Source: Chamaesiphon minutus PCC 6605 (GTDB taxonomy: Bacteria > Cyanobacteriota > Cyanobacteriia > Cyanobacteriales > Chamaesiphonaceae). From it: 64,000 nt of DNA. The position numbers were made by a program, and so were the translations under genes. Positions 1 through 64,000 of this stretch are shown here, piece by piece (the first letter of the stretch is position 1; every line of letters begins with the position of its first letter). The DNA lies in contig NC_019697.1 of the NCBI RefSeq assembly GCF_000317145.1, positions 1,054,001 to 1,118,000 on the forward strand, in the 5' to 3' direction. The notes beneath the pieces are model-generated. The model saw only the letters and a program-made list of their open reading frames with translations, had not been told where the DNA came from and did not search any database.

Positions 1-1
1 C

Positions 2-1078
2 CTTTTCGGCGTGCTGTTCGCGGTCAGCTCTGGCAAGGTAAAACCTTTCCTGGATGAACAGGGTTGCGTACTTGCGGGCAGCATTTCCGAGAAGATTCAT
101 GTAAACATCAATGGCGTACAGCAAGGAATGTTCGTCATCGGAAAAAATGTTGGCAATCCGATACTGCTATTTGTCCACGGCGGTACTGCTATGCCTGAAT
201 ACTTCCTAACACAGAACTACCCGACGGGCATGGATCAATACTTTACTGTCTGTTGGTGGGATCGCCGCAATGCCGGACTTTCTTACAGTGCCGATGCGCC
301 GCCAGAGACCTGGACATTGGAGCAGTCAATCGCTGATACGTTGGCAGTGACGAATTACCTCCGTAGCCGTTTCCACAAGGACAAGATCTACATGATGGCG
401 CACTCCGGCGGGAGTCTAATTGGCATCCAGGCAGCGGCTCGTGCGCCTGAATTGTTCTACGCCTATATCGGAGTTGGGCAAATGTCCTATCAACTTCAGT
501 CAGAAATACTGTCCTATGAATATATGGTAAAGCGGTACAAAGCGATCGGCAATACCAGCATGGTGAAGCAACTAGAAGCTGCGCCACCCACCATGTCAGT
601 CCCGTTTCCCGCTGCCTACATGAAGGTGCGGGACACTGCCATGCACGACCTTGGCGTGGGCACAACACACGATATGAAATCGGTGATGACTGGTGTCTTT
701 CTGGCATCTTGGCTATTCAGACAATACACTTTGGGCGAGAAGCTAGCTCTCTGGCGCGGGAAGTTTGCATCTGACAAGTTGCTGTGGGACAAGATGATCG
801 CTACGGATCTGACGCAACAAATTCAAAAGCTTGACATTCCGGTTTACTTCTTCCACGGCAAGTCTGATTACACGGTTTCCTACCCATTAGCAAAAGCGTA
901 TCTCGATCGACTGCAAGCACCGATTAAGGGGTTTTATACTTTCGAGCACTCTGCACACAGCCCGATGTTTGAAGAGCCGGATAGAGTGAGGCAGATATTT
1001 CAAGCAGACGTATTAGTAGGAAAAAGTAACCTCTGTGATGCTTGTGCTCAGACTACTCGATCGGTCGAAAATAATTGA
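2..1078 (+). CDS. alpha/beta hydrolase, 5'-truncated by window edge
   Basis: This is a serine hydrolase of the alpha/beta fold. Visible motifs in order are an HGG oxyanion-type segment (FVHGG), the nucleophile elbow AHSGGS, an acid in FHGKSDYT and the catalytic His in EHSAHSP, which is a complete triad. The reading frame is open to the first base of the window and begins with hydrophobic residues (LFGVLFAVSSG) that look like the end of a membrane anchor or signal segment. The true start therefore probably lies upstream, and the GTG at 11 is only the first possible start inside the window. The substrate cannot be deduced. The family includes proline iminopeptidase-like and lipase-like enzymes. 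Confidence 0.8.
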   Translation, partial: LFGVLFAVSSGKVKPFLDEQGCVLAGSISEKIHVNINGVQQGMFVIGKNVGNPILLFVHGGTAMPEYFLTQNYPTGMDQYFTVCWWDRRNAGLSYSADAPPETWTLEQSIADTLAVTNYLRSRFHKDKIYMMAHSGGSLIGIQAAARAPELFYAYIGVGQMSYQLQSEILSYEYMVKRYKAIGNTSMVKQLEAAPPTMSVPFPAAYMKVRDTAMHDLGVGTTHDMKSVMTGVFLASWLFRQYTLGEKLALWRGKFASDKLLWDKMIATDLTQQIQKLDIPVYFFHGKSDYTVSYPLAKAYLDRLQAPIKGFYTFEHSAHSPMFEEPDRVRQIFQADVLVGKSNLCDACAQTTRSVENN

Positions 1079-1105
1079 CCCGAACTCACGTTAGTTAGGG
1101 TTAAG

Positions 1106-1216
1106 CTTGGGGTTGTAAACCCCAGCTAGACTTGCAAAGTCCGCCTTCGCGGACTAATTTCCCAGTCCGCGAAGGCGGACTTTGTGCGAGTAGCCCCGAT
1201 TTCAATCGGCGGCGAT
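1106..1216. repeat. dispersed structured repeat, copy A
   Basis: Three successive palindromes are visible: a small one (GGGGTTGTAAACCCC), a large one whose arms contain AAAGTCCGCC and GGCGGACTTT (about 1136-1184, each arm itself folding around CCGCCTTCGCGG), and CCGATTTCAATCGG. The same order recurs near 34871 and 63711, with different arm sequences in the first hairpin. It fills most of the gap between the hydrolase and the oxidoreductase. Confidence 0.7.
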
Positions 1217-1296
1217 GCAAGAACGAAGCTAGAAGCCATTGAGTGTAAATCCTTATCCCGAATTCACGTTAACTATTTAGCGTTAGCTTTTAGATA

Positions 1297-1326
1297 CTCC
1301 TCACGAGTTCCTCATAGTATTCTTTT
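1297..1326 (+). promoter_or_regulatory. tandem TTCCTCA direct repeat, putative response-regulator site
   Basis: CTCCTCA at 1297 and TTCCTCA at 1308 are spaced by exactly 11 bp and followed by TAGTATTC. The same arrangement occurs at 2648-2665 before another gene. An 11-bp direct-repeat spacing is typical of sites for OmpR/PhoB-type response regulators. No regulator is named by the sequence. Confidence 0.4.
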
Positions 1327-1488
1327 AGGCTACAACTAGCGAGCAAGACTCAATCGAATTAATGCTAAAAAATGACGATTTGGAAAGATATCGTCATTTC
1401 TATCGAACCAGAAATTGCTACAAAACCATAATTAAAACCGATCGACTGGAAACTCATCCAAACAATTAATTGAGGCAGGAGATTTACT

Positions 1489-2118
1489 ATGAAAATTGCA
1501 ATTATTGGAGCATCGCGGGGCATAGGTGCCGAGCTGTTAAAGGCGGCGATCGAAGACAGCCATGAAGTCACGGCTTTAGTGCGAGATCCCGCCAAGTTGA
1601 ACGCCAACATCCCTGGATTGAAGGTTATCAAAGGCGATATTCTCGACCCATCCTCTGTGGCTGCGGCAATTGCCGGACAGGAGGCAATTTGTATTTGCAT
1701 CGGTATTCCACCGACCAGAAAACCCGTCGATGTCTTCTCGCGAGGAACTCAAAATATCCTGGGCGCGATCGAAACAGGATCGAACCAAAAACTCATCCTT
1801 GTTACTGGTATTGGTGCTGGTGATAGCAAAGGGCATGGTGGCTTTTTCTACGATCGCATTCTCAATCCGCTGTTGCTGGCAAACAATTACGCAGACAAAG
1901 ATCGTGCGGAATCACTCGTCAAGGCGAGTAATATAGATTGGCTAATCGTTCGTCCTGGATTCTTGACCGATGGCCCCCAAACCGGAAAATATCGGGTTAT
2001 CGACAATTTATCCGGTGTTACGGCGGGAAAAATCTCGCGCGCCGATGTTGCTGACTTTATATTGAAGCAGTTGGCATCGCCAACCCACTTTGGGAAAACA
2101 CCACTATTAATGTACTAG
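1489..2118 (+). CDS. NAD(P)-binding oxidoreductase (NmrA/SDR-like)
   Basis: This 209-residue protein has an N-terminal Rossmann motif (IIGASRGIGAELL) and the layout of atypical short-chain dehydrogenases of the NAD(P)H-binding group: a VTGIGAGDSKG strand-loop after about residue 105 and a WLIVRPGFLTDG segment near residue 150. It lacks the classical YxxxK pair in its usual place, so it may bind NAD(P)H without being a classical dehydrogenase. An AGGAG-like ribosome site sits just before the ATG. It runs tail to tail into the next gene with a 4-base overlap of the two 3' ends. A tandem TTCCTCA element about 175 bp upstream may control it. Confidence 0.8.
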   Translation: MKIAIIGASRGIGAELLKAAIEDSHEVTALVRDPAKLNANIPGLKVIKGDILDPSSVAAAIAGQEAICICIGIPPTRKPVDVFSRGTQNILGAIETGSNQKLILVTGIGAGDSKGHGGFFYDRILNPLLLANNYADKDRAESLVKASNIDWLIVRPGFLTDGPQTGKYRVIDNLSGVTAGKISRADVADFILKQLASPTHFGKTPLLMY

Positions 2119-2486
2119 CGACCGCGACCCCACCCACCACGATTCCAGTCACCACGATTCCAATCTCCACGACGATTAGTTTCTCCACCGCGCACTCGAA
2201 TCGAAGTTTTGTAACCACGGTTCTCCCATCTCCGTGCAGCACGTTCGGCATCCTGATGATTGGCATAAATGCCCCCGAAAGTCCAATTCCAAGTCCATCG
2301 TGAATCGCGGGAACTGCGGTAATAAACATGGTACTGACGATTGTGGCGGCGGAACTGAGCTATGAGCAAATTCGTTGCTCTAGGAGAGCTACGGCTGACT
2401 TGTTGCGGATCGAATGCGTTTGCTCTTGAGGGTACCGTTACCAAAAAACTCGTGCATATCAGTACGATCGGAATTATCTTTTTCAT
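2115..2486 (-). CDS. small secreted Arg/Gly-rich protein
   Basis: This 123-residue protein has a clear signal peptide (MKKIIPIVLICTSFLVTVPSRANA) and an aromatic, arginine-rich middle (YHVYYRSSRDSRWTWNWTFGG). The tail is of repeated short units of the type RGDWN/RGGWGRGR. The middle contains a segment (YANHQDAERAARRWENRGY) that resembles small SPOR-like or secreted stress proteins, but I do not recognise the family. The basic, glycine-rich tail would suit binding to acidic polymer or nucleic acid outside the membrane. This is inference only. Confidence 0.65.
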   Translation of the reverse strand: MKKIIPIVLICTSFLVTVPSRANAFDPQQVSRSSPRATNLLIAQFRRHNRQYHVYYRSSRDSRWTWNWTFGGIYANHQDAERAARRWENRGYKTSIRVRGGETNRRGDWNRGDWNRGGWGRGR

Positions 2487-2647
2487 GAGCGGAATTTTTT
2501 TAGATACATGATTCTTGAGATTAGTTCGATAAGTTGAGGAACTTGTGAGAGAGATTCTGCTGTATTAATTGGTAAGCGATCGGAATCGCTGCGATCGAAA
2601 GTATTGGCTGATTCGATTTGTGAAATTATCGATCGATTTCCTCTTCA

Positions 2648-2675
2648 TTCCTCACAAGTTCCTCATAGTATTCCC
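2648..2675 (+). promoter_or_regulatory. tandem TTCCTCA direct repeat, second copy
   Basis: TTCCTCA at 2648 and again at 2659 (11-bp period) are followed by TAGTATTCCCTTAG. They match the element at 1297 closely, including the bases between and after the repeats. They lie about 80 bp before the next start codon and would be a shared promoter or operator for two genes in this part of the window. Confidence 0.45.
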
Positions 2676-2745
2676 TTAGCCTGAAAGTACTGAGGAGCGA
2701 CGGAATCATCGGAATCAACTCAAGTAAATCACGATTTGGAGAAAC

Positions 2746-3114
2746 ATGATTATGACTACCGAACAAAAAAACGCTACCAAGTCAGAATCAGAATTGCAAC
2801 ATACCCCACCGCCAACACCAACTGATGAACTGAGTGAGGTAAATCGGGCTGCTCAAGCACTGGTAGATGCCCTTAAAGAGTTGGCGCAAGTGAAGATCCA
2901 ATCTGCCACCGATTTAACTGAAGAAACCCATCACAGCATCGATCGATCTGTCCAAGTGCTCCGAGACAAAGCAGATTTCCCCAAGAGAAGGCTCCGCCAA
3001 CGAAGCTGGCGGACTGCTAGCGATGTGGTAGAAGACATCGACGATCGAATGACGAAAGCTGCTAAAGCTGCCTGGGAAATCCTCACAGCTCCCCCATCCG
3101 ATCCTAAAGTCTAG
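2746..3114 (+). CDS. hypothetical acidic helical protein
   Basis: This is a 122-residue soluble protein with no signal peptide: a Pro-rich N-terminus (HTPPPTPTDE), then long amphipathic helices rich in Ala, Glu and Lys. A GGAGAAAC ribosome site precedes ATGATTATG; the start may be the first ATG (2746) or the second (2752). Residues around 78-90 (PKRRLRQRSWRTAS) are encoded by a sequence containing GGCTCCGCCAACGA, which resembles the short GGCTNCGCCAACGA repeats seen at 41768 and 46796. A repeat may therefore have been absorbed into the gene. No family is recognised; it looks like a small stress-related helical protein. Confidence 0.6.
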   Translation: MIMTTEQKNATKSESELQHTPPPTPTDELSEVNRAAQALVDALKELAQVKIQSATDLTEETHHSIDRSVQVLRDKADFPKRRLRQRSWRTASDVVEDIDDRMTKAAKAAWEILTAPPSDPKV

Positions 3115-3273
3115 TTGTCATCACAGTAATGCGATCGACATCGCAATCCCGTGTGGCTGGAAGATCCGATGATTATTATTAGCGGGTACGCTGGCTTATT
3201 TCCTCTAGATCTAATTTAATAACAAGGATTAAAAAAGTCCCAATTATTGTTTACAAAGGAGAGTAAATCTCAA

Positions 3274-3399
3274 ATGGAAAAGCGAACTGACAACAAATCG
3301 TTGGCGAAGCCTCCCTCCGAGAGAATCGAACGTAGCTTACTCATCTTGTTAGCTTTAGCGATATTCTTGCTTTTTTTCGTCCCAATACCAGTATTCTAA
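3274..3399 (+). CDS. 41-residue single-pass membrane protein
   Basis: A good ribosome site (AAAGGAGAG) stands 10-15 bases before an ATG that opens a 41-codon frame. The first half is charged (MEKRTDNKSLAKPPSERIER) and the second is one hydrophobic helix ending FVPIPVF. Start signal, charge pattern and a single membrane helix make it likely to be real. Its position directly before the cupredoxin remnant and the persulfide block suggests a small inner-membrane partner, but no function is known to me. Confidence 0.55.
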   Translation: MEKRTDNKSLAKPPSERIERSLLILLALAIFLLFFVPIPVF

Positions 3400-3432
3400 A
3401 GTCATGTTCGATGACGGCTCACGATCGTCAAG

Positions 3433-3910
3433 ATGATAATTATGCGATCTCTAATCGACAGTCTCAAGTTTTGGTGCTGTTGTCTGATTTTGGCAGTAGG
3501 AATCTACAGTTGCCAAGTATCACCTGCGCTGGCAATTCCCGCCGGAATTAGCACACCGATCGAACTCAAAGTTAGTTTGGGAAATACAGCCAACGCGCTT
3601 AAATTTTTCCCCGATCGCGTGCAATTAGTTGCAGGTAAAAAGTACAAACTATTATTATCCAATCCCAGTCCCCAAAAACATTATTTCACGGCGCGGGAAT
3701 TTGCCAGCAGTAGTTGGTTGGACGCAAAAAGTTGATGCTGGTAATGTCGAAATCAAAGGTGCGATTCAAGAATTAGAATTACGTCCCAATACCACTGCGG
3801 CATGGGTGTTGGTACCGATGAGATCGGGTAACTATCAGTTGCAGTGTACGATTCCCGGACATACTGAAGCTGGCATGACAGGCACGATTACAGTCGCTAC
3901 AAAACTCTGA
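3433..3910 (+). pseudogene. secreted cupredoxin, frameshifted by a TTGG duplication
   Basis: The 5' part encodes a signal peptide and the start of a cupredoxin (type 1 copper) fold up to HYFTAREFASSSW. The frame then breaks, and the rest (WTQKVDAGN...) continues in another frame to CTIPGHTEAGM, which carries the Cys, His and Met copper ligands; the fourth ligand would be the His of KHYF. The break falls at a tandem TTGG TTGG (3714-3721). Removing one TTGG joins the two halves into one uninterrupted protein of about 157 residues. It is either a recent 4-bp slippage mutation, a phase-variable site or a sequencing error. The intact form would be a periplasmic copper-binding electron carrier. Confidence 0.8.
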
Positions 3911-3940
3911 GTAGGGGCTGAGTAGGGCAATTCGTGACAA

Positions 3941-3970
3941 ATATCCATATTTATATTACTATATGGATAT
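3941..3970. promoter_or_regulatory. perfect 10-10-10 inverted repeat, putative operator
   Basis: ATATCCATAT (3941-3950) and ATATGGATAT (3961-3970) are perfect inverted repeats around a 10-bp AT-rich spacer. They lie 47 bp before the persulfide dioxygenase start. The arm centres are two helical turns apart, as expected for a dimeric winged-helix repressor. ArsR-family sulfide sensors (BigR/SqrR type) commonly control such operons from AT-rich palindromes. Assignment to that family is inference. Confidence 0.5.
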
Positions 3971-4016
3971 ATAGTTTTAAAAAAATATCTACAAAATTCA
4001 TAGGAGTTGAGATCTG

Positions 4017-4715
4017 ATGCTATTTCGTCAACTGCTCGATCGAGAGACTGGAACCTATACTTATCTAATTGCCGACCCCGCCACCAAAGAGGCTGTGTTA
4101 GTCGATCCCGTCGTCGAACAAGTCGATCGCGATTTTAAATGGCTCAATGAGTTGGGACTGACATTAAAATTCTGCTTGGAAACCCACATTCATGCCGACC
4201 ACATTACTGGGACTAGCAAGCTGCGAGAATTAACCGGATGTGAAGGGATCGTGCCCGAACACGCTCATGTTGCCTGTGCTAACCGCTTTGTGACAGATGG
4301 CGAAGTGTTGCAAGTAGGCGCGATTAAAATCCAGGCGATCGCGACACCAGGACATACAGATAGCCACATGGCATATCTAGTCAACGGAGATCGGCTGCTC
4401 ACTGGCGATGCCTTACTGATTCGCGGTTGTGGGCGCACTGATTTTCAAAGTGGCGATGCGGGGACTTTGTACGATCGAGTGACGCAACGCCTGTTTAGCT
4501 TACCCACTGAAATGCTGGTTTATCCAGGTCATGACTACAGAGGTAATACGGTTTCGACAATTGGCGAAGAGAAGCAGTGGAATCCTCGGTTTGTCGGACG
4601 CAATCGCGAGCAATTTATTGACTTCATGAATAATCTCGATCTCCCCAATCCTCAAAAGATCGCTGAAGCTGTCCCAGCAAATGAGCGGTGTGGCAGAATG
4701 GCTAGCAAAGTTTAA
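4017..4715 (+). CDS. persulfide dioxygenase-like MBL-fold protein
   Basis: This 232-residue metallo-beta-lactamase-fold protein has the ETHIHADH metal motif at residues 55-62, GHTDSH further on and the LTGDALLIRGCGRTDFQ segment characteristic of the ETHE1/Blh persulfide dioxygenase group. These mononuclear iron enzymes oxidise glutathione persulfide to sulfite. The start has a good ribosome site (TAGGAGTTGAG). It lies 27 bp before a YgaP-like rhodanese, a pairing common in persulfide detoxification operons, and behind a perfect inverted repeat that may be its operator. Lactonase or glyoxalase-like roles are less likely given the GCGRTDFQ segment. Confidence 0.85.
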   Translation: MLFRQLLDRETGTYTYLIADPATKEAVLVDPVVEQVDRDFKWLNELGLTLKFCLETHIHADHITGTSKLRELTGCEGIVPEHAHVACANRFVTDGEVLQVGAIKIQAIATPGHTDSHMAYLVNGDRLLTGDALLIRGCGRTDFQSGDAGTLYDRVTQRLFSLPTEMLVYPGHDYRGNTVSTIGEEKQWNPRFVGRNREQFIDFMNNLDLPNPQKIAEAVPANERCGRMASKV

Positions 4716-4742
4716 CCAAAATATCCTCAGCATAACTATATT

Positions 4743-5309
4743 ATGACAACTCAAAATTCCCCGATTCAACTTAAAAATAGCGTCGAAGATCGACTTAAAC
4801 TTGTGGATGCCAAAACCCTGAAAGAGTGGGTCGATCTAGATGCCGTAGTGCTAGTAGATGTACGCGAACCCGCCGAACATGCGGGCGAACATATTCCCAG
4901 TTCTATCTCATTCCCGCTATCGAAGTTCGATCCAGCACAAATCCCTCACGATCCTGACAAAAAATTGGTACTTTATTGCCGCACGAGCAATCGATCGCAA
5001 CAAGCCGCCCAAAAACTCTTGGATGCGGGTCATCAGGAAGTAGCCCATCTCAGTGGTGGAATTGGCGACTGGAAAGAGCAAGGTTTACCAACTAAAGTAA
5101 ACAAAAATGCACCGATTAGCCTGATGCGACAGGTGCAAATTGTTGCAGGCTCTCTCGTATTTACTGGGACGATGTTGGGTGCATTTGTATCTCCTGCTTT
5201 TCTAATTTTGAGTGGATTTGTGGGGGCTGGTTTAATGTTTGCGGGAATCACCGATACCTGTGCGCTGGCGATGTTGTTGGCAAAATTGCCCTACAACCAG
5301 AAATCATAA
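4743..5309 (+). CDS. rhodanese with C-terminal DUF2892 membrane domain (YgaP-like)
   Basis: The N-terminal rhodanese domain (about residues 18-120) carries the active-site loop CRTSNRS with Cys79. The C-terminal part (about 130-188) forms two membrane helices and ends GITDTCALAMLLAKLPYN, the signature of DUF2892. This architecture matches YgaP-type membrane sulfurtransferases. With the preceding dioxygenase it would move sulfane sulfur between thiosulfate, persulfides and thiols at the inner membrane. It is probably in one transcript with the dioxygenase. The product is full length for the fusion. Confidence 0.85.
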   Translation: MTTQNSPIQLKNSVEDRLKLVDAKTLKEWVDLDAVVLVDVREPAEHAGEHIPSSISFPLSKFDPAQIPHDPDKKLVLYCRTSNRSQQAAQKLLDAGHQEVAHLSGGIGDWKEQGLPTKVNKNAPISLMRQVQIVAGSLVFTGTMLGAFVSPAFLILSGFVGAGLMFAGITDTCALAMLLAKLPYNQKS

Positions 5310-5380
5310 ATTGAGTTGGGTTGAAGAATAAAACCTAACATCTTGCACCATCGATCCACGTATTATTACTGCGAAAACCT

Positions 5381-5445
5381 GAGGGTACCCACAAGGGGCA
5401 CCCCTACGCAATTAACCTGTAGGGGTGCCCCTTGTGGGCACCCTC
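5381..5445. repeat. long palindromic intergenic repeat
   Basis: Two 27-bp arms (5381-5407 and 5419-5445) are inverted copies with one mismatch, around an 11-bp AT-rich loop. The arms contain CCCACAAGGGGCACCCC. Such elements are common dispersed repeats in cyanobacteria. It can form a strong hairpin between the rhodanese and SulP genes and may end or attenuate transcription. The apparent in-frame extension of SulP through it is not credible protein. Confidence 0.75.
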
Positions 5446-5468
5446 AGATCTATGCTTTTACTGTGAGT

Positions 5469-7220
5469 ATGTCTAAATCTGTTATCAAAAAACCTTTGCC
5501 GATTAAATTTAGCCGTTATCTTCCAGCTTTCGATTGGTTATTGAATTATCGATCGCAATTCTTAGTTGGAGATCTGACGGCAGGGATTATCGTCACGAGT
5601 TTATTGATTCCCCAAAGCATGGCATACGCTCAATTAGCAGGTTTGCCACCCCAAGTCGGACTCTATGCCAGCATTTTGCCAGCGATTCTCTATCCCCTAA
5701 TCGGCACCAGTCGAGTGTTAGCAGTCGGCCCGGTGGCGGTGGATTCTTTGATGGTGGCAGCGGCGATTGCTAATTTTTCGCCGCAGAATACCTCAGCCTA
5801 TTTAGCATTAGCTGTCACATTGGCTTTTTTGGTAGGCGCGATCGAGGTTATGATGGGGTTGCTCCGGTTGGGGTTTCTGGTCAACTTTCTAAGTCGCTCG
5901 GTTACTTCTGGTTTCATTAGCGGTGCTGCTGTAATTATTGCCTTCAGTCAAGTCAAACATTTACTGGGTTTAAAGATTCCGGCAACTGAATCATTTAGTG
6001 AATTAGTAACATTAATTATTCGCAATCTTTCGCAAACTAATTGGCTGACATTGGCTTTAGGAATTGTCAGTGTGGGAATTTTAGTTTATTTCAACAGCCC
6101 TTTAGTAAAACAATTAAAACAGCGGGGCTGGAGCGATCGTCAAATCTTACCTCTCTCTAAAAGCGCACCTTTAATAGTAGTTATTCTCGGTACTTTATTA
6201 GTTTGGGGACTACATTTAGATGACGTCGCAGGCATCAAAGTTGTCGGTAATATTCCGGCTGGATTAGCTCCATTGACACTGCCATTATTCGATCGACAGA
6301 CTCTCCAATCTTTGCTCCCAGCGGCGATCGGGATTAGTTTAGTCGGTTATCTGGAAGGCTATGCAGGCGGACAGGCGTTAGCTAGTAAGCGGCGGGAAAA
6401 GATCGATCCGAATCAGGAGCTATTAGCCTTGGGAGTGGCTAATTTAGGCGCGGCTGTGACTGGGGGCTATCCGGTAACTGGGGGAGTGAGTCGATCGGTT
6501 GTGAATTCGGCGGCTGGAGCGAATACGGGGTTGGCTTCGATCGTCACGGGGTTATTGGTGGCGGTGACGGTGCTATTTCTCACGCCCCTATTTTACTTTT
6601 TGCCCCAGGCTTGTTTAGCGGCGGTGATTATTACAGCGGTTTATCAGCTCATCGATGTGAAGACGCTACGGAAAATGTGGGCGTATGACAAAACCGATGC
6701 GATCGCGTGGTTGACTACTTTTGGGGCGGTGTTAGCGTTGGGAGTACAGATGGGGATTATGCTGGGGGCCGTAATTGCGCTAGCATTGCATCTATGGCGG
6801 ACGAGTCACCCGCATATCGCGATCGTCGGACGGTTGGGGGATTCCGAACATTTTCGGAATGTGTTGCGCCACGATGTCAGAACCAGCCCGGAAGTTTTAG
6901 CGGTGCGGGTGGATGCCAGTCTGTATTTTGCGAATGCTAAGTATCTAGAAAACTTTTTAACTCAAGCAATTGCAGATCGATCGGAAATCAAAAGTGTGCT
7001 GTTAGTTTGTAGTGCGATTAATTTAATCGATGCTAGTGCTTTAGAAATTTTAGAGAGTTTAATTGCCGATCTCAACAGCTTGGGCATCAAATTCTACTTT
7101 GCTGAAGTTAAAGGGCCAGTGATGGATAAGTTAATTAACATTGGCTTTGTAGCTGATATCGGTCGCGATCGCTTTTTCTTTTCTACAGATATTGCGATGC
7201 GAGAGTTGGCAGGGATTTAG
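5469..7220 (+). CDS. SulP/SLC26-family anion transporter with STAS domain
   Basis: This 583-residue SulP permease starts at an ATG chosen because the upstream frame runs through a palindromic repeat. The SulP signature IVTSLLIPQSMAYAQLAGLPP lies near residue 45, with about a dozen membrane helices to residue 430. A C-terminal STAS domain (about 460-575) contains VDASLYFANAKYLENFL and INLIDASALEILESL. Family members carry sulfate, bicarbonate or other anions in symport with sodium or protons. In this context sulfate export or uptake linked to sulfur oxidation is plausible, while BicA-like bicarbonate uptake is the other main possibility in cyanobacteria. It follows the persulfide genes on the same strand after 159 bp. 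Confidence 0.85.
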   Translation: MSKSVIKKPLPIKFSRYLPAFDWLLNYRSQFLVGDLTAGIIVTSLLIPQSMAYAQLAGLPPQVGLYASILPAILYPLIGTSRVLAVGPVAVDSLMVAAAIANFSPQNTSAYLALAVTLAFLVGAIEVMMGLLRLGFLVNFLSRSVTSGFISGAAVIIAFSQVKHLLGLKIPATESFSELVTLIIRNLSQTNWLTLALGIVSVGILVYFNSPLVKQLKQRGWSDRQILPLSKSAPLIVVILGTLLVWGLHLDDVAGIKVVGNIPAGLAPLTLPLFDRQTLQSLLPAAIGISLVGYLEGYAGGQALASKRREKIDPNQELLALGVANLGAAVTGGYPVTGGVSRSVVNSAAGANTGLASIVTGLLVAVTVLFLTPLFYFLPQACLAAVIITAVYQLIDVKTLRKMWAYDKTDAIAWLTTFGAVLALGVQMGIMLGAVIALALHLWRTSHPHIAIVGRLGDSEHFRNVLRHDVRTSPEVLAVRVDASLYFANAKYLENFLTQAIADRSEIKSVLLVCSAINLIDASALEILESLIADLNSLGIKFYFAEVKGPVMDKLINIGFVADIGRDRFFFSTDIAMRELAGI

Positions 7221-7405
7221 ATGGTTGAAATTAAGTGTATCTTTGGGCAGTAACGAAAGATTGGCAAAGAAATAAAGACAAGATAGGCTAGTACTAGGCG
7301 GCGGAAATGAGCAACCACTTCTTTTTCCCTGTCTTCCCGTCTCCTTTCAATAGTAGTGAGATTTATGCCATAGACTACTAGTGGTATTCATTCAAGCATC
7401 TGAGT

Positions 7406-8244
7406 ATGGCAGCTTCGCTAGATCGCCTCACCGAACAGTAATGGCATCAACTCTCAACTACCGATGTGGGGGAATATCTCCAGACAGATTTAGTCAAGGG
7501 ATTATCAGCAACGGAAGTGCCGCAGCGTCACGAACTGTATGGGTTCAATCAACTTCAGAGCAAACCGGGCAAGAGTATCATTCTCCGGTTCCTGATGGAA
7601 TTCAATCAACCCTTAATTTATCTATTATTACTGGCGGGAACTGTAGCGTTATTACTCCGAGATTGGGTGGATGCAGGCGCGATTTTTGCAGTGACATTGG
7701 TGAATGCGACGATCGGATTTGTCCAGGAATCCAAAGCCGAAAATGCGATCGCGGCTCTGGCAAAATCTGTTACTACCGAAGCTACCGCGATTAGAAATGG
7801 CCAAAAAATTCGGCTCGATGCCCGCGAACTGGTGCCTGGAGATCTAGTAGTGCTGGCATCTGGCGATAAAGTACCCGCCGATCTCCGGTTGGTGAGCGTC
7901 CGCGATCTGCAAGTGAGTGAAGCCGGATTGACTGGGGAATCTTTACCTGTCCAAAAAGCAGCCGCTTCGCTAGCTGTGGCGACCGTGCTAGCCGATCGAA
8001 TTAACATGGCATACGCGGGGAGTTTGGTCACATTTGGCCAAGCACAGGGGCTAGTAGTGGCAACTGCCGATCGGACGAAAACGGGACGGATTTCACAACT
8101 AATCGAGCGTAGCAGCAGCTTGGAAACTCCGCTCACCCGCAAGATCGAGGAATTTAGTCGGGCGCAACTATATATTATTTTAGGCTTGGCAGTCCTAACA
8201 TTTGTAGTCGCGATCGGTAAAGGTGGATCTTGGGTGGAGGGCAT
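7406..8244 (+). pseudogene. cation-transporting P-type ATPase, nonsense codon and 3' truncation
   Basis: The frame beginning ATG at 7406 reads MAASLDRLTEQ, then TAA at 7439-7441, then WHQLSTTDVGEYLQTD and onwards through the cation-ATPase N-terminal domain, two membrane helices and the TGES motif of the actuator domain. It stops near 8244, before the phosphorylated DKTG motif, where remnant transposase sequence begins. Residues on both sides of the TAA fit the usual N-terminus of PMA/SERCA-like ATPases, so the TAA looks like a point mutation. A downstream GTG at 7466 could still start a stub, but without the P and N domains it cannot pump. Confidence 0.85.
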
Positions 8245-8258
8245 TCGTGACAAGTATT
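8245..8258 (+). repeat. 14-bp match to the terminus of the IS4-family element
   Basis: CATTCGTGACAAGT here is identical to the left terminus of the intact IS4-family copy at 15153. It lies exactly at the point where the ATPase frame ends and remnant transposase sequence begins, so it may be the scar of an earlier insertion followed by deletion. Confidence 0.45.
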
Positions 8259-9165
8259 GAAACATCCATCGAAGAGTAGGTTTAGCAGTAGACTTACCAA
8301 CTTGATGCTCAACAGTTTGTTGAGCATTGTCCAAAGCTTGGCGAAGTGAACGTTGACCTAGACTGTAAACGAGTAAACATAAACCCATCACCATTGCCAT
8401 CGCCGCAACAGAGTAAGGGGAGTATTGAGAAAAATACTGGAAGTAAAAAACAGCGGATCTTTAAGAAACCGAAAACCACGCTCAGTAGCCTGTTGCGCTT
8501 TATATTCGGCCAGGACATCCTCATCGCCCAGAACTTGCTCATCAAGGACATTAGTAGCCAAGATAAATCTCCCAGCGCGTTGAATCTCCACATCCATTAC
8601 CAGCCATCTTTGTTGAATCCCTGCATAACTGTTGCCACAAGCTGCAATTTTGTATCCAGACAATGAACTGGTGACAAAGGCACTTGAGTCAATCTCTAAC
8701 AGCAATTGTTTTGCTGCTGTCAAGGTCACAGGTACTCTCGACACCCATTGCAATTGTGACATTTGGGCGAAATTACCTGAATTGACGTGCTGCTCTGAGT
8801 GCTACACTCACAAATGTTTCTGTTAGTCCTGACTGGGCTAATTTGTCTAAGATCCTGACCTATCGGTCGTCATTGAGGTGTTTTGGTCTAATTCCTTCCC
8901 CTCATAGATGTTCTGTTGCTTTCCCGACAAAGAATTTCTCAAATAGATACAGTGGTGCGCTTACAAACCCCAATCCATTCAGAATCATCGCTTTGACTAC
9001 TTGTCCTGGGCTAATAATTTCTTGCGGGTGAGTACCTAGTAGTTTGTCAATTTGTTCGACTAACCCCATCTCGTCGCAGATTCCGGCAATGATCCCGCAG
9101 TGGTCAAGATCCTGTACTCTGATATTTGACGCTTCAAAATTTCCCATTCTTTAAAAATACAGGAT
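8245..9165 (-). mobile_element. degraded IS1634-family element
   Basis: Three pieces of one transposase are recognisable on this strand. The N-terminus (9147 downward) contains VQDLDHCGIIAGICDEMGL and LLGTHPQEIISPGQVVKAMI. The middle contains WVSRVPVTLTAAKQLL, GIQQRWLVM and AEYKAQQATERGFRFLKDP. The C-terminal part contains AMVMGLCLLVYSLGQRSLR and KPTLRWMFQYL. They lie in different frames and total about 900 bp, against about 1.7 kb for an intact element, so there are internal deletions and frameshifts. Its 3' end abuts the truncated ATPase and its 5' end abuts a GNAT-like fragment. It is not mobile. Confidence 0.75.
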
Positions 9166-9171
9166 TTTCTC

Positions 9172-9371
9172 TCCCTACCTGCGGAATGAGAGTTCAATGC
9201 ATTGGTCTTCAAACCATCGAGAAGTTGAGAACGAACTATTTCATCACACCACTCACCCCAAGCAGCAATAACATAGCATTCCATTGTGGATCTGCAAAGA
9301 TCGTACAAAAACTCAAAATCACAAGGTTGCATCAATTCTAGCCTGTAAGCTTGAGGTGATGTCTCTATCAT
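9172..9371 (-). pseudogene. GNAT N-acetyltransferase-like N-terminal fragment
   Basis: About 65 codons from the ATG at 9371 encode a segment (PCDFEFLYDLCRSTMECYV, then AAWGEWCDE) that resembles the beginning of GNAT acetyltransferases of the type DFEFLYxLHRxTMxxYVxxTWG. The frame then runs into the upstream edge of the transposase remnant. The acetyl-CoA binding part is missing, so the gene is inactive. Assignment rests on a short match. Confidence 0.5.
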
Positions 9372-9890
9372 TTATTACTATTATAATTGCGACAATTGGA
9401 TGAATGGATTTCAGTCTAACGTTCCTGACCAGCGGCTCCAATCCACATATTGCTATTATAGATCGATCTTGTGAGTCCGTTTGCGTCACGGTTGTTATGA
9501 AGTGTCAACTTCCCTTAATCATCTGTTGATTCTTCTTCAAGATCGTAATCAACGCAAACATCTAACCCAATGGAAAGACTTCTTTCCGTCATCCGTTGAA
9601 GTGTCGCAACCTCAAAACTAAGGCAACGATTCCAACGCTTCATCCATAATCCACAAAATAGATCAGCCTGAAACCTTTTTGTCAGGCTATGCCAGATTTC
9701 TAAATCGGCTGGCAGTTTATCCAACAATTTGTTTATCTGATCTTCAAGATCTATGTCGGATCTTTCGGTATGAAGCCGCCATGAACCAATATTATAGATT
9801 CTGTCATATTTCTTGCCACGGAATACATCACCTTTTCGGTAAGAGATTGATGGATCAACACCTAATAATTGAGTTAACTCATCAGGGATT

Positions 9891-11375
9891 CAGGGTGAAC
9901 GCACTTAAATCTTATATTATTAAAAACACTTAGAAACTAGATGTAAATTTGATTCATCAAAGATGTGAAATCTATACCCGTCGATAGCTTTAGCTAATTA
10001 ATTGTGTTAAGTTGATTTGGAACTAATATCATGTAAAATGAAGCTGAAGCCTAAGCATAGTATCGCAGAACACTTTGACGACATAGAAGACATTAGGATT
10101 GAACGTGGAAAAAAACATAAACTAATCGACATCATCACGATCTCCATTTGTGCTGTAGTATGTGGGGCGGACGGATGGATAGATATAGAAATGTATGGTA
10201 TAGCCAGAAAAAAATGGTTAGAAAAGTTCCTAGAACTACCGAATGGAATCCCATCTCATGATACATTTGCTAGAGTATTTTCACAAATTAATCCTGATGA
10301 ATTTAATAAATCATTCCTGAGTTGGATTAAAGGAATAAGTAAAATAACCGCAGGAGAAATAATTGCCTTTGATGGAAAACAATCTCGAAACTCAGGAGAT
10401 GAAAAGAATGGTCAAGGTGTAATTAATACAGTCAGTGCCTGGGCTGCAAGTAATAGATTAGTATTAGGTCAAAAGAAAGTAGAAGGAAAATCTAATGAAA
10501 TCACAGCACTTCCCGAACTGATTCAAATCTTGGATTTAGCAGGATGTATCGTTACCATCGACGCAATGGGATGTCAAAGAGAAATAGTCAAAAAAATCGT
10601 CGAAAAAGATGCAGATTATGTAATTGCTGTAAAAAAGAATCAACCGACCTTGTACAAACAAGTAAAGCAGCTATTTAAACAAGCAATTGAAACTCAGGGA
10701 AAAGACCTCAACCTGAGTAGCTTCAACAGTAGAGAGATGAATAGAGGTAGAGAAGAAATTCGTAATTATTTAATGATAACAGATGTTGCGGAGCAAATAG
10801 ATCCACTGCAAAAATGGAAAAAGTTAACTAGTATTGGCATGGTAGAATCAGTTCGAGTTGTCGGCGGAAAGACGAGTGTAGAAACTCGTTATTTTATCAG
10901 TAGTCTAGAGAGCGATGCTCAAAAATTAGCAGAGGGAATTAGAAGTCATTGGTCGATAGAAAATTCTCTTCACTGGGTGCTTGATGTTGCTTTTAAAGAA
11001 GATGATAGTCGAATTAGGAAAGATAATGCTCCAGCTAATTTTGCGATTTTACGACATATAGCAGTTAACATAATTAGTGAAAATAAAAGTCGAAAGTTAA
11101 GTGTTAGAAGTAAGAGATTCTTGGCGACACTTGACGAAGAATATTCAACTGAACTTTTAGAAGCTATTTTGTAATTTATTTGCACTAATTAATCTCGGCT
11201 TGACTAATGAGTTGGTCGAGCTTTCTGCTACACTAAATTAAATTAATCGGATCTCATGTTTGATTTTAGTTTCAATTGGCATTGTAATAAGTGCAATTAG
11301 TTAGTAAGTACGATTGAGTTAGCTATTCTAGTTTTGATCGATCGAATTACACCCGATTTTGATGCGTTCACCCTG
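9891..11375 (+). mobile_element. intact ISAs1-family insertion sequence, 1485 bp
   Basis: The ends are inverted copies: CAGGGTGAACGCA at the left, and its complement TGCGTTCACCCTG at the right, with similarity continuing to about 21 bp with three mismatches. A 10-bp target duplication ATCAGGGATT flanks it (9881-9890 and 11376-11385). It encodes one full-length transposase. Matched termini, an exact duplication and an open frame indicate recent and possibly still active transposition. Confidence 0.92.
10038..11174 (+). CDS. ISAs1-family transposase
   Basis: This 378-residue DDE transposase has the family's typical start SIAEHFDDIEDIRIERGKKH, followed by the ICAVVCGADGW helix. The catalytic core includes IAFDGKQSRNS (first Asp), VTIDAMGCQ (second Asp) and the C-terminal HWSIENSLHWVLDVAF segment (Glu). 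The chosen ATG lies 21 bp inside a longer TTG-started frame; the shorter form fits the usual family length. It cuts and pastes the element that interrupts the DUF4279 gene. Base composition is more AT-rich than the flanks, and CGATCG sites are rare in it, consistent with recent arrival. Confidence 0.9.
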   Translation: MKLKPKHSIAEHFDDIEDIRIERGKKHKLIDIITISICAVVCGADGWIDIEMYGIARKKWLEKFLELPNGIPSHDTFARVFSQINPDEFNKSFLSWIKGISKITAGEIIAFDGKQSRNSGDEKNGQGVINTVSAWAASNRLVLGQKKVEGKSNEITALPELIQILDLAGCIVTIDAMGCQREIVKKIVEKDADYVIAVKKNQPTLYKQVKQLFKQAIETQGKDLNLSSFNSREMNRGREEIRNYLMITDVAEQIDPLQKWKKLTSIGMVESVRVVGGKTSVETRYFISSLESDAQKLAEGIRSHWSIENSLHWVLDVAFKEDDSRIRKDNAPANFAILRHIAVNIISENKSRKLSVRSKRFLATLDEEYSTELLEAIL

Positions 11376-11510
11376 ATCAGGGATTAAATCATCACCGAAG
11401 AATCGTAGCGAAGTACTGGACTCATCAAATCTACCTCCCACAACCCAGACCAACTCCCCTTCTGGCTTTGTAGGCGGTAATCTCAATGGTGGATCAAACG
11501 AATCGCTCAT

Positions 11511-11876
11511 CTCAAGAAAATAACAATATCTGCAATCAAAAGATCGACTTCAAGAACACCAAATCGACCAATTAAACTTCATAACTATTATTAGACGGAA
11601 ACTTTCCACCTATCTATCCAAATTCGGGTAGATAGACTGAAAAATTCTGCATGTTCCCTATGCAAAAGCAGAAACTTTCCACCGATCATCTTATTTAAGG
11701 TGGATCTGCTGAATTCTTCAATATATTGAAACATTATACAATATCTGTCCGATCGACTTCGGCGAGTTAAAATCTCTTGAGATGGGCTAAATAACAGCAT
11801 CAACAGGTAGAAAACTCAAGATAGATTGAGATTTGGATGAACAAGGTATACTTTTAGATATGTTCTATTCGAGCAA
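11511..11876. other. gene-free stretch with a short direct repeat
   Basis: No convincing gene is seen. A 13-bp direct repeat GAAACTTTCCACC occurs twice, at about 11597 and 11670, with GGTAGATAGA-type sequence between. The short frames here lack ribosome sites or family features. Confidence 0.4.
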
Positions 11877-12125
11877 ATGAATCTTCGTATCTTCATTCAA
11901 ACTAGAAAGAATTTGGCCACCCGTAGGAACTTTGGTCAGAATGCGATCTCCACGATTGGAAGTGCTGTAACAATTCTGGCGATCGCCAGAATTAACCCTG
12001 GATTTGCTCAAGAACGTTTATTACCAACTGAGATTGCTACTAGTGATTGCGTTGCGCCAACTATATCGATAGCTAAAACAACCGCCCATCGAACGATCGA
12101 TCTCGCCAGTTATTCAAGTAGGTAA
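11877..12125 (+). CDS. signal-peptide-bearing stub, function unknown
   Basis: The 82-codon frame begins with a basic N-terminus, a hydrophobic stretch (ISTIGSAVTILAIARINPGFAQE) with a plausible cleavage site after GFAQ or similar, and then about 30 residues with one Cys. Its last 18 codons run into the edge of the TnsB remnant on the other strand. It is best read as the beginning of a secreted protein whose body has been lost. No strong ribosome site is visible, and it may not be expressed. Confidence 0.35.
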   Translation: MNLRIFIQTRKNLATRRNFGQNAISTIGSAVTILAIARINPGFAQERLLPTEIATSDCVAPTISIAKTTAHRTIDLASYSSR

Positions 12126-12127
12126 AT

Positions 12128-12390
12128 AAAGCTTCATCTCTGCCCACTGCAACGTATGGATCGATCGTGCCACCTTTATGTCCTGGTGGCAGCGATGAGA
12201 ACTCATCTTTGACTCTACGAAAAGAACTCTCTACGATTCCACCTCGCTCTTTGTGTAATCGCAGTCGCAAGTTGAATCCTAGTTTCATCGCAACTCGTCT
12301 TAGGTGCCCAGACTTAAATTCCTTGGCTCGATCGGTCACGATATATTCCGGTAATCCACAAACCTCCCATTCCTGTCTTGGTCATTGCGG
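12128..12390 (-). pseudogene. TnsB-like DDE transposase fragment
   Basis: The readable segment EWEVCGLPEYIVTDRAKEF, followed by HLRRVAMKLGFN and ERGGIVESSFRRVKDEF, matches the retroviral-integrase core of TnsB/Mu-type transposases. It includes the second catalytic Asp (in VTDRAKEF) and the Glu (in GGIVES). Both flanks are lost: upstream sequence belongs to a MarC fragment and downstream to an unrelated stub. It is a relic of a Tn7-like element, probably of the kind whose ends are seen at 45611 and 56139. Confidence 0.7.
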
Positions 12391-12406
12391 TTGTCTGATG
12401 GGTTTT

Positions 12407-12625
12407 TCAAATCCCCATCAAGTCTAAGAGCGAGCGGCCAACCAGGAAAAAAATGAACAGTATGGCGATCGCATTCACAGCAACTTGTCTGGCCTGATAT
12501 CGCCTGGTCCGAGGAGTTTCATCCGCAGTCAGGCTGTAGAAGATTGGCACAACACCCAAGGGATTAGTGAACGGGAAGAGGGCCAAGAAGCTAGCGACGG
12601 CACTAGCAATTATCTGAGCGATCAT
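12407..12625 (-). pseudogene. MarC/NAAT-family membrane protein, N-terminal fragment
   Basis: From an ATG at 12625 the frame encodes the first two membrane helices of the MarC family (FLALFPFTNPLGVVPIFYSL, then ADETPRTRRYQARQVA and a second helix to LLDLMGI) and then stops. Family members are about 200 residues with six helices, so two thirds are missing. The break coincides with the edge of the TnsB fragment. Not functional. Confidence 0.8.
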
Positions 12626-12779
12626 CGACTTGTGGTCGGGGAATGTTGGCTAAAACTTAGTGGTTTGTACATGGTCGATCGCACTTTTTTTAGCTAAATT
12701 TTCTTAAATACTAATTCAGGGTGTCCGGTAGAACGGATTTGGCATTACATCAAATTACGACTTTCGCCCGCATCTGTAC

Positions 12780-12948
12780 TTATCGGATCGTTCCTTCGAG
12801 AGTTGCACCCACAACTCGGTAGTCAGAATCAGATCGCAACTCAGCTAAAGCGGCTTTAGCTTTGGGATCGTCAAAAACACTTAAAGTTCTGGCAACCTGT
12901 ACTCTGATTGCCACGATCGAGAAAGGTTTGAATTTGAGTCAGTTCCAT
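12780..12948 (-). pseudogene. HEAT-repeat protein with internal deletion
   Basis: The ATG at 12948 opens MELTQIQTFLDRGNQ, the usual N-terminus of cyanobacterial HEAT-repeat (phycobilisome lyase-like) proteins. About 14 codons later the homologous reading moves to another frame and continues as IRVQVARTLSVFDDPKAKAA, with ALAELRSDSDYRVVGATLE to the stop. This looks like the two ends of a multi-repeat protein joined by a deletion that removed the middle. Confidence 0.65.
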
Positions 12949-13003
12949 GGCTACCCTCTTATTTGGCAGTTTTATTAAGTTATGCAAATAAATGTAACAA
13001 TTT

Positions 13004-13285
13004 TTAAGAAGATAGAGAAATTGGACTGATCAACAACCAAGCATAGGTGACGAGCACCAAAATAGCTAAACCGATGAGAGTTTCTCTTTGTGTCGTCAGC
13101 CAATACTGCCAGCCCTGCCAGCAATAGCTAAAAGCGGCGCGGCGTTCCTGATCCAGCTCCGTCATCAATTCAGCCACTCTAGCATCTACTTCCTCTAGGG
13201 GGATTTCGCCTTGCTGATAAGCAGCTTCTAACCGATCTAGCTTGTGCCAGTATTCTTTTGTTGCTTCGAGAAGATTGGGGAACAT
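13004..13285 (-). CDS. small hypothetical membrane protein with coiled N-terminus
   Basis: This 93-residue protein has a charged helical N-terminal half (LEATKEYWHKLDRLEAAYQQ, then EVDARVAELMTELDQERR), one hydrophobic helix (LIGLAILVLVTYAWLLISP) near the C-terminus and a short tail. The topology suggests a cytoplasmic coiled domain held at the membrane. No family is recognised. The frame is clean and begins with ATG, but the ribosome site is weak. Confidence 0.55.
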   Translation of the reverse strand: MFPNLLEATKEYWHKLDRLEAAYQQGEIPLEEVDARVAELMTELDQERRAAFSYCWQGWQYWLTTQRETLIGLAILVLVTYAWLLISPISLSS

Positions 13286-13419
13286 AAACTGATAATTTTG
13301 ACTGTGATTGACTGCTAGAGCCAGTAGGAAGAGGATTGAAGCTGGCTAACGCTGCCACAGAAAGTTTGGTGGCGGCCCTAAGTGTTAACATTTGTTACTT
13401 TATATTATAAAGAATTATT

Positions 13420-13458
13420 ACAAATCCTGCATCATCGTCCCGAAGGTGCAGGATTTGT
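13420..13458. terminator. strong hairpin, possible terminator
   Basis: ACAAATCCTGCA (13420-13431) and TGCAGGATTTGT (13447-13458) form a perfect 12-bp stem with a 15-base loop. It lies upstream of the 13004 gene on its strand and after no obvious gene on the plus strand, so its role is unclear. The rest of 13286-13604 shows no gene. Confidence 0.4.
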
Positions 13459-13604
13459 AGAATGGCAAATCATACTTTAAATCAGCAACGCCCAATTTTT
13501 GATTCACGATCGAAAGAAATTATCTCAGGTTTGACCTGTCGGGGCGACTTGTCGCCTATAACGCTGATAGGATAAGTCTCATAGCTCTCAAGCCTTGTTG
13601 ATAA

Positions 13605-14078
13605 TTAGGTAGTTTATGTGGGGACAAAGACATTAATTCAACAACAACCTGCCAATTACTAGATGTTGAATCGACCCATGATTCACCCCAGAAAACATCT
13701 CCTCAATTCCAAATCGATCTCCAATCCTGTACTCAAAACAATCCTGGAGATCCACAAAAAATTCAGATCTGCAAGCAAAATCTCGCCAATCTCAAACGAG
13801 TTACATTCTTCACCGATCGATGCAGTAGTAAGGATTATTTTATCGGGATTAATGGAGTCGAATATAAGCTAAAACGCAAGGGTGGAGGTTTAGCTAGTCC
13901 ACCATATCTAACTGGATCGTTTGCCGGAAATGGTGTTCAAGTTAAGATTGGGAAAATCCGGTCTATTAATCAGACTAATACCGATGGAATTGAGGGCGGC
14001 GAACTAGAAGTGTTGGTAACAATTACTCAGCAGAAAAAAACCGAGAAAATCAAAGGTATCTTATCCTACGGGCCTTAA
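13605..14078 (+). pseudogene. 157-codon open frame lacking a start codon
   Basis: From the TAA at 13602 to the TAA at 14076 the frame is open for 157 codons and reads as plausible protein (for example LKRVTFFTDRCSSKDYFIG and SPPYLTGSFAGNGVQVKIGK, ending KIKGILSYGP). It contains no ATG, GTG or TTG. The C-terminal 90 residues look like a compact beta-rich domain. The most likely reading is the body of a secreted protein whose start was deleted. I do not recognise the family. Confidence 0.5.
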
Positions 14079-15152
14079 TTTAGGATGAGCGATAATTGGC
14101 ATAATTTTCGGGTTAGCTTGATTTGAGATGACAGTGACAATCGGGCTTTTCTAGCAGAGACGCAATCAAAGCATTCGCCGCCACTGCTGCTAAGAGTCCA
14201 CCACCGATCGAGCCTTGAATGGTAATATACGGCATGCCAACAGCCATCAATCGCCGTTTGGCAGCCGGAGCGTGACTAAAGCCGATCGGCATTCCAATTA
14301 CCAGCGCGGGTTGAATTTGTCCCTGCTCGATCGCATTACACACAGCCATTAATACAGAGGGCGCATAGCCGATAATTAGAATCGAACGATCGGGAATGTG
14401 GTGGAGGCGATTTAGCCACTCTTTATCTTGCCAAAATGCTTGCTCGGCTTCAGCTACACCTGTGATATGAGGATCGTCGATTAGCGTTTCAATCTGACAG
14501 TCTAGATGAGCTAATCGAGTGCGATCGAGTGTCGCAGTTACAGCGGGTACATCGCACATAATCCGACAACCACTTTTAAGAGCCGCCCGTGCTGAACCGA
14601 TCGCCTCTCCACTCAAACGGACAAAATTAACCAAGCTCACATCACCACAAGCTAGTACCAGTTGTGAGAGCAAGTCTACCTCAATCTCCGATCGAGCCGA
14701 AAGATCTGGCAACAGGTGTTGGAGGGACTCCTGGAAGGCTTCAGGGTGAGAATCGACGGCACCATCTAGGTGATGCCAAAGTCCTTCGATTTCCCCCAAT
14801 CGCGCTTGACTTTCTACTTCTAGGAGTTTTAACTGGGCGATCGCTTCGGCTCGAACGATCTGACAATTACTGTCCCGCCCTAATATTCCCTCTAGTGCCG
14901 ATGCTGTATGCCGCAGTCGTGCCAATTGTTGAATTACCGACTGGTATTGCTGTTGCAACTGAGCCACAAGACTGGGACTGAGATCGATCGCTGAATCACT
15001 TTCTAGGATCTGTTGAATATGGGATAACTGAAACCCTTGCTGTTTGAGGGCGACAATCCGCTGTAGCTGTTGAACGTTTTGGGGTGTATACAGTCGGTAG
15101 TTGCCGATCGATCGCTGCGCTGGCGGTAATAAACCCAAGGTGTGATAGTGCC

Positions 15153-16636
15153 CATTCGTGACAAGTTAAGAAAATCAGAGATTTGTCAAAAAGGTAATAA
15201 AAAGATGCCAAACTGTTTCTAGTCAAGAGTTTGAGGGAATAGAGGCCTGATGACCAGCCGCCGAAGAAGTAACCGCGACCACGCCAAAAAGAACCACCAA
15301 CCAGGTGTGGAAGATGAGATCATCGCCGCTCAAGTAGAGGCTTTATTGACACCAGCAATTTTCAATCAAAGTCATTACTACCGACAATTAGGGCTGAGAA
15401 ATCGGCTGTTAAATTTACCCTTGATGATGGCAGCAGTGCTGACGCTACTGTGGCGGAATGTGCCAGGAGTCAGAGAACTAAGCCGAATGTTAGGGCGAGA
15501 AGGATTTTTGTGGTGTGAGCCAACACAAGTAAGTCAACAGGCGATTGCACAAAGATTTCTGACCTTTCCATCTGAGTTATTTGAGAGAGTGTTTAAGGAA
15601 TTACTGCCAGAATTTAGAGTGAAGTGGCACCAGAGAAAACAGCGATTGTTGCCACAAAGCATTGAATTTGCTCAAGCAAAATTTGAGCGGATTTGGGCAT
15701 GTGATGGCTCCACATTGGAAGCGATATTCAAGAAATTAGATAGCTTATCTGATGTGCCAATCGGACAACTAGCGGGAAAAATGGGAGTAGTCATAGATTT
15801 GGTGACGAGATTGCCGATTGAAATCTGGTTTAGAGAAAATCCCAAAGCTTCAGATGTTAATTTTGAGAAAGATATCCTGAATTTAGTAACATCGGGCACT
15901 TTATTGCTCTTGGATCGAGGCTTCTATCATTTCCAATTTTGGCAAGAATTAATTAACAGAGATATTCATTTTATTACTCGATTAAAAAAAGGTGCATCGC
16001 TACAGATAGAGCGAGTATTTAGCAATAGTTATAGTATCCGTGACCGAATAGTGCGGATGGGGTCTGGCACCAAAAAGACTCCATATATAACTGTAAGATT
16101 AGTCGAAATTAAAGTGGGTAAAGTCTGGTATTCTTATCTAACTAGTGTACTCGACCCATTGAATCTTCCTCCCTATGTAGTCGCCGATTTGTACGGAAGA
16201 CGGTGGCGAATTGAAGAGGCTTTTAATACTGTTAAACGATTGCTCGGGTTGAGTTATTTATGGACTGGTTCAGTTAATGGAATTAAATTACAGATGTGGG
16301 GGACTTGGCTGTTTTATGCAGTTCTAGTCGATTTAGGTGATGCTGTAGCTGATGAATTATCTCTCCCATTCGACCGCATTTCTTTAGAGATGATTTATCG
16401 AGGTCTTTATCACTTTCATGTAGCTCATCATAAAGGTTTAGCTGCCAATCCAGTCACCTATTTTGCTGCCCCAGAGAATCAAGATTTAGGTATTGTTAAA
16501 ACTGTTCGTAAACCTAATGTTAAGTTAATTATTGCACCTTTTCCTGATTCTATGAGTCGAACAGACAATTTTTTCTTCGACTCATCGCCTCAAGCCCGCT
16601 TGACAAGTGCGATCGCTTCTTAACTTGTCACTAATG
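15153..16636 (+). mobile_element. intact IS4-family insertion sequence, 1484 bp, inside coaR
   Basis: The left end is CATTCGTGACAAGTTAAGAA and the right end is its inverted copy with one mismatch (CATTA instead of CATTC). A 9-bp duplication GATAGTGCC flanks it (15144-15152 and 16637-16645). It contains one full-length transposase on the plus strand. The exact duplication and undamaged open frame indicate recent insertion. Confidence 0.92.
15250..16623 (+). CDS. IS4-family DDE transposase
   Basis: This 457-residue transposase has catalytic Asp in WACDGSTLEAIFKKLD, a second Asp in LLLDRGFYHFQFW and the Glu in the YREK-type signature YGRRWRIEEAFNTVKRLLG. These are features of the IS4 family. 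The stop codon lies only 13 bp from the right terminus, so the gene fills almost the entire element. It is intact and would catalyse movement of the element that disrupts coaR. Confidence 0.9.
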   Translation: MTSRRRSNRDHAKKNHQPGVEDEIIAAQVEALLTPAIFNQSHYYRQLGLRNRLLNLPLMMAAVLTLLWRNVPGVRELSRMLGREGFLWCEPTQVSQQAIAQRFLTFPSELFERVFKELLPEFRVKWHQRKQRLLPQSIEFAQAKFERIWACDGSTLEAIFKKLDSLSDVPIGQLAGKMGVVIDLVTRLPIEIWFRENPKASDVNFEKDILNLVTSGTLLLLDRGFYHFQFWQELINRDIHFITRLKKGASLQIERVFSNSYSIRDRIVRMGSGTKKTPYITVRLVEIKVGKVWYSYLTSVLDPLNLPPYVVADLYGRRWRIEEAFNTVKRLLGLSYLWTGSVNGIKLQMWGTWLFYAVLVDLGDAVADELSLPFDRISLEMIYRGLYHFHVAHHKGLAANPVTYFAAPENQDLGIVKTVRKPNVKLIIAPFPDSMSRTDNFFFDSSPQARLTSAIAS

Positions 16637-16739
16637 GATAGTGCCGCACCATACGCGGTGTGATATCTCCGCCCACTGCTTCTGTGAGTTCTTTAATCGT
16701 CAAATACTCAGCTTCCATCTGTTTGGGATCTAGATTCGT

Positions 16740-16774
16740 ACCTTGACATTAACATCAATGTCAAGGTGTAGGGT
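16740..16774 (+). promoter_or_regulatory. coaT promoter with MerR-type operator
   Basis: An 11-bp inverted repeat (ACCTTGACATT and AATGTCAAGGT, 16740-16767) contains a -35 element TTGACA at 16743. A -10-like TAGGGT follows at 16769, with a 20-bp spacer. The over-long spacer with a dyad between the two elements is the hallmark of MerR-family promoters. It lies 26 bp before the coaT start and 22 bp from the coaR start. With coaR broken, activation by cobalt should be lost. Confidence 0.8.
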
Positions 16775-16799
16775 ATGAAGGCAATCTATTTTTGTTGCT

Positions 16800-18722
16800 A
16801 TGTCTTCCCCTTCCCTGTCTAGATCCCGTTGGCAAGCACTACTTAAAGAATACCCAGATGCGATCGCGGCTGGCGTTTGTGCGGTGCTGGTGTTGATAGG
16901 TTGGTTCACCCTAGATCGCGGCTGGTTGGGTTTTAGTTTGCTAATTCTAGCTGCCGCCTATGTCATTGGGGGATATCAAAACACTCTGGAAGGGTTGGGC
17001 ACTTTGTGGCGAGAGAAAGAGCTAGATGTGGACTTATTGATGATTGTGGCAGCGTTGGGAGCGGCTGCTTTGGGGCTGTGGCGCAAGGAATACTACTTCA
17101 TCGTCGATGGTGGGATGTTGATTCTGATTTTTGCCATTAGCGGAGTACTGGAAGGCTATGCAATGAGCCGGACAGAGCGGAGCATTCAGGGATTGATGAG
17201 CCTGACTTCTGATACTGCCCGCAAGCTTGTCGATGGGCAGGAACGAATGGTGTCGGTGGCTGAATTACAGCTTGGCGATCGAGTCTTGGTGAAGCCAGGA
17301 GAGTTGGTACCGACAGATGGGACGATCGTTGAGGGATCGAGCGAACTCAATCAAGCTCCGATTACGGGGGAATCAATGCCCGTTGAAAAAACCGTTGGCG
17401 ATGAGGTATTCGCAGGGACGATTAATGGGAACGGTGCGCTCAAGATTCAGATCGATCGATCGCCAGAGAGTAGCCTAATTCAGCGGGTAATTCGGTTAGT
17501 AGAACAGGCGCAGACTGAAACACCTCCTTCTCAACAGTTCATCGAACGATTCGAGCGCGGTTATGCCAAAGCGATCGTCTTACTGGGCATTTTACTCGGT
17601 ACTTTACCACCATTTCTACTCGGCTGGACTTGGGAAGATACAGTTTATCGCGCCCTGATTTTTCTGGTAGTAGCTTCGCCCTGTGCATTAATGGCAGCAA
17701 CGATGCCAGCTCTATTATCGGGCATCGCGAATGGGGCGCGACATGGAATTTTGTTCAAGAATGGGGCGCAGTTAGAAGCGATCGGACAAGTTCGAGCGAT
17801 CGCCTTTGATAAGACTGGAACACTGACTACAGGCAAACCTCAAGTCGTCCAAGTGATGGCGATCGAACATCCAGACAAATTGCTCCAAGTGGCTGCGGCT
17901 CTGGAAAACATGTCCGAGCATCCGATCGGAGCCGCGATCGTCCACGCAGCCCAGAAACAAGGCAGGGAATGGATTGAAGCCGTTAATGTTCGCTCTGAAC
18001 CTGGACGGGGGATTAGTGGTAAAGTTGAGGGGAAAATAGCGGTAGTCGGTAAAGCCGCCTTTGTGCAAGCGCAAGCAGCTAATTGTCCAGAATCGTTGGC
18101 AAAACAGAGTCAAAAGTGGGAGCAAGAGGGCAAAACTGTTGTCTGGGTTGCTTATGACAACAACATCTTGGGGATTATCGCCGTTGCTGATACCGTCAGA
18201 GCCACAGCCGCTCGATCGATCCGCCACTTAAAACGCTTAGGGATCGATCGAATTGTGATGTTGACAGGTGATAATCAGCGTACCGCCGAGAATATCGCCC
18301 AGGAAATTGGGATCGATGGGGTGTATGCCGAACTCCTACCTGAAGCTAAACTTGAAGTAATTCGCCAACTCCAGCAACAATATCAGTCGGTGGCGATGGT
18401 TGGCGATGGAATTAATGATGCTCCGGCTCTGGCTCAAGCCTCTGTCGGGATTGCGATGGGGATTGTCGGCAGTGACGTGGCACTAGAAACAGCGGATGTG
18501 GTATTAATGGCCGATCGGTTGGAAAAACTCGAATATGCCATTCGGCTGAGTCGTCGCTCTGGGCAGATTGTCAAGCAAAACATCGTTTTTGCCCTCAGCT
18601 TTATTTTGATATTGCTAGTCGCCAATTTTACTGGCAATATGACCCTCCCATTAGGTGTCCTCGGTCATGAAGGATCGACCGTATTGGTGATTTTAAATGG
18701 TTTACGGTTGCTGAAAGATTAG
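16800..18722 (+). CDS. coaT: CoaT, cobalt-exporting P1B-type ATPase
   Basis: This 640-residue P1B-type ATPase lacks an N-terminal metal-binding domain. The transmembrane metal motif is SPC (Ser293-Pro-Cys295) instead of CPC, which marks the cobalt group (P1B-4, CoaT). The actuator TGES is at 189-192, the phosphorylation motif DKTGT begins at Asp337 and GDGIND is near 535-540. It pumps Co(II) and possibly Zn(II) out of the cytoplasm using ATP. Divergent position next to a split coaR and a MerR-type promoter supports the identification. The gene itself is intact, so any loss of cobalt tolerance would come from regulation. Confidence 0.92.
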   Translation: MSSPSLSRSRWQALLKEYPDAIAAGVCAVLVLIGWFTLDRGWLGFSLLILAAAYVIGGYQNTLEGLGTLWREKELDVDLLMIVAALGAAALGLWRKEYYFIVDGGMLILIFAISGVLEGYAMSRTERSIQGLMSLTSDTARKLVDGQERMVSVAELQLGDRVLVKPGELVPTDGTIVEGSSELNQAPITGESMPVEKTVGDEVFAGTINGNGALKIQIDRSPESSLIQRVIRLVEQAQTETPPSQQFIERFERGYAKAIVLLGILLGTLPPFLLGWTWEDTVYRALIFLVVASPCALMAATMPALLSGIANGARHGILFKNGAQLEAIGQVRAIAFDKTGTLTTGKPQVVQVMAIEHPDKLLQVAAALENMSEHPIGAAIVHAAQKQGREWIEAVNVRSEPGRGISGKVEGKIAVVGKAAFVQAQAANCPESLAKQSQKWEQEGKTVVWVAYDNNILGIIAVADTVRATAARSIRHLKRLGIDRIVMLTGDNQRTAENIAQEIGIDGVYAELLPEAKLEVIRQLQQQYQSVAMVGDGINDAPALAQASVGIAMGIVGSDVALETADVVLMADRLEKLEYAIRLSRRSGQIVKQNIVFALSFILILLVANFTGNMTLPLGVLGHEGSTVLVILNGLRLLKD

Positions 18723-18966
18723 GGAAATTTTAATTTGGATTGTGGTGCTGGCTGCACAGTGTCAGCGATCGCGATCGCCATACGGTTCGGTTAGTCAGCC
18801 AGCCTCTCCCAGATTTGCGGGCGACTGGTGGGGCAATTGTCCCTGTTTCAGGATCGGGTAAGACGTTAACGAGAATAAGGGGTCTAAATCCCCCTCCTTT
18901 AGGCTACCGTGTATACACAAGTCCAGTAACAAGCGCAAATGGTCGAAATCCCCCTGTCTTGTATCC
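18723..18966. other. gene-free stretch with palindromic repeats
   Basis: No gene is seen. It contains CCCCCTCC and AATCCCCCTGTCTTG-type repeat sequence and, at its right edge (about 18971-18990), a palindrome of the GGGGAACCC type. That palindrome marks the point where the neighbouring RTX gene is cut off. Confidence 0.4.
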
Positions 18967-19601
18967 CTAATCCGTCGGGGAACCCGACGACCCGATGGTA
19001 AAATCGGTAACTGTATTAGCAGATTTAGGAATTTCGGCATTAGCAATCCAGAATTGGTCTGCACCTGCGCCACCTGTGAGCGAGTTTCCTCCAACAGTTT
19101 GCACATAAAAGCGATCGTTCCCATCTTGCCCTTTAATCGCATCATTAGCACCGACAATAATCGTATCGTCACCCGTACCTGCATAAATCCGATTCCCACC
19201 TTTACTCTCAGTGGCATCGATCGTATCATTCCCAGCCCCAGCAAAGACGTTTTGCTTGGCTCCAGTGACATCGATCGTGTTTTCCTTAGTTGTCCCAAAA
19301 ATAGCGGCTAAAGGTGCTGTTGGAGTTTCGATCGGTGGCGCATCAATTACCCCTGTATACTCAGTCGAAACGAATGTAGTAGTGCCTGGAATCTCACTAG
19401 CAATCTGCTTGAGTTTAAGCGTTTCACCATCTTCAATGCGGGCAATTACATCACCATCTTTAGTCGAGATTTGGAACTCTTTGTAAACTACCGGGTATAT
19501 TCTTCAGATCCCGAAGGATACTTGCCATCAGTTACATCCTTTGCCACGGCTGGATTTTTGGCAATGTAGATTTTCTCATTCAGGAATGGATTAGTCGTCA
19601 T
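18967..19601 (-). pseudogene. RTX calcium-binding secreted protein, frameshifted and truncated
   Basis: The start (MTTNPFLNEKIYIAKNPAVA) is followed by a frameshift near 19497, after which the frame continues as VVYKEFQISTKDGDVIARIE. It then gives RTX-type nonapeptide repeats (GAGNDTIDA, GTGDDTIIV, GQDGNDRFYV) and GGAGADQFWIANAEIP. The product ends after VTDFTIGS at a palindromic repeat; intact relatives at 24407 and 29725 continue about 45 residues further. It resembles a small type I-secreted protein. The damaged frame and lost tail make it inactive. Confidence 0.7.
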
Positions 19602-19718
19602 GTTTTAGTTTCTGATGGGTAGATTGTTTAAATTGACACTCCACCTTGGAGTGCTATTCTGCACACTTGCCGCACATTTGTTGCGTCTCTTGTTAAGAGT
19701 ACAATAAATTAGATATTT

Positions 19719-19741
19719 TGAGAATGATTATCATTCTTGAG
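19719..19741. promoter_or_regulatory. Fur-box-like palindrome
   Basis: TGAGAATGATTATCATTCTTGA contains the inverted repeat GAATGAT/ATCATTC around 19726, close to the classical Fur consensus. It sits about 118 bp before the start of the damaged RTX gene on the minus strand. A very short frame on the plus strand (19759-19857, 32 codons) lies on its other side. Iron or zinc control is plausible; the regulator is not fixed by sequence. Confidence 0.5.
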
Positions 19742-19880
19742 ATTTAGAGAAATATTCAAATGCGACTGAAACCGATTCGAGTAAGTACTGTCACAGTCTT
19801 GGCAGAAAATGTAGTTGATGTAGTGCGCTCTCGATCGTCCAAGCGATCGACTTTGTAACGAGATTATTTCGGGCTAACGA

Positions 19881-20360
19881 TTAGCGGCAGCTAATACTCA
19901 GAGGGCGATTCGACCTGGGAGCGGCTACGCCAACGATCGGAATTATCGAACTGTGGCTGGTAAATGTAGCGAGATTTTCAACTAGTTTCTGAGGAGCAGG
20001 ATCGCTTGACGAGTAGACAGATCGATTCTCCACGGGAGACGATCCGAGAACGATAAACAGCCGACGGTTATCTAAGTGGCGAATCGTCCCTTGAGACTCC
20101 AATCGTCTCATGCTGCGCGTAATCGTCACTCGTGTGGTGTTCAATGTTTCGGCTAGATCTTGATGAGTCAAGAAAGTTTTGAAGATTATTCCCGCCTCCC
20201 CCGCCTCGCCAAATCTTTGCCCCAGCCAAGTCAAGAGTTTCAACAACATCTCTTCAATCCGCTTACAACTGCGAATAATTAGTAGTTCTTGGAGTTGGTG
20301 AATATGTGCCAGCAATACCAAGTCGGGACAGTTTTCGGCAAGTAATGGTGATACTGTCAT
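19881..20360 (-). CDS. Crp/Fnr-family regulator lacking the sensor domain, possibly decayed
   Basis: The 159-residue product contains a dimerisation-helix-like region and a Crp-type winged helix with the motif LTHQDLAETLNTTRVTITRSM, followed by LESQGTIRHLDNRRLFIVL. The cyclic-nucleotide-type beta barrel expected in front (about 110 residues) is absent. Just upstream another frame reads QVYVDDSITI, which could be a piece of it, so an N-terminal frameshift is likely. It resembles the cyanobacterial NtcA/Crp-like group. The last 50 residues are low-similarity tail. The DNA-binding half alone may or may not act. Confidence 0.6.
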   Translation of the reverse strand: MTVSPLLAENCPDLVLLAHIHQLQELLIIRSCKRIEEMLLKLLTWLGQRFGEAGEAGIIFKTFLTHQDLAETLNTTRVTITRSMRRLESQGTIRHLDNRRLFIVLGSSPVENRSVYSSSDPAPQKLVENLATFTSHSSIIPIVGVAAPRSNRPLSISCR

Positions 20361-20517
20361 CTACATATACCTGACGGCTGGCTCTGGCTAACGTTAAGAT
20401 GCCTTACCAATAAACTCACCAATGAAGATCGTGTTCGAGACATTTAGATATCGATCTTCAGAAATATTACCGATAGTTAAAATTTTAAGTTAGTGTCATG
20501 ATAGTAATAGTCACTGT

Positions 20518-20541
20518 TATATAGTTAGGCAAAACTATATA
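20518..20541. promoter_or_regulatory. AT-rich inverted repeat before zur-like gene
   Basis: TATATAGTT (20518-20526) and AACTATATA (20533-20541) form a perfect 9-bp inverted repeat around a 6-bp spacer, ending 23 bp before the start codon. It is well placed to be an operator for self-regulation or for another repressor. It does not match the usual cyanobacterial Zur consensus, so the binder is unknown. Confidence 0.45.
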
Positions 20542-20564
20542 GTCTTTTATCCAAAGCTGAAAAT

Positions 20565-20969
20565 ATGAGTAGTACTGGTCTAATCGCTCGATTAACTCCC
20601 CATCAAGAGCGTATTCTCAAAACTCTCGAAACAATTGAGGGTGAAATTTCCACCCAAGATTTATATATTCAATTGCGAAATACTCATAAAACATTGGGAC
20701 TTGCAACTGTCTATCGCGGATTAGAAGTATTGAGATTGCAAGGATTGGTTCAAAGTCGGACTTCAACTGATGGTGAATCTTTATATAGTCTAGTTCAAAA
20801 ACATCAGCATTATTTTACTTGTGTGCGATGTAGTAAATCGATGGAGATCGATGCTTGTCCGGTTTGTCAGGTCGAAGCTGAATTAGAACAAAAACAATCG
20901 CTCAAAGTCTTTTATCATACTTTAGAGTTTTTTGGTTTATGTACATTTTGTCAAGCAGCAGGTAATTAA
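20565..20969 (+). CDS. zur: Fur-family regulator, Zur (FurB) type
   Basis: This 134-residue Fur-family protein has an N-terminal winged helix (TPHQERILKTLETIEGEIST, then LGLATVYRGLEVLRLQGLV). The dimerisation half has two structural zinc pairs, CVRC and CPVC/CTFC, and the H-rich QKHQHYFTC segment. The ending FYHTLEFFGLCTFCQ is very like cyanobacterial Zur (FurB). With zinc bound it would repress zinc-uptake and zinc-sparing genes. Two Zur-like boxes lie in the window, at 22041 near a zinc-starvation gene remnant and at 37945 before znuA, which supports the call. PerR or Fur is less likely from the C-terminus. Confidence 0.85.
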   Translation: MSSTGLIARLTPHQERILKTLETIEGEISTQDLYIQLRNTHKTLGLATVYRGLEVLRLQGLVQSRTSTDGESLYSLVQKHQHYFTCVRCSKSMEIDACPVCQVEAELEQKQSLKVFYHTLEFFGLCTFCQAAGN

Positions 20970-21047
20970 TCGATCGTTGATAATTGAAAGTTAGAGATCG
21001 TCCACTTGATGTTTTTTCCAATTCGGGTTTTACTTAGTACTTATTAC

Positions 21048-21425
21048 TTATCTTGGAGAAGGTGGAATTCTGGCTAAAATGCTCTTTTGTAAGATTTCTG
21101 GTCGCTCGTTTCGTGGGATGATGCCGTCGGTGCTTGTATAGTAAAGATCGCACAATTGGAGAATTGCATCTGCACTATCTAGCGGTGATAGATCGCCAAA
21201 CATTAAGCTAGTTTTGTTTGCTCCGGTTAAAGCAATCGCACATGGTCGTTTGCAAGCACTCAAACAGACTAACTCTTCAATTGCAAAATCAGATTTCAAA
21301 ACCCAATTTTCAGCGAGATCGGAGACTCGATCGAGCAAATGTTTGCCACCTCGTTCGCCTAAATAATCTCGCTCTTTCAGGGAAAAAGAGCAAGATTTAC
21401 AAACATACAAAACATGTTTAGCCAT
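21048..21425 (-). CDS. DUF1636 putative metal-binding protein
   Basis: This 125-residue protein starts MAKHVLYVCKSCSFS and contains CLSACKRPCAIALTG, giving CxxC and CxxxC clusters in a thioredoxin-like ferredoxin arrangement typical of DUF1636. Proteins of this family are often found beside COG0523 metallochaperones and in zinc-responsive gene sets. Here it follows the ThrRS/COG0523 remnant by 23 bp on the same strand, so it was probably the last gene of that operon, and it remains intact. It converges on zur. A metal-trafficking role in zinc or cobalt supply is an inference. Confidence 0.75.
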   Translation of the reverse strand: MAKHVLYVCKSCSFSLKERDYLGERGGKHLLDRVSDLAENWVLKSDFAIEELVCLSACKRPCAIALTGANKTSLMFGDLSPLDSADAILQLCDLYYTSTDGIIPRNERPEILQKSILARIPPSPR

Positions 21426-21448
21426 AGGTTCCTATTGTTTCGATCGAA

Positions 21449-21922
21449 TTATAAAGAACTCTTAGTTTGAATTGCCTGTTGCATTTTTTGTTGAAGGTCT
21501 TCAAGATTGAGTACTCCTAAATCTCCACCTTTTCTAGTTCTAATACTCAAAGTTTGAGTTTCCATCTCCTTCATTCCAATTACACCCACCACTGGAATTT
21601 TTTCTAATTCTGCTGTGCGAATCATTTTACCCAACCGTTCGTGGCTACGATCGAGTTCTACGCGGAAACCAGCTTGTTGTAAAGTAGCTATGATTCGATC
21701 GCAATACTCTCTTACTTCCTCAGTTACAGGCAACAGCCGCAGTTGAATCGGTGCCAACCATAAGGGAAAATTCCCAGCATAGTTTTCAATTAAAATCCCA
21801 AAGAACCGTTCCAAAGAGCCAAAAATTGCCCGAACTGCATCGACTCAGCTTCGATCGATCGTGTAGCAAATACAGCCATTAGCTAATTGCACCATATTTT
21901 CATCTGAAAACGTTGGCTGGTT
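21449..21922 (-). pseudogene. collapsed COG0523 GTPase - threonyl-tRNA synthetase remnant
   Basis: The 3' 130 codons encode the anticodon-binding end of threonyl-tRNA synthetase (AIFGSLERFFGILIENYAG, then FPLWLAPIQLRLLPVTEEV and ELEKIPVVGVIGMKEME). Directly before it, in another frame, is MVQLANGCICYTI, which matches the GCxCC metal-site region of COG0523 (CobW-type) metallochaperones, with the second Cys of the pair changed to Tyr. Both genes are known zinc-starvation genes in cyanobacteria, where ThrRS has a zinc-sparing paralogue. A large deletion has fused their ends. Neither product can work; a separate ThrRS must exist elsewhere. Confidence 0.75.
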
Positions 21923-22040
21923 CGATCTAGTGTGGGTGGTAACAACTCGGAGACAGGTGACATATCAATCTGAGGCGAACCATTATTACAGTACCGATAA
22001 TCACGAGCGTAATATTGGCTCTTCAGTCAGTTTAACAGAT

Positions 22041-22059
22041 AGAATGATAATCGTTCTCG
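22041..22059. promoter_or_regulatory. Zur/Fur-like box
   Basis: AGAATGATAATCGTTCTCG contains a near-perfect inverted repeat GAAtGATAATCgTTC. It lies upstream of the COG0523-ThrRS-DUF1636 strand and about 165 bp before the PhoX gene on the other strand. Its spacing and composition fit Zur or Fur. Given the genes downstream on the minus strand, Zur is the better guess. Confidence 0.55.
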
Positions 22060-22223
22060 TATATCGCTGAATGATTCATCCCTGCTCGATCCATTAGCGA
22101 CGCTCCCCGAATTCATCGATCTGGCAATTGTGGGGATGGTAGCAAGTTCGCCGATCGTCTAACACTCCCAGTAATTGATATAATCCTGTCAGCGACATCG
22201 ATACCAAATTCATAATTTCCCCC

Positions 22224-23594
22224 ATGTCTATTTCCCGTCGTCATTTCCTGACACTTGCTGGTGCAGGTACTAGCAGTAGCTTTATCCTGGCTGGATTAGA
22301 AAGTCTGTATCGGCAATCTGTGGCAATATCGGTAGCCAAATCGCCAACAGTTAAGGGTTACGGTGCGTTAGTCAAAGATCCGCGCGGAATTTTAGATCTA
22401 CCAGCGGGATTTAGTTACAAAATCGTCTCTCAAAGCGGCAAACAAATGAGCGATGGCACGAGCGTACCAAGTAATTTCGATGGCATGGCCGCTTTTGCAG
22501 GCAAAAATGGTTCGACAATTTTAGTCCGCAATCACGAACTTCGTCTGAATGATAAGTCGCGGGTAATCGCTGCTCTCGATCGGATGTACGATCCTAATTG
22601 TAAGGGCGGTACGACAACTCTCTCGATCGATCGAAATCGTCAGTTAACTAAAGAATATGTATCTTTAGCAGGGACTAGCGTCAACTGTTCTGGTGGTAAA
22701 ACGCCCTGGGGTACATGGATTAGCTGCGAAGAAAATATTGCGATGCCAGGGCTGCCAGATACGAGTAAAGGGATCGTGACCAAACCTCACGGCTATAATT
22801 TTGAAGTACCGATAAATAGCCAAACGCCAGTTTTACCAGTACCTTTGGTAGCAATGGGAAGATTTCGCCACGAAGCAATTGAAGTCGATCCGCGCACTGG
22901 TATTGTCTATCAAACCGAAGACGATCCGACTGGATTATTTTATCGGTTTATTCCCAAACAGCCTGGAAAATTAGCCGCAGGCGGGATACTCGAAGCTCTC
23001 AAAATCGTCGGCAAACCCCAAGTTAATACCAAACAAAACTTCCCACTCCGACAAAAATTTGCCGTAGAATGGGTGCGAATTGAAGAACCCAATCCGCCTG
23101 AAAATACAGTCCGGAGGGAAGGTTTTACTAAAGGTGCCGCTCAATTTATGCGCGGGGAAGGCATCTGTTATGTCAATGGTTCTTTTTACTTTACCTGCAC
23201 CCAAGGTGGTAATGTTTTGGCAAATCTTACCGTGTCACCAGGGCAAGAAGCCAGAGGTAACGGGCAAATCTGGAAATATACCCCTGGAAAAACTGCTAAA
23301 AATGGTGGATCGATTGAACTATTTTTAGAACCCAATGACGATACTATTCTCGACATGCCCGATAATATTACGCTCGCACCTAACGGTCATTTAATCGCTT
23401 GCGAGGATGGCAAAGGCGAACAAAGATTAGTCGGCATTACTCCACAGGGTGGTGTTTATACTTTCGCTCGTAATGCCAGAGATAATAGTGAATTTGCTGG
23501 AGCATGTTTTTCTCGAGATGGTCGCACGATGTTTGTCAATATCTACGATCCGGGGCTAACTTTAGCAGTCTGGGGCAATTGGACAAAAGTATAA
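22224..23594 (+). CDS. PhoX-like phosphatase (DUF839)
   Basis: This 456-residue protein begins with a Tat-type signal (SISRRHFLTLAGAGTSS). It has the DUF839/PhoX beta-propeller features: FDGMAAFAG, ILVRNHEL near residue 100, GGTTTLSID, SCEEN, YQTEDDPTGLFYRFIP and the C-terminal DNITLAPNGHLIACEDG. PhoX enzymes are calcium- and iron-dependent alkaline phosphatases exported folded to the periplasm, where they release phosphate from esters. The gene stands alone. It is followed on the opposite strand by two giant secreted phosphatases/nucleotidases, so this stretch looks devoted to phosphate scavenging. No Pho box is evident. Confidence 0.8.
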   Translation: MSISRRHFLTLAGAGTSSSFILAGLESLYRQSVAISVAKSPTVKGYGALVKDPRGILDLPAGFSYKIVSQSGKQMSDGTSVPSNFDGMAAFAGKNGSTILVRNHELRLNDKSRVIAALDRMYDPNCKGGTTTLSIDRNRQLTKEYVSLAGTSVNCSGGKTPWGTWISCEENIAMPGLPDTSKGIVTKPHGYNFEVPINSQTPVLPVPLVAMGRFRHEAIEVDPRTGIVYQTEDDPTGLFYRFIPKQPGKLAAGGILEALKIVGKPQVNTKQNFPLRQKFAVEWVRIEEPNPPENTVRREGFTKGAAQFMRGEGICYVNGSFYFTCTQGGNVLANLTVSPGQEARGNGQIWKYTPGKTAKNGGSIELFLEPNDDTILDMPDNITLAPNGHLIACEDGKGEQRLVGITPQGGVYTFARNARDNSEFAGACFSRDGRTMFVNIYDPGLTLAVWGNWTKV

Positions 23595-23682
23595 TTAACC
23601 TGAGTTCGAGTTAATATTGGTGGGGATATTGACAGCGTTAATCATGGGGGCGAGGTTGGTGTCGGTGGTGCTGGCTCAGTCG

Positions 23683-24059
23683 TCGATCGAGTAATTCCTG
23701 CACTAATCGATCGCCTAGCGTGTTGGAGGTAATCGATATCACATATAAAAAAATAGGCTAAATAAATAAAGTGAATTACTTGTTTGGCCTATAAAGTTTA
23801 TACAGAAAGCAAATTTGTGGTTAAGCAAATACAAACTGACTGGCATTACCAGGAGTCAAACTACTAGCTTGAATACCTGTCAGAAGTGCCAAAGTTTGAC
23901 CGCCGAAGTTAATGGCAGTATCCGCACTAACTTGACTTAAAACTAAAGTTGTCGCACTAATTCCCAAACTCTTAGCACCCAGAATGCCGATGACATCGGT
24001 ACCGATTTGGAAATCCAGAATCGTATTCGCGGCACCAGGAAGTTCGGCATTAGCGATCC
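23683..24059. repeat. segmental duplication, copy 1
   Basis: 377 bp here match 24269-24645 without gaps (constant offset 586). The copy contains the last 79 codons of the neighbouring RTX nucleotidase plus its 3' flank. It ends sharply, just before GTAGGGTGGGCACTGCCCAC-type palindromic sequence. Confidence 0.85.
23821..24059 (-). pseudogene. detached RTX C-terminal tail
   Basis: The frame encodes the terminal secretion domain only: ANAELPGAANTILDFQIGTD, then KSLGISATTLVLSQVSADTA and LLTGIQASSLTPGNASQFVFA. This is almost identical to the end of the 24407 protein. It has no start of its own and is a by-product of the segmental duplication. Confidence 0.8.
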
Positions 24060-24114
24060 TCACGCCAGTAGGGTGGGCACTGCCCACAGAACATATAAGG
24101 CCGTAGCAAAAAGA

Positions 24115-24310
24115 ATTTAAACTGCTCGATCGATCGAACAATCCCTTCACTAATCGATCGATATCAACAAACCAAACTATTTATATTGATAAATTAAAAG
24201 ACTTCAAACTGCTCGATCGATCGATTGCAATCTCTACACTAATCGATCGCCTAACATACCATAAACAATCGATCGAGTAATTCTTGCACTAATCGATCGC
24301 CAAGCGTGCT
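24115..24310. repeat. CGATCG-rich degenerate tandem units
   Basis: Units of the form CTGCTCGATCGATCGA, then CAATC and CACTAATCGATCG, recur about three times (near 24120, 24207 and 24262) between the two duplicated tails. They have a much higher density of CGATCG than the genome around them. Confidence 0.55.
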
Positions 24311-24645
24311 GGGGGTAATCGATATCACATATAAAAAAATAGGCTAAATAAATAAAGTAAATTACTTATTTGGCCTATAAAGTTTATACATAAAGCAAAT
24401 TTGTGGTTAAGCAAATACAAACTGACTGGCATTACCAGGAGTCAAGCTACTAGCTTGAATACCTGTCAGGAGTGCCAAAGTTTGACCGCCGAAGTTAATG
24501 GCAGTATCCGTACCAACTTGACTTAAAACTAAAGTTGTCGCGCTAATTCCCAAACTCTTAGCCCCTTGAATGCCGATGACATCGATACCGATTTGGAAAT
24601 CCAGAATCGTATTCGCGGCACCAGGAAGTTCGGCATTAGCGATCC
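24269..24645. repeat. segmental duplication, copy 2
   Basis: This is the resident copy of the duplicated 377 bp. It includes the 3' end and terminal secretion domain of the RTX nucleotidase. Confidence 0.85.
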
Positions 24646-27600
24646 AGAATTGGTCGGCACCAGCACCACCAGAGAGGAGATTAGCACCACCAAGACCGAC
24701 ATATAACTTATCGTTACCGTCGCCACCTAAACCTCGACCGTTGGTACCGAGGTATAAGGTATCGTTGCCAGCACCACCAGAGATCCGGTAGCCAGTAGCA
24801 TCGCCAGCCTCGAAGATATCGTCACCAGCACTACCAAATGCGCGATCGTTATTGGCAACGTAGATGATGTCATTACCGCTACCTAAATCGATCCGGTTGT
24901 TACCAGCAGCAGCACCCGCGATCGCGACATCCACTTCGTCGTTACCAGCACCAGTAAATACGATGTCATTAATGCCGTCGAATCCTGCTGTCCCAGCAAT
25001 TAATTTATCGACACCTGCGGTACCGGAAATTAGGCTAGTAGGATTGACAGGTGGCGGCGCGATGACGGTATCCTTCCGTGCAGCGAGGTTTTGAATCCGT
25101 TCGTCGAGGGCGGGAGCGGTATCGGCTTGGTTGAATGGTTTGGTAGGATTGGGGAAGGTCTGGACTAGGTATTCGGCGAGGGCATCTTGTTCGGAACCGA
25201 AGGGGGCAAAATTAGCTTTGCGGAAGCTGGTAGGTTCGACTAGTGCCGCGTCTTGTTTGCCGTTACGATTGAGGTCTTCACTCGCCTCAAAGCCGTTGTT
25301 ATTGGTGTCGGGTTCGCCAAGGAGATCGACACGATCGAAGCGGGTAGGATTGGCAGTTTGGAAGGCTGGGAAGGGATAGCCATCGCCACCGCTTGCCAAG
25401 AAATTTAGGGTAATGATGCGGAAGGTGCGATCGGGATTGCCGACGACTTCGCCATTTTGGACGACTACCTGTTGGGCACCACCTGGAGTTTGGGCTTCTA
25501 CTGCGAGGGAAATTACCCGATCGCCAGCCGGACGAGTCGCATCGAAGCTAAATTTAATCCCGCCAAACTGGCCGAATTGTCCGGGTGTCGCACCTGGAGC
25601 GGTGCCAGCGACCGAATGTTCGATCGTCTGTAAGAGTTGCGCTGCTGTCAGTGTGACTAGGGTTAAGCCATTATTGAAGCGGAGCGAGTTGGTGATGTCT
25701 AGTTGCGAGATATCACCTTCGGATTTATTCGCCAGCGGATTGGCTGCTGGTGGTGATTTGATGGCATCAGCAGCATTGGTACCGCCTGTGGGGAAGGTGA
25801 CGCTCCCGATATTATCGCGAATACCGCCACCATTTTTAATGGAGATCGTGACAGTCGGATCGAGAGCCTTGGCGATCGCTAAATTGGCATCAGCACTGAG
25901 ATTACCAAAGTTGGTTTCTTGAGTGCGGACATCGGAGCGAGTACCATTGAGGAACACATCGGTATGTCCGAAGATCGCGCCATCTTGTGCGGCGACGACG
26001 GTTTTGAGCTTATCGACGATCGTTTGGATTTCAGGATCGACTGAGGATTGCGCGTTGAGAGCGGTTACGCCTGCGGCATTAGTTGCATAAGCACCGCTGA
26101 CAGTTGCGTCATAGCTACTAGGAACGATATTGCCATTGTCATCAAAATCGATGACGAGCCGCCCGACATATTTATAATTACCATCGGTGTTAATTAACGC
26201 GATCGGTTTGCCATCGGCACCAGTTAAGAATGTGGGATACTGACCTTGATTGGTATCGCCGGGACGTAAGACATCATTGCTATCTAATAAGCGGGTATTT
26301 GAACCGCCAGCCATGATGATATCGACATTTTTCAACCGTTTGGCTAGTTCTGTCTCGATCGAAATTTGCTGCATGTGCGCCATCACGATGACTTTGTTCA
26401 TGTCAGGATTGGCGGCGAGCAAGGCATCTACGTCGGTCTGAATTATCGCAGCTAGGGCATCGAGTTCGGCAGGAGTGGGCGTACCACCAAAGGTGGCGGG
26501 GCTGACGGTGACATTACCAGGGCTGGAAATATTCCGCAGTGTGGGGGTTGTCGCACCGACGATCCCAATTTTTTGACCGTTGACATTAATAAAAGTCGTG
26601 CCCGCAATCTTACCAGCAATTTTATTTGCTTCCTGACCATCAGCGGTGACTAACGGTGCGAGGTTGGCATCGGGCGCAAAGTTGAGGTTGCCGCTCAAGT
26701 ATGGGAACGCCGCACCAGGATAAGCGGGGAAGGCGGGGGTAGTTCCAGTCGCGGGGATTGCCGCCCCTGGTTTCAATAAGTTAGCGACTAACGTGGTGCC
26801 CAAGTCAAACTCGTGGTTGCCAAACGCGATCGCTTGCACGCCTAATTCGTTTTGAATCAGAATGTCCGCCCGTCCCTGTCCGCCGAAAGCGAGTTCGCTG
26901 GCATTGAGGAACGCACCAGGGATGTAAGCATCTCCAGAGGAGAGGATTAGGGTATTGGGGAAGTCAGGTGCGGTACCTGCGTCGCTACCATCTTGATTTT
27001 TGAGCGCGTTGAGGACGGCGGAAAGGCGGGGCGCATCTTCTAATGCGGGAATCCCCGCTTCTTGATCGGCGAAATGTAACAGTTGGAGTTTAAACATACC
27101 TGTAGGAGTTGGTGTTGTTGAATTAGCGATCGAACCTGGAGAGCCAATTTCGATTTTGTCGTTGGCAAGGATGGCTCCATTAGTCCCAGCCACACTCAAA
27201 GTCGAAATAGTTGGTAGGGTGGTAGTTCCGCCGAGTCCCGCCTGATTGTCGAATGTCGCAAAGGGGGAAGCCGTTGGGCTAGCACCGAAAGTCACACCCG
27301 TGACTAAGCTGCCAGCGGCATTGTAGAGATTTACCGCGTCACCGCCAGTACTCAAGCCGATGCCCGCACCACTGTAGTTACCGATCGTGAATCCGCTAGG
27401 AACGGTGCTACCAAACCACGCATTCTGAAACGCAGTTTTGGCGGCAGCGAGGTCGGTAGCTTCGATAAATACTACCGATTGCCCAGGGGCGATACTGGTG
27501 ACACCATTCAGGGCGACAGCCGACGCAAATGAGTTGGAGTTGTCATCGACTTTCCAGCCAGTGATATCTACAGCGGTCGTACCTTTATTTGTCACCTCAA

Positions 27601-29128
27601 ACCAGTCGGCAGCATAGGTTGTATTCCCACTCGCCCACGGTGTCACCTCAGAGACGAACAGATTCGGATTGGGGGCTGGTGGCGGGTTGGGATTGGGGTT
27701 TGGGTTAGGATTCGGGTTTGGGTTCGGATTGGGAGTACCTGTCGGTGCATAAACCCAAAGCTGGGGTCGATCGCTATTACCGCCGCCATTTTCACTGACG
27801 ATGTATAAATTGCCATTTTTGTCTACAGTCAGCCCTTCATGCCCCTGGTCGGCAACGGATAGAGGATTGCCAGCATCTGTGACGATCGTTAACGAACTCA
27901 AGATTTTACCTGTGCGATCGACTTCGACGACTTTGCCCGATACTTGACTCAGTAATAAGATGTTGCCAAAATCGGCTTTGCCATTGAGTGCTGAAAGGTT
28001 GGACAATGCAAACACATCCGCCAAGTCGGACAGTCCCGCCAGAGCTGGATCGAAGAGATTCGTCGAGTTAACCGTAGTTGGCGAACCGTTACTTGCAGTC
28101 CCCGCTGCAAAATCGATCGTAGTTTGAAATACGCCTTGGGGTGATTCTTCTTTAACGGCAATGTAGCCGCTCGTCTGCGGATCGTAACTAATCCCTTCTA
28201 GCCCGATATTGCCGATCGTCGTACCGAGTTTGACGGTTTGGGTATTCGCTCTGGTTAGAGTAGTGTCTTTGGCATAAGTAAACGAGACGGCTTGACGATC
28301 GCGTTCTTCGACCATCACGAATTTACCACCACCGATGTAGGTCAAACCTTCAGGGTCGTAAAATTCGGTACCTTGCGGACTAGCTCCAGCCGCTAAGGTC
28401 ATCGAGTCGATTAATTTACCAGTTTTATCGACTTGGACGATCGTTCTACCACCATCGCCGACGATAAATAACGTATCGGTATCGACGTTGTAAGTCACTG
28501 CGGAGGCTTCTTGAGCCAGTAGGTTGCCCGCAGGTACCGTAGTGCGGGTGGGTTCGGGCAGGTCGTAGCGACCGACGCGGGTATATGTAGACAAATCGAT
28601 TCCCGCCAAAGTGGGGGTCGATATATAAGAGCCAGGATTACCGATATCGCCACCAGTTACCGATACTTTAGAGCCTTGAGCATCGCCAACGACAGACAGT
28701 TTCCATTTAGTCGGGTCATTGGTACCGAGGTTTGCTAGTTCTGTCCAGGCACTAACATTTTGGGTGCGTGGCGAACCCGCGATCGTCTCATCGTTGTAGG
28801 TCAAGCGATCGACTAACGTACCAGTAGGATCGTAAATATTAATCTCATCAGCACGTCCCAACCCTTGGTTGGAGCCGCCCAGGATCTTGACAGTTGCAGG
28901 GATGCCCCAAGCAGTCCGAAAGACATTCGCATCGACGGCTTCAGTAACGCTCGCCGATTCACCAGCTTTCAAAATCCCCAAACCAGTTAATAAAAACGAA
29001 CCAGAAGTGCGAGTATTGTCATCAAAACTCCAACCCGTCAGATCGATCGGGGTAGTGCCAGTATTGGTTAACTCAAAAAATTCAGTATTAGCAGCGGTGT
29101 ATGAATACTCAGTAATCCGGATCGCCAT
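24407..29128 (-). CDS. giant secreted lamin-tail / 5'-nucleotidase / RTX protein
   Basis: This 1573-residue modular exoprotein has, in order: a lamin-tail domain (1-150), a beta-propeller esterase-like or SdiA-regulated-type region (170-465) and a Pro-Asn repeat linker (PNPNPN...). A second lamin-tail domain (490-665) follows. A calcineurin-like phosphoesterase with GNHEFD near 770 comes next, then a 5'-nucleotidase C-terminal domain with NGGGIRDNI. Last are RTX repeats (FTGAGNDEVD, GSGNDIIYV, GGAGNDTLYLG) and a secretion tail. It has no signal peptide, as expected for type I secretion. It would strip phosphate from extracellular nucleotides. A detached copy of its tail lies just downstream. 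Confidence 0.85.
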   Translation of the reverse strand: MAIRITEYSYTAANTEFFELTNTGTTPIDLTGWSFDDNTRTSGSFLLTGLGILKAGESASVTEAVDANVFRTAWGIPATVKILGGSNQGLGRADEINIYDPTGTLVDRLTYNDETIAGSPRTQNVSAWTELANLGTNDPTKWKLSVVGDAQGSKVSVTGGDIGNPGSYISTPTLAGIDLSTYTRVGRYDLPEPTRTTVPAGNLLAQEASAVTYNVDTDTLFIVGDGGRTIVQVDKTGKLIDSMTLAAGASPQGTEFYDPEGLTYIGGGKFVMVEERDRQAVSFTYAKDTTLTRANTQTVKLGTTIGNIGLEGISYDPQTSGYIAVKEESPQGVFQTTIDFAAGTASNGSPTTVNSTNLFDPALAGLSDLADVFALSNLSALNGKADFGNILLLSQVSGKVVEVDRTGKILSSLTIVTDAGNPLSVADQGHEGLTVDKNGNLYIVSENGGGNSDRPQLWVYAPTGTPNPNPNPNPNPNPNPNPPPAPNPNLFVSEVTPWASGNTTYAADWFEVTNKGTTAVDITGWKVDDNSNSFASAVALNGVTSIAPGQSVVFIEATDLAAAKTAFQNAWFGSTVPSGFTIGNYSGAGIGLSTGGDAVNLYNAAGSLVTGVTFGASPTASPFATFDNQAGLGGTTTLPTISTLSVAGTNGAILANDKIEIGSPGSIANSTTPTPTGMFKLQLLHFADQEAGIPALEDAPRLSAVLNALKNQDGSDAGTAPDFPNTLILSSGDAYIPGAFLNASELAFGGQGRADILIQNELGVQAIAFGNHEFDLGTTLVANLLKPGAAIPATGTTPAFPAYPGAAFPYLSGNLNFAPDANLAPLVTADGQEANKIAGKIAGTTFINVNGQKIGIVGATTPTLRNISSPGNVTVSPATFGGTPTPAELDALAAIIQTDVDALLAANPDMNKVIVMAHMQQISIETELAKRLKNVDIIMAGGSNTRLLDSNDVLRPGDTNQGQYPTFLTGADGKPIALINTDGNYKYVGRLVIDFDDNGNIVPSSYDATVSGAYATNAAGVTALNAQSSVDPEIQTIVDKLKTVVAAQDGAIFGHTDVFLNGTRSDVRTQETNFGNLSADANLAIAKALDPTVTISIKNGGGIRDNIGSVTFPTGGTNAADAIKSPPAANPLANKSEGDISQLDITNSLRFNNGLTLVTLTAAQLLQTIEHSVAGTAPGATPGQFGQFGGIKFSFDATRPAGDRVISLAVEAQTPGGAQQVVVQNGEVVGNPDRTFRIITLNFLASGGDGYPFPAFQTANPTRFDRVDLLGEPDTNNNGFEASEDLNRNGKQDAALVEPTSFRKANFAPFGSEQDALAEYLVQTFPNPTKPFNQADTAPALDERIQNLAARKDTVIAPPPVNPTSLISGTAGVDKLIAGTAGFDGINDIVFTGAGNDEVDVAIAGAAAGNNRIDLGSGNDIIYVANNDRAFGSAGDDIFEAGDATGYRISGGAGNDTLYLGTNGRGLGGDGNDKLYVGLGGANLLSGGAGADQFWIANAELPGAANTILDFQIGIDVIGIQGAKSLGISATTLVLSQVGTDTAINFGGQTLALLTGIQASSLTPGNASQFVFA

Positions 29129-29634
29129 AATTTAGATGAATAGATAAAGGTTAGAAACTGCGATCGGCTGTAACGATGAGAGCCGATCGACAACTTAGGA
29201 ATTGTAATTCGATTGCGATCGCATTCATGCTCTAAATGGAGTGTCATAATTTACGAACGACGCAAATCTTTGCTAGATAAAATCAAGTTATCGTTACTAA
29301 ATTTGCTATTTGAACATATCGAGTATTCCTGAAGCCATGCACCCAAGCTCTATTCTAGATTTCCCTACTGCCACATAATGTTGAATCGATAGTTCGATCG
29401 CGATCGTTAGCAGGAAGATAGTTCTCATACTGCTGTTCGATCGTCATTAAGTTGCCATAGACGATCGACTGTTATTTGGCTAATAATTTCTCACCGAAAT
29501 CATACCACCACTGAGAGAATTTGATGTTAAGCTTGTTCGATCGATAGATTAAGAACTAATTAACAAATCTAGAGATCGTCAGAAGATTTGCCCGCTCTAC
29601 TAGTTCATCTGTCTACTCATCATCCACCTCAAAA
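29129..29634. other. gene-free stretch
   Basis: No gene is seen. It should hold the promoter of the minus-strand nucleotidase. Several CGATCG-type sites and AT-rich blocks are present, but no operator or promoter stands out clearly. Confidence 0.4.
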
Positions 29635-29675
29635 ATCATAGCTCCAACACTCTTTAAGAATGTTGGAGCTATGAT
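29635..29675 (-). terminator. intrinsic terminator of the alkaline phosphatase gene
   Basis: A perfect 15-bp stem (ATCATAGCTCCAACA and its complement) around an 11-base loop lies 50 bp past the minus-strand stop codon. Read on the minus strand it is followed by a run of five T residues. This is a textbook intrinsic terminator. Confidence 0.85.
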
Positions 29676-29724
29676 GTTAATTTGTCGGAATATTAGATAG
29701 AACCAGCGGTTGGTATGTCAGGAA

Positions 29725-32700
29725 TTAACCAAACACAAACTGACTGGCATTACCAGGAGTCAAACTACTAGCTTGAATACCTGTCAGGAGTGCCAAAGTT
29801 TGACCGCCAAAGTTAATCGAGGTATCGGCACCAACCTGAGCTAATGTCAGGCTAGTCGCACTGATTCCCAGACTTTTAGCACCCTGAATTCCAATTACGT
29901 CAGTACCGATTTGGAAGTCCAAAATCGTATTCGCCGCACTAGGAAGTTCGGCATTAGCAATCCAGAATTGGTCGGCACCAGCACCACCAGAGAGGAGATT
30001 AGCACCACCAGTACCAGCAAAGAACCGATCGTTACCATCGCCACCTAAAGCGCGACCATTGGCACCGAGGTAGATGGTATCGTTACCAGCACCACCAGAA
30101 ATGCGGTAATCTTTGACATCATACGCCTCGAAAATATCGTCGCCAGCACTGCCGAAGGCGCGATCGTTATTGGCTACATAAATGATGTCATTACCGCTGC
30201 CGAGATCGATCCGATTTTTGCCAGCGAATTCACCAGCGATCGGTACATCCACGCTGTCGTTACCCGCACCCGTGAATACCAAGTCGTTGATACCATCGAA
30301 ACCTGGCGTCACGCTAGCTACCAAGTCATCCGCACCAGCAGTTCCTGGTACTAGAGTTTGGCGACTGTCGGTACCAAACAGAGTCCGGTACATCAGTTTG
30401 TAAATCTCGGTATTATCGAGCGTGCTAGGTAATTGGTCGGCATTCATCCCGTAGGCTTTGGAGACGATACTACCAGGGAAATCTGGGGTACCCACCCAAT
30501 TGACAACAAAGTTACCCATCGGACCATCGATGCTATTCTTTGCAGCAAAAGGTTTCCAAGGGAACTCGGCACTGGCGGTACTACCATTAACACCATCAAA
30601 GAAGGCGCGGTTGGTATTGGTAGTGGTGGGGTTGACACCAAAGAATGGAACTGCGGTCTCGCTATCTTGAATAACGGGTGAAGTAGTGATGTTACCACTG
30701 GGTGTGCTAGGGCGATTGTAAGGAGCATACTGGAAGACTTGCAAACCACCTGCATCACTATCAGCCGCCGTCAGGATTAAGGTGTTGGGGTCTTGGGTAT
30801 CGACATAATTTTTGGCAACACCAATGGCAGCATCAGCCCGCCGGACTGCTTCGATCGTGCCAACTGCGTTATTATTATTGGCGAAGTTGTCGGTGCCTTC
30901 TTCTTCTAAAGCAACGAAGAAACCATCGGGATCGCGTTTGAGGATCTTCAACGATGCCTCTAGCATTTCGGCAACAGTTGGAGCCGTGGCAACATATAGG
31001 GGTAGCGGATTGGCAGTATTTAAGCCCAATGCTTCTTCGGTGCGATCGTCAAATGTATTTCTTGCCGCAAATACACCTAAGATCTTCGATGGCGGGTTGG
31101 TGCTATTAACCACCTGATTCATTTGGTCTTCGGTGTACACCACTGTATAACCCAAAGATTTAGCCAAATCGATGAGGTTTTTGGTTGGACGACGTTCTGC
31201 CCGACTTTCAGTCGCATCGATCGCGGCTGTAACGTGAAATCCGGTCGTACCCTTGGGTAGCATATATAGCTCCCCACCACCAAAAATGACGTTAGTACCA
31301 GAACGAATCACCTGCTCGATGATTTCGGCGTACTTGTCCCGCGCCCGAATATCGTTACCATCGCGATTGGTAGTTTTAGCCGCAAAGGCAGCGGAACCAG
31401 GCTCGGCAAGTTGTCCTGACTGAATCAATGCGGTAGCTTTACCAGCCTCGATCGCTTCTTCGAGGATTGTCTTACCGACGTTACCCGAAGCTGGCACTAT
31501 AGTAGAGTTATCTTCTTGCAAGCCAAAAGACTCATTAAACAGCTTGGTGCCAGTGGCGTGAGTCACCGCGCCAGCATTGGAAGTACCCGTCAACTGGTTT
31601 TCCATGTGTCCCAGATAGACACCTGCATTAGACATGTTGTCCCAATTCAAGCGGCCATCTGGCCCTTTATCTACGTTCCGCAACGCCATGTAATGGGAAG
31701 GACTGGTACCATCTGGGTGGATGAAGATGACGTTTCCAGTACTTTTAGTTGCGGCTGGAGCTTTGGTGGGTGAGGGATTGCGCGAGGTCAGTTCTTTCTC
31801 GAACAATGTCTCGTACATCAACTCATAGATCGCCGTATTATCTACGGTAGCAGGCAGCTTATCAGCGTTGAGACCGTGGGCTTTGGAAACGATCGAACCG
31901 CTAAAATCAGGCAAGCTCGCCCAAGCAACTGCGAAGGGGAATCTGTCCCCATTGGCATCGGGAGCCGCGATAAATGGAGCCGTACCCGCACCATTTTTAC
32001 CATCTAAGGGGATCGGACGAGGGGTAGTTGTAGGGTTATTATTAATCGTGCCAACGTTGGCAGTGGGACTGGCAACATCAACTACCTGCAATCCACCCGC
32101 ATCACTATCGGCAGCGGTGAGGAGTAGAGTATTGGGATAGCGATTGATAAAATCTAGCGATACACCAATAGCTTTATCGGCGCGGAGAGTACCTTCGATC
32201 GTGCCAGCAGCGTTATTGTTGTTCCCAAAGTTATCCGAACCCTCTTCTTCAACGATCGCGATCGATCCATTCTTGAAGTTGGGGTGTTTCTCCATCAACT
32301 TTTGGGTGACATCCAACATCTCACCAATTGTCGGAGCGGACTCCCTGTACAGTGACAGATTCGCTGCGGCTAAGGCTTCTTCTGGTCGATCGTTAAAAGT
32401 ATGAATCGGTGCAAATACACCCAATACTTTAGTAGGTGTTACGGGAGTCTTTTTGGGATCGAGGAGATCGTTAAGTTGTTGTTCTGTATAGACTATCGTA
32501 TAGCCATTCTTTTTTGCCAGATCGATTAAGTTTTCGGTGGGACGGACGAGCGAGCTTTTGCTCAGAGCATCATATTCAGCCGCCGTACCATGAAAACCTG
32601 CCTGACCGATGGGAATCAGGTTCAGTTCCCCACCGCCCATGATAAAGTTCACCCCAGAATTAATCACCTGCTTGGCGATTTCTGTTTGTTGAGAGCGGGG

Positions 32701-33111
32701 CACAACCTTGGTACCGTCTGGATTGGTAATGTCCTTAGTTTTGGCAACAAATGCGGCTGTACCAGGCTCAAAGATCGCCCCTGACTGAACCAATGCCGTC
32801 ACTTTACCTGCATCGCGGGCTTCTTCGACGATCGTTTTGTTGGTGCCAGATAGAGATTTAATATTGCTATTATCTTTCTCAAATCCGAAGGATTCAGCAA
32901 AGACTTTTGCGCCTGTAGCGTGGGTCACAGCACCACCATTGGATGTACCGCCGACTTGGTCTTCCATGTGACCGAGATAGACGGCTGCTTTGTCGAGTTT
33001 GTCCCAGTTAAGTCGTCCATCTGGTCCAACTTCGAGGAACCTTGCCGCGCCGTAATGGGATGGGCTAGTACCATCGGGGTGAATGAAGATAACGTGATTT
33101 CCAGTTTGCAT
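29725..33111 (-). CDS. tandem-domain secreted alkaline phosphatase with RTX tail
   Basis: This 1128-residue protein contains two homologous alkaline-phosphatase-type domains (about 1-440 and 455-900). Each has FIHPDGTSPSHY, GAVTHATG, VEEEGSDNF or LEEEGTDNF, and LTAADSDAGG. In domain 1 the later motif reads SKAHGLNAD; in domain 2 it reads SKAYGMNAD, so a likely metal-binding His is replaced by Tyr and domain 2 may be weak or inactive. RTX repeats and a secretion tail nearly identical to the 24407 protein follow. There is no signal peptide, so type I secretion is expected. It would supply phosphate from extracellular esters. The duplication is old, as the domains have clearly diverged. Confidence 0.85.
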   Translation of the reverse strand: MQTGNHVIFIHPDGTSPSHYGAARFLEVGPDGRLNWDKLDKAAVYLGHMEDQVGGTSNGGAVTHATGAKVFAESFGFEKDNSNIKSLSGTNKTIVEEARDAGKVTALVQSGAIFEPGTAAFVAKTKDITNPDGTKVVPRSQQTEIAKQVINSGVNFIMGGGELNLIPIGQAGFHGTAAEYDALSKSSLVRPTENLIDLAKKNGYTIVYTEQQLNDLLDPKKTPVTPTKVLGVFAPIHTFNDRPEEALAAANLSLYRESAPTIGEMLDVTQKLMEKHPNFKNGSIAIVEEEGSDNFGNNNNAAGTIEGTLRADKAIGVSLDFINRYPNTLLLTAADSDAGGLQVVDVASPTANVGTINNNPTTTPRPIPLDGKNGAGTAPFIAAPDANGDRFPFAVAWASLPDFSGSIVSKAHGLNADKLPATVDNTAIYELMYETLFEKELTSRNPSPTKAPAATKSTGNVIFIHPDGTSPSHYMALRNVDKGPDGRLNWDNMSNAGVYLGHMENQLTGTSNAGAVTHATGTKLFNESFGLQEDNSTIVPASGNVGKTILEEAIEAGKATALIQSGQLAEPGSAAFAAKTTNRDGNDIRARDKYAEIIEQVIRSGTNVIFGGGELYMLPKGTTGFHVTAAIDATESRAERRPTKNLIDLAKSLGYTVVYTEDQMNQVVNSTNPPSKILGVFAARNTFDDRTEEALGLNTANPLPLYVATAPTVAEMLEASLKILKRDPDGFFVALEEEGTDNFANNNNAVGTIEAVRRADAAIGVAKNYVDTQDPNTLILTAADSDAGGLQVFQYAPYNRPSTPSGNITTSPVIQDSETAVPFFGVNPTTTNTNRAFFDGVNGSTASAEFPWKPFAAKNSIDGPMGNFVVNWVGTPDFPGSIVSKAYGMNADQLPSTLDNTEIYKLMYRTLFGTDSRQTLVPGTAGADDLVASVTPGFDGINDLVFTGAGNDSVDVPIAGEFAGKNRIDLGSGNDIIYVANNDRAFGSAGDDIFEAYDVKDYRISGGAGNDTIYLGANGRALGGDGNDRFFAGTGGANLLSGGAGADQFWIANAELPSAANTILDFQIGTDVIGIQGAKSLGISATSLTLAQVGADTSINFGGQTLALLTGIQASSLTPGNASQFVFG

Positions 33112-33210
33112 GACGCTTTAAATATAGGGGATTTTTGAAAAGCTATCGTGGAGACAGTTATATTCAATTCGCGAACAGTTTCAGGTGCGCGAATCTAACA
33201 ACAGCAAGTT

Positions 33211-33259
33211 GTGTGGTAACGAGAATCATTATTTACAACTCATTGTTATGATTCCACAC
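33211..33259. promoter_or_regulatory. long interrupted inverted repeat upstream of phosphatase
   Basis: GTGTGG (33211) and GAATCAT (33223) are mirrored by ATGATTC (33248) and CCACAC (33254), giving a nested dyad centred at about 33237. This is 100-150 bp before the minus-strand start codon. It could bind a dimeric regulator or fold as a hairpin. It does not match a classical Pho box that I can recognise. The rest of 33112-33532 shows no gene. Confidence 0.4.
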
Positions 33260-33532
33260 GTAGATTAAGAATCGTTAAAAAAATGGTTAATAGAATACAA
33301 TAATTCGGTGATATCTTTGGCGCAGCCTCTCGCGTGGAGAATCGAGTTAAGTCGTCATGTAAAAACGATCGCATTTATTCATTCGCAGACTGATTTTTAA
33401 CACCCGTTGGCTCGGAAATTAATCTGACTAAGATTGCCCGATTTCCACAGCAATAAGATCTCGATCGTCTTAAACTTAAATTCGAGTTTCGATCGCATAT
33501 AATAGTAGCCATCCACCCATCCCGCGCTGATA

Positions 33533-33835
33533 ATGGATAAAAATAAATTAACAGTAATGGCTTGTTCTGGTTCGATCCTCGCTGCTGCGCTATTGACAGA
33601 TCCCAGTTATGCAATACCGCTGCAAAACTCTGGCGATAGCAATCGTCAGATTATTAATGGATCGTCGATCTCCGAGAATCGAGTCAATACTCTTCAATCG
33701 ATCGAAGATGGGATTTCACCACTGAATTACGAACGCCGATTGCAACAAACAGCGATCGCTAAATTTGGGTGTGGCTGCACCAATTGTGTAACGACAATTC
33801 GCCAAGAACTAAAATCGGGCGAACTGGCAATCTAA
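33533..33835 (+). CDS. small secreted protein with C-terminal CxCxxC motif
   Basis: This 100-residue protein has an N-terminal signal peptide (KLTVMACSGSILAAALLTDPSYA), a polar, probably unstructured middle and a C-terminal KFGCGCTNCVTTIRQ carrying CxCxxC. Its stop overlaps that of the next gene, which lies on the other strand and encodes a similar secreted protein with CDCNGC. The shared motif, plus a metallothionein and its repressor right after them, suggests periplasmic metal binding. No known family is recognised; the Cys could instead form disulfides. Confidence 0.6.
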   Translation: MDKNKLTVMACSGSILAAALLTDPSYAIPLQNSGDSNRQIINGSSISENRVNTLQSIEDGISPLNYERRLQQTAIAKFGCGCTNCVTTIRQELKSGELAI

Positions 33836-34128
33836 TTCAGCGTCACGCCTAGTTGCTGTGCGGCCATTCTACAGCCATTGCAATCACAACTGAAGTTTCG
33901 ATAGGCAAGCTGCTTTTGTCGGGCAATTAAAGCTTGGTGAGCAGATTTGGGGTCGATCGTGGGTGCTGCCACAGGCTGGATTTTCCAGGGTTTGAGTGTC
34001 GTTTCCACTGGCTGCTGTTGAGGAGGATTAGCTTGGGCGAGATAAGTAGATCCGATCGCTCCAGCAAGAGACAGCAGTACTATGTTAAATGGTTTCATCT
34101 TAAATATCTTTAAGTGACTCGATGCCAT
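33832..34128 (-). CDS. small secreted protein with C-terminal CxCxxC motif, convergent partner
   Basis: This 98-residue protein may start at the ATG at 34128 or at the internal Met before KPFNIVLLSLAGAIG, which gives a cleaner signal peptide. The mature part is Pro/Gln-rich, then helical (SAHQALIARQKQLAYRNF), and ends with SCDCNGCRMAAQQLG. It overlaps the preceding gene by 4 bases tail to tail. Similar layout and the shared CxCxxC point to common ancestry or function with its partner. A role in metal capture is an inference from neighbours. Confidence 0.6.
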   Translation of the reverse strand: MASSHLKIFKMKPFNIVLLSLAGAIGSTYLAQANPPQQQPVETTLKPWKIQPVAAPTIDPKSAHQALIARQKQLAYRNFSCDCNGCRMAAQQLGVTLN

Positions 34129-34179
34129 TATAAAGCTACCCGATTGCTAAAATTTGTCAAGCTGCACAGTTTTTTATAT

Positions 34180-34195
34180 CTGAATGTACATTCAG
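34180..34195. promoter_or_regulatory. SmtB-type operator
   Basis: CTGAATGTACATTCAG is a perfect 16-bp palindrome, 38 bp before the smtA start. SmtB/ZiaR-type repressors bind imperfect 12-2-12 palindromes of the TGAA...TTCA type, which this fits. It would control both smtA and smtB, which are transcribed in the same direction here. Confidence 0.75.
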
Positions 34196-34232
34196 GTGTT
34201 AAGATATTAAAGTAACTCAAAGGAGATCCACC

Positions 34233-34400
34233 ATGTCTACTGTCACTCAGATGAAATGTGCTTGTGAGTCTTGCTTGTGCATAGTTTCGCTCTCAGATGC
34301 GATCGTCAAAGACGGCAAACACTACTGCGGCGATGCTTGTGCTAACGGTCATCCAGCAGGACAAGGTTGCGGACACACAGGCTGTGGCTGCGACAAATAG
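34233..34400 (+). CDS. smtA: SmtA-type metallothionein
   Basis: This 55-residue protein carries the cyanobacterial metallothionein pattern: KCACESCLC near the start, HYCGDAC in the middle and CGHTGCGCDK at the end, giving nine Cys and two or three His. It sequesters Zn(II), Cd(II) and related ions in the cytoplasm in a four-metal cluster that includes a zinc-finger-like site. A strong ribosome site (AAGGAG) stands before the ATG. Its stop codon is directly followed by the start of the repressor gene, so the two form one unit. In Synechococcus the same pair is divergent, so the order here is different. Confidence 0.92.
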   Translation: MSTVTQMKCACESCLCIVSLSDAIVKDGKHYCGDACANGHPAGQGCGHTGCGCDK

Positions 34401-34799
34401 ATGTCAGATCGATCGACCGAACCAGTAAAGATCGAGGATGAGGAAGAGCTTTGTTGTGAAGATTCCCATCCAAGTCACTCTGCTGATGTGAATGCCATTC
34501 CCACCGAAATGCTCTCGGTGGAAAAGGCACAGCGTCTGTCAGAGTTTTTGGGCTTTTTAGCCGACCCTAATCGGTTGCGAATTCTCTCAATCCTAGCCGC
34601 AAAAGAAATGTGTGTTGGCGATTTAGCTGCTATTTTAGAGATGAACGAATCGGCAGTATCCCATCAGTTAAGAACGCTCAGGGCCATCCGATTAGTCAAT
34701 TTTCGCAAACAAGGACGGCACGTATTTTACAGCTTGCAAGATCGCCAGATTCTCGACTTTTATCGATCGGCAATCGAGCATATCGATACAACAACCTAA
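34401..34799 (+). CDS. smtB: SmtB/ZiaR-type ArsR-family metal repressor
   Basis: This 132-residue winged-helix repressor has an N-terminal acidic segment with metal-ligand residues (EELCCEDSHPSHS) and the helix-turn-helix VGDLAAILEMNESAVSHQL, then RTLRAIRLVNFRKQGRHVFY. The C-terminal alpha-5 segment has DRQILDFYRSAIEHID, in which Asp and His are positioned for the alpha-5 zinc site. Zinc binding would release the palindrome at 34180 and switch on smtA and smtB together. It starts one base after the smtA stop, implying translational coupling. Confidence 0.9.
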   Translation: MSDRSTEPVKIEDEEELCCEDSHPSHSADVNAIPTEMLSVEKAQRLSEFLGFLADPNRLRILSILAAKEMCVGDLAAILEMNESAVSHQLRTLRAIRLVNFRKQGRHVFYSLQDRQILDFYRSAIEHIDTTT

Positions 34800-34870
34800 A
34801 AGTAGATAACAGTTGCGCGCTTAAGTTCAGTTTCTCCTGTCGGAGATGCTACGCTAGCGGGATCGGAAGA

Positions 34871-34985
34871 ACCTGGAGACTGGAAGTCTCGGCTCATGGT
34901 GCAAAGTCCGCCTTTGCGGACTAGGCTATTAGTCCGCGAAGGCGGACTTTGCAGTGCTAGACCCGATTTCAATCGGCGGCGAGAC
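34871..34985. repeat. dispersed structured repeat, copy B
   Basis: The arrangement is as at 1106: a small hairpin (GACTGGAAGTC), a large palindrome with GCAAAGTCCGCC arms (34900-34954) and CGATTTCAATCG. The first hairpin has a different sequence from copy A but still pairs. It fills the gap between smtB and the porin gene. Confidence 0.7.
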
Positions 34986-35137
34986 TCGCTCGAAGCAAAT
35001 ATCCTTAACCCGTTGGCGTGAACTCTCCCTTATGCGAAACTGGCGTTACTTAGCTCCTCTAGTCGATCGAGTCGATGCGAACAGAATATAACTTTCGGGG
35101 CGATTCGATCGAATCGTCCCCTAATTTTAACCTGCCG

Positions 35138-36661
35138 CTAGAAAGTAAAAGTAGTCCGCAAAGCACCAATAACAGCACTGCTGCTATTAGCATCCTGATT
35201 CGGTGCCGTCAGGTAAATAATCCCTGGCGTAATACTAATACTGTCATTAACCTTAATCTGGTAAAAGCCCTCAATATGCAAACCAGCCTTAGTATCGGTC
35301 GTATTCACACCCGTGAGCGGATCTACCCCCGAAGAAGCCACCCGTGGCTCCTGCCCCACTAACAGCCCAACTAAATTCCCCTGACCACCCACATCTGGTA
35401 ACGCCGCAGTTATCGCCCAGTTCCAGATCTGTCTGTCGCCACCAGGAGCTTGATTTTGGGTATAACCAGCCCAACCACCCAATGCTAACTGAGGAGACAC
35501 TTGGAACGTACCTTGTACGCCAATATTGTTGCTAATGCCACCCAAATTTGCATTCAGACTGCCCGTACCCGGATCGGAATTAAAAGTCCGCGTGTAAGTT
35601 ACACCAACTTTAGAATTTTCGCCCGTCTTGAAACTGACTTGCGCCAACGCACCATAGCCACCGCCGAATAATCCATTACCGGGTGCGGGATCGTTACCAG
35701 TCCTAGCTAAATAGCCCAGACTCAGTTCGACAGTGTCGCTTAACTTGTGGCGGATGCCGACGCCAGTACCTTGAACGGTATAGTAAATTGAGGGACGATT
35801 GCCAAATAGTGAAATCGAGCCACTGGCACCATCGCCATCGAAATAAGGATTGATAGTATCGGTAAAGTCATCAGCAGCACCAGCATTTGCCGCCACGACT
35901 AACTGTGTTTGCTCGGAGAGCGGAAATTCATACTTGAGCGCATCGATGCCGATGCTGCTGTTGGTGGTGCCATCCGTCCAGGATAAGCTCCCTTCTGGAG
36001 TAGCAACAGCAGTAGTATTCGGACTGGGATTTTGGTTAGATAAGCCAAATCCAACTGCTTGGAGCCGAGTAGTGAGCGTACCGCTACCGATTTCGGTTTT
36101 GAGTTCGAGCCGCGTCCGATGTCCGAAGGCGGCATTGCGGGAGTAGTCCCCAGCAAAAGTCCCCGCCGCGCTAAAAATCACTTGCCCTGACAATTTGGTG
36201 TTAATTGAAAACTGTTGCTTGTCGAGCTGTTCGACTTTTTTGGTTGTTTCCGCTGCCTTCCCATCAACTTCGGTCAATTTCTCTCGCAATTCTTGATTCG
36301 ATTTGCGTAACGCTTCGACCTCTTCGCGGGTGACGCTCGGTTCGGATGGCGCGGGTGGGGGCGTTACTGGTGTGGGTGGGGGAGGTGTTTGGGTCACATC
36401 AGTGGGTGATGTGGTCGGTGTGGTAGAAGTGGTTACTGGTTTGACTTGAGTACGGACTCTAACTTTTTTGCGCTTAATCCGTTTCTTTTTCCTGGCAGCA
36501 ATTAGTTGGTTCGGATTAATTTGCGTGACGCTGGACGCTGGCGAATTAGGCTTAGTGGCAATTGAATCTATGGCTTGGGATGCAGTGGCCATTAATAAAG
36601 TAGCACATACCGAACTTGCAGTAATTGAGAGCCAGTTTAGATAACGCGGGAAAGTATTCAT
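35138..36661 (-). CDS. outer-membrane porin-like protein
   Basis: This 507-residue protein begins at an ATG giving a clean signal peptide (MNTFPRYLNWLSITASSV, then ATLLMATASQA). A basic Arg/Lys stretch (AARKKKRIKRKKVRV), a Pro/Thr-rich linker and a coiled coil (EEVEALRKSNQELREKLTEV) follow. The last 340 residues form a beta-barrel of the cyanobacterial OprB/iron-uptake porin type and end in TTFTF, a typical terminal strand with Phe last. The SLH domain usual in such porins is replaced by the basic/Pro-rich segment, which could contact peptidoglycan differently. It probably admits small solutes or metal ions. Confidence 0.75.
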   Translation of the reverse strand: MNTFPRYLNWLSITASSVCATLLMATASQAIDSIATKPNSPASSVTQINPNQLIAARKKKRIKRKKVRVRTQVKPVTTSTTPTTSPTDVTQTPPPPTPVTPPPAPSEPSVTREEVEALRKSNQELREKLTEVDGKAAETTKKVEQLDKQQFSINTKLSGQVIFSAAGTFAGDYSRNAAFGHRTRLELKTEIGSGTLTTRLQAVGFGLSNQNPSPNTTAVATPEGSLSWTDGTTNSSIGIDALKYEFPLSEQTQLVVAANAGAADDFTDTINPYFDGDGASGSISLFGNRPSIYYTVQGTGVGIRHKLSDTVELSLGYLARTGNDPAPGNGLFGGGYGALAQVSFKTGENSKVGVTYTRTFNSDPGTGSLNANLGGISNNIGVQGTFQVSPQLALGGWAGYTQNQAPGGDRQIWNWAITAALPDVGGQGNLVGLLVGQEPRVASSGVDPLTGVNTTDTKAGLHIEGFYQIKVNDSISITPGIIYLTAPNQDANSSSAVIGALRTTFTF

Positions 36662-36835
36662 TTTGATGATTGTTAATTGTAAAAATGGGCGGTGCTGGTT
36701 TGAAGTCCGATCTATTTTCTTGCACGATCGCAAAACCGATCGTTATCTCAAACCTAAATTTTCAAAACTTTTCATAACTCAATACTGATATGAATAGCTA
36801 CTTATGGCGATCGAATTCGAGCTACGCTGCTGCGC

Positions 36836-37876
36836 TTATTTTACAGGGAAAGGTGTATATTTACCACCCAAGCCTTCGACGATAGTTTTAGTATTTGAAA
36901 CTAACATTTTTTGATAAGTCTCTCCCAAACTGCCTGCTTCACCCAATCCATCAACATAAAGTTCCTGCTTTGCCACTTTCACATTCGCTTCTTTAGCAAT
37001 CGCGGTAAGTAGTTTAGGATTGAGTGTTAGTTCGGCAAAAATCGTCGGAACTTGTACTTTCTTAATTTTGCCAACCATTTCTTTCGCTCTCGCGGCGTTG
37101 GGCTTTTCTTCCGTGCTCAATCCTTCTAAAGCATCAACCGGAATTCCATAAGCTGTGGAGTAATATCCAAGTGCATCGTGAGTTGTAAACAACACTTTTT
37201 TAGCAGCCGGAATCGTATTTATTTGCGATTTAATCCAAGTATCGAGTTGTCCGATTTCTGAAGTTAATTTTTGAGTATTTTGCTTGTAAGTTGCTGCTTG
37301 GGCTGGCACTAATTTTTCTAAATTAGCAGCAATTGTTTCGGCCATTTTGCTCCCATGCTGGGCATTATGCCAAACGTGTGGATCTGCCGTGCTTTTACCA
37401 TGTTCTTCAAACTGCTGGGGTTTCGGTACCGCTACTTCGTGTACGGCAATTTTTGGGGCTGGATTGGATGTCGCTTTAATCGCTTTAATTAGCTCTGGCT
37501 CAAAGTCATAGCCGCCATACAACACTAGTTGAGCCTTTTCGATCGATTGTCTGGCTTCGGGAGTAAGTTTGTAAACGTGGGGGTCGCTACCCGCAGCAAG
37601 CAAGCATACTACATTTACGGTGCTAGCCGCAATTTGTTTGGTTAAATCGCACAAGACAGTATTTGTGACTACTACCTTCGGGCTGCTGTCTGTATTTGCG
37701 GCTGTGGTTGTGGTTGGAGTTTCGCTAGCTGTGGGGCTAGCCGCGTCTGTAGGTTGTTTATTTGGGCTGGTGCATCCAGTTATTAGCCCGATTGCGAGGA
37801 TTGATGATACCAGCCAGTTATGACGTAGTGGTTGTTTTGAGTTTGAGCGACGAGGGTTAATGTTCGCGATCGTCAT
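36836..37876 (-). CDS. znuA: ZnuA-like zinc-binding lipoprotein
   Basis: This 346-residue periplasmic binding protein of the cluster A-I type has a lipobox LITGC near residue 34. Metal ligands are visible in DPHVYKLTP, DPHVWHN and FTTHDALGYYSTAYG. The third ligand is His, as in ZnuA, where MntC has Glu. A short His/acid loop (FEEHGKSTAD) is also present. It captures zinc for an ABC transporter whose membrane and ATPase genes are not in the window. A strong Zur-like palindrome lies 69 bp upstream, and a Zur-type regulator is encoded at 20565. Confidence 0.85.
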   Translation of the reverse strand: MTIANINPRRSNSKQPLRHNWLVSSILAIGLITGCTSPNKQPTDAASPTASETPTTTTAANTDSSPKVVVTNTVLCDLTKQIAASTVNVVCLLAAGSDPHVYKLTPEARQSIEKAQLVLYGGYDFEPELIKAIKATSNPAPKIAVHEVAVPKPQQFEEHGKSTADPHVWHNAQHGSKMAETIAANLEKLVPAQAATYKQNTQKLTSEIGQLDTWIKSQINTIPAAKKVLFTTHDALGYYSTAYGIPVDALEGLSTEEKPNAARAKEMVGKIKKVQVPTIFAELTLNPKLLTAIAKEANVKVAKQELYVDGLGEAGSLGETYQKMLVSNTKTIVEGLGGKYTPFPVK

Positions 37877-37944
37877 ATTAAATTGGTAGATTATTGGTGG
37901 GTTCGTGGTGCGTGTCGCAGCATCTTGCGTGACAGGTTTCTAAT

Positions 37945-37962
37945 ATAATGATAATCATTATC
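37945..37962. promoter_or_regulatory. Zur box before znuA
   Basis: ATAATGATAATCATTATC is a perfect palindrome around GATAATCATTATC and matches the TGATAAT-N-ATTATCA style of cyanobacterial Zur sites. It sits 69 bp upstream of the znuA start on the minus strand. Confidence 0.75.
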
Positions 37963-38102
37963 GTTACAAGCACAGCCATCTTATCGGGTTCGGTAGCAGA
38001 CTGTCAATTGGGGTAGAGGGTAGAGGGTAGAGGGTAGTTCTTGCGACTCAATTAGCAGACTTCATATACAGCAAGGCTTTCCCAATCGAAAATGGGATGA
38101 GA

Positions 38103-38978
38103 CTATCGATCTTGGAGTTGTCGCCATCTTTCGGTGCGGCTAGCGCGTTGTGCGGGGGTAATTGTCGCGTAGCAGCGGGGACAACAGATCCCTGGTTCGT
38201 AATGCGGCGATGCGAGATCTGAGGGTGAGATCGGGTTGCCACAACCCCAGCAGAGTTGATGAGTACCTGGTTCGAGTCCGTGGGTAACGGCGACGCGATC
38301 GTCAAACACAAAGCATTCGCCCTCCCATTGGCTCTCGGCGGCGGGAATTTCTTCGAGATACTTAAGGATACCGCCTTGCAGGTGATAGACGTTCTCAAAG
38401 CCTTGAGAGAGCAAGTAGGAGGTAGCTTTTTCACAGCGGATACCGCCAGTGCAAAACATGGCGATTTGTTTGTGTTGGTGTGGATCGAGGTGGGTGGCGA
38501 CGTATTCGGGAAATTCGGTAAATGAGTCGGTGTGCGGATCGATCGCGCCTGCAAAGGTGCCGATTTCGACTTCGTATTGGTTGCGGGTATCGATGACAAC
38601 TACGTCTGGGTTGGCGATTAATTCGTTCCAGTCTTGGGGTTTGACGTAGGTACCGACGAGATTGGTAGGATCGACGGTGGGGACGCCAAAGGTGACAATT
38701 TCTTGTTTGAGCCGGACTTTAAGCCTGTCGAAGGGGGATTTAGTCGCGATCGATTCTTTATGTTCTAAGTCGGCAAAATGGGAATCGGCTTTGAGATAAG
38801 TAAGAATAGCATCGATACTCGCTCTGCTACCACAAATCGTGCCATTAATACCTTCAGCCGCTAACAAAATCGTACCTTTAATCTGATGTTGCTGACACAG
38901 ATTTAATAAGGGTTGACGACGCTCGCGATAGTTCTCTAGCGATACAAATTTATAAAAGGTGGCAATAACTTGAGTCAT
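38103..38978 (-). CDS. trhO: tRNA uridine-34 hydroxylase TrhO (YceA-type rhodanese)
   Basis: This 291-residue protein has an N-terminal acylphosphatase-like half (IKGTILLAAEGINGTICGSR) and a rhodanese domain with active loop CTGGIRCEK. A C-terminal Cys-rich part (CWGCGNPIS, CCPRCYATI) completes the standard TrhO layout. TrhO adds oxygen to uridine 34 of certain tRNAs without iron, a first step to 5-carboxymethoxyuridine-type modifications. Length and domain order are complete. It stands alone, separated from znuA on the same strand by about 230 bp. Confidence 0.92.
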   Translation of the reverse strand: MTQVIATFYKFVSLENYRERRQPLLNLCQQHQIKGTILLAAEGINGTICGSRASIDAILTYLKADSHFADLEHKESIATKSPFDRLKVRLKQEIVTFGVPTVDPTNLVGTYVKPQDWNELIANPDVVVIDTRNQYEVEIGTFAGAIDPHTDSFTEFPEYVATHLDPHQHKQIAMFCTGGIRCEKATSYLLSQGFENVYHLQGGILKYLEEIPAAESQWEGECFVFDDRVAVTHGLEPGTHQLCWGCGNPISPSDLASPHYEPGICCPRCYATITPAQRASRTERWRQLQDR

Positions 38979-39217
38979 AGCTGTGGCTTATCGATGGCAT
39001 TATTTAATCAAAACTGCATCGTTTCTGGGAATCGGTCTGGCTGTCAAAGCTCTGTCCTGACAGGAATTGAAATTTGGTTACATAACAATACAAATTGCTG
39101 AATTAGAGTTACTAATCGATCGTTAGGTCTAATTGTCTCACAGCATACAGTTTCGATCGATAATATCAACGATTATATGTAACCAGAAGTTTAATAGCAA
39201 TTTCTGCTACCCAGCCC

Positions 39218-40174
39218 ATGAATATCGTCGTGGATGGTCGTTATCAAATTATCAAACGGCTCGGTAAAGGTGGATTTGCACACACCTATTTAGCAAAGAA
39301 TCTGACTGTACCGGGCGAACCGAAGTGTGTAGTCAAGCAACTGCGTCCCAAAGTCGAGCATCCTCGGCTGTTGCAGTTATTTAAATTGGAGGCGGCAATT
39401 CTGGCGCGCTTCAAGCACTCTCAGATCCCCACGCAGGTAGAGTGCTTCGAGCATCAGGGTGATTTTTTCCTGGTTCAGGATTTTGTCGCTGGCGACGATC
39501 TGAGTAAAGAATTTAAGATCGGGCATCAGTGGAGCGAAGCCAAGGTAGTTAAGTTTCTGCGCGAGATGCTGACGGTATTGGGCTACGTGCATGAGAAGCA
39601 AGTCATTCACGGCGATATTAAGCCTGCGAATATTATCCGCCGTTGGGACAACGGACAGTTGTGTTCGATCGATTTTGGTGCAGCACGCGACTTGAGCGCA
39701 GAGTCAGTCGAACCGAATACAGTGGTAGGAACTCCTGGTTACAGTGCGCCCGAACAAGCTGAGGGTGTTGCTGTTTATAGCAGCGATATTTACGCGCTGG
39801 GAATGACGGCAATTCAGTTTCTGACGGGACAGTATCCCCTCCACTTACCCAAGAACGAATGGCAGGAAGTTATCTGGCGAGATCTGACCCAGATTAGCGA
39901 TCGATTGGCAGCAATTTTGGAGCAAATGACACGGGTTGATTGTGTCGAGAGATATGAGTGCGCCAACGACGTTTTGCTCGATCTAGAGACATTCCCGCTC
40001 GACTTTGGCGACGAAAACTGCTGCTCGAATCCTGCGGATAGCCGATTGACTAGTAAACTTATGGTGGTAACCATGCTGCTCGGCTTGGGTTTGGGCAGTA
40101 CCGCAGCGATCGTCAATCAGGTCGAATCCTACAAAACCACGGTCGAGGTATCGCTCGACGACGATCGTCGATAA
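39218..40174 (+). CDS. serine/threonine protein kinase, membrane-anchored
   Basis: The kinase domain (about 1-255) has the P-loop LGKGGFAHTYLAK, catalytic HGDIKPANII (HGD instead of HRD) and the metal-binding DFG in SIDFGAAR. The activation-segment end is GTPGYSAPEQ. It lacks the extracellular domains common in PknB and carries one C-terminal membrane helix (LMVVTMLLGLGLGSTAAIV). This compact form is common among cyanobacterial Spk kinases. Substrates are unknown. The gene is monocistronic, with about 240 bp of non-coding DNA before it. Confidence 0.9.
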   Translation: MNIVVDGRYQIIKRLGKGGFAHTYLAKNLTVPGEPKCVVKQLRPKVEHPRLLQLFKLEAAILARFKHSQIPTQVECFEHQGDFFLVQDFVAGDDLSKEFKIGHQWSEAKVVKFLREMLTVLGYVHEKQVIHGDIKPANIIRRWDNGQLCSIDFGAARDLSAESVEPNTVVGTPGYSAPEQAEGVAVYSSDIYALGMTAIQFLTGQYPLHLPKNEWQEVIWRDLTQISDRLAAILEQMTRVDCVERYECANDVLLDLETFPLDFGDENCCSNPADSRLTSKLMVVTMLLGLGLGSTAAIVNQVESYKTTVEVSLDDDRR

Positions 40175-40357
40175 TTGATAGTTGATAGTTGATAACTATG
40201 GTAGTGCCGATCTGAGTATTATGGTTGATTAGCACAACCAAAACATTTCCCCGCGCCCCGCTCACCGCTTGTAAGGGTGTGGCATAATTTACTCATGCGA
40301 CCGATCCGATCTGCGGTAAGATCGTCCGATGTCACGATCGAGCGACGATCTATCAAT

Positions 40358-41131
40358 ATGCCTACTCCATTACGTACCTTTCAAGTCGATGCTTTGCAGG
40401 TAGAGGTTTATCGCGATGAGGCAGATCTTGTCAGTCATTTAGTCCAATACACTCAATCTTATCTGAGCGCAACCATCGATCGACAGGGGAGCGCAGCCGC
40501 GATTTTGGCCTCTGGAGCTTCGCAAATTAGGTTGCTCAAGGATTTAACCACATTTGGCGAAATTGACTGGGGACGGCTAACTTTGTTTCATTTGGATGAG
40601 TATTTGGGGATTGGCGGAACGCATCCAGCGAGCTTTCAGTTATTTATGCGGGAAATGGTAGCGCAAAAAGTAGCTCTGCGTCAGTTTCATTATCTCGCTG
40701 GCGATACCTTAGAACCGATCGCCGAATGCGATCGCTACGATCGGTTATTATCAGCACAACCGATCGATTTATGCTTTCTGGGAATTGGCGAAACCGGACA
40801 TATTGCCTTTAACGATCCGGAAGTGGCCGATTTTAACGATCGCTATCCCGTCAAGTTGGTAAAATTAGCCGATAAGTCTCGCCAACAGCAGGTAAATACC
40901 GGATTTTTCGATCGAATTGAAGCCGTCCCTCAATACGCACTGACGCTGACTTTACCCACAATTTGCAAGGCGCGACAAATTTGCTGTTTGGCAATGGGAA
41001 CTAGAAAAGCAAATATTGTCAAAACCATGCTGACGGGTGAAATTGCACCAACCTGTCCTGCTACGCTCTTGCGGAAGTATCCCACTGCAACTTTATACTT
41101 GGATGAAGCTGCTGCTAGTGCGATTGTCTAA
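40358..41131 (+). CDS. nagB: glucosamine-6-phosphate deaminase / 6-phosphogluconolactonase-like
   Basis: This 257-residue sugar-phosphate isomerase has the NagB motifs LFHLDEYLGIGGTHPASFQ (proton-shuttle Asp and phosphate loop), LGIGETGHIAFNDP and a C-terminal NIVKTMLTGEI. It would convert glucosamine-6-phosphate to fructose-6-phosphate and ammonia. The ATG at 40358 gives the normal family N-terminus; longer starts at 40277 or 40295 add basic residues without family support. It follows the kinase after about 180 bp on the same strand, but a common transcript is not evident. Confidence 0.85.
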   Translation: MPTPLRTFQVDALQVEVYRDEADLVSHLVQYTQSYLSATIDRQGSAAAILASGASQIRLLKDLTTFGEIDWGRLTLFHLDEYLGIGGTHPASFQLFMREMVAQKVALRQFHYLAGDTLEPIAECDRYDRLLSAQPIDLCFLGIGETGHIAFNDPEVADFNDRYPVKLVKLADKSRQQQVNTGFFDRIEAVPQYALTLTLPTICKARQICCLAMGTRKANIVKTMLTGEIAPTCPATLLRKYPTATLYLDEAAASAIV

Positions 41132-41245
41132 GTTACTCACTTGCCATGGAATGTCCCATATCGAATTCTTGCTAGCTAACGTCAACACCCCACTGTGTCA
41201 GTGTTTCTTGACTTTTCCGTGGGGCAGAAATCGGTAGGACGCGCC

Positions 41246-42013
41246 CTAGATTTCGCCCGCAATAATCCGCGTCCCAGTGGGTACTAGCGGTGCATTTTGG
41301 CGATCGACTGTGACAAACAAACCAGTTGCTTTTGTGCCAGGAGGTGGCACTTGCGGTGGATTAATCGACTCAGACGCATTTCCTTGTCCATCGGTGCGAA
41401 ATTCACCACAATAAATGACCTGCTGATTGTTTAGGCTCAACCACAATCGATATACTTGGTCTGCTGGCAGGGGTGGCAGGTTTTTAACTGACACCACCAC
41501 GTCCTGCCATTTTCCTGGCGTAAATAGGACTGTGCCACCAGTGGCTCGATTCGTTCGATCTGTCAGAGCGATTAATTTACTATTGGGACGTTGTAGCAAA
41601 TTAGCCACTCTTTCAGGCGTTTGTTGTCGAGCAAAATTGAGATCTTGTCGGAGTCGGAGATTGTCGAGCGATAATGCTACTGCTGCGATGAGGGCAAAAA
41701 TGGCGACGACCTTACTCCAGTTCGTTTTTTTTGGTGGTGTTGCTACCACTTGACGATTCTCTTTCAGAGAGGCTTCGCCAACGATCTCCGAGGCTTGCAG
41801 AACTTGAGCACGCAGATGTGCTGGTGGCTGTAGTTGAGGTACATCTAGGGCAAGACCGCCCAAGACCATCTGAAGTTCTCGCACTTCTTGGCGCAGAGCT
41901 GGATTTTCTAACATCATGCGCTCGAAAAATTCTACTTCAGGTGGTGCTAATTCGTCTAGCACATACCCAGCAGCTAGCTGTTTTGTTTCGTCAGAAAGGG
42001 CGGAGTTTGTCAT
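41246..42013 (-). CDS. anti-sigma factor (RskA-type) for the adjacent ECF sigma factor
   Basis: The 255-residue protein has a cytoplasmic N-terminal sigma-binding region (YVLDELAPPEVEFFERMM), one membrane helix near residue 105 (VVAIFALIAAVALSL) and a periplasmic anti-sigma-K C-terminal domain. That domain contains WQDVVVSVKNLPPLPADQVY and YRLWLSLNN. Its start lies 2 bp past the sigma-factor stop, so the two are translated together. It would hold the sigma factor at the membrane and release it upon envelope stress. Confidence 0.88.
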   Translation of the reverse strand: MTNSALSDETKQLAAGYVLDELAPPEVEFFERMMLENPALRQEVRELQMVLGGLALDVPQLQPPAHLRAQVLQASEIVGEASLKENRQVVATPPKKTNWSKVVAIFALIAAVALSLDNLRLRQDLNFARQQTPERVANLLQRPNSKLIALTDRTNRATGGTVLFTPGKWQDVVVSVKNLPPLPADQVYRLWLSLNNQQVIYCGEFRTDGQGNASESINPPQVPPPGTKATGLFVTVDRQNAPLVPTGTRIIAGEI

Positions 42014-42015
42014 GG

Positions 42016-42582
42016 TTAATCTATATCTAATCTGTCCACACCAGTCAACTGTCCCTTGAGTTGAACCAGAGCCTGCCGGAGACGACTTTTGACAACCCCA
42101 GGCGTGAGATCCAAAGACTCAGCGATTTGATTGTGACTCAAACCTTGATAATAATTCAGATTGAGGATTTGACGCTGGAGTTCTGGTAATGCTTGCATCG
42201 CTTGATGGATACTAGTTTGAATTTCCGAAGTTGTCGCTTGTTCTAATGGCGAGGGATCTGTAGATTCTTCAGTGATGGTTTTCTGCCACCGAGACAAAAA
42301 ACTATTAGCAGTAGTCCGCTTCCGAATTTTGTCGATCGCTCTCGATCTAGTCAGGAGTCCTAAAAAACTACTTACAGATCCGCGATCTGGGTTAAAGCTA
42401 TTATTTTGCCAAAATGTTAAAAAAATATCTTGGGTGAGGTCTTCTGCTTCCTGAGCATTTTGCAAGATTTGGTGAGCGATGCTATAAACCAAACCAGCAT
42501 ATCGATCGTACAGAACGGTTAGAGCTTGATGCTGACCGAGCCGCAAATTATGAACTAGTTGAGCATCAGGTGAGTTTTTCAT
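42016..42582 (-). CDS. ECF sigma factor, SigG/SigK-like
   Basis: This 188-residue sigma-70-type factor has region 2 (LYDRYAGLVYSIAHQILQNA, then EAEDLTQDIFLTFW) and region 4 (LPELQRQILNLNYYQGLSHN, then QIAESLDLTPGVVKSRLRQA), joined by a short acidic linker. It is of the type regulated by membrane anti-sigma factors, and one is encoded directly after it. Candidate targets include envelope proteins such as the divergent secreted protein 445 bp away, though no ECF promoter could be identified with confidence. Confidence 0.9.
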   Translation of the reverse strand: MKNSPDAQLVHNLRLGQHQALTVLYDRYAGLVYSIAHQILQNAQEAEDLTQDIFLTFWQNNSFNPDRGSVSSFLGLLTRSRAIDKIRKRTTANSFLSRWQKTITEESTDPSPLEQATTSEIQTSIHQAMQALPELQRQILNLNYYQGLSHNQIAESLDLTPGVVKSRLRQALVQLKGQLTGVDRLDID

Positions 42583-43026
42583 AGATTCATCGGTGTAGAA
42601 GATAATTTACCACCCAATGAATTACTACACTTAGCTAAACATATTTTACAGCACTTTCACAGCCGATCGATAACCATTAACTTACTATTACTACTTTTTA
42701 TTTAAACTCTGTCTGGAAGATTTTACTTCTCCTCTCAATCCTACTTTATTTAGTTGCGAAATGCTGTATATCAGCTTCAAATTCAACATTTGTATGCCGC
42801 CCAAAGCATTGGATTGCATGTCCTGCAAAGATCTCAGCACTTTGTTAAAGATTTTTCATAAAAAGTTCAATTATTTCGATCCAATCGCATCACGAGCACG
42901 TACTAATAACAGCAGCAAGAATGGGAGATGAAAATCAGCCAGACTTGATAACTATTCACCCACTCGATCTCTAGCTAATTTATTTAATATAGAGCGAGTT
43001 AAATTAATAAATCTAGGAACATCATC
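42583..43026. other. divergent intergenic region
   Basis: This 444-bp AT-rich stretch lies between the sigma-factor gene and a secreted-protein gene. No gene or clear palindrome is seen; it presumably holds both promoters. Confidence 0.4.
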
Positions 43027-43461
43027 ATGAAATTTTCTACGCTTATCAATCTCGTTAAAATTCAATCACCTGCTCAAGTGTTGCTATCGATATTAGCAGT
43101 TAGTCTTTGTTTCGGTGCAAGCGATCGTGCCTCTGCCTCTCCCACCTGTGCTAACGTAAATGTCAATATTCAAAATGGAACTCCAGATACGGTAAAGGTA
43201 ACGAATTTTGAGTACTTCGACACTACTCAGAACGCATTTGTACCCAAAAATCTCTTGGGTCCGAGTGGAACACAGCAACTGACTTCGGGCACAGTTCATC
43301 GGGCGACGCGAAATTTTGCTCAAGTTGGTGGTCGTACTCAATTCCGAGTTACATACCAACATAAACAAGGCATTAACAATTTTGCTGCTCCTGTTCGTGT
43401 GACTACCGATCGTTTTGTTTGTATAGATGGAAGTACGCAGCCAGTTTTACTCGATAAATAG
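43027..43461 (+). CDS. small secreted protein, intact member of a duplicated pair
   Basis: This 144-residue protein has a signal peptide ending ASA near residue 38, followed by a beta-rich mature domain starting SPTCANVNVNIQNGT. The domain contains two Cys far apart (CANV and FVCIDG), probably a disulfide. A C-terminal fragment of a paralogue lies just downstream (43740-43874), sharing the pattern QFRVTYQ/HFAVTYQ and RFVCIDG/KFTCVGG. The mature domain may be a small extracellular binding module. Family unknown; it could be controlled by the adjacent ECF system. Confidence 0.6.
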   Translation: MKFSTLINLVKIQSPAQVLLSILAVSLCFGASDRASASPTCANVNVNIQNGTPDTVKVTNFEYFDTTQNAFVPKNLLGPSGTQQLTSGTVHRATRNFAQVGGRTQFRVTYQHKQGINNFAAPVRVTTDRFVCIDGSTQPVLLDK

Positions 43462-43565
43462 ATTGTATTGCTCAATATCCAACTACATTATGCTGTGTGG
43501 ATCTATTGCTTATTGCGATCGATCCATGCAGCCAGGAATCTCGATTTCCGAATTGGAAGGCTGTG

Positions 43566-43735
43566 CCTGTCTTGTCGCGCTGCTTGGTGCAACACATGCG
43601 GAGGAAACCTCCGCGTGGTTGCATCCGCTTTTTACGGCGGGAAACCCGCCGTTGGCGTTGGCGTAGCCTGCCGTAGGCACAGCCTCTGCGTCAGCAGATA
43701 CGCGCGCCGCTACGGCAGGCTTTTGCCAACGCCAA
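43566..43735. repeat. composite dispersed repeat with GGAAACC-type palindromes, copy 1
   Basis: Contains CCTGTCTTGTCGCGCTGCTT, GCGGAGGAAACCTCCGC, GGCGGGAAACCCGCC and the long GTTGGCGTTGGCGTAGCCTG palindromic part. Its right edge is where the paralogue fragment begins. Related blocks occur at 44096, 49525 and 55800. Confidence 0.65.
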
Positions 43736-43739
43736 CGAG

Positions 43740-43874
43740 CAAACTCATTTCGCAGTTACTTACCAACGTCGAGGTAGTAATGGTTATGGTCTACCTATAA
43801 TTCAAGAGACACCAAAGTTTACTTGTGTTGGCGGTATGCTCAAAGAAGTTGTACTTACCAAACTACAGAGCTAA
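43740..43874 (+). pseudogene. C-terminal fragment of a paralogue of the 43027 gene
   Basis: Reads THFAVTYQRRGSNGYGLP, then QETPKFTCVGGMLKEVVLT and KLQS before the stop. It resembles the last third of the preceding secreted protein (QFRVTYQHKQGINNF, then DRFVCIDGS). The N-terminal two thirds are replaced by the composite repeat, so no product is expected. Confidence 0.6.
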
Positions 43875-44095
43875 TTGGACAAATACTTTACTTTTTCGAT
43901 CTATGATGCAGAAGGTGTAACAATAGTTTGCTTCTGCATCTTTTGACGATCGCCACAGAGGTAAGAGTTAGTGACAAGGCGATCGTTTAACAAATCGAGT
44001 GTCGCGAATAATTCTTGATGTGCCTTATCGTCCGCAGATTTGGTCTCAGGCTTAATTTAGCGGATGCGCGCACGCCTTTGTTCCCCGATGGTTTA

Positions 44096-44260
44096 GCGAC
44101 CCAAATCGCGCTGAGGTTTGTCTTGTCTTGACGCACACAACCGGGAGGGAACCTCCCGGTCGATGCGTCGCTGTCTCGCTTCCATGGTCGGGAGACAAAG
44201 GCGGGAGCGAGCCGCTCCTCAGCGTGCGTTTGGGGCAAGACAGCGCACCAAGCCATTGCT
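44096..44260. repeat. composite dispersed repeat, copy 2
   Basis: Contains TTGTCTTGTCTTG, the palindrome ACCGGGAGGGAACCTCCCGGT split around its centre, GCTTCCATGGTC, GGAGCGAGCCGCTCC and CAAGACAGCGCACCAAGCC. It shares several blocks with the copies at 43566 and 55800, partly in inverted order. No gene is seen in 43875-44466. Confidence 0.65.
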
Positions 44261-44466
44261 GGTATCTACAATTATGAACTTTCTTTGTTACCCGATCTGG
44301 CGATCGCTTGATACTTTCGCAGGAGGTCTAGTGAATAGTGGATAGTGGATAGCAATTTGTGACAGGCTAGAGATATTTAAGCTATTGTCATAGTAATACT
44401 TCTCGACGATCGAAAATCTGCTTGTCGAGAGTGACTGCGAACACTAGTTGGGTAGAGGTAAGATCG

Positions 44467-44943
44467 ATGAAAGCGAGCATTTCAGTCGTGGCTAGTACTG
44501 TTTTATTGGCGAGCAATTCAGTAGCGATCGCCGCAGAGTCAAATAGTAATAATAATATTACAGTCAGTCAAAGTACGGTTGTCGTCACTACAGATGCAGA
44601 TGGCGGACAAGTTCAATCTACAACTGTTAGTATCGATCGTGCCGATTTAACCGAGCCACATATTTTGCGGGTAAGAGGAACTGCAAATAATTTGCCGATC
44701 CGCCTGCAACGTGTCGAAGTCAAGATGAATGGTAAATTGCTCAGATCGATCGTCAATAATTCCCTAGAACTAAATTTAGCTCCGTTGCTGAAAACCGGAC
44801 GCTACGAAGTTGAAATATCTAGCAATTCGCCGCAAATCGAAGATACTATTTCAGTCAATTTTACTGGTAAAAATACCAACGTCACCCAGCAATTTTCTGG
44901 CACTGGCACCCTCAAACAAACATTAGTTATTAACATTCGATAG
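44467..44943 (+). CDS. secreted protein of unknown function
   Basis: The 158-residue product starts at the ATG after a GAGGTAA ribosome site. It has a signal peptide (MKASISVVASTVLLASNSV, then AIAAE) and a mature part made mostly of short beta strands with many Ser, Thr and Asn. No Cys are present. A segment LPIRLQRVEVKMNGKLLRSI and later GRYEVEISSNSPQIED suggest an immunoglobulin- or Calx-like sandwich. No family is recognised. It is monocistronic. Confidence 0.6.
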   Translation: MKASISVVASTVLLASNSVAIAAESNSNNNITVSQSTVVVTTDADGGQVQSTTVSIDRADLTEPHILRVRGTANNLPIRLQRVEVKMNGKLLRSIVNNSLELNLAPLLKTGRYEVEISSNSPQIEDTISVNFTGKNTNVTQQFSGTGTLKQTLVINIR

Positions 44944-44989
44944 CCTTAACGAAGGCAGAAGACAGAATGTCAGGCTCTCTCCGCTAAAT

Positions 44990-45023
44990 AGTGTAAAATG
45001 GATCTGTCGCTACATTTTACACT
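44990..45023. terminator. convergent-gene hairpin
   Basis: AGTGTAAAATG (44990-45000) and CATTTTACACT (45013-45023) form a perfect 11-bp stem with a 12-base loop between the secreted-protein gene and the convergent small gene. It could terminate either. Confidence 0.55.
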
Positions 45024-45295
45024 CCTAAAAGCTGGTGATTTAACCCATTCAAAATACGATGGATGATGCGGTATCGATCGATTTTAAAGTCCATAAATTC
45101 AGTTGCTAACCACGATTTATATTTAAAAGCAAGCTGCTTGATAAAGGTTAGTTCCTCTATTTGTAACTCAACTAAAGATCGATAACGCCAGCCGCGCTCG
45201 TAAGTAGCAAGCTTTTGAGTATCAGTCAAGCAGTAAACATCTTTAATTTGCCAACCCAGAAATTCTAATAACGGTAGTTTTGGTAGAAAGCTCAT
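45017..45295 (-). CDS. hypothetical small protein
   Basis: From the ATG at 45295 a 92-residue basic, aromatic protein is encoded (SFLPKLPLLEFLGWQIKDVY, then ERGWRYRSLVELQIEELTF and FKIDRYRIIHRILNGL). A longer version starting near 45442 would run through two CRISPR-type repeats and is not credible. It may be cargo of the adjacent transposon relic or host DNA. No family is recognised. Confidence 0.45.
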   Translation of the reverse strand: MSFLPKLPLLEFLGWQIKDVYCLTDTQKLATYERGWRYRSLVELQIEELTFIKQLAFKYKSWLATEFMDFKIDRYRIIHRILNGLNHQLLGV

Positions 45296-45318
45296 TATTA
45301 TAGTCAGAATTGTAGAAA

Positions 45319-45478
45319 GTCGCAACCATCTTTCTTCGTAAGGAGTGGTTGAAAGTGGGTATGCGATCGATAGGCGCAAAATCGACTTTCGTCGCAACCA
45401 TTCTTCTTTGTGAGGAGTGGTTGCAAGTGTCCGATCGAACAAATCAGTATAATCTTCTCAATCAGGAATAGTTGAAAG
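45319..45478 (+). CRISPR. mini CRISPR array with degenerate third repeat, V-K CAST-like
   Basis: Two 37-nt repeats (45319-45355 and 45391-45427) differ at five positions. They start GTCGCAACCAT, end GGTTG[A/C]AAG and are separated by a 35-nt spacer. This is the layout of cyanobacterial GTTGCAAC...GGGTTGAAAG repeats. A third, degenerate repeat ends AGGAATAGTTGAAAG at 45478, as in the delocalised repeats of type V-K CRISPR-associated transposons. No Cas12k, TniQ or TnsC gene is in the window, and no tracrRNA could be identified by eye. Confidence 0.65.
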
Positions 45479-45497
45479 GAGTCTCATCGCCCGCTTA
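45479..45497 (+). ncRNA. putative homing guide matching tRNA-Gly 3' end
   Basis: Directly after the degenerate repeat, GAGTCTCATCGCCCGCTTA is identical over 19 nt to the 3' end and first downstream bases of the tRNA-Gly(CCC) gene (45732-45750, minus strand). Type V-K CASTs are known to carry such a short delocalised guide for homing to tRNA genes. Confidence 0.7.
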
Positions 45498-45610
45498 AAC
45501 GCAGTGATAGCAGCATGTAATTCGATCGAAGCGAGGTGTAATAATACTAATTACCAGTTATCGACCGTCCGCACTATCCTAACTAAAATCAAGTCAATAA
45601 TTGGGACTTT

Positions 45611-45692
45611 GACACCAATCTGTTAATAATGACAATAATTAGTTAAATGGACACTAATCTGTTAACAGTGACAAATAATTAGTTAATGTACA
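45611..45692. mobile_element. Tn7-like/CAST transposon end with four TnsB-like sites
   Basis: Four copies of GACANNAATNNGTTAA (starts 45611, 45631, 45650, 45670) repeat at about 20-bp intervals. They end in TGTACA at 45687-45692. Read inward from TGTACA this gives the TTAAC...TGTC sites typical of CAST ends. The terminal base lies about 59 bp from the guide-matched site in the tRNA gene, within the 60-66 bp range reported for ShCAST insertion within a base or so. Confidence 0.75.
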
Positions 45693-45734
45693 TCTACAAA
45701 TATCGATGAAATGTACAGGTCGAATAACTACTAA

Positions 45735-45805
45735 GCGGGCGATGAGACTCGAACTCACGACGTTCACCATGGGAAGGTGACATTCTACCACTGAATTACA
45801 CCCGC
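45735..45805 (-). tRNA. tRNA-Gly(CCC)
   Basis: The 71-base sequence folds as a tRNA: acceptor arms GCGGGTG/CGCCCGC, a D-arm with TTCAGTGGTAGAA, anticodon stem TCACC/GGTGA around loop TTCCCAT (anticodon CCC), and T-arm GTGAGTTCGAGTCTCAT. CCA is not encoded. It is intact. Its 3' end is the apparent target of the adjacent homing guide, and the transposon end lies 43 bp downstream of it. Confidence 0.9.
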
Positions 45806-45967
45806 AATTAGTACTAACTTTAGCACGAAACCCGATCGAATGGCTACAGATGCGTTGGACATCTTGAGAGAGAATTTATTACACTTGAGATAGTGCGCTT
45901 TGTAGGTGTAACTGCTGAGTACGAGCATCGTAGTTCTAACCAGAGATCGGAATTAGCTAAAGTTGTT

Positions 45968-46795
45968 ATGAATAAATTACATCGCAACTCGGTGGCGCAG
46001 CCGTCGAGCATCAGCATTGTGGCTCATCGAGGCAAAACAGCGACGATTAAATCTGAGAATACAATTGAAGCTTTTAAAAAAGCGATCGAGATCGGCATTC
46101 CGCAGATCGAATTCGATCTGCGGATGTCTCAAGATGGCTATATTGTTAGTTATCACGATCGCACGATCGTTCGCGATACTCCAACTCAAGATGAGATCGA
46201 GATTGCGGATCTCAAATATCACGAACTCCAATCGATCGCCAAAAGTCAAGGGTTTGAGGTGCCATTATTTGAAGATATTCTCAAGCTTTGTCGCGATCGC
46301 GTCGCCCTAGATATCGAAATTAAAGAAGAAGGTTATGAAGATCGAATTGTTGAGTTAGCTACTCAGTATTTAGACTATTCTAATTTCGTTATCAAATCTT
46401 TTAATGATGATTCTGTGAGGAAAATTAAAGATTTAGATCCACAGGTTGTGGTAGGACTATTATTAGGAAAAGTGCGTGGTAAGTTTCCACTGCTAAGTAT
46501 TTTAGCTCAATTTTTTCCTGAGTATCGCATCTTTAAAACTGGTGCAGATTTTGTCGCTCCACATTTTCGACTCCTCAAGTTTGGATTTTTGTGGCGGATG
46601 AAATTACTCAATCGCTCGGTTTATGTGTGGACGGTAAATGAGGAGCGGCGATTATCTAAACTGCTGCGAACTAAGGATATCGCAGCAATTATTACAGATA
46701 AACCAGAATTAGCAATGAAAATCCTCGATTCGCTCCACCAGCAGCGGCTGGGCGATGGTGTCGCTCCACTAATGAGCCGCGATTACATCCAGTAG
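45968..46795 (+). CDS. glycerophosphodiester phosphodiesterase
   Basis: This 275-residue GDPD-family TIM barrel has the signature HRGKTATIKSENTIEAFKKA, the metal site EFDLRMSQDG, HD in SYHDRTIVR and a C-terminal VYVWTVNEERRL with IITDKPELA. It cleaves glycerophosphodiesters to glycerol-3-phosphate and an alcohol. No signal peptide is present, so it acts in the cytoplasm. The ATG at 45968 is chosen over an upstream GTG because the family begins near ISIVAHRG. It is adjacent to, but divergent from, the tRNA gene. Confidence 0.88.
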   Translation: MNKLHRNSVAQPSSISIVAHRGKTATIKSENTIEAFKKAIEIGIPQIEFDLRMSQDGYIVSYHDRTIVRDTPTQDEIEIADLKYHELQSIAKSQGFEVPLFEDILKLCRDRVALDIEIKEEGYEDRIVELATQYLDYSNFVIKSFNDDSVRKIKDLDPQVVVGLLLGKVRGKFPLLSILAQFFPEYRIFKTGADFVAPHFRLLKFGFLWRMKLLNRSVYVWTVNEERRLSKLLRTKDIAAIITDKPELAMKILDSLHQQRLGDGVAPLMSRDYIQ

Positions 46796-46976
46796 GCTAC
46801 GCCAACGATCGATTCTTGACGAAGGCAGAAGGCCGTTGTTGTAAAGGGGATTTATGCCCAGCTACAACAATATATCGCGGATGAGGGCAAGGTTTTAAAC
46901 CCGTTTTTTTGATAATTAGGTGTTACCGATTTTGGATTTGGCAAAAACCTAAAGCTAAAAGCCTAACGCCTAACGC

Positions 46977-47213
46977 CTACAAAATTCGACTCATGCGATC
47001 GAAATATCTCCAGGCTGAGGCATAATCTTTTTTAATTAATTCCCAGAAGTAATCATCATCGAATGCCAGATACCGCAATTCGAGTTTGGGTTTTTTGATG
47101 CGGGGTGGAAATAGTGGGTTTTGACGCTTGAGAGCGTATTTACTGCCGATTTTTGATTCGAGTCCGGCAGTAAATGAGGGTGGTAGTAGGTTAAGTTGGG
47201 TAAATTGAACCAC
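46977..47213 (-). CDS. small hypothetical protein
   Basis: The 78-residue frame begins with ATG and encodes a basic N-terminal half (KIGSKYALKRQNPLFPPRIK) and an aromatic, acidic C-terminal half (LAFDDDYFWELIKKDYASAW). It lies on the same strand as the downstream half of the peptidase gene, about 40 bp from its 3' end. No family is recognised; the composition looks protein-like. The preceding stretch (46796-46976) holds short GCCTAACG tandem units and no gene. Confidence 0.4.
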   Translation of the reverse strand: MVQFTQLNLLPPSFTAGLESKIGSKYALKRQNPLFPPRIKKPKLELRYLAFDDDYFWELIKKDYASAWRYFDRMSRIL

Positions 47214-47252
47214 AATTTAAGGTTGAGAATAGGGAGCAATATTTGGCTGTTA

Positions 47253-49178
47253 CTAACGATCGATCTGGATGGGTTCGATTTCTTCGGCTAGCTCGAAGCC
47301 AAAGATTTGAGCGTAGAAATAAAACTCGCCAGTGAGGGCGCGTTTGATATTTTCGGCTTGACGGAAGCCATGTTGTTCGGTGGGAAATGTGACATAAGCG
47401 ACGGGGATCTGCTTGGCTTTGAGTACGGCTACCATCATTTCTGCTTGATTTGGCGGAACGACTTTGTCCTCCAATCCCTGAAAGAAGGCGATCGGACAGG
47501 ACAATCGATCGGTAAAATAGAGTGGCGATCTGGCTTGATAAAGATCGGCTTGAGCCGGATAGGGAGCCACTAATCGATCGAGATAGCGAGATTCAAATTT
47601 GTGCGTATCTTTGGCGAGTGAGGCTAAATCGCTGACGCCATAATAACTCGCACCTGCTTTGAAGGTATCGCCAAAGGTCAGTGCGGCTAGAGTAGTATAA
47701 CCGCCCGCGCTCCCTCCCGAAATTGCCAAGCGGTTGGCGTCGGCCAAACCTTGTCGCACTAGGTAGAGTGCGGCATTGGTACAATCATCGACATCGACGA
47801 TGCCCCACTTGCCATCGAGACGGTGTTGATAGGCTTTACCATAGCCAGTACTCCCACCATAATTGACATCTACTACTGCAAAACCGCGACTCGTCCAATA
47901 TTGGGTTTTGAGGCTAAGTTGATTGGAAGTGGCTGCGGTAGGCCCGCCGTGACTTTTGACGAGTAAGGGGGGTTTCTCGCCCAGTAATGGTTGATAATCG
48001 GGATTGGTCGGTGGATAATAAAATGCAAACGCAGTATTCCCATCGGTAGTGGGAAATTCGATCGACTCCGGGATCGAGAAATAGCGAGGATCGATTTTTA
48101 AGCGATTGGAACGTTGGAGAATTTCGCGCGATTCTGTCAGCAGATCGATGGTAATAATTTCATTGGCATGAGTTGCTGAAGCCGCACAGCAAACTACTAA
48201 ATTACCAGCCGCACGCACGTTGGAAATATCTGTATACGGGACATTCAGCCGCGTTAGATGTCCGCTGAGGGTATTGATCAGTGCGAGGTGCCAGACGCCG
48301 CGTTGAGTGTAAGTGCAAACGATCCGATTGCCCACTAATGCGTAAGTTGACATCCCAAATACCCATTGGGGGAGACCAAATTCGGCCTCTAATTCATGCA
48401 CGGGCTTAACTGTGCTACCTTGCCAACAGTAGAGATTGCCCCAACCCGTGCGATCGCTGACAAAATATAATGTATCATCTCCAGCCCACTGGGGTTGAAA
48501 GATGGCTTGATTCGCACCACCAGCAATCAATGATGGTGCGGCAAGATAACCATTAACGATATTGGCAACTTGTAAATTAGTGCCATCCCAAGGCAAATTG
48601 GGATGATTCCAACTCAACCAAGCCAACCTACTCCCATCTGGACTCAATCGCGGCGCAGCATAAAAGTCACAGCCACCTGCCATAACTTGAATGTCATCTG
48701 GTTTGGCGATATCGATACTGACGATCGTATTTAATGGCTCGAAGTCTGCCGAATCATGTTCTTCCTGCACGCAAATCAATCGGTGACGCAGCGTATCGAC
48801 ACTCAGATCTGCATAGCGTTTCTTTTTGTCATGGGTGAGTTGCCGAACTTGTTGTGGCTGCTCCGATCGTAAATCCTGGACGTACAGACAGTTATCGCTG
48901 ATATTACTAAAATAAACGCAACCATCGACGACGGTATAAGCGGCACCACCGTATTCGTGAACGCGGTTGCGGACGTTATATTCTGGCGGCGTCACGTCCG
49001 TATTTTTACCGTCTGAGGTGCGCCTAACAATGACACTGCGTCCGGCTTCTTGGGGACGAGATTCTAACCAATAAATATCTGCTCCATCGATGACGATCGA
49101 ACCAAGTCCGATACTATCTGCGACGATCGCATCAGCCGTAATCGGCGACTTCCAGGAACCAAAGGGAGCAAGTTGCAT
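47253..49178 (-). CDS. S9-family prolyl oligopeptidase / acylaminoacyl peptidase
   Basis: This 641-residue protein has an N-terminal beta-propeller (1-370) with TolB-like repeats and a C-terminal alpha/beta hydrolase domain. The triad is visible in GGSAGGYTT (Ser), LEDKVVPPNQ (Asp) and EQHGFRQ (His). It cleaves short or N-acylated peptides in the cytoplasm; there is no signal peptide. The length is standard for the acylaminoacyl-peptidase group. It stands alone. Confidence 0.9.
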   Translation of the reverse strand: MQLAPFGSWKSPITADAIVADSIGLGSIVIDGADIYWLESRPQEAGRSVIVRRTSDGKNTDVTPPEYNVRNRVHEYGGAAYTVVDGCVYFSNISDNCLYVQDLRSEQPQQVRQLTHDKKKRYADLSVDTLRHRLICVQEEHDSADFEPLNTIVSIDIAKPDDIQVMAGGCDFYAAPRLSPDGSRLAWLSWNHPNLPWDGTNLQVANIVNGYLAAPSLIAGGANQAIFQPQWAGDDTLYFVSDRTGWGNLYCWQGSTVKPVHELEAEFGLPQWVFGMSTYALVGNRIVCTYTQRGVWHLALINTLSGHLTRLNVPYTDISNVRAAGNLVVCCAASATHANEIITIDLLTESREILQRSNRLKIDPRYFSIPESIEFPTTDGNTAFAFYYPPTNPDYQPLLGEKPPLLVKSHGGPTAATSNQLSLKTQYWTSRGFAVVDVNYGGSTGYGKAYQHRLDGKWGIVDVDDCTNAALYLVRQGLADANRLAISGGSAGGYTTLAALTFGDTFKAGASYYGVSDLASLAKDTHKFESRYLDRLVAPYPAQADLYQARSPLYFTDRLSCPIAFFQGLEDKVVPPNQAEMMVAVLKAKQIPVAYVTFPTEQHGFRQAENIKRALTGEFYFYAQIFGFELAEEIEPIQIDR

Positions 49179-49360
49179 AGTGGCGATCGATTTAGAGTGG
49201 TGTAGTAGCGACCGTCAGTAACAATTGAGCTTGCACGACTAGGCGCATAGTACTGACCCAAAACTCGCCTAACAGAATTCTAACCGATCGTGTCTAATCC
49301 GCAGCCTCGATATTTACCAGAAACTTACAATTGGGAGCGGGAGCTGCGGCTCGTCAGCAA

Positions 49361-49525
49361 CTAAGCTTCCGCCACGGTAATATCTAAAGATGCTCGGACT
49401 CGATCGAGTGGCAGGTCCCACATCGATAGCCAATCGACACCAAATAGCGGCTGTGCGGCTTTACCCATCATCCAGCCAGTTGTCAGTGCCGTCAAATATC
49501 CATCGGCGGCTTCGAGTTTTGCAGA
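49361..49525 (-). pseudogene. C-terminal gene fragment of unknown protein
   Basis: About 54 codons in frame to a stop read AKLEAADGYLTALTTGWMMG, then AAQPLFGVDWLSMW and LPLDRVRASLDITVAEA. It looks like the end of a real helical protein. The 5' side runs directly into the composite repeat with AAGACAAGACAAGACAG, so the gene is cut there. The family is not recognised. Confidence 0.5.
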
Positions 49526-49590
49526 TGCGTTCCGCGCGGGTTTCCTGCCGAAAAAAGCGAATCAAGACAAGACAAGACAGGATTTTAGAT
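49525..49590. repeat. composite dispersed repeat, copy 3 (short)
   Basis: Contains GCGCGGGTTTCCTGCCG and tandem AAGAC units (TCTTG on the other strand), as in the larger copies at 44096 and 55800. It marks the break of the neighbouring gene fragment. Confidence 0.55.
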
Positions 49591-49675
49591 TTGCTATTTC
49601 TATATACGTTCTGGTTGGATAAATGGATCTCAACACATTCATTCGGCTCTCCTGTATTTATGGTGATTCGCCGCT

Positions 49676-50209
49676 TTAATTTCCGAAATTGTAGCCAACT
49701 CCAGCAAGGATACCGACATCGGCATTCCGATTGTCTGGAAAACCTGCATTGAGTCGGACTGTACCTGTAAAATTCGGGGAGACGGGAATATCAATACCAC
49801 CAGAAATTGCGGGACTAATAGACAAGCCGCGATCGTAGCGCAGCATTGCGCCGCCACCGATAAACGGCGAGAGAATGGTTTGCCCAGCATCATTACGAAT
49901 TGGAAAATCGGCACTGACAATAATCATTGAAGTTGCGGCTCCGCCACCAAAGAGGATGGTTGCATCGTGTAAAGAGAAGTTATCTGAAAATCGCACCTTC
50001 GTCAGAATGGCTACGCCACCCGTACCGAGTGCAGTCGTATTACCTCCCAATCCAATCGCACTCCCGATCCCGATATAGCCATTATTTTGATAACCGATAT
50101 TTTCTGGTGGCGGAGCCGACTCAGCCGCGACTGGCGATATATTTACCGCCACAAGACTGGTTAAACCGCCGAGCGTAAGTTGTAAGCACCTGGTGAAAAA
50201 TTGGGACAT
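49676..50209 (-). CDS. small outer-membrane beta-barrel protein
   Basis: This 177-residue protein has a signal peptide (LQLTLGGLTSLVAVNISPVAA) and a body of alternating short beta strands with Gly and Ser turns (IGIGSAIGLGGNT, ILFGGGAATSMIIVSADFP, FIGGGAMLRYD). It ends in LAGVGYNFGN. The pattern and a terminal aromatic strand suggest an eight-stranded outer-membrane barrel. No partner is evident nearby. Confidence 0.65.
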   Translation of the reverse strand: MSQFFTRCLQLTLGGLTSLVAVNISPVAAESAPPPENIGYQNNGYIGIGSAIGLGGNTTALGTGGVAILTKVRFSDNFSLHDATILFGGGAATSMIIVSADFPIRNDAGQTILSPFIGGGAMLRYDRGLSISPAISGGIDIPVSPNFTGTVRLNAGFPDNRNADVGILAGVGYNFGN

Positions 50210-50399
50210 CTGGGATTGAAGTTAGAGACTATCGAATCTAAGTTACTAATTATCACCAGCCACGACTTCTGTGTCGTTGGCTCTCCCATAACTAGCAACT
50301 TGAGTTACTTATAGATACGTCCGAATATTGCTGGTGGATCTCTTCTACGTCACTAGAGATTTAATTAGGTGCTATAAAGATCCATTCGCTCGCTCTGAG

Positions 50400-50540
50400 A
50401 GGGTGTCTGAAAAGTCTTATTGGCTCCGATCGTCGGTTGCTAATCCCCCTAAATCCCCCTTAAAAAGGGGGACTAAGACTCTTGCTCCCCCTTTTTAAGG
50501 GGGTTGGGGGGATTTAGATCTATGCTTTTCAGACACCCTC
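50400..50540. mobile_element. 141-bp MITE with IS5/IS1031-type ends
   Basis: Perfect terminal inverted repeats GAGGGTGTCTGAAAAG are flanked by TGA on both sides, a TNA target duplication as in the IS1031 group of IS5. The interior is a further palindrome of CCCCCTTAAAAAGGGGG type. It encodes nothing and would need a transposase in trans. Confidence 0.7.
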
Positions 50541-50584
50541 TGAGCGTATCAAGCAACAAGCTTTCATCGCATCGCCTAATTCTA

Positions 50585-51640
50585 CTATCTAAAAATATCG
50601 ATTAACTGCTGCGAATCTCTCACTACTAATGTTGGCGACAAACATTCGTGCAATAGAGTTTCGTAGAAAAAACAAGCATAGCCATCAAACCGATTGGCGA
50701 TCGTACTATTAACTTGCGATCGAATTAGATCTGTAGCGATTGGTTTAGTTCTCAAGCCTGTCAAAATTCCAATTAAGGTTGGGATTTTAGTTTTAATAGC
50801 TCGCACTTCTGACTTGACAATTTCGCTATTAAATGTATCTAATCGATCGCGATAAACTTGCAGTACCAGTTCGTCGATTAAGCCTAAATCGCACCACTGC
50901 TGCCAATCTACCAAATAACGACTTTTAGAAAAGCTCAACGGATTGGGCGAAATCGAGACGATACAGTTGGATCGAATCGAGCGAATCGAGCGGACGATTT
51001 GTTGTAATAATGTTGTGAGTTGTTTGGCTCGCCACCGATCCCAATTAGCGAACGGATGTCGATCGAATAATTGGCGCGTAAATCTTTGGCGTAGCTTCTC
51101 CCCTGGAGCATCGTAACCTAACTCGATCGGGAAGGAAAAATGGTCGTCTAATTGAATACCACTAACGGGATATCGATCGACCAAATCGCCAATTAAATCT
51201 ACCATAAATTGACGGACTCGATCGTGACAGGGATTGAGCCAGACATTAGGATCTTGTCTGCCACTGGCACCTTGAATGCGTTGACTATTGCCGCGCGCAT
51301 CGAGCAGGAGTAAATCTGGATATTGACGCGCCAATGGCGATCCTGGCGGTACCATCAACCCATACTCAAACCACGGAATTACGCGAATGTTTAATGGTTG
51401 CGCCAACTCGATAATTTCGGCTAATAAATCTCTACCCACGAAGGGACTATTGGGTAACACCGCCGCACCAGTTAATTGTTTGGCTACCTCGCTGGGATAT
51501 AAAGTATATCCCCGTTGCCACACCGCTGGATAAATCGTATTAAATCCCAACTCTGCCAGCCGCAACAGTCCCGCCGCCAGATTGCTGCGAGAATTCATCA
51601 CTCGACTATCGACATTAGTCAGCCAAACAGCTTTTTTCAA
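50585..51640 (-). CDS. GH10-like / DUF187 family protein (YngK-type)
   Basis: This 351-residue TIM-barrel protein begins KKAVWLTNVDSRVM and contains GFNTIYPAVWQRGYTLYPSE, IRVIPWFEYGLM, WLNPCHDRVRQFMVDLI and VSGIQLDDHFSFP. This is the pattern of the glycosyl-hydrolase-like DUF187 family. Members are thought to act on cell-wall or envelope glycans. Unlike most it has no signal peptide. It is monocistronic. The region before it on the same strand (51641-51713) is short and gene-free. Confidence 0.8.
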   Translation of the reverse strand: MKKAVWLTNVDSRVMNSRSNLAAGLLRLAELGFNTIYPAVWQRGYTLYPSEVAKQLTGAAVLPNSPFVGRDLLAEIIELAQPLNIRVIPWFEYGLMVPPGSPLARQYPDLLLLDARGNSQRIQGASGRQDPNVWLNPCHDRVRQFMVDLIGDLVDRYPVSGIQLDDHFSFPIELGYDAPGEKLRQRFTRQLFDRHPFANWDRWRAKQLTTLLQQIVRSIRSIRSNCIVSISPNPLSFSKSRYLVDWQQWCDLGLIDELVLQVYRDRLDTFNSEIVKSEVRAIKTKIPTLIGILTGLRTKPIATDLIRSQVNSTIANRFDGYACFFYETLLHECLSPTLVVRDSQQLIDIFR

Positions 51641-51713
51641 GGAGAGTGGGGGACGGGGGGACGGGGGGAAGAGGAGATGTAGAGAATCAGATCTCTAATT
51701 GGCAACGCCATTA

Positions 51714-52448
51714 TCAAAACTTTTCATCGTTCTGTGGCGGATCTACAGGATCGGAAGCTTGAGGGGTTAATTGCTTGATGGCTTGTCGATCGTACCATTC
51801 TGGAGATCTACCTGGATGCTTTATTTTAAGCTGAGATAACAGCCATTGGGCTTGAGATCGATCGCCACCACATAATGCTAATAATTCTGGCGTCGGGTTT
51901 AATGGTTGAGAGGGTGTCGGTGGTGCTTTTGGCGGCTCTGGAGATCTAGTCCGCTCTAGAGTCGTTGCTACCGCGACAGGGATGCCATACTCGGATTCTG
52001 ATGACATTAAGTCGTTGTAGCTGTCCGTGCCGATAATTCCATCCCATAAGTACTTCAATAATATCGCGCCCACAAATATGCCTGCAATTGGAAATTGCCC
52101 CATGCAAACTTGTACGATCTTATCCAGTAGAAAGTAACCGAATGCTACCTTGGCACAGGCTTGATTATAACGAGAGATCCCGTACCCCGTCCCAAAGAAA
52201 AATACGGCATTAAAAAATAACAACAGGCTCCAGCCTGGTTCTTTACCACTCAAGACTAACGCTAGCCACAAGAAGGTTGTCATCCCACCGATGAACATGC
52301 AAGCTTGAAAGGCATTCTTAATCTGCCTGCGAGCGGTAGCTAGATCTTCTTGATGCTGGAGCTGTAAGGGATCGTAGGTATTTTGACTGCGATCGATTAT
52401 GGTTGGAGGTGTCATAAAGTTGCTAGAGAAAGCATATTCTCTTAACAT
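51714..52448 (-). CDS. hypothetical four-helix membrane protein
   Basis: The 244-residue product (the start may instead be the internal Met at MTPPTII, 52415) has a polar N-terminus and a charged helix (EDLATARRQIKNAFQACMF). About four membrane helices between residues 45 and 140 follow, then a long cytoplasmic tail. The tail ends with a segment ELLALCGGDRSQAQWLLSQL that resembles helical segments found in cyanobacterial TM2- or IMS-type proteins. Function unknown. Confidence 0.6.
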   Translation of the reverse strand: MLREYAFSSNFMTPPTIIDRSQNTYDPLQLQHQEDLATARRQIKNAFQACMFIGGMTTFLWLALVLSGKEPGWSLLLFFNAVFFFGTGYGISRYNQACAKVAFGYFLLDKIVQVCMGQFPIAGIFVGAILLKYLWDGIIGTDSYNDLMSSESEYGIPVAVATTLERTRSPEPPKAPPTPSQPLNPTPELLALCGGDRSQAQWLLSQLKIKHPGRSPEWYDRQAIKQLTPQASDPVDPPQNDEKF

Positions 52449-52562
52449 TCACTAAACTTAGTCCAATGCGATCGCAGACGCTCGCAATTTTATCGCTCGA
52501 TCGCTACAATACTTGTCCATAGCGGCTCATGCAATTGCTAAAACAGTTTGCGCGCTACGTCT

Positions 52563-53036
52563 TTACCATTGAAATCCATGTAATTTGGGTAATGGTGCCG
52601 AGGTAGATGTCACTTGTAACAAGCGCGGAATTTTGCCGCTATCGTAGACGCGAAATTCGGACTCGATACTAGCTTCAGCATCGCGCACGGCTTGATTCAT
52701 CACTACAGAACCGTGTAGATCGGATACAGAACGATGGAATGTACCCCTAGGAATCCGCAGAATCTCGCGATCGGCATCCAACCGCACGATATGATAGGGA
52801 TAATTCCAAGTGAAATTGACCAGATAAAATGTCCTGCCCCCGGATATGGCCAAGAGATTGTCCTCCTGATGGGGATGGAGATAAAATTGCCAGTAGCCGT
52901 TGGTGCTGTCTGGCGGACTCACGGCAGGACCTTGATGTACTACAAGATCGCGAACGTTGGACTCAGGCACGGTAATATCGAAGAAACGCACGCTCGGCGT
53001 GTCCCGAAATTTTTTATAGCTTAGTAATTCAAACAC
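52563..53036 (-). CDS. cupin-like cyanobacterial protein
   Basis: This 157-residue soluble protein contains a beta-barrel pattern with QFYLHPHQEDNLLAISGGRT and ILRIPRGTFHRSVSDLHGSV, which resembles the two cupin motifs; His residues in both could bind metal. No signal peptide. Its position between a membrane protein gene and a gene-free stretch gives no hint about substrate. I call only the fold. Confidence 0.6.
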   Translation of the reverse strand: MFELLSYKKFRDTPSVRFFDITVPESNVRDLVVHQGPAVSPPDSTNGYWQFYLHPHQEDNLLAISGGRTFYLVNFTWNYPYHIVRLDADREILRIPRGTFHRSVSDLHGSVVMNQAVRDAEASIESEFRVYDSGKIPRLLQVTSTSAPLPKLHGFQW

Positions 53037-53651
53037 GATCCCACCTCACATCAAGAATAATGTCTATTTACTTATTAGCGTCGCACATATAATTTGGTCA
53101 AAACGTTAATAGTGGACATTTTCTCTATCTATCCGCTTTTTCAAATATTAAAATGCGATTAGTGAATCTGAAATCTAGATTGCAAGCGCAAATTCTCGTA
53201 ACTCTACCGTGAATGCGTTTAACAGCGTAGATTCGGTTGTGCGAATGTGTTTTAAAAATTTAGCAAAATTACAGATTTGAAATAAAGTCAATCGAGTCCG
53301 ATCTATCTTGCCTAAAATAGGAACTAAACACACCATTTTTTCGTCAACATCGTTACTTTCAGGCAAGGCTTAATTCCCTAAGCTCGTGCGTATCGAACAA
53401 AAAAGAAGGTTTGCGTCAAAGGGAAAGATTTTAGCTCATTTCATAAACTTTTGCTATGAGCAAGGAATTCATTTCCAAGCGGTTGAAGACTAGAGATAAG
53501 GGTTCTAGATTTTATTCCTCACAATCAATCCACCCTGTCTCTCCCAGGATTGGGAACTACGGTGTACGCACGGTAGGGCAAGAGAGAGGGGCTGGGGGTG
53601 AGGGCAGAAGGCTGGCATCTTAAATTTAATTCCGCCTACCTACTTAATAAT
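53037..53651. other. gene-free stretch
   Basis: No convincing gene is seen; one 63-codon minus-strand frame here lacks a ribosome site and family features. The right end is GC-rich and contains CTACGGTGTACGCACGGTAG, a palindromic block of the kind spread through cyanobacterial genomes. Confidence 0.4.
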
Positions 53652-55142
53652 ATGAATAGACTGATTCCTACTTGTTTAGGTATCATCACGATCGCCTTAG
53701 TTCAACCCCTGACTAATGCTGCCGAGCAAAATGGCGTTCGTGGAGCCGCAATGTCTGCCCAGCGTCCATTGTTAGCGCAGAAGCAAGATCGGCTTGCTGC
53801 CGCAGAACGATTTTTGGCGGCTGGAGTGAGTAAATATCGCAAGGGCGATAAACGCGGTGCTTTAGCTGACTATAACCGCGCGATTCAACTCAATCCTCGC
53901 TATGCTTTGGCGCATGTCAATCGAGGAGTGGTGCGCTCGGCGTTGGGAGATCGGCAAGGCGCGCTGTCTGATTTCAATCGCGCGATCGAGATCGATCCAA
54001 AATACCCTCAAGCTTATAACAATCGCGGTGCCATTAAATACGAATTGGGCAATAAACGCGGTGCGATCGAAGATTATACACGCGCGATCGCCATCGATTA
54101 TAAATTTGCCCAAGCCTATTACAATCGCGGTGCGACTCGTTATGAATTAGGCGATAAACGCGGTGCTTTAGCCGATTACAACATTGCAATTGCACTCGAT
54201 CCCAATTATGGTGCAGCTTATTATAGTCGCGGCGTCGTCCGAGCGGAACTAGGCGACAAACAAGGTGCGATCGAAGATTATAATCGGGCGATTGCGCTCG
54301 ATCCCAACCATGCGGGTGCTTATTACAATCGCGGTGCGATTAAATCGGAATTAGGCGATCGTCATGCAGCTTCAGCAGATTTCGATCGGGCAATTTTACT
54401 CAATCCGCACTACGCGAGCAAAGACTATCGGATATCTGTCTCTTATTACAGCCCGATCGTGATTTTCCATCCTCTATTTATCGGCGGTTATTATCAGCGG
54501 GGCGGGGTAGTTTATAACACGCAAACTATCTTCTACAACTATTCTAATAATTTCTATTATAACCAGCCGCAAGTTGTTAATAATTCTACCACAGTCATCC
54601 AAGTCAACCCCAACAATCGTCGTAATAATAGCGATCGCCAAACCACTATTCTGAATACTAATAATTCAACAGTCGAATCGACAAATCGCCGAGTGATTAT
54701 TAACAATACTTCAACCGATCGAGTCAACTCTACTCCAGAGCGCACCCGCACCCGCACTCGTCAAGTAATCGACGATAACTCCGAAACCATCGAAGTTAGT
54801 CCCGACTCGGAGCGCGATTCGGAACGCCGAGCAGTCCGCCAACGCGATCGACAAACAGTTATTAATAATACTTCCAATACCCAAATTTATACTCAACCAG
54901 ATCGATCCGATCGAGAGCGACAAGTAATTATCGATAACAATTCGGCAATTCGGCAAGTTGATTCGCTCCCAGAGCGTACTCGCGATCGAGTTATTATCGA
55001 TAACTCATTCAGCCGCAGTAATACCGGATCTGAAGGGGCTGAGGTTCGTAATTCAGCACGAACGACCATTCGCGAAACCAGACAGCAAGATGATACATCT
55101 ACTCGATCGGAATCATCCGAACGCCGTTCTAGAAATCGTTAA
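53652..55142 (+). CDS. secreted TPR protein with Asn/Arg-rich tail
   Basis: This 496-residue protein has a signal peptide (LIPTCLGIITIALVQPLTNA) and about six 34-residue TPR units (for example GDKRGALADYNRAIQLNPRY, repeated with small changes) to residue 265. An Asn/Ser-rich stretch and a highly charged tail with many Arg and Asp follow. The near identity of successive TPR units suggests recent unit amplification. It probably scaffolds protein contacts in the periplasm. The longer start at 53598 adds residues without a signal. Confidence 0.8.
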   Translation: MNRLIPTCLGIITIALVQPLTNAAEQNGVRGAAMSAQRPLLAQKQDRLAAAERFLAAGVSKYRKGDKRGALADYNRAIQLNPRYALAHVNRGVVRSALGDRQGALSDFNRAIEIDPKYPQAYNNRGAIKYELGNKRGAIEDYTRAIAIDYKFAQAYYNRGATRYELGDKRGALADYNIAIALDPNYGAAYYSRGVVRAELGDKQGAIEDYNRAIALDPNHAGAYYNRGAIKSELGDRHAASADFDRAILLNPHYASKDYRISVSYYSPIVIFHPLFIGGYYQRGGVVYNTQTIFYNYSNNFYYNQPQVVNNSTTVIQVNPNNRRNNSDRQTTILNTNNSTVESTNRRVIINNTSTDRVNSTPERTRTRTRQVIDDNSETIEVSPDSERDSERRAVRQRDRQTVINNTSNTQIYTQPDRSDRERQVIIDNNSAIRQVDSLPERTRDRVIIDNSFSRSNTGSEGAEVRNSARTTIRETRQQDDTSTRSESSERRSRNR

Positions 55143-55186
55143 TTAACGATTCTGATTTTCTTATAAATTCAGGATCGAATTGGCTA

Positions 55187-55247
55187 CAACAAACAACAAT
55201 TTAGTATAGCTGCCTTGTTGAGGTGCTAACTAAATTGTTGTTTGTTG
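55187..55247. terminator. bidirectional terminator hairpin
   Basis: A perfect 19-bp inverted repeat (CAACAAACAACAATTTAGT and its complement) around a 23-base loop lies between the convergent TPR gene and the next minus-strand gene. It is well placed to end both transcripts. Confidence 0.75.
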
Positions 55248-55275
55248 GCTGAGATCGAAAAATGTCAGAGAATAT

Positions 55276-55590
55276 TTAAGTTAAGGACTTAGCTGCCTGA
55301 GACAGTAATTCTCCTAGTTGCTTCACCTTTGCCGCAGCACTTGGATCTGCCCCTTCGGATGCTTCTGTCGTGTCTGCACCAATATCGGCAAGAATTTCAG
55401 CTAAAGACATCCCTTTGCTGGTTTTGCCAGATGTCAGTGCTGTCTTGAGTTCGCCCAAGTCATCAGCAAGGTCATTGCCTTGAAGCTGTTGTTGCCAACT
55501 CTCGATAACAGCAATTGCTTGCTCGGCAGGAATAGAGGTAAGACCCTGTTGCAGAGCCGCAATGGTAGTGTCAATATCAACCTGAGCCAT
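55276..55590 (-). CDS. small helical hypothetical protein
   Basis: This 104-residue acidic, Ala/Leu-rich protein (DTTIAALQQGLTSIPAEQAI, then ELKTALTSGKTSKGMSLAEI) is predicted to be an all-helical bundle. No Cys, no signal. The pattern is seen in small cyanobacterial proteins of unknown function. A TTCCTTG ribosome-like site on the minus strand precedes the ATG. Confidence 0.6.
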   Translation of the reverse strand: MAQVDIDTTIAALQQGLTSIPAEQAIAVIESWQQQLQGNDLADDLGELKTALTSGKTSKGMSLAEILADIGADTTEASEGADPSAAAKVKQLGELLSQAAKSLT

Positions 55591-55799
55591 AAAAAAATCT
55601 TCCTTGTTTGATTTGCTGGGTGTAATTATTCAATGTATTTCCGATCGCAACCCCTCACCTGCTTCATTGTTCCTAACATATCTGAGAAATTCGTCTTTCC
55701 TTCGACGTATATAAATAGGTAGACTAGCAAATTACTAGTTACCATAATTCCGTAACTAGTACTATGCGGCAGAAATTAACCAACCATTTCTTTCCCCGC

Positions 55800-55985
55800 T
55801 GTCTTGATTTGCTAACCCGTCGGGAAACCCGACGAGCGCAAATCGCTGTCTTGTCTTGTCTTGTCTCGCTGCTTGGTGCGCTTCCATGGTCAGGAAACCC
55901 GACCGGAGCGCATCCGCATAATCCGGGAGGAAACCTCCCGGCTGCTCCCCGCTCCCCGCTCCCCGCTCCCCGCAAAATAGTAACC
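55800..55985. repeat. composite dispersed repeat, copy 4
   Basis: Contains CGTCGGGAAACCCGACG, tandem TCTTG units (GTCTTGTCTTGTCTTG), CTCGCTGCTTGGTGCGCTTC, CCGGGAGGAAACCTCCCGG and several GCTCCCC units in tandem. Apart from this repeat nothing gene-like is seen in 55591-56018. Confidence 0.65.
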
Positions 55986-56018
55986 TTATTTGCGCCGTAG
56001 ACTACTAGCAACTTCAAT

Positions 56019-56173
56019 CTAAGCTTGCACGATAATTAGTTGCAGTATCCGATATACCGTCATGTGAGATGGTGGCTTGACATTCAATTCATCTGCTCTT
56101 GCTTCAACCCGATTGAATACCTGCTTACGCTGGAAATAGACACTTAAAAGGACAAATAATGAGTTAATGTACA
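56019..56173 (-). mobile_element. second CAST/Tn7-like end fused to a tnsB fragment
   Basis: The terminus TGTACA (56168-56173) and the TnsB-like site GACAAATAATGAGTTAA (56151-56167) match the end at 45670-45692 almost base for base. Immediately inside, on the minus strand, a 38-codon frame reads FQRKQVFNRVEARADELNVK, then PPSHMTVYRILQ, which resembles the N-terminal helical part of TnsB of type V-K elements. It ends at 56019. The rest of the element is gone. Confidence 0.7.
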
Positions 56174-56299
56174 TTTGGCGACATTTCCAACCATGACTCA
56201 AACTGCTCGATCGCGATCGAGTAGAAACTCTGTATCTACATGATAACTTGGATTTTAAGCAATATCGATCGAGTCGATATTACTAATAGCGACGAGTCA

Positions 56300-56566
56300 T
56301 TAGGATCTGGCTTCTCTTGCTTGAAGAAATCGCTCTAGAATATCATTCACGACTATTTCTACATCTAGAACTTCGCCTCTAGCAACTTCAGCTCTAGCAA
56401 TGTCTACTTTTTCCCGAACTTCATTCACCCATTGAATATATTCCGCATTCTGTTTCTCCAGCAGACGAAAGGCGGTATCGATGACTTCTTCTGGGTTGCT
56501 AAATTGTCCTGCCTCAATTTGCGACTGAATGAATCGTTCGTGTTCGGGTGTAAGGACGCTCGCCAT
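56300..56566 (-). CDS. ParD-like antitoxin, no toxin beside it
   Basis: The 88-residue protein from the Met of MASVLTPEHERF has the ribbon-helix-helix antitoxin form: TPEHERFIQSQIEAGQFSNP, then EEVIDTAFRLLEKQ and a helical tail. It normally neutralises a ParE/RelE toxin encoded directly downstream. That position (56019-56299) holds only the transposon relic, so the toxin is absent and the gene is probably an orphan remnant of a toxin-antitoxin pair. Confidence 0.7.
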   Translation of the reverse strand: MASVLTPEHERFIQSQIEAGQFSNPEEVIDTAFRLLEKQNAEYIQWVNEVREKVDIARAEVARGEVLDVEIVVNDILERFLQAREARS

Positions 56567-56668
56567 AGGTGTAAGCAATACTGGTTATAATTATAGTTTA
56601 GCGCACTTTGATTTCTAAGCTAATTTGACGTGAGTTTCTTTAGCTTCGTTTCTGCACCGCCCTCAAAT

Positions 56669-56775
56669 GAATTTGGGGCTAAGAGCAAAAGTTCTCTTCA
56701 GAGAACTGCATGATTTCATTCAGTCCACTTCAGTGGACTTTTGCTCTTAGCCCGAACTTATAGTTCAGGGCAGTG
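56669..56775. repeat. palindromic repeat of the same architecture, other sequence
   Basis: GGGCTAAGAGCAAAAGT and ACTTTTGCTCTTAGCCC flank two inner hairpins (TCTCTTCAGAGA and CCACTTCAGTGG). The nested plan resembles copies A-C of the structured repeat although the sequence differs. Confidence 0.6.
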
Positions 56776-56802
56776 TTGAACGAAGCAAATCAACCACCAA
56801 TT

Positions 56803-57705
56803 TCAAGTTTGCACTGCAAATTCGTCGGGATGAATGCCATGATTTACCCAAGTAATCGCCGCTTCTGCGCTCGTCATCTCTGGCGGTACTCGCAGGATAT
56901 GAATATGCTGTGTCGATGGACAAGTCATCTTGATTAATACCATTGGCTCTCGATCGATCGATTCAATGCTAGTAATTTTGAGCAAAGTATATTCTCTCCA
57001 AGTATCGAGAGTAATTGTATCTAACTCATTACAAATTCTCTCATAGCCCAATTGCTCGACTAAAGCTCGTCTAATTTCAGCATTATCTTCATCTAATAGC
57101 CACTCAGATTTCCAATCATTCAATTTTATCCAGTATCGACAAGGAATATTTACATCAAGAAAAGATACTTTCTTCAGGCTATTCAGACTCTGCAATATTG
57201 ATAAATCTGTCAATGTGAAATTCAATCTAAGGTAAGATAGAGCTGATAGCTTATTGAAGCTGCTTGGGAGTTTTTTCAAGTTATTACCACTCAAGCTTAA
57301 GGATACTAGCTTTGATAGATTACCAATACTTCCTGGAAGATTAATGAGCCTATTTTCGCTCAGTCTTAGAGAAGTAAGATTGGATAAATTGCCAATACTT
57401 TCAGAGAGAATCACCAACTTATTTCCATTTAAACTAAGGGAAGTTAAGCTAGATAATTTACCAATGCTTTCCGGTAGGCTTGTTAAATTGTTTCCACTTA
57501 ACCATAGCGAAGTTAGATTACACAATTCACCTATGCTTTCAGGTAGACTTGTTAAATTATTTCCACTCAAACCTAGTGAGATTAAATCAGGTAGATTACA
57601 AATGCTTTCTGGCAAAGTCTGGATATTTTTCCCATTTAAAGATAGATTGTTTAATCGACATAATCTAGCTTGTTCGATTATTTTTTCTAATTCTGTCCGC
57701 TCCAT
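56803..57705 (-). CDS. leucine-rich repeat protein with DUF6745 end
   Basis: This 300-residue protein has about six 23-residue leucine-rich repeats (SGNNLTSLPESIGELCNLTS pattern) covering residues 18-180. A C-terminal domain follows with WKSEWLLDEDNAEIRRALVE, TWREYTLLKI and LRVPPEMTSAEAAITWVNHG, matching DUF6745. DUF6745 proteins have no proven function but are often found near self/non-self or defence genes. It follows the helicase gene by 45 bp on the same strand, suggesting co-expression. Confidence 0.8.
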   Translation of the reverse strand: MERTELEKIIEQARLCRLNNLSLNGKNIQTLPESICNLPDLISLGLSGNNLTSLPESIGELCNLTSLWLSGNNLTSLPESIGKLSSLTSLSLNGNKLVILSESIGNLSNLTSLRLSENRLINLPGSIGNLSKLVSLSLSGNNLKKLPSSFNKLSALSYLRLNFTLTDLSILQSLNSLKKVSFLDVNIPCRYWIKLNDWKSEWLLDEDNAEIRRALVEQLGYERICNELDTITLDTWREYTLLKITSIESIDREPMVLIKMTCPSTQHIHILRVPPEMTSAEAAITWVNHGIHPDEFAVQT

Positions 57706-57750
57706 TGGTAAACCGTATGTATCTAAAAATTTATATTTCCGACAAAATTG

Positions 57751-59850
57751 CTAGCAATCGACCTTCAACTTCACAATCCCCTCAATATCTAATAAATAAC
57801 CTTGCACCATCTCCAAAGCATATCGATCGGGTAGAACTTGCTGAAACTTACTAAACCGATAATTAGGTAAATTCTGTAATAAATATTCCTGAGTATTTTT
57901 AGCTTGCCAAAACTCCGGCTTCGTAACTTCCGCGATCGCACTCTCGAACATGACTGGTGTTAAATGCTCCCCAGAAATCGTTACTTGAAAATTATCCGCT
58001 CTGACTTCCCAACCCCACAGACATTCCAACCCATATTTGAGCGTGCGATTGATTCTTCCGCCTGCATACGTCCACCATTGTACCTTCTCTTCCTCCCAAA
58101 CAGTCCCTTCGATGACCTCCTGACGGCGTTCTTCGCGAGCGTTATTTAATACCGATTTGGCGATCGGATCGAGATAAACTAAATCCTGCTTAGATTTTAA
58201 TAAAGCGGCAATTTCCTGACAGACATCCCAACCCAAAAATTGCGGAATAAATCCGCCCCAAGTTGGTTTCTTGCCATGCGGTGCGGGTGCGACGATCAGA
58301 GCGCGATTATCTCGATCGATCGATTGCGCGATCCAAGCTTTACCGCCTAAGAGGAAACAACTAATTTCAGGTATCAGACTATCGATAAATTTCTGCTCCA
58401 AAGAACCGATCGGTTGTTCCTTTTCGGTATAAACTTCATACTGTTGGGGCGAACTAAATACGGCATATAGAGCCATGAAATTCTTCCGTCCGAAGACTTT
58501 TTCGGTTTCCGATCCGATCGCTAGTAATCCCCCCGTCAGATAGAGATACTTGTTTTTCAGCATATGCTTGATTAACCGATCGAATTCTGCGCGTTTAATC
58601 CCTTTAAAATCGGGAATTGTCGATAATTGTGCCCAAGCATCACCGGGCGAAATCGAATTAAATTGCATCGTCAGGGCGAGTAACTGTTGAACTAATACCG
58701 CCCAATTGCGATCGGACACCACAATCGATTCTACCCAATTGCGCCGCGCTAATTCGATGACGGCGATCGCTTGTAATAATGCCGCCGCATTATCGATTAA
58801 AAACGTCGTATTCGCCCCGCCACCGCGCCTACCCGTGCGCCCCAATCGTTGTAAAAATGCCGAAACCGTATCGGGTGCATTTGCCTGTAATACCGCATCC
58901 AAATCGCCGACATCGATCCCTAGTTCTAACGTCGAAGTACAGACGATGCAATTATTATGCCCATTGGCAAACCGCTCCTCCGCGAGCGTCCGCTCCTCTA
59001 ACGCCACCGAACTATGATGGATGAACACATCAATGCCGCGATTTTGCATCGCTCCAGAGATTTCCTCAGCCAAAGCGCGACTCTGACAGAATAGTAGACT
59101 CTTTTTCCCCTGCGCCAACATACTCGATCGATTGGCGATATCCGTCTTAGAATCCTGCATCAAGATCCGAATCTCTTTCTTACTGTGCTCCTTGGGCGGA
59201 TCGATCTTCTGGCGCGGACGTTGGGATGTCCCCTGCAACCAGTCCAGAATCGCGTCAGGATTGCCCACCGTGGCACTCAAACCCACCCGTTGGACATCAT
59301 TGGCACTCACGCGAATTACCCGCTCTAGAACGGACATCAGATGCGCCCCACGATCGCTTCCAGCTAGGGCGTGTACCTCATCGATTACCACCGCCCGCAA
59401 GTCGGCAAACATCTCTGTATGCGGCACACTCGCTGACATCAGCATCACTTCCAAGGATTCCGGCGTAGTCATCAACAGCGTCGCTGGCTGCTTGCGAAAA
59501 GCCTTTTTCTGGGCGGCTTTGATATCTCCATGCCACAGAAACCGACTCAAACCGAGCATCTCCGTATACATCCCCAATCGCTCGGCTTGATTATTCAACA
59601 ACGCCTTAATCGGCGCGATGTAAAGTATCCCCACCCCCTGCGGCTCTTTTTCCACCATCTGCGCCAGCAGTGGAAACATACTCGCCTCCGTCTTACCCCC
59701 AGCCGTCGGTGCCAGGACGATCGTATTATAGCCATCGAGGATGGCATGACTGGCTAGTTCTTGAACTGGGCGCAAGGATGTCCAACCCAAGCGGGAGGTG
59801 ATGGCGGTTTGCAATCGATCGGGAAAACGGGAAAAGGCAGAAGCAGTCAT
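57751..59850 (-). CDS. Lhr-like DEAD/DEAH helicase
   Basis: This 699-residue superfamily 2 helicase has Walker A TAGGKT (residues 49-54), DEVH at 157-160, SAT in VGLSATVGN, and the C-terminal helicase motifs CTSTLELGIDVGDLD and LQRLGRTGRRGGG. The region after 380 resembles the Lhr-core winged-helix part, without the long Lhr C-terminal extension. It unwinds DNA or RNA/DNA hybrids. It is divergent from a RecQ-type gene across 182 bp and forms a unit with the LRR gene. Such stand-alone Lhr-like helicases occur in defence islands. Confidence 0.85.
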   Translation of the reverse strand: MTASAFSRFPDRLQTAITSRLGWTSLRPVQELASHAILDGYNTIVLAPTAGGKTEASMFPLLAQMVEKEPQGVGILYIAPIKALLNNQAERLGMYTEMLGLSRFLWHGDIKAAQKKAFRKQPATLLMTTPESLEVMLMSASVPHTEMFADLRAVVIDEVHALAGSDRGAHLMSVLERVIRVSANDVQRVGLSATVGNPDAILDWLQGTSQRPRQKIDPPKEHSKKEIRILMQDSKTDIANRSSMLAQGKKSLLFCQSRALAEEISGAMQNRGIDVFIHHSSVALEERTLAEERFANGHNNCIVCTSTLELGIDVGDLDAVLQANAPDTVSAFLQRLGRTGRRGGGANTTFLIDNAAALLQAIAVIELARRNWVESIVVSDRNWAVLVQQLLALTMQFNSISPGDAWAQLSTIPDFKGIKRAEFDRLIKHMLKNKYLYLTGGLLAIGSETEKVFGRKNFMALYAVFSSPQQYEVYTEKEQPIGSLEQKFIDSLIPEISCFLLGGKAWIAQSIDRDNRALIVAPAPHGKKPTWGGFIPQFLGWDVCQEIAALLKSKQDLVYLDPIAKSVLNNAREERRQEVIEGTVWEEEKVQWWTYAGGRINRTLKYGLECLWGWEVRADNFQVTISGEHLTPVMFESAIAEVTKPEFWQAKNTQEYLLQNLPNYRFSKFQQVLPDRYALEMVQGYLLDIEGIVKLKVDC

Positions 59851-60032
59851 ATATAAGTAGGGATGAGAATTTCTCTAGATCGCTATCGACCGAATTTAGT
59901 TTAGAACATACAGGGCAGAACAGAACTTTTATGGATCGATATTTACTTTTTTAGCGGCAATCGGGGAATAATACGATGATAAGACACAAAGTCTGTTTTA
60001 CGTTCCCATCAATAATCGATCGAGTAAATTAG
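59851..60032. promoter_or_regulatory. divergent promoter region between helicase genes
   Basis: 182 bp separate the Lhr-like and RecQ-like starts. A TATATAAGTAGGG tract and AT-rich block near 59935-59985 are compatible with promoters, but I could not assign -10/-35 elements firmly. Confidence 0.35.
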
Positions 60033-62138
60033 ATGCAAAAACGCGCGTTAGAGCTTCTGCGTCAAGCTCTGAATAACCCCACAGCCCAATTCCGCGACGG
60101 ACAGTGGGAAGCAATTTATGAATTAGTAGAAAATAGATCGCGATTATTGGTAGTTCAACGGACTGGCTGGGGAAAAAGTATCGTTTATTTTATTGCAACT
60201 AAGTTGTTAAGGGAAAAAGGTGCGGGAATTACGTTGCTTATTTCGCCATTACTTTCTCTGATGCGAAATCAAATTAGTGCCGCTGAAACAATGGGAGTGA
60301 GAGCGGAGACGATTAATTCTAGCAATCAAGAAGAGTGGGAAGCGATCCAATCGAGAGTGTTCTCTGGCGATGTTGATATCTTACTGATTTCACCAGAACG
60401 ATTAGCCAACCCAGGTTTTATTGAAAATATTTTAATTCTGATTTCCCAGAATATAGGTTTGTTTGTAGTTGACGAGGCGCATTGTATCTCCGATTGGGGA
60501 CACGACTTTCGACCAGATTATCGTCGGATCGTAAGAATTTTACAAGCTTTGCCAAATAATATTCCAGTGTTAGCAACTACAGCGACAGCAAATAACAGAG
60601 TAGTTGAAGATATCAAATATCAATTAGGCGACCGACTACAGATCGTCCGAGGGCAACTGACTCGCGAAAGCCTCCAACTTCAGAATATTTCTATCCCTTC
60701 TCCAGCAGCAAGGATGGCTTGGTTGGTCGAACATATACCTCGATTACTAGGTAGTGGTATTGTTTACGCATTAACACTTAGAGATGCAGATCGTATCGCT
60801 GAGTGGTTGAGACAGAACAACATTAGTGCAGAAGCATATCATAGTAAGTTAAATTCGAATACAAAGCTAAATTCAGAGTTGAGAATAGATCGAGAAGATC
60901 GACTACTCAATAATGAAATTAAAGTATTAGTAGCAACAACTGCTTTAGGAATGGGTTTCGACAAGCCAGATCTAGGATTTGTCATTCACTATCAAAGACC
61001 TGGTTCTGTAGTTCACTATTATCAACAAGTTGGCAGGGCTGGAAGAGCAGTAGATCGAGCTTATGGTATTTTATTGAGTGGAACAGAGGATGATGATATT
61101 ACCAACTATTTTATTCAGAATGCTTTCCCCTCACAAGATAATATATCGGAAGTAATAAAAGCAATAAAAGATAGTGATGATGGATTATCAGATAACGATT
61201 TGCAATCAAAAACTAATTTAGCCAAAGGTAGACTCAATAAAATATTGAAGTTCCTATCTTTAGAATCTCCATCGCCAGTCACGAAAGAAGGTAGTAAATG
61301 GTGTGCTAACCCAGTTAATTATCAACTCGATGTAGAAAACATAAAAAGATTAACTGAGATTCGCAACCAAGAACAGCAACAAATGCAAGACTATATGGTG
61401 AGTTCTCAATGTTTGATGACTTTCCTGTCTACGGCATTAGACGATCCCAATCCTCAACCCTGCGGTAAATGTGCGGTTTGTCTCGATCGAGATCTAATCT
61501 CCACTACTTATTCATCTGCTTTACTAGAGCAAGCTGTTCGATATCTCAAGCGTAGCGATTATTCGATCGAACCTCGGAAAAGATGGAGTGCGGGTGCATT
61601 AGTAAGTTATGGCTTCTCCGGTAATATTAGACCAGAATTACAATCAGAAACAGGGAAAGCTCTATCTCTATGGGGTGATGAAGGCTGGGGAAAACTGGTA
61701 AGACAAGGCAAGTACACTGATGAATCCTTTAATGATGACTTGGTTCGAGCTACAATTGAGATGATTAGACGATGGCAGCCAGATCCCTTTCCTACTTGGG
61801 TAACTTGCGTTCCTTCACTCAAACGCCCCAATCTCGTCCCAGATTTTGCCAGACGGTTAGCTGAAGGGTTGCAGATACCACTCCATCCAGTTGTATCAAA
61901 AGTCAAGCAAAATCAGCCTCAAAAAGAAATGGGCAACAGTTACCAACAATCTCACAATCTAGATGGTGTATTCGAAATCGATCGATCTCAACTGCAATCG
62001 GGAACGGTATTTTTAATCGATGATATGGTAGATTCTCGTTGGACTTTTACTGTCATTGCTGCATTACTCAGACAAGCAGGTAGCGATCGAGTATTTCCCC
62101 TAGCATTAGCCCTCAATTCTCTCAGTTCTGACGATTAA
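60033..62138 (+). CDS. RecQ-type helicase fused to a phosphoribosyltransferase domain
   Basis: The 701-residue protein starts with a RecQ helicase: the P-loop RTGWGKS at 43-49, DEAH at 147-150, ALGMGFDKPDLGFVIHY and QQVGRAGRA. A RecQ-type zinc region CGKCAVC and a winged helix follow to about residue 560. The last 130 residues contain VPSLKRPNLVPDFARRLAEG and IDDMVDSRWTFT (Asp663-Asp664), the PRPP loop of ComF-like phosphoribosyltransferases. Seven bases separate it from the dprA-like gene. PRTase plus DprA-like is the composition of ShosTA anti-phage systems, here with a helicase fused on. That parallel is inference. Confidence 0.88.
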   Translation: MQKRALELLRQALNNPTAQFRDGQWEAIYELVENRSRLLVVQRTGWGKSIVYFIATKLLREKGAGITLLISPLLSLMRNQISAAETMGVRAETINSSNQEEWEAIQSRVFSGDVDILLISPERLANPGFIENILILISQNIGLFVVDEAHCISDWGHDFRPDYRRIVRILQALPNNIPVLATTATANNRVVEDIKYQLGDRLQIVRGQLTRESLQLQNISIPSPAARMAWLVEHIPRLLGSGIVYALTLRDADRIAEWLRQNNISAEAYHSKLNSNTKLNSELRIDREDRLLNNEIKVLVATTALGMGFDKPDLGFVIHYQRPGSVVHYYQQVGRAGRAVDRAYGILLSGTEDDDITNYFIQNAFPSQDNISEVIKAIKDSDDGLSDNDLQSKTNLAKGRLNKILKFLSLESPSPVTKEGSKWCANPVNYQLDVENIKRLTEIRNQEQQQMQDYMVSSQCLMTFLSTALDDPNPQPCGKCAVCLDRDLISTTYSSALLEQAVRYLKRSDYSIEPRKRWSAGALVSYGFSGNIRPELQSETGKALSLWGDEGWGKLVRQGKYTDESFNDDLVRATIEMIRRWQPDPFPTWVTCVPSLKRPNLVPDFARRLAEGLQIPLHPVVSKVKQNQPQKEMGNSYQQSHNLDGVFEIDRSQLQSGTVFLIDDMVDSRWTFTVIAALLRQAGSDRVFPLALALNSLSSDD

Positions 62139-62145
62139 ATAAATC

Positions 62146-63399
62146 ATGTCTAGCCACCATCTTACTCCAGATACTCAGGCTATCTTGCTACTTTGTGCTA
62201 GTTTGGGTAATAGTCGCGATACTTACCCCCAACCTTTAAATTTAGGAGAGTATCATTCATTAGCAAAATGGTTAGTTACTCAGAAACTACGCCCCGCAGA
62301 TCTGCTAGAATCGAGCGGACAAAATTTACTCCAAACCTGCGATCTATTCAATCTCGATCGGTTAGAATCTCTTTTAGCAAGAGGAATGATGTTAGCTCTG
62401 GCGGTGGAGAAATGGACTAGTAAAGGTTTATGGATTGTTGGTAGAGGAGATCCAGATTATCCAGACAGATTAAGACAAAAATTAGGATCTCACGCGCCCG
62501 CATTTCTGTATGGAGTTGGAGATATCAGATTACTGTCTCAAGGTGGATTGGCGATCGTCGGCTCCCGCAATATAGACGAGGAAGGAATTGAATATACCAG
62601 CGGAGTTGCCGACAACTGTGCCAGACAGGGTATTCAAATCGTATCGGGTGGTGCTAGAGGTGTCGATACCACTGCCATGCTAGCTGCAATCGCTGCTGGT
62701 GGAAATGCCGTAGGAATATTAGCCGATAGTTTAGCAAAAGCTGCTGTCTCAGGTAAATATCGCTCGGCAATTCAAGAACAAAGGCTCACTTTAGTCTCTG
62801 CTGTAGATCCGCAAGCAGGATTTAATGTCGGGAATGCAATGGGTAGAAATAAATATATTTATGCTCTATCTAATTACGGCTTGGTTGTTAACGCTGATTA
62901 TAATAAGGGCGGTACTTGGGCTGGTGCTGTTGAACTCTTAAAATCAGAAAAGAGTATTCCCTTATTTGTCAAAACAGATGGGAAAATCTCGCCAGGAAAT
63001 AAGCAGTTAATTCAACTAGGAGCAAATGAGTTCCCTCCAGCACCTTGGCATCATAATTTAGAGCAAAGACTGCAAGCAACAATCGACGCAAAAACTGTAA
63101 AAACAGAAGCAATTCAATGTTCTTTGTCTTTTGATGGTATCGATTCTCCAAAAAATTCAGCCGATGTCGAACCAATCGATAGCAAGGTTGCGAAAACCAC
63201 ATCGCCAACTAATATATATGAAGCAGTGTTGCCGTTGATATTATCATCCTTGCAGCAACCAGCAGACGTAAAATCACTGGCAGCGCAACTTGATGTTAAT
63301 CACACTCAATTACAGAATTGGTTAAAAAAAGCAGTTGATGATGGTCGGGTCACAAAAACAACCAAACCTGTTAAATATGTTTCAAAAGTTCGATCTTGA
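62146..63399 (+). CDS. DprA-like DNA-processing protein
   Basis: The 417-residue protein contains the DprA Rossmann fold: GDPDYPDRLRQKLG, FLYGVGD, LAIVGSRNIDEEGIEYT, VSGGARGVDTTAMLAAIAAG and ALSNYGLVVNADYNKGGTW. A C-terminal winged helix contains VNHTQLQNWLKKAVDDGRVT. DprA normally loads RecA on incoming single-stranded DNA. DprA homologues paired with phosphoribosyltransferases act as antitoxin-like partners in ShosTA-type systems. It is coupled to the RecQ-PRTase gene by a 7-bp gap. Confidence 0.88.
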   Translation: MSSHHLTPDTQAILLLCASLGNSRDTYPQPLNLGEYHSLAKWLVTQKLRPADLLESSGQNLLQTCDLFNLDRLESLLARGMMLALAVEKWTSKGLWIVGRGDPDYPDRLRQKLGSHAPAFLYGVGDIRLLSQGGLAIVGSRNIDEEGIEYTSGVADNCARQGIQIVSGGARGVDTTAMLAAIAAGGNAVGILADSLAKAAVSGKYRSAIQEQRLTLVSAVDPQAGFNVGNAMGRNKYIYALSNYGLVVNADYNKGGTWAGAVELLKSEKSIPLFVKTDGKISPGNKQLIQLGANEFPPAPWHHNLEQRLQATIDAKTVKTEAIQCSLSFDGIDSPKNSADVEPIDSKVAKTTSPTNIYEAVLPLILSSLQQPADVKSLAAQLDVNHTQLQNWLKKAVDDGRVTKTTKPVKYVSKVRS

Positions 63400-63401
63400 G
63401 G

Positions 63402-63648
63402 ATGAGAGAGTTAAAATATAGTTTTTACAGAAGATACGATTGGTGTTGACGTAATGGATGGTAGAACAATATTTGTTCCGTTAGTCTGGTATCCTCGACT
63501 ATTAAACGCGACTTCAGAGCAACGTTTAGGCTGAGAAATTTGCTGTGGTTATAGGATTCATTGGGAATCGCTCAATGAGGATCTCAGTACTGAAGGAATG
63601 CTCAAAGGCGCACCCTCTCCAACTACTTCGCGTAATTTAGATCGGTAG
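63402..63648 (+). pseudogene. DUF2442 gene with in-frame stop
   Basis: The frame from 63421 reads FTEDTIGVDVMDGRTIFVPL, then VWYPRLLNATSEQRLG, TGA (63532-63534), then EICCGYRIHWESLNEDLST and EGMLKGAPSPT. DUF2442 proteins normally have Trp where the TGA is (TGG to TGA), so a single substitution disabled it. The start is also frameshifted relative to the only nearby ATG. DUF2442 genes often pair with DUF4160 in toxin-antitoxin-like units; no partner is seen here. Confidence 0.75.
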
Positions 63649-63710
63649 ATCGATCGGGAAATCGGGAAAAAGCAGATGTCATAGTTATAATCGGGAAAAT
63701 GAAGCCTCAA

Positions 63711-63810
63711 AGTGGTTGAAACCACTCCTCAGAATGCAAAGTCCACCTACGTGGACTAGGTTTAATTTAGTCCGCGTAGGCGGACTTTGCAACACAAGTC
63801 ACGATTTCAA
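63711..63810. repeat. dispersed structured repeat, copy C
   Basis: Same three-hairpin plan as at 1106 and 34871: AGTGGTTGAAACCACT, then arms GCAAAGTCCACC/GGCGGACTTTGC (63738-63792), then GATTTCAATC. The first hairpin has a third, different but self-complementary sequence. Confidence 0.7.
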
Positions 63811-63863
63811 TCGTTGGCATTTCGAAAAATTGATATCAGAGAGCTAAATAGACGAGGTGAGAA

Positions 63864-64000
63864 ATGGTTACTCAGCAGGAAAAAGTTGGAATTTTTAGAT
63901 TTTATGAATCTTGGCTAAAGCGGGTATGTAATGAAGGACATGACTCTGAGGATCTTTCTTTTTCAAGTAAATCATGTCTTGGTTACTTAGCACCAGGAGG
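63864..64000 (+). CDS. unknown protein, 3' end beyond window
   Basis: A ribosome site GAGGTGAG precedes an ATG that opens 45 codons to the edge: VTQQEKVGIFRFYESWLKRV, then NEGHDSEDLSFSSKSCLGYL. No family is recognisable from this length. Its location after the RecQ-PRTase/DprA genes makes an island member plausible. Confidence 0.45.
   Translation, partial: MVTQQEKVGIFRFYESWLKRVCNEGHDSEDLSFSSKSCLGYLAPG

Follow-up and report, generated by a model that had tools for sequence, protein, structure and literature searches.

A very probable remnant, from the left-hand side, of a type V-K CRISPR-associated transposon at tRNA-Gly(CCC) in Chamaesiphon minutus, and a family whose targets are flanked by TTC

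The window analyzed here is the whole 64,000-nt stretch of the Chamaesiphon minutus PCC 6605 chromosome (NC_019697.1, positions 1,054,001 to 1,118,000). A short CRISPR array lies beside a tRNA-Gly(CCC) gene in this window, and between them are a sequence complementary to the 3' end of the tRNA gene and what appears to be one end of a CRISPR-associated transposon (CAST). The features, in window coordinates, are as follows.

45026..45283, minus strand: truncated 5' part (~90 aa) of a gene; abuts the array and forms the inner border of the remnant
45319..45355, plus strand: CRISPR repeat 1, 37 nt; 36/37 to the repeat of the G391 CAST
45356..45390, plus strand: array spacer, 35 nt, with no target found
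45391..45427, plus strand: CRISPR repeat 2, 37 nt, 3' end TTGCAAG; 33/37 to the G391 repeat
45464..45478, plus strand: truncated repeat (R*) ahead of the homing guide, AGGAATAGTTGAAAG
45479..45497, plus strand: homing (anchor) guide GAGTCTCATCGCCCGCTTA, 19-nt match
~45610..45692, plus strand: CAST left end with repeated putative TnsB sites, terminal AATGTACA
45693..45697, no strand: TCTAC, the 5-bp flank expected as target-site duplication
45696..45717, plus strand: remnant of an older CAST left end, ACAAATATCGATGAAATGTACA; 21/22 to the G387 left end
45732..45750, minus strand: protospacer in the 3' end of tRNA-Gly(CCC), 5' flank GAGTTC
45734..45805, minus strand: tRNA-Gly(CCC), pointing into the element (attachment site)
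56151..56173, plus strand: solo CAST terminal sequence, one mismatch to the 23-nt end, unlinked to the element

An earlier note, made from the letters of the DNA, had described two 37-nt repeats, a 35-nt spacer and a degenerate repeat at 45319-45497, and all of these are present there. The repeats are identical to each other at 32 of 37 positions, and 36 nt separate repeat 2 from R*. The reported 19-nt identity to the 3' end of tRNA-Gly(CCC) on the opposite strand is likewise real (19/19). The protospacer at 45732-45750 is the reverse complement of the guide, with 17 of the matched bases inside the tRNA gene and two past its end, and the two arms are separated by 234 nt. When the 405-nt flank was simulated 2000 times under a Markov-1 model, no match to tRNA-Gly(CCC) was longer than 12 nt, so chance does not account for the 19 nt observed. 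Nor is it a generic tRNA-derived repeat found at unrelated loci, since a search of the organism's own genome with the locus as query (four matches in all) returned no second copy of the guide region. Among the PLSDB matches listed (20 of 46), all were to the tRNA only. Rfam yielded no tracrRNA, and its one CRISPR-DR15 match was sub-threshold (18.6 versus 36 bits). The anticodon loop of the tRNA reads TTCCCAT in the window and TTCCCAA in three congeners.

The earlier note read the locus as a transposon relic, and that reading is supported, but it overlooked the left end of the transposon (~45610-45692). This segment, which lies between the guide and the tRNA, is made of repeats of a ~39-nt unit that presumably bind TnsB, and ends in AATGTACA, with a terminal TGTACA. 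Its last 43 nt match those of L116 and L068 at 42/43 and those of L087 and L115 at 41/43, and the terminal 23-mer has 0.00 expected occurrences in shuffles at up to three mismatches. The left end (45692) lies 58 nt from the protospacer, inside the 46-82 nt from left end to PAM that passages of PMC9938897 give for V-K CASTs, with one exception of 147. Neither a second copy of TCTAC nor a right end was found in the window.

As laid out in passages of PMC9938897, V-K CASTs have an inward-pointing tRNA, a left end, an anchor spacer of ~17 nt and a truncated repeat of ~12 nt; then come the 37-nt repeats of the array, the tracrRNA and cas12k (also PMC11406308). The window follows this order as far as the array. 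Its tRNA orientation, left end, short guide, repeats and spacing are as in AnCAST and the other cyanobacterial V-K CASTs covered by those passages of PMC9938897. By the same passages it departs from them in three ways: the guide match is 19 nt where 17 is usual, the target is flanked by TTC rather than GTN, and the left-hand ~380 nt are all of such an element that survives in the window.

When the locus was used as query against 40 related genomes, congeners with similar elements came to light. Of 388 genomes from the order, four carry the repeat family, all of them Chamaesiphon. The fullest member is a near-complete CAST in Chamaesiphon sp. 341R_metabat_111 (G391; JANXVE010000129.1, L116/L127). 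It has an open Cas12k frame of 620 aa, a tracrRNA match (2.2e-49) and three identical repeats, each 36/37 to window repeat 1. Its guide matches the adjacent tRNA-Gly(TCC) at 16/17, with the left end 63 nt away. TniQ (8.5e-11) and TnsC/TniB (2.9e-33) are encoded towards the far end of the contig, which breaks off short of a full tnsB and the right end. This element is like the window in its repeat (36/37), R*, left end (42/43) and TTC flank; it differs in keeping cas12k, tracrRNA, tniQ and tnsC, and in targeting tRNA-Gly(TCC). The comparison with known CAST repeats that the earlier note had proposed thus gives 36/37 to an array adjoining an intact cas12k frame. Against a first set of CAST repeats (from 30 of 40 loci plus the genome's own CAST), the best score was 24/37.

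A CAST at the same tRNA in a related genome, which the earlier note had suggested looking for, is found in G386 (L115): three intact family repeats and one decayed, a guide and a left end, all at tRNA-Gly(CCC). The contig ends inside the array, and hence cas12k is not seen. This copy shares with the window the tRNA, the position within it, the GTTC flank and the array family; its guide differs at three positions, as does its tRNA. R* reads AGGAATAGTTGAAAG in the window, AAGAATAGTTGAAAG / AGAATAGTTGAAAG in G391 and GGAGTAATTGAAAG in G386. Between the window and G386, tRNA-Gly(CCC) differs at 3 of 16 compared positions, and each guide equals the allele of its own host; relative to the window guide, the allele carries one change in G387, one in G390 and two in G391. 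The comparison thus shows that guide and target match exactly in two congeners whose tRNA alleles differ, and indicates that guides track these alleles between species. A search for the tRNA-Gly(CCC) guide pattern elsewhere in the family gave one match, in G387, with three mismatches and not credible; this is no evidence of absence, because the pattern carried an extra base and missed both known copies.

Could the 19-nt match instead be left from an integrase-type element, a prophage or island with its attachment site at the tRNA 3' end? The matched bases do include that 3' end, and tRNA 3' ends are frequent attachment sites. Here, however, the copy is inverted relative to the tRNA, with the end of a CRISPR repeat before it and a CAST end beside it. 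The same arrangement occurs with other tRNA parts in cas12k-bearing elements, and a near-complete relative exists in G391. We consider this origin barely conceivable.

The earlier note's main proposal, a V-K homing guide left behind after gene loss, is supported by the combination of R*, guide, left end and the G391 relative. Comparison among sequences establishes the layout, ends, repeat family, spacing, guide-target match and near-complete relative, and we are highly confident, on these grounds, that what survives at the locus is the left-hand part of a type V-K CAST, one that homed to tRNA-Gly(CCC) and is now dead. The locus itself is thus a new, dead member of the type V-K CASTs, and the TTC flank of its family makes it a likely new variant.

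The loss of Cas12k and transposase genes posited in the earlier note agrees with our searches, in which no cas12k, tniQ, tnsC or tracrRNA was found in the window. With 33 Cas12k queries, three of them the same own-genome frame, there was no credible cas12k (best E 0.17; nearest the array, 43660-43776, E 0.99). The G391 Cas12k matched the genome only at a locus at 4.40 Mb and gave nothing credible in the window, as did the G391 TniQ and TnsC (one match, E 0.73). A 123-aa frame from the end of the G391 contig, presumed to be part of tnsB, had no match in the window. A tracrRNA profile, built on 37 of 80 regions behind cas12k that were taken as tracrRNA regions, finds G391, G392 and G387 but nothing in the window; its reach is limited, because it also misses the genome's own divergent CAST. 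Given that no tracrRNA, cas12k, tniQ, tnsC or right end was found in the window, we regard the element as a remnant.

At its inner border, the truncated gene shows 84% nucleotide identity to L218 over 258 nt. In one congener the same gene forms a frame of 351 aa that includes an AbiEii nucleotidyl transferase domain (5e-17), and the part left in the window precedes the domain region. Frames of 323-351 aa represent this gene in four relatives, with the AbiEii domain in the one tested. An interspersed inverted-repeat sequence (44973-45023), with copies at C1:1009921 and C3:228520, adjoins the truncated gene.

These observations suggest the following course of events. Cas12k, with tracrRNA and a short crRNA made from the truncated repeat, would have bound the 3' end of tRNA-Gly(CCC), and TnsB/TnsC/TniQ would have placed the element so that its left end came to lie ~60 bp past the PAM and the tRNA gene stayed whole. 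Transposition by this route at this locus is what the arrangement implies. A later internal deletion, which we infer from the absence of these parts, would have taken the tracrRNA, cas12k, cargo, transposase genes and right end; without machinery and right end, the remnant would be immobile.

The remnant might have been retained for a role as antisense or regulatory RNA against tRNA-Gly(CCC), given that the guide remains perfectly complementary to the tRNA 3' end while repeat 2 has decayed. The window has no detectable tracrRNA, however, and a relic of recent origin would show a perfect match just as readily; we judge such a role improbable in the extreme.

Equally improbable, in our view, is that the locus is a miniature, non-autonomous CAST with two ends, moved in trans by machinery such as that of the divergent cas12k locus at 4.40 Mb (L049/L050; G000:C1 ~4403100-4406400, in the same genome). 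This locus, beside tRNA-Phe(GAA), has an open Cas12k frame of 726 aa, and the remnant does retain an end, a perfect guide and an array. The genome also has two more solo ends. But no correctly oriented partner end is present in the window, and the sole opposite-facing end lies 1.55 Mb away with a different flank (CCATG versus TCTAC). A truncated gene directly borders the array. At the resident cas12k locus the repeat is only 24/37 identical and the presumed terminal sequence is different, and its Cas12k is distant (33-38% to ShCas12k in two main segments). Finally, the only two TniQ matches of the genome are at 3.60 and 1.20 Mb, not beside cas12k. In addition to the solo terminal sequence at 56151..56173, one is found at G000:C1:2647724-2647746, away from tRNA-Gly(CCC) and the array.

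No TniQ was found near the 4.40-Mb cas12k locus. The two TniQ clusters (L237, L238; G000:C1:1191920-1196690 and 3599930-3605660) resemble Tn7-like transposons of other kinds, and frames in the first are broken; gene names besides TniQ in them are putative. We considered them as the machinery lost from the window and rejected this, as neither matches the G391 TnsC. One of the TniQs is 26% identical to that of G391, and the other has no match.

The earlier note had drawn attention to a GTT one base before the match as near the GTN-type PAM. The GTT is real, but the target flank is GAGTTC, which ends in TTC and does not satisfy a strict GTN PAM, and the same TTC flank is common to four family members and hence no near miss. 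To place this flank in context, we extracted guides from a set of 125 sequences, taken from these loci or from downstream of cas12k; up to 2 mismatches were accepted, or 3 if a tRNA was hit. Thirty-three had no guide, 34 repeated an earlier guide and flank, and 58 were distinct combinations: GTN in 53, TTC in 3, GCG in 1 and one wrong parse (G390, GAG). The GCG case is L087, beside a cas12k fragment. Parsed by hand, G390 has R* AAAATAGTTGAAAG, a guide matching tRNA-Thr(CGT) at 14/17, flank TGATTC and a left end 58 nt away; any other placement in the vicinity has at least six mismatches. Relaxing the search for the 33 guideless sequences, 8 of which have a tRNA in the stretch, gave three more guides in the usual orientation, all GTN (one already seen), and one inverted guide. 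The latter belongs to the 4.40-Mb locus, where the guide is found on the opposite strand from all the others (GGGAAGTGAAAG followed by GAGCAGAGGATTG..., flank GTA), with a presumed left end 60 nt away; it is the sole such case among the guide searches. Thus, the homing targets tallied here outside the family are all GTN, bar the one copy beside a cas12k fragment.

All four members of the family that were found (4/4) have a TTC-flanked target, and these targets represent three distinct tRNA sites, while in sampled tRNAs (3242 trinucleotides) TTC makes up 2.7% and GTN 9.1%. These data argue that the Cas12k of this family most likely reads TTC and not GTN. The host is not the reason, because other CASTs in the same genus have a GTA flank. 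Other Cas12 enzymes recognize T-rich motifs, to which TTC may be compared. One caveat here is that the inference draws on four loci and three target sites, with the G390 guide matching at only 14/17.

Alternatively, the family may use an ordinary GTN, with TTC arising from a one-base slip or guide decay. In the window and G386, GTT does lie exactly one base away. A one-base shift across the four loci, however, yields GTT, GTT, CTT and ATT, so that GTN fails at two of four and is not rescued. Also against it, G391 has an open cas12k and a 16/17 guide, and GTA flanks the targets of other CASTs in the genus. We regard this alternative as unlikely.

Among the best 80 of 152 Cas12k relatives in genome contigs, none apart from G391 itself is >49% identical to the G391 Cas12k, and the G391 lineage branches deep in the Cas12k tree, at a tentative position (support 0.58). 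Sequence comparison points to the likely existence of a TTC-reading Cas12k lineage. The fuller proposal, that a deep lineage (found only in Chamaesiphon, as far as searched) swapped the GTN PAM for TTC while its guide follows the tRNA allele, seems to us reasonably probable.

In the G391 Cas12k, R78, Y80 and E289, near-invariant elsewhere, are changed and R421 is kept; R78 we take to be a PAM contact. A structural explanation of TTC from these residues is weak, as 23 of 140 near-invariant columns differ in this protein; moreover, N78 is seen in an element with a GTG target, C80 goes with the inverted GTA guide, and GTN targets are found where E289 is changed. A passage from one paper names T287 and R421 as PAM contacts.

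Targets of the array spacers, sought as a second test of the PAM, gave no credible match. The window spacer has no match in plasmids and matches only itself in the 11 genomes. When 19-nt starts of six spacers (one window, two G391, three G386) were compared with viral contigs, five had no match; the single 19-nt match, of a G386 spacer, did not extend past 19 nt and was judged to be chance. Its flank is GTC, which gives no support for TTC.

In open-licence PubMed Central, no paper pairs 'Chamaesiphon' with 'Cas12k', and no Cas12k paper among the matches listed contains 'TTC PAM'. V-K homing guides have reportedly been studied chiefly in Saito 2021 and in Hsieh and Peters 2021. CASTs leave the target uncut when they insert DNA, and they are under development as editing tools; a natural TTC family, if true, would bring more sites within reach and show how a PAM change comes about in Cas12k.

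The earlier note's picture of a single relic also needs extending, as it overlooked the scrap of an older end at 45696-45717. These 22 nt match at 21/22 the left end of a CAST relic beside tRNA-Gly(CCC) in G387, and at 20/22 two further sequences, a scrap in G390 and, in G392, the left end next to tRNA-Gly(TCC). The G387 relic belongs to another CAST family, with its own guide, a GTA flank and a cas12k fragment. The match to the left end of another family thus indicates that the younger element inserted into the end of an older one. An earlier, different CAST had inserted at the same tRNA-Gly(CCC) before the window element, and the locus preserves traces of two different CASTs in succession at one tRNA gene. 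When the stretches beside tRNA-Gly(CCC) in G389 and at the second G391 locus were compared by eye, no CAST parts like the scrap were seen. In G300 (L068), a CAST has two tandem terminal TGTACA ends before its tRNA, 154 and 59 nt from the protospacer, in what is apparently another serial insertion.
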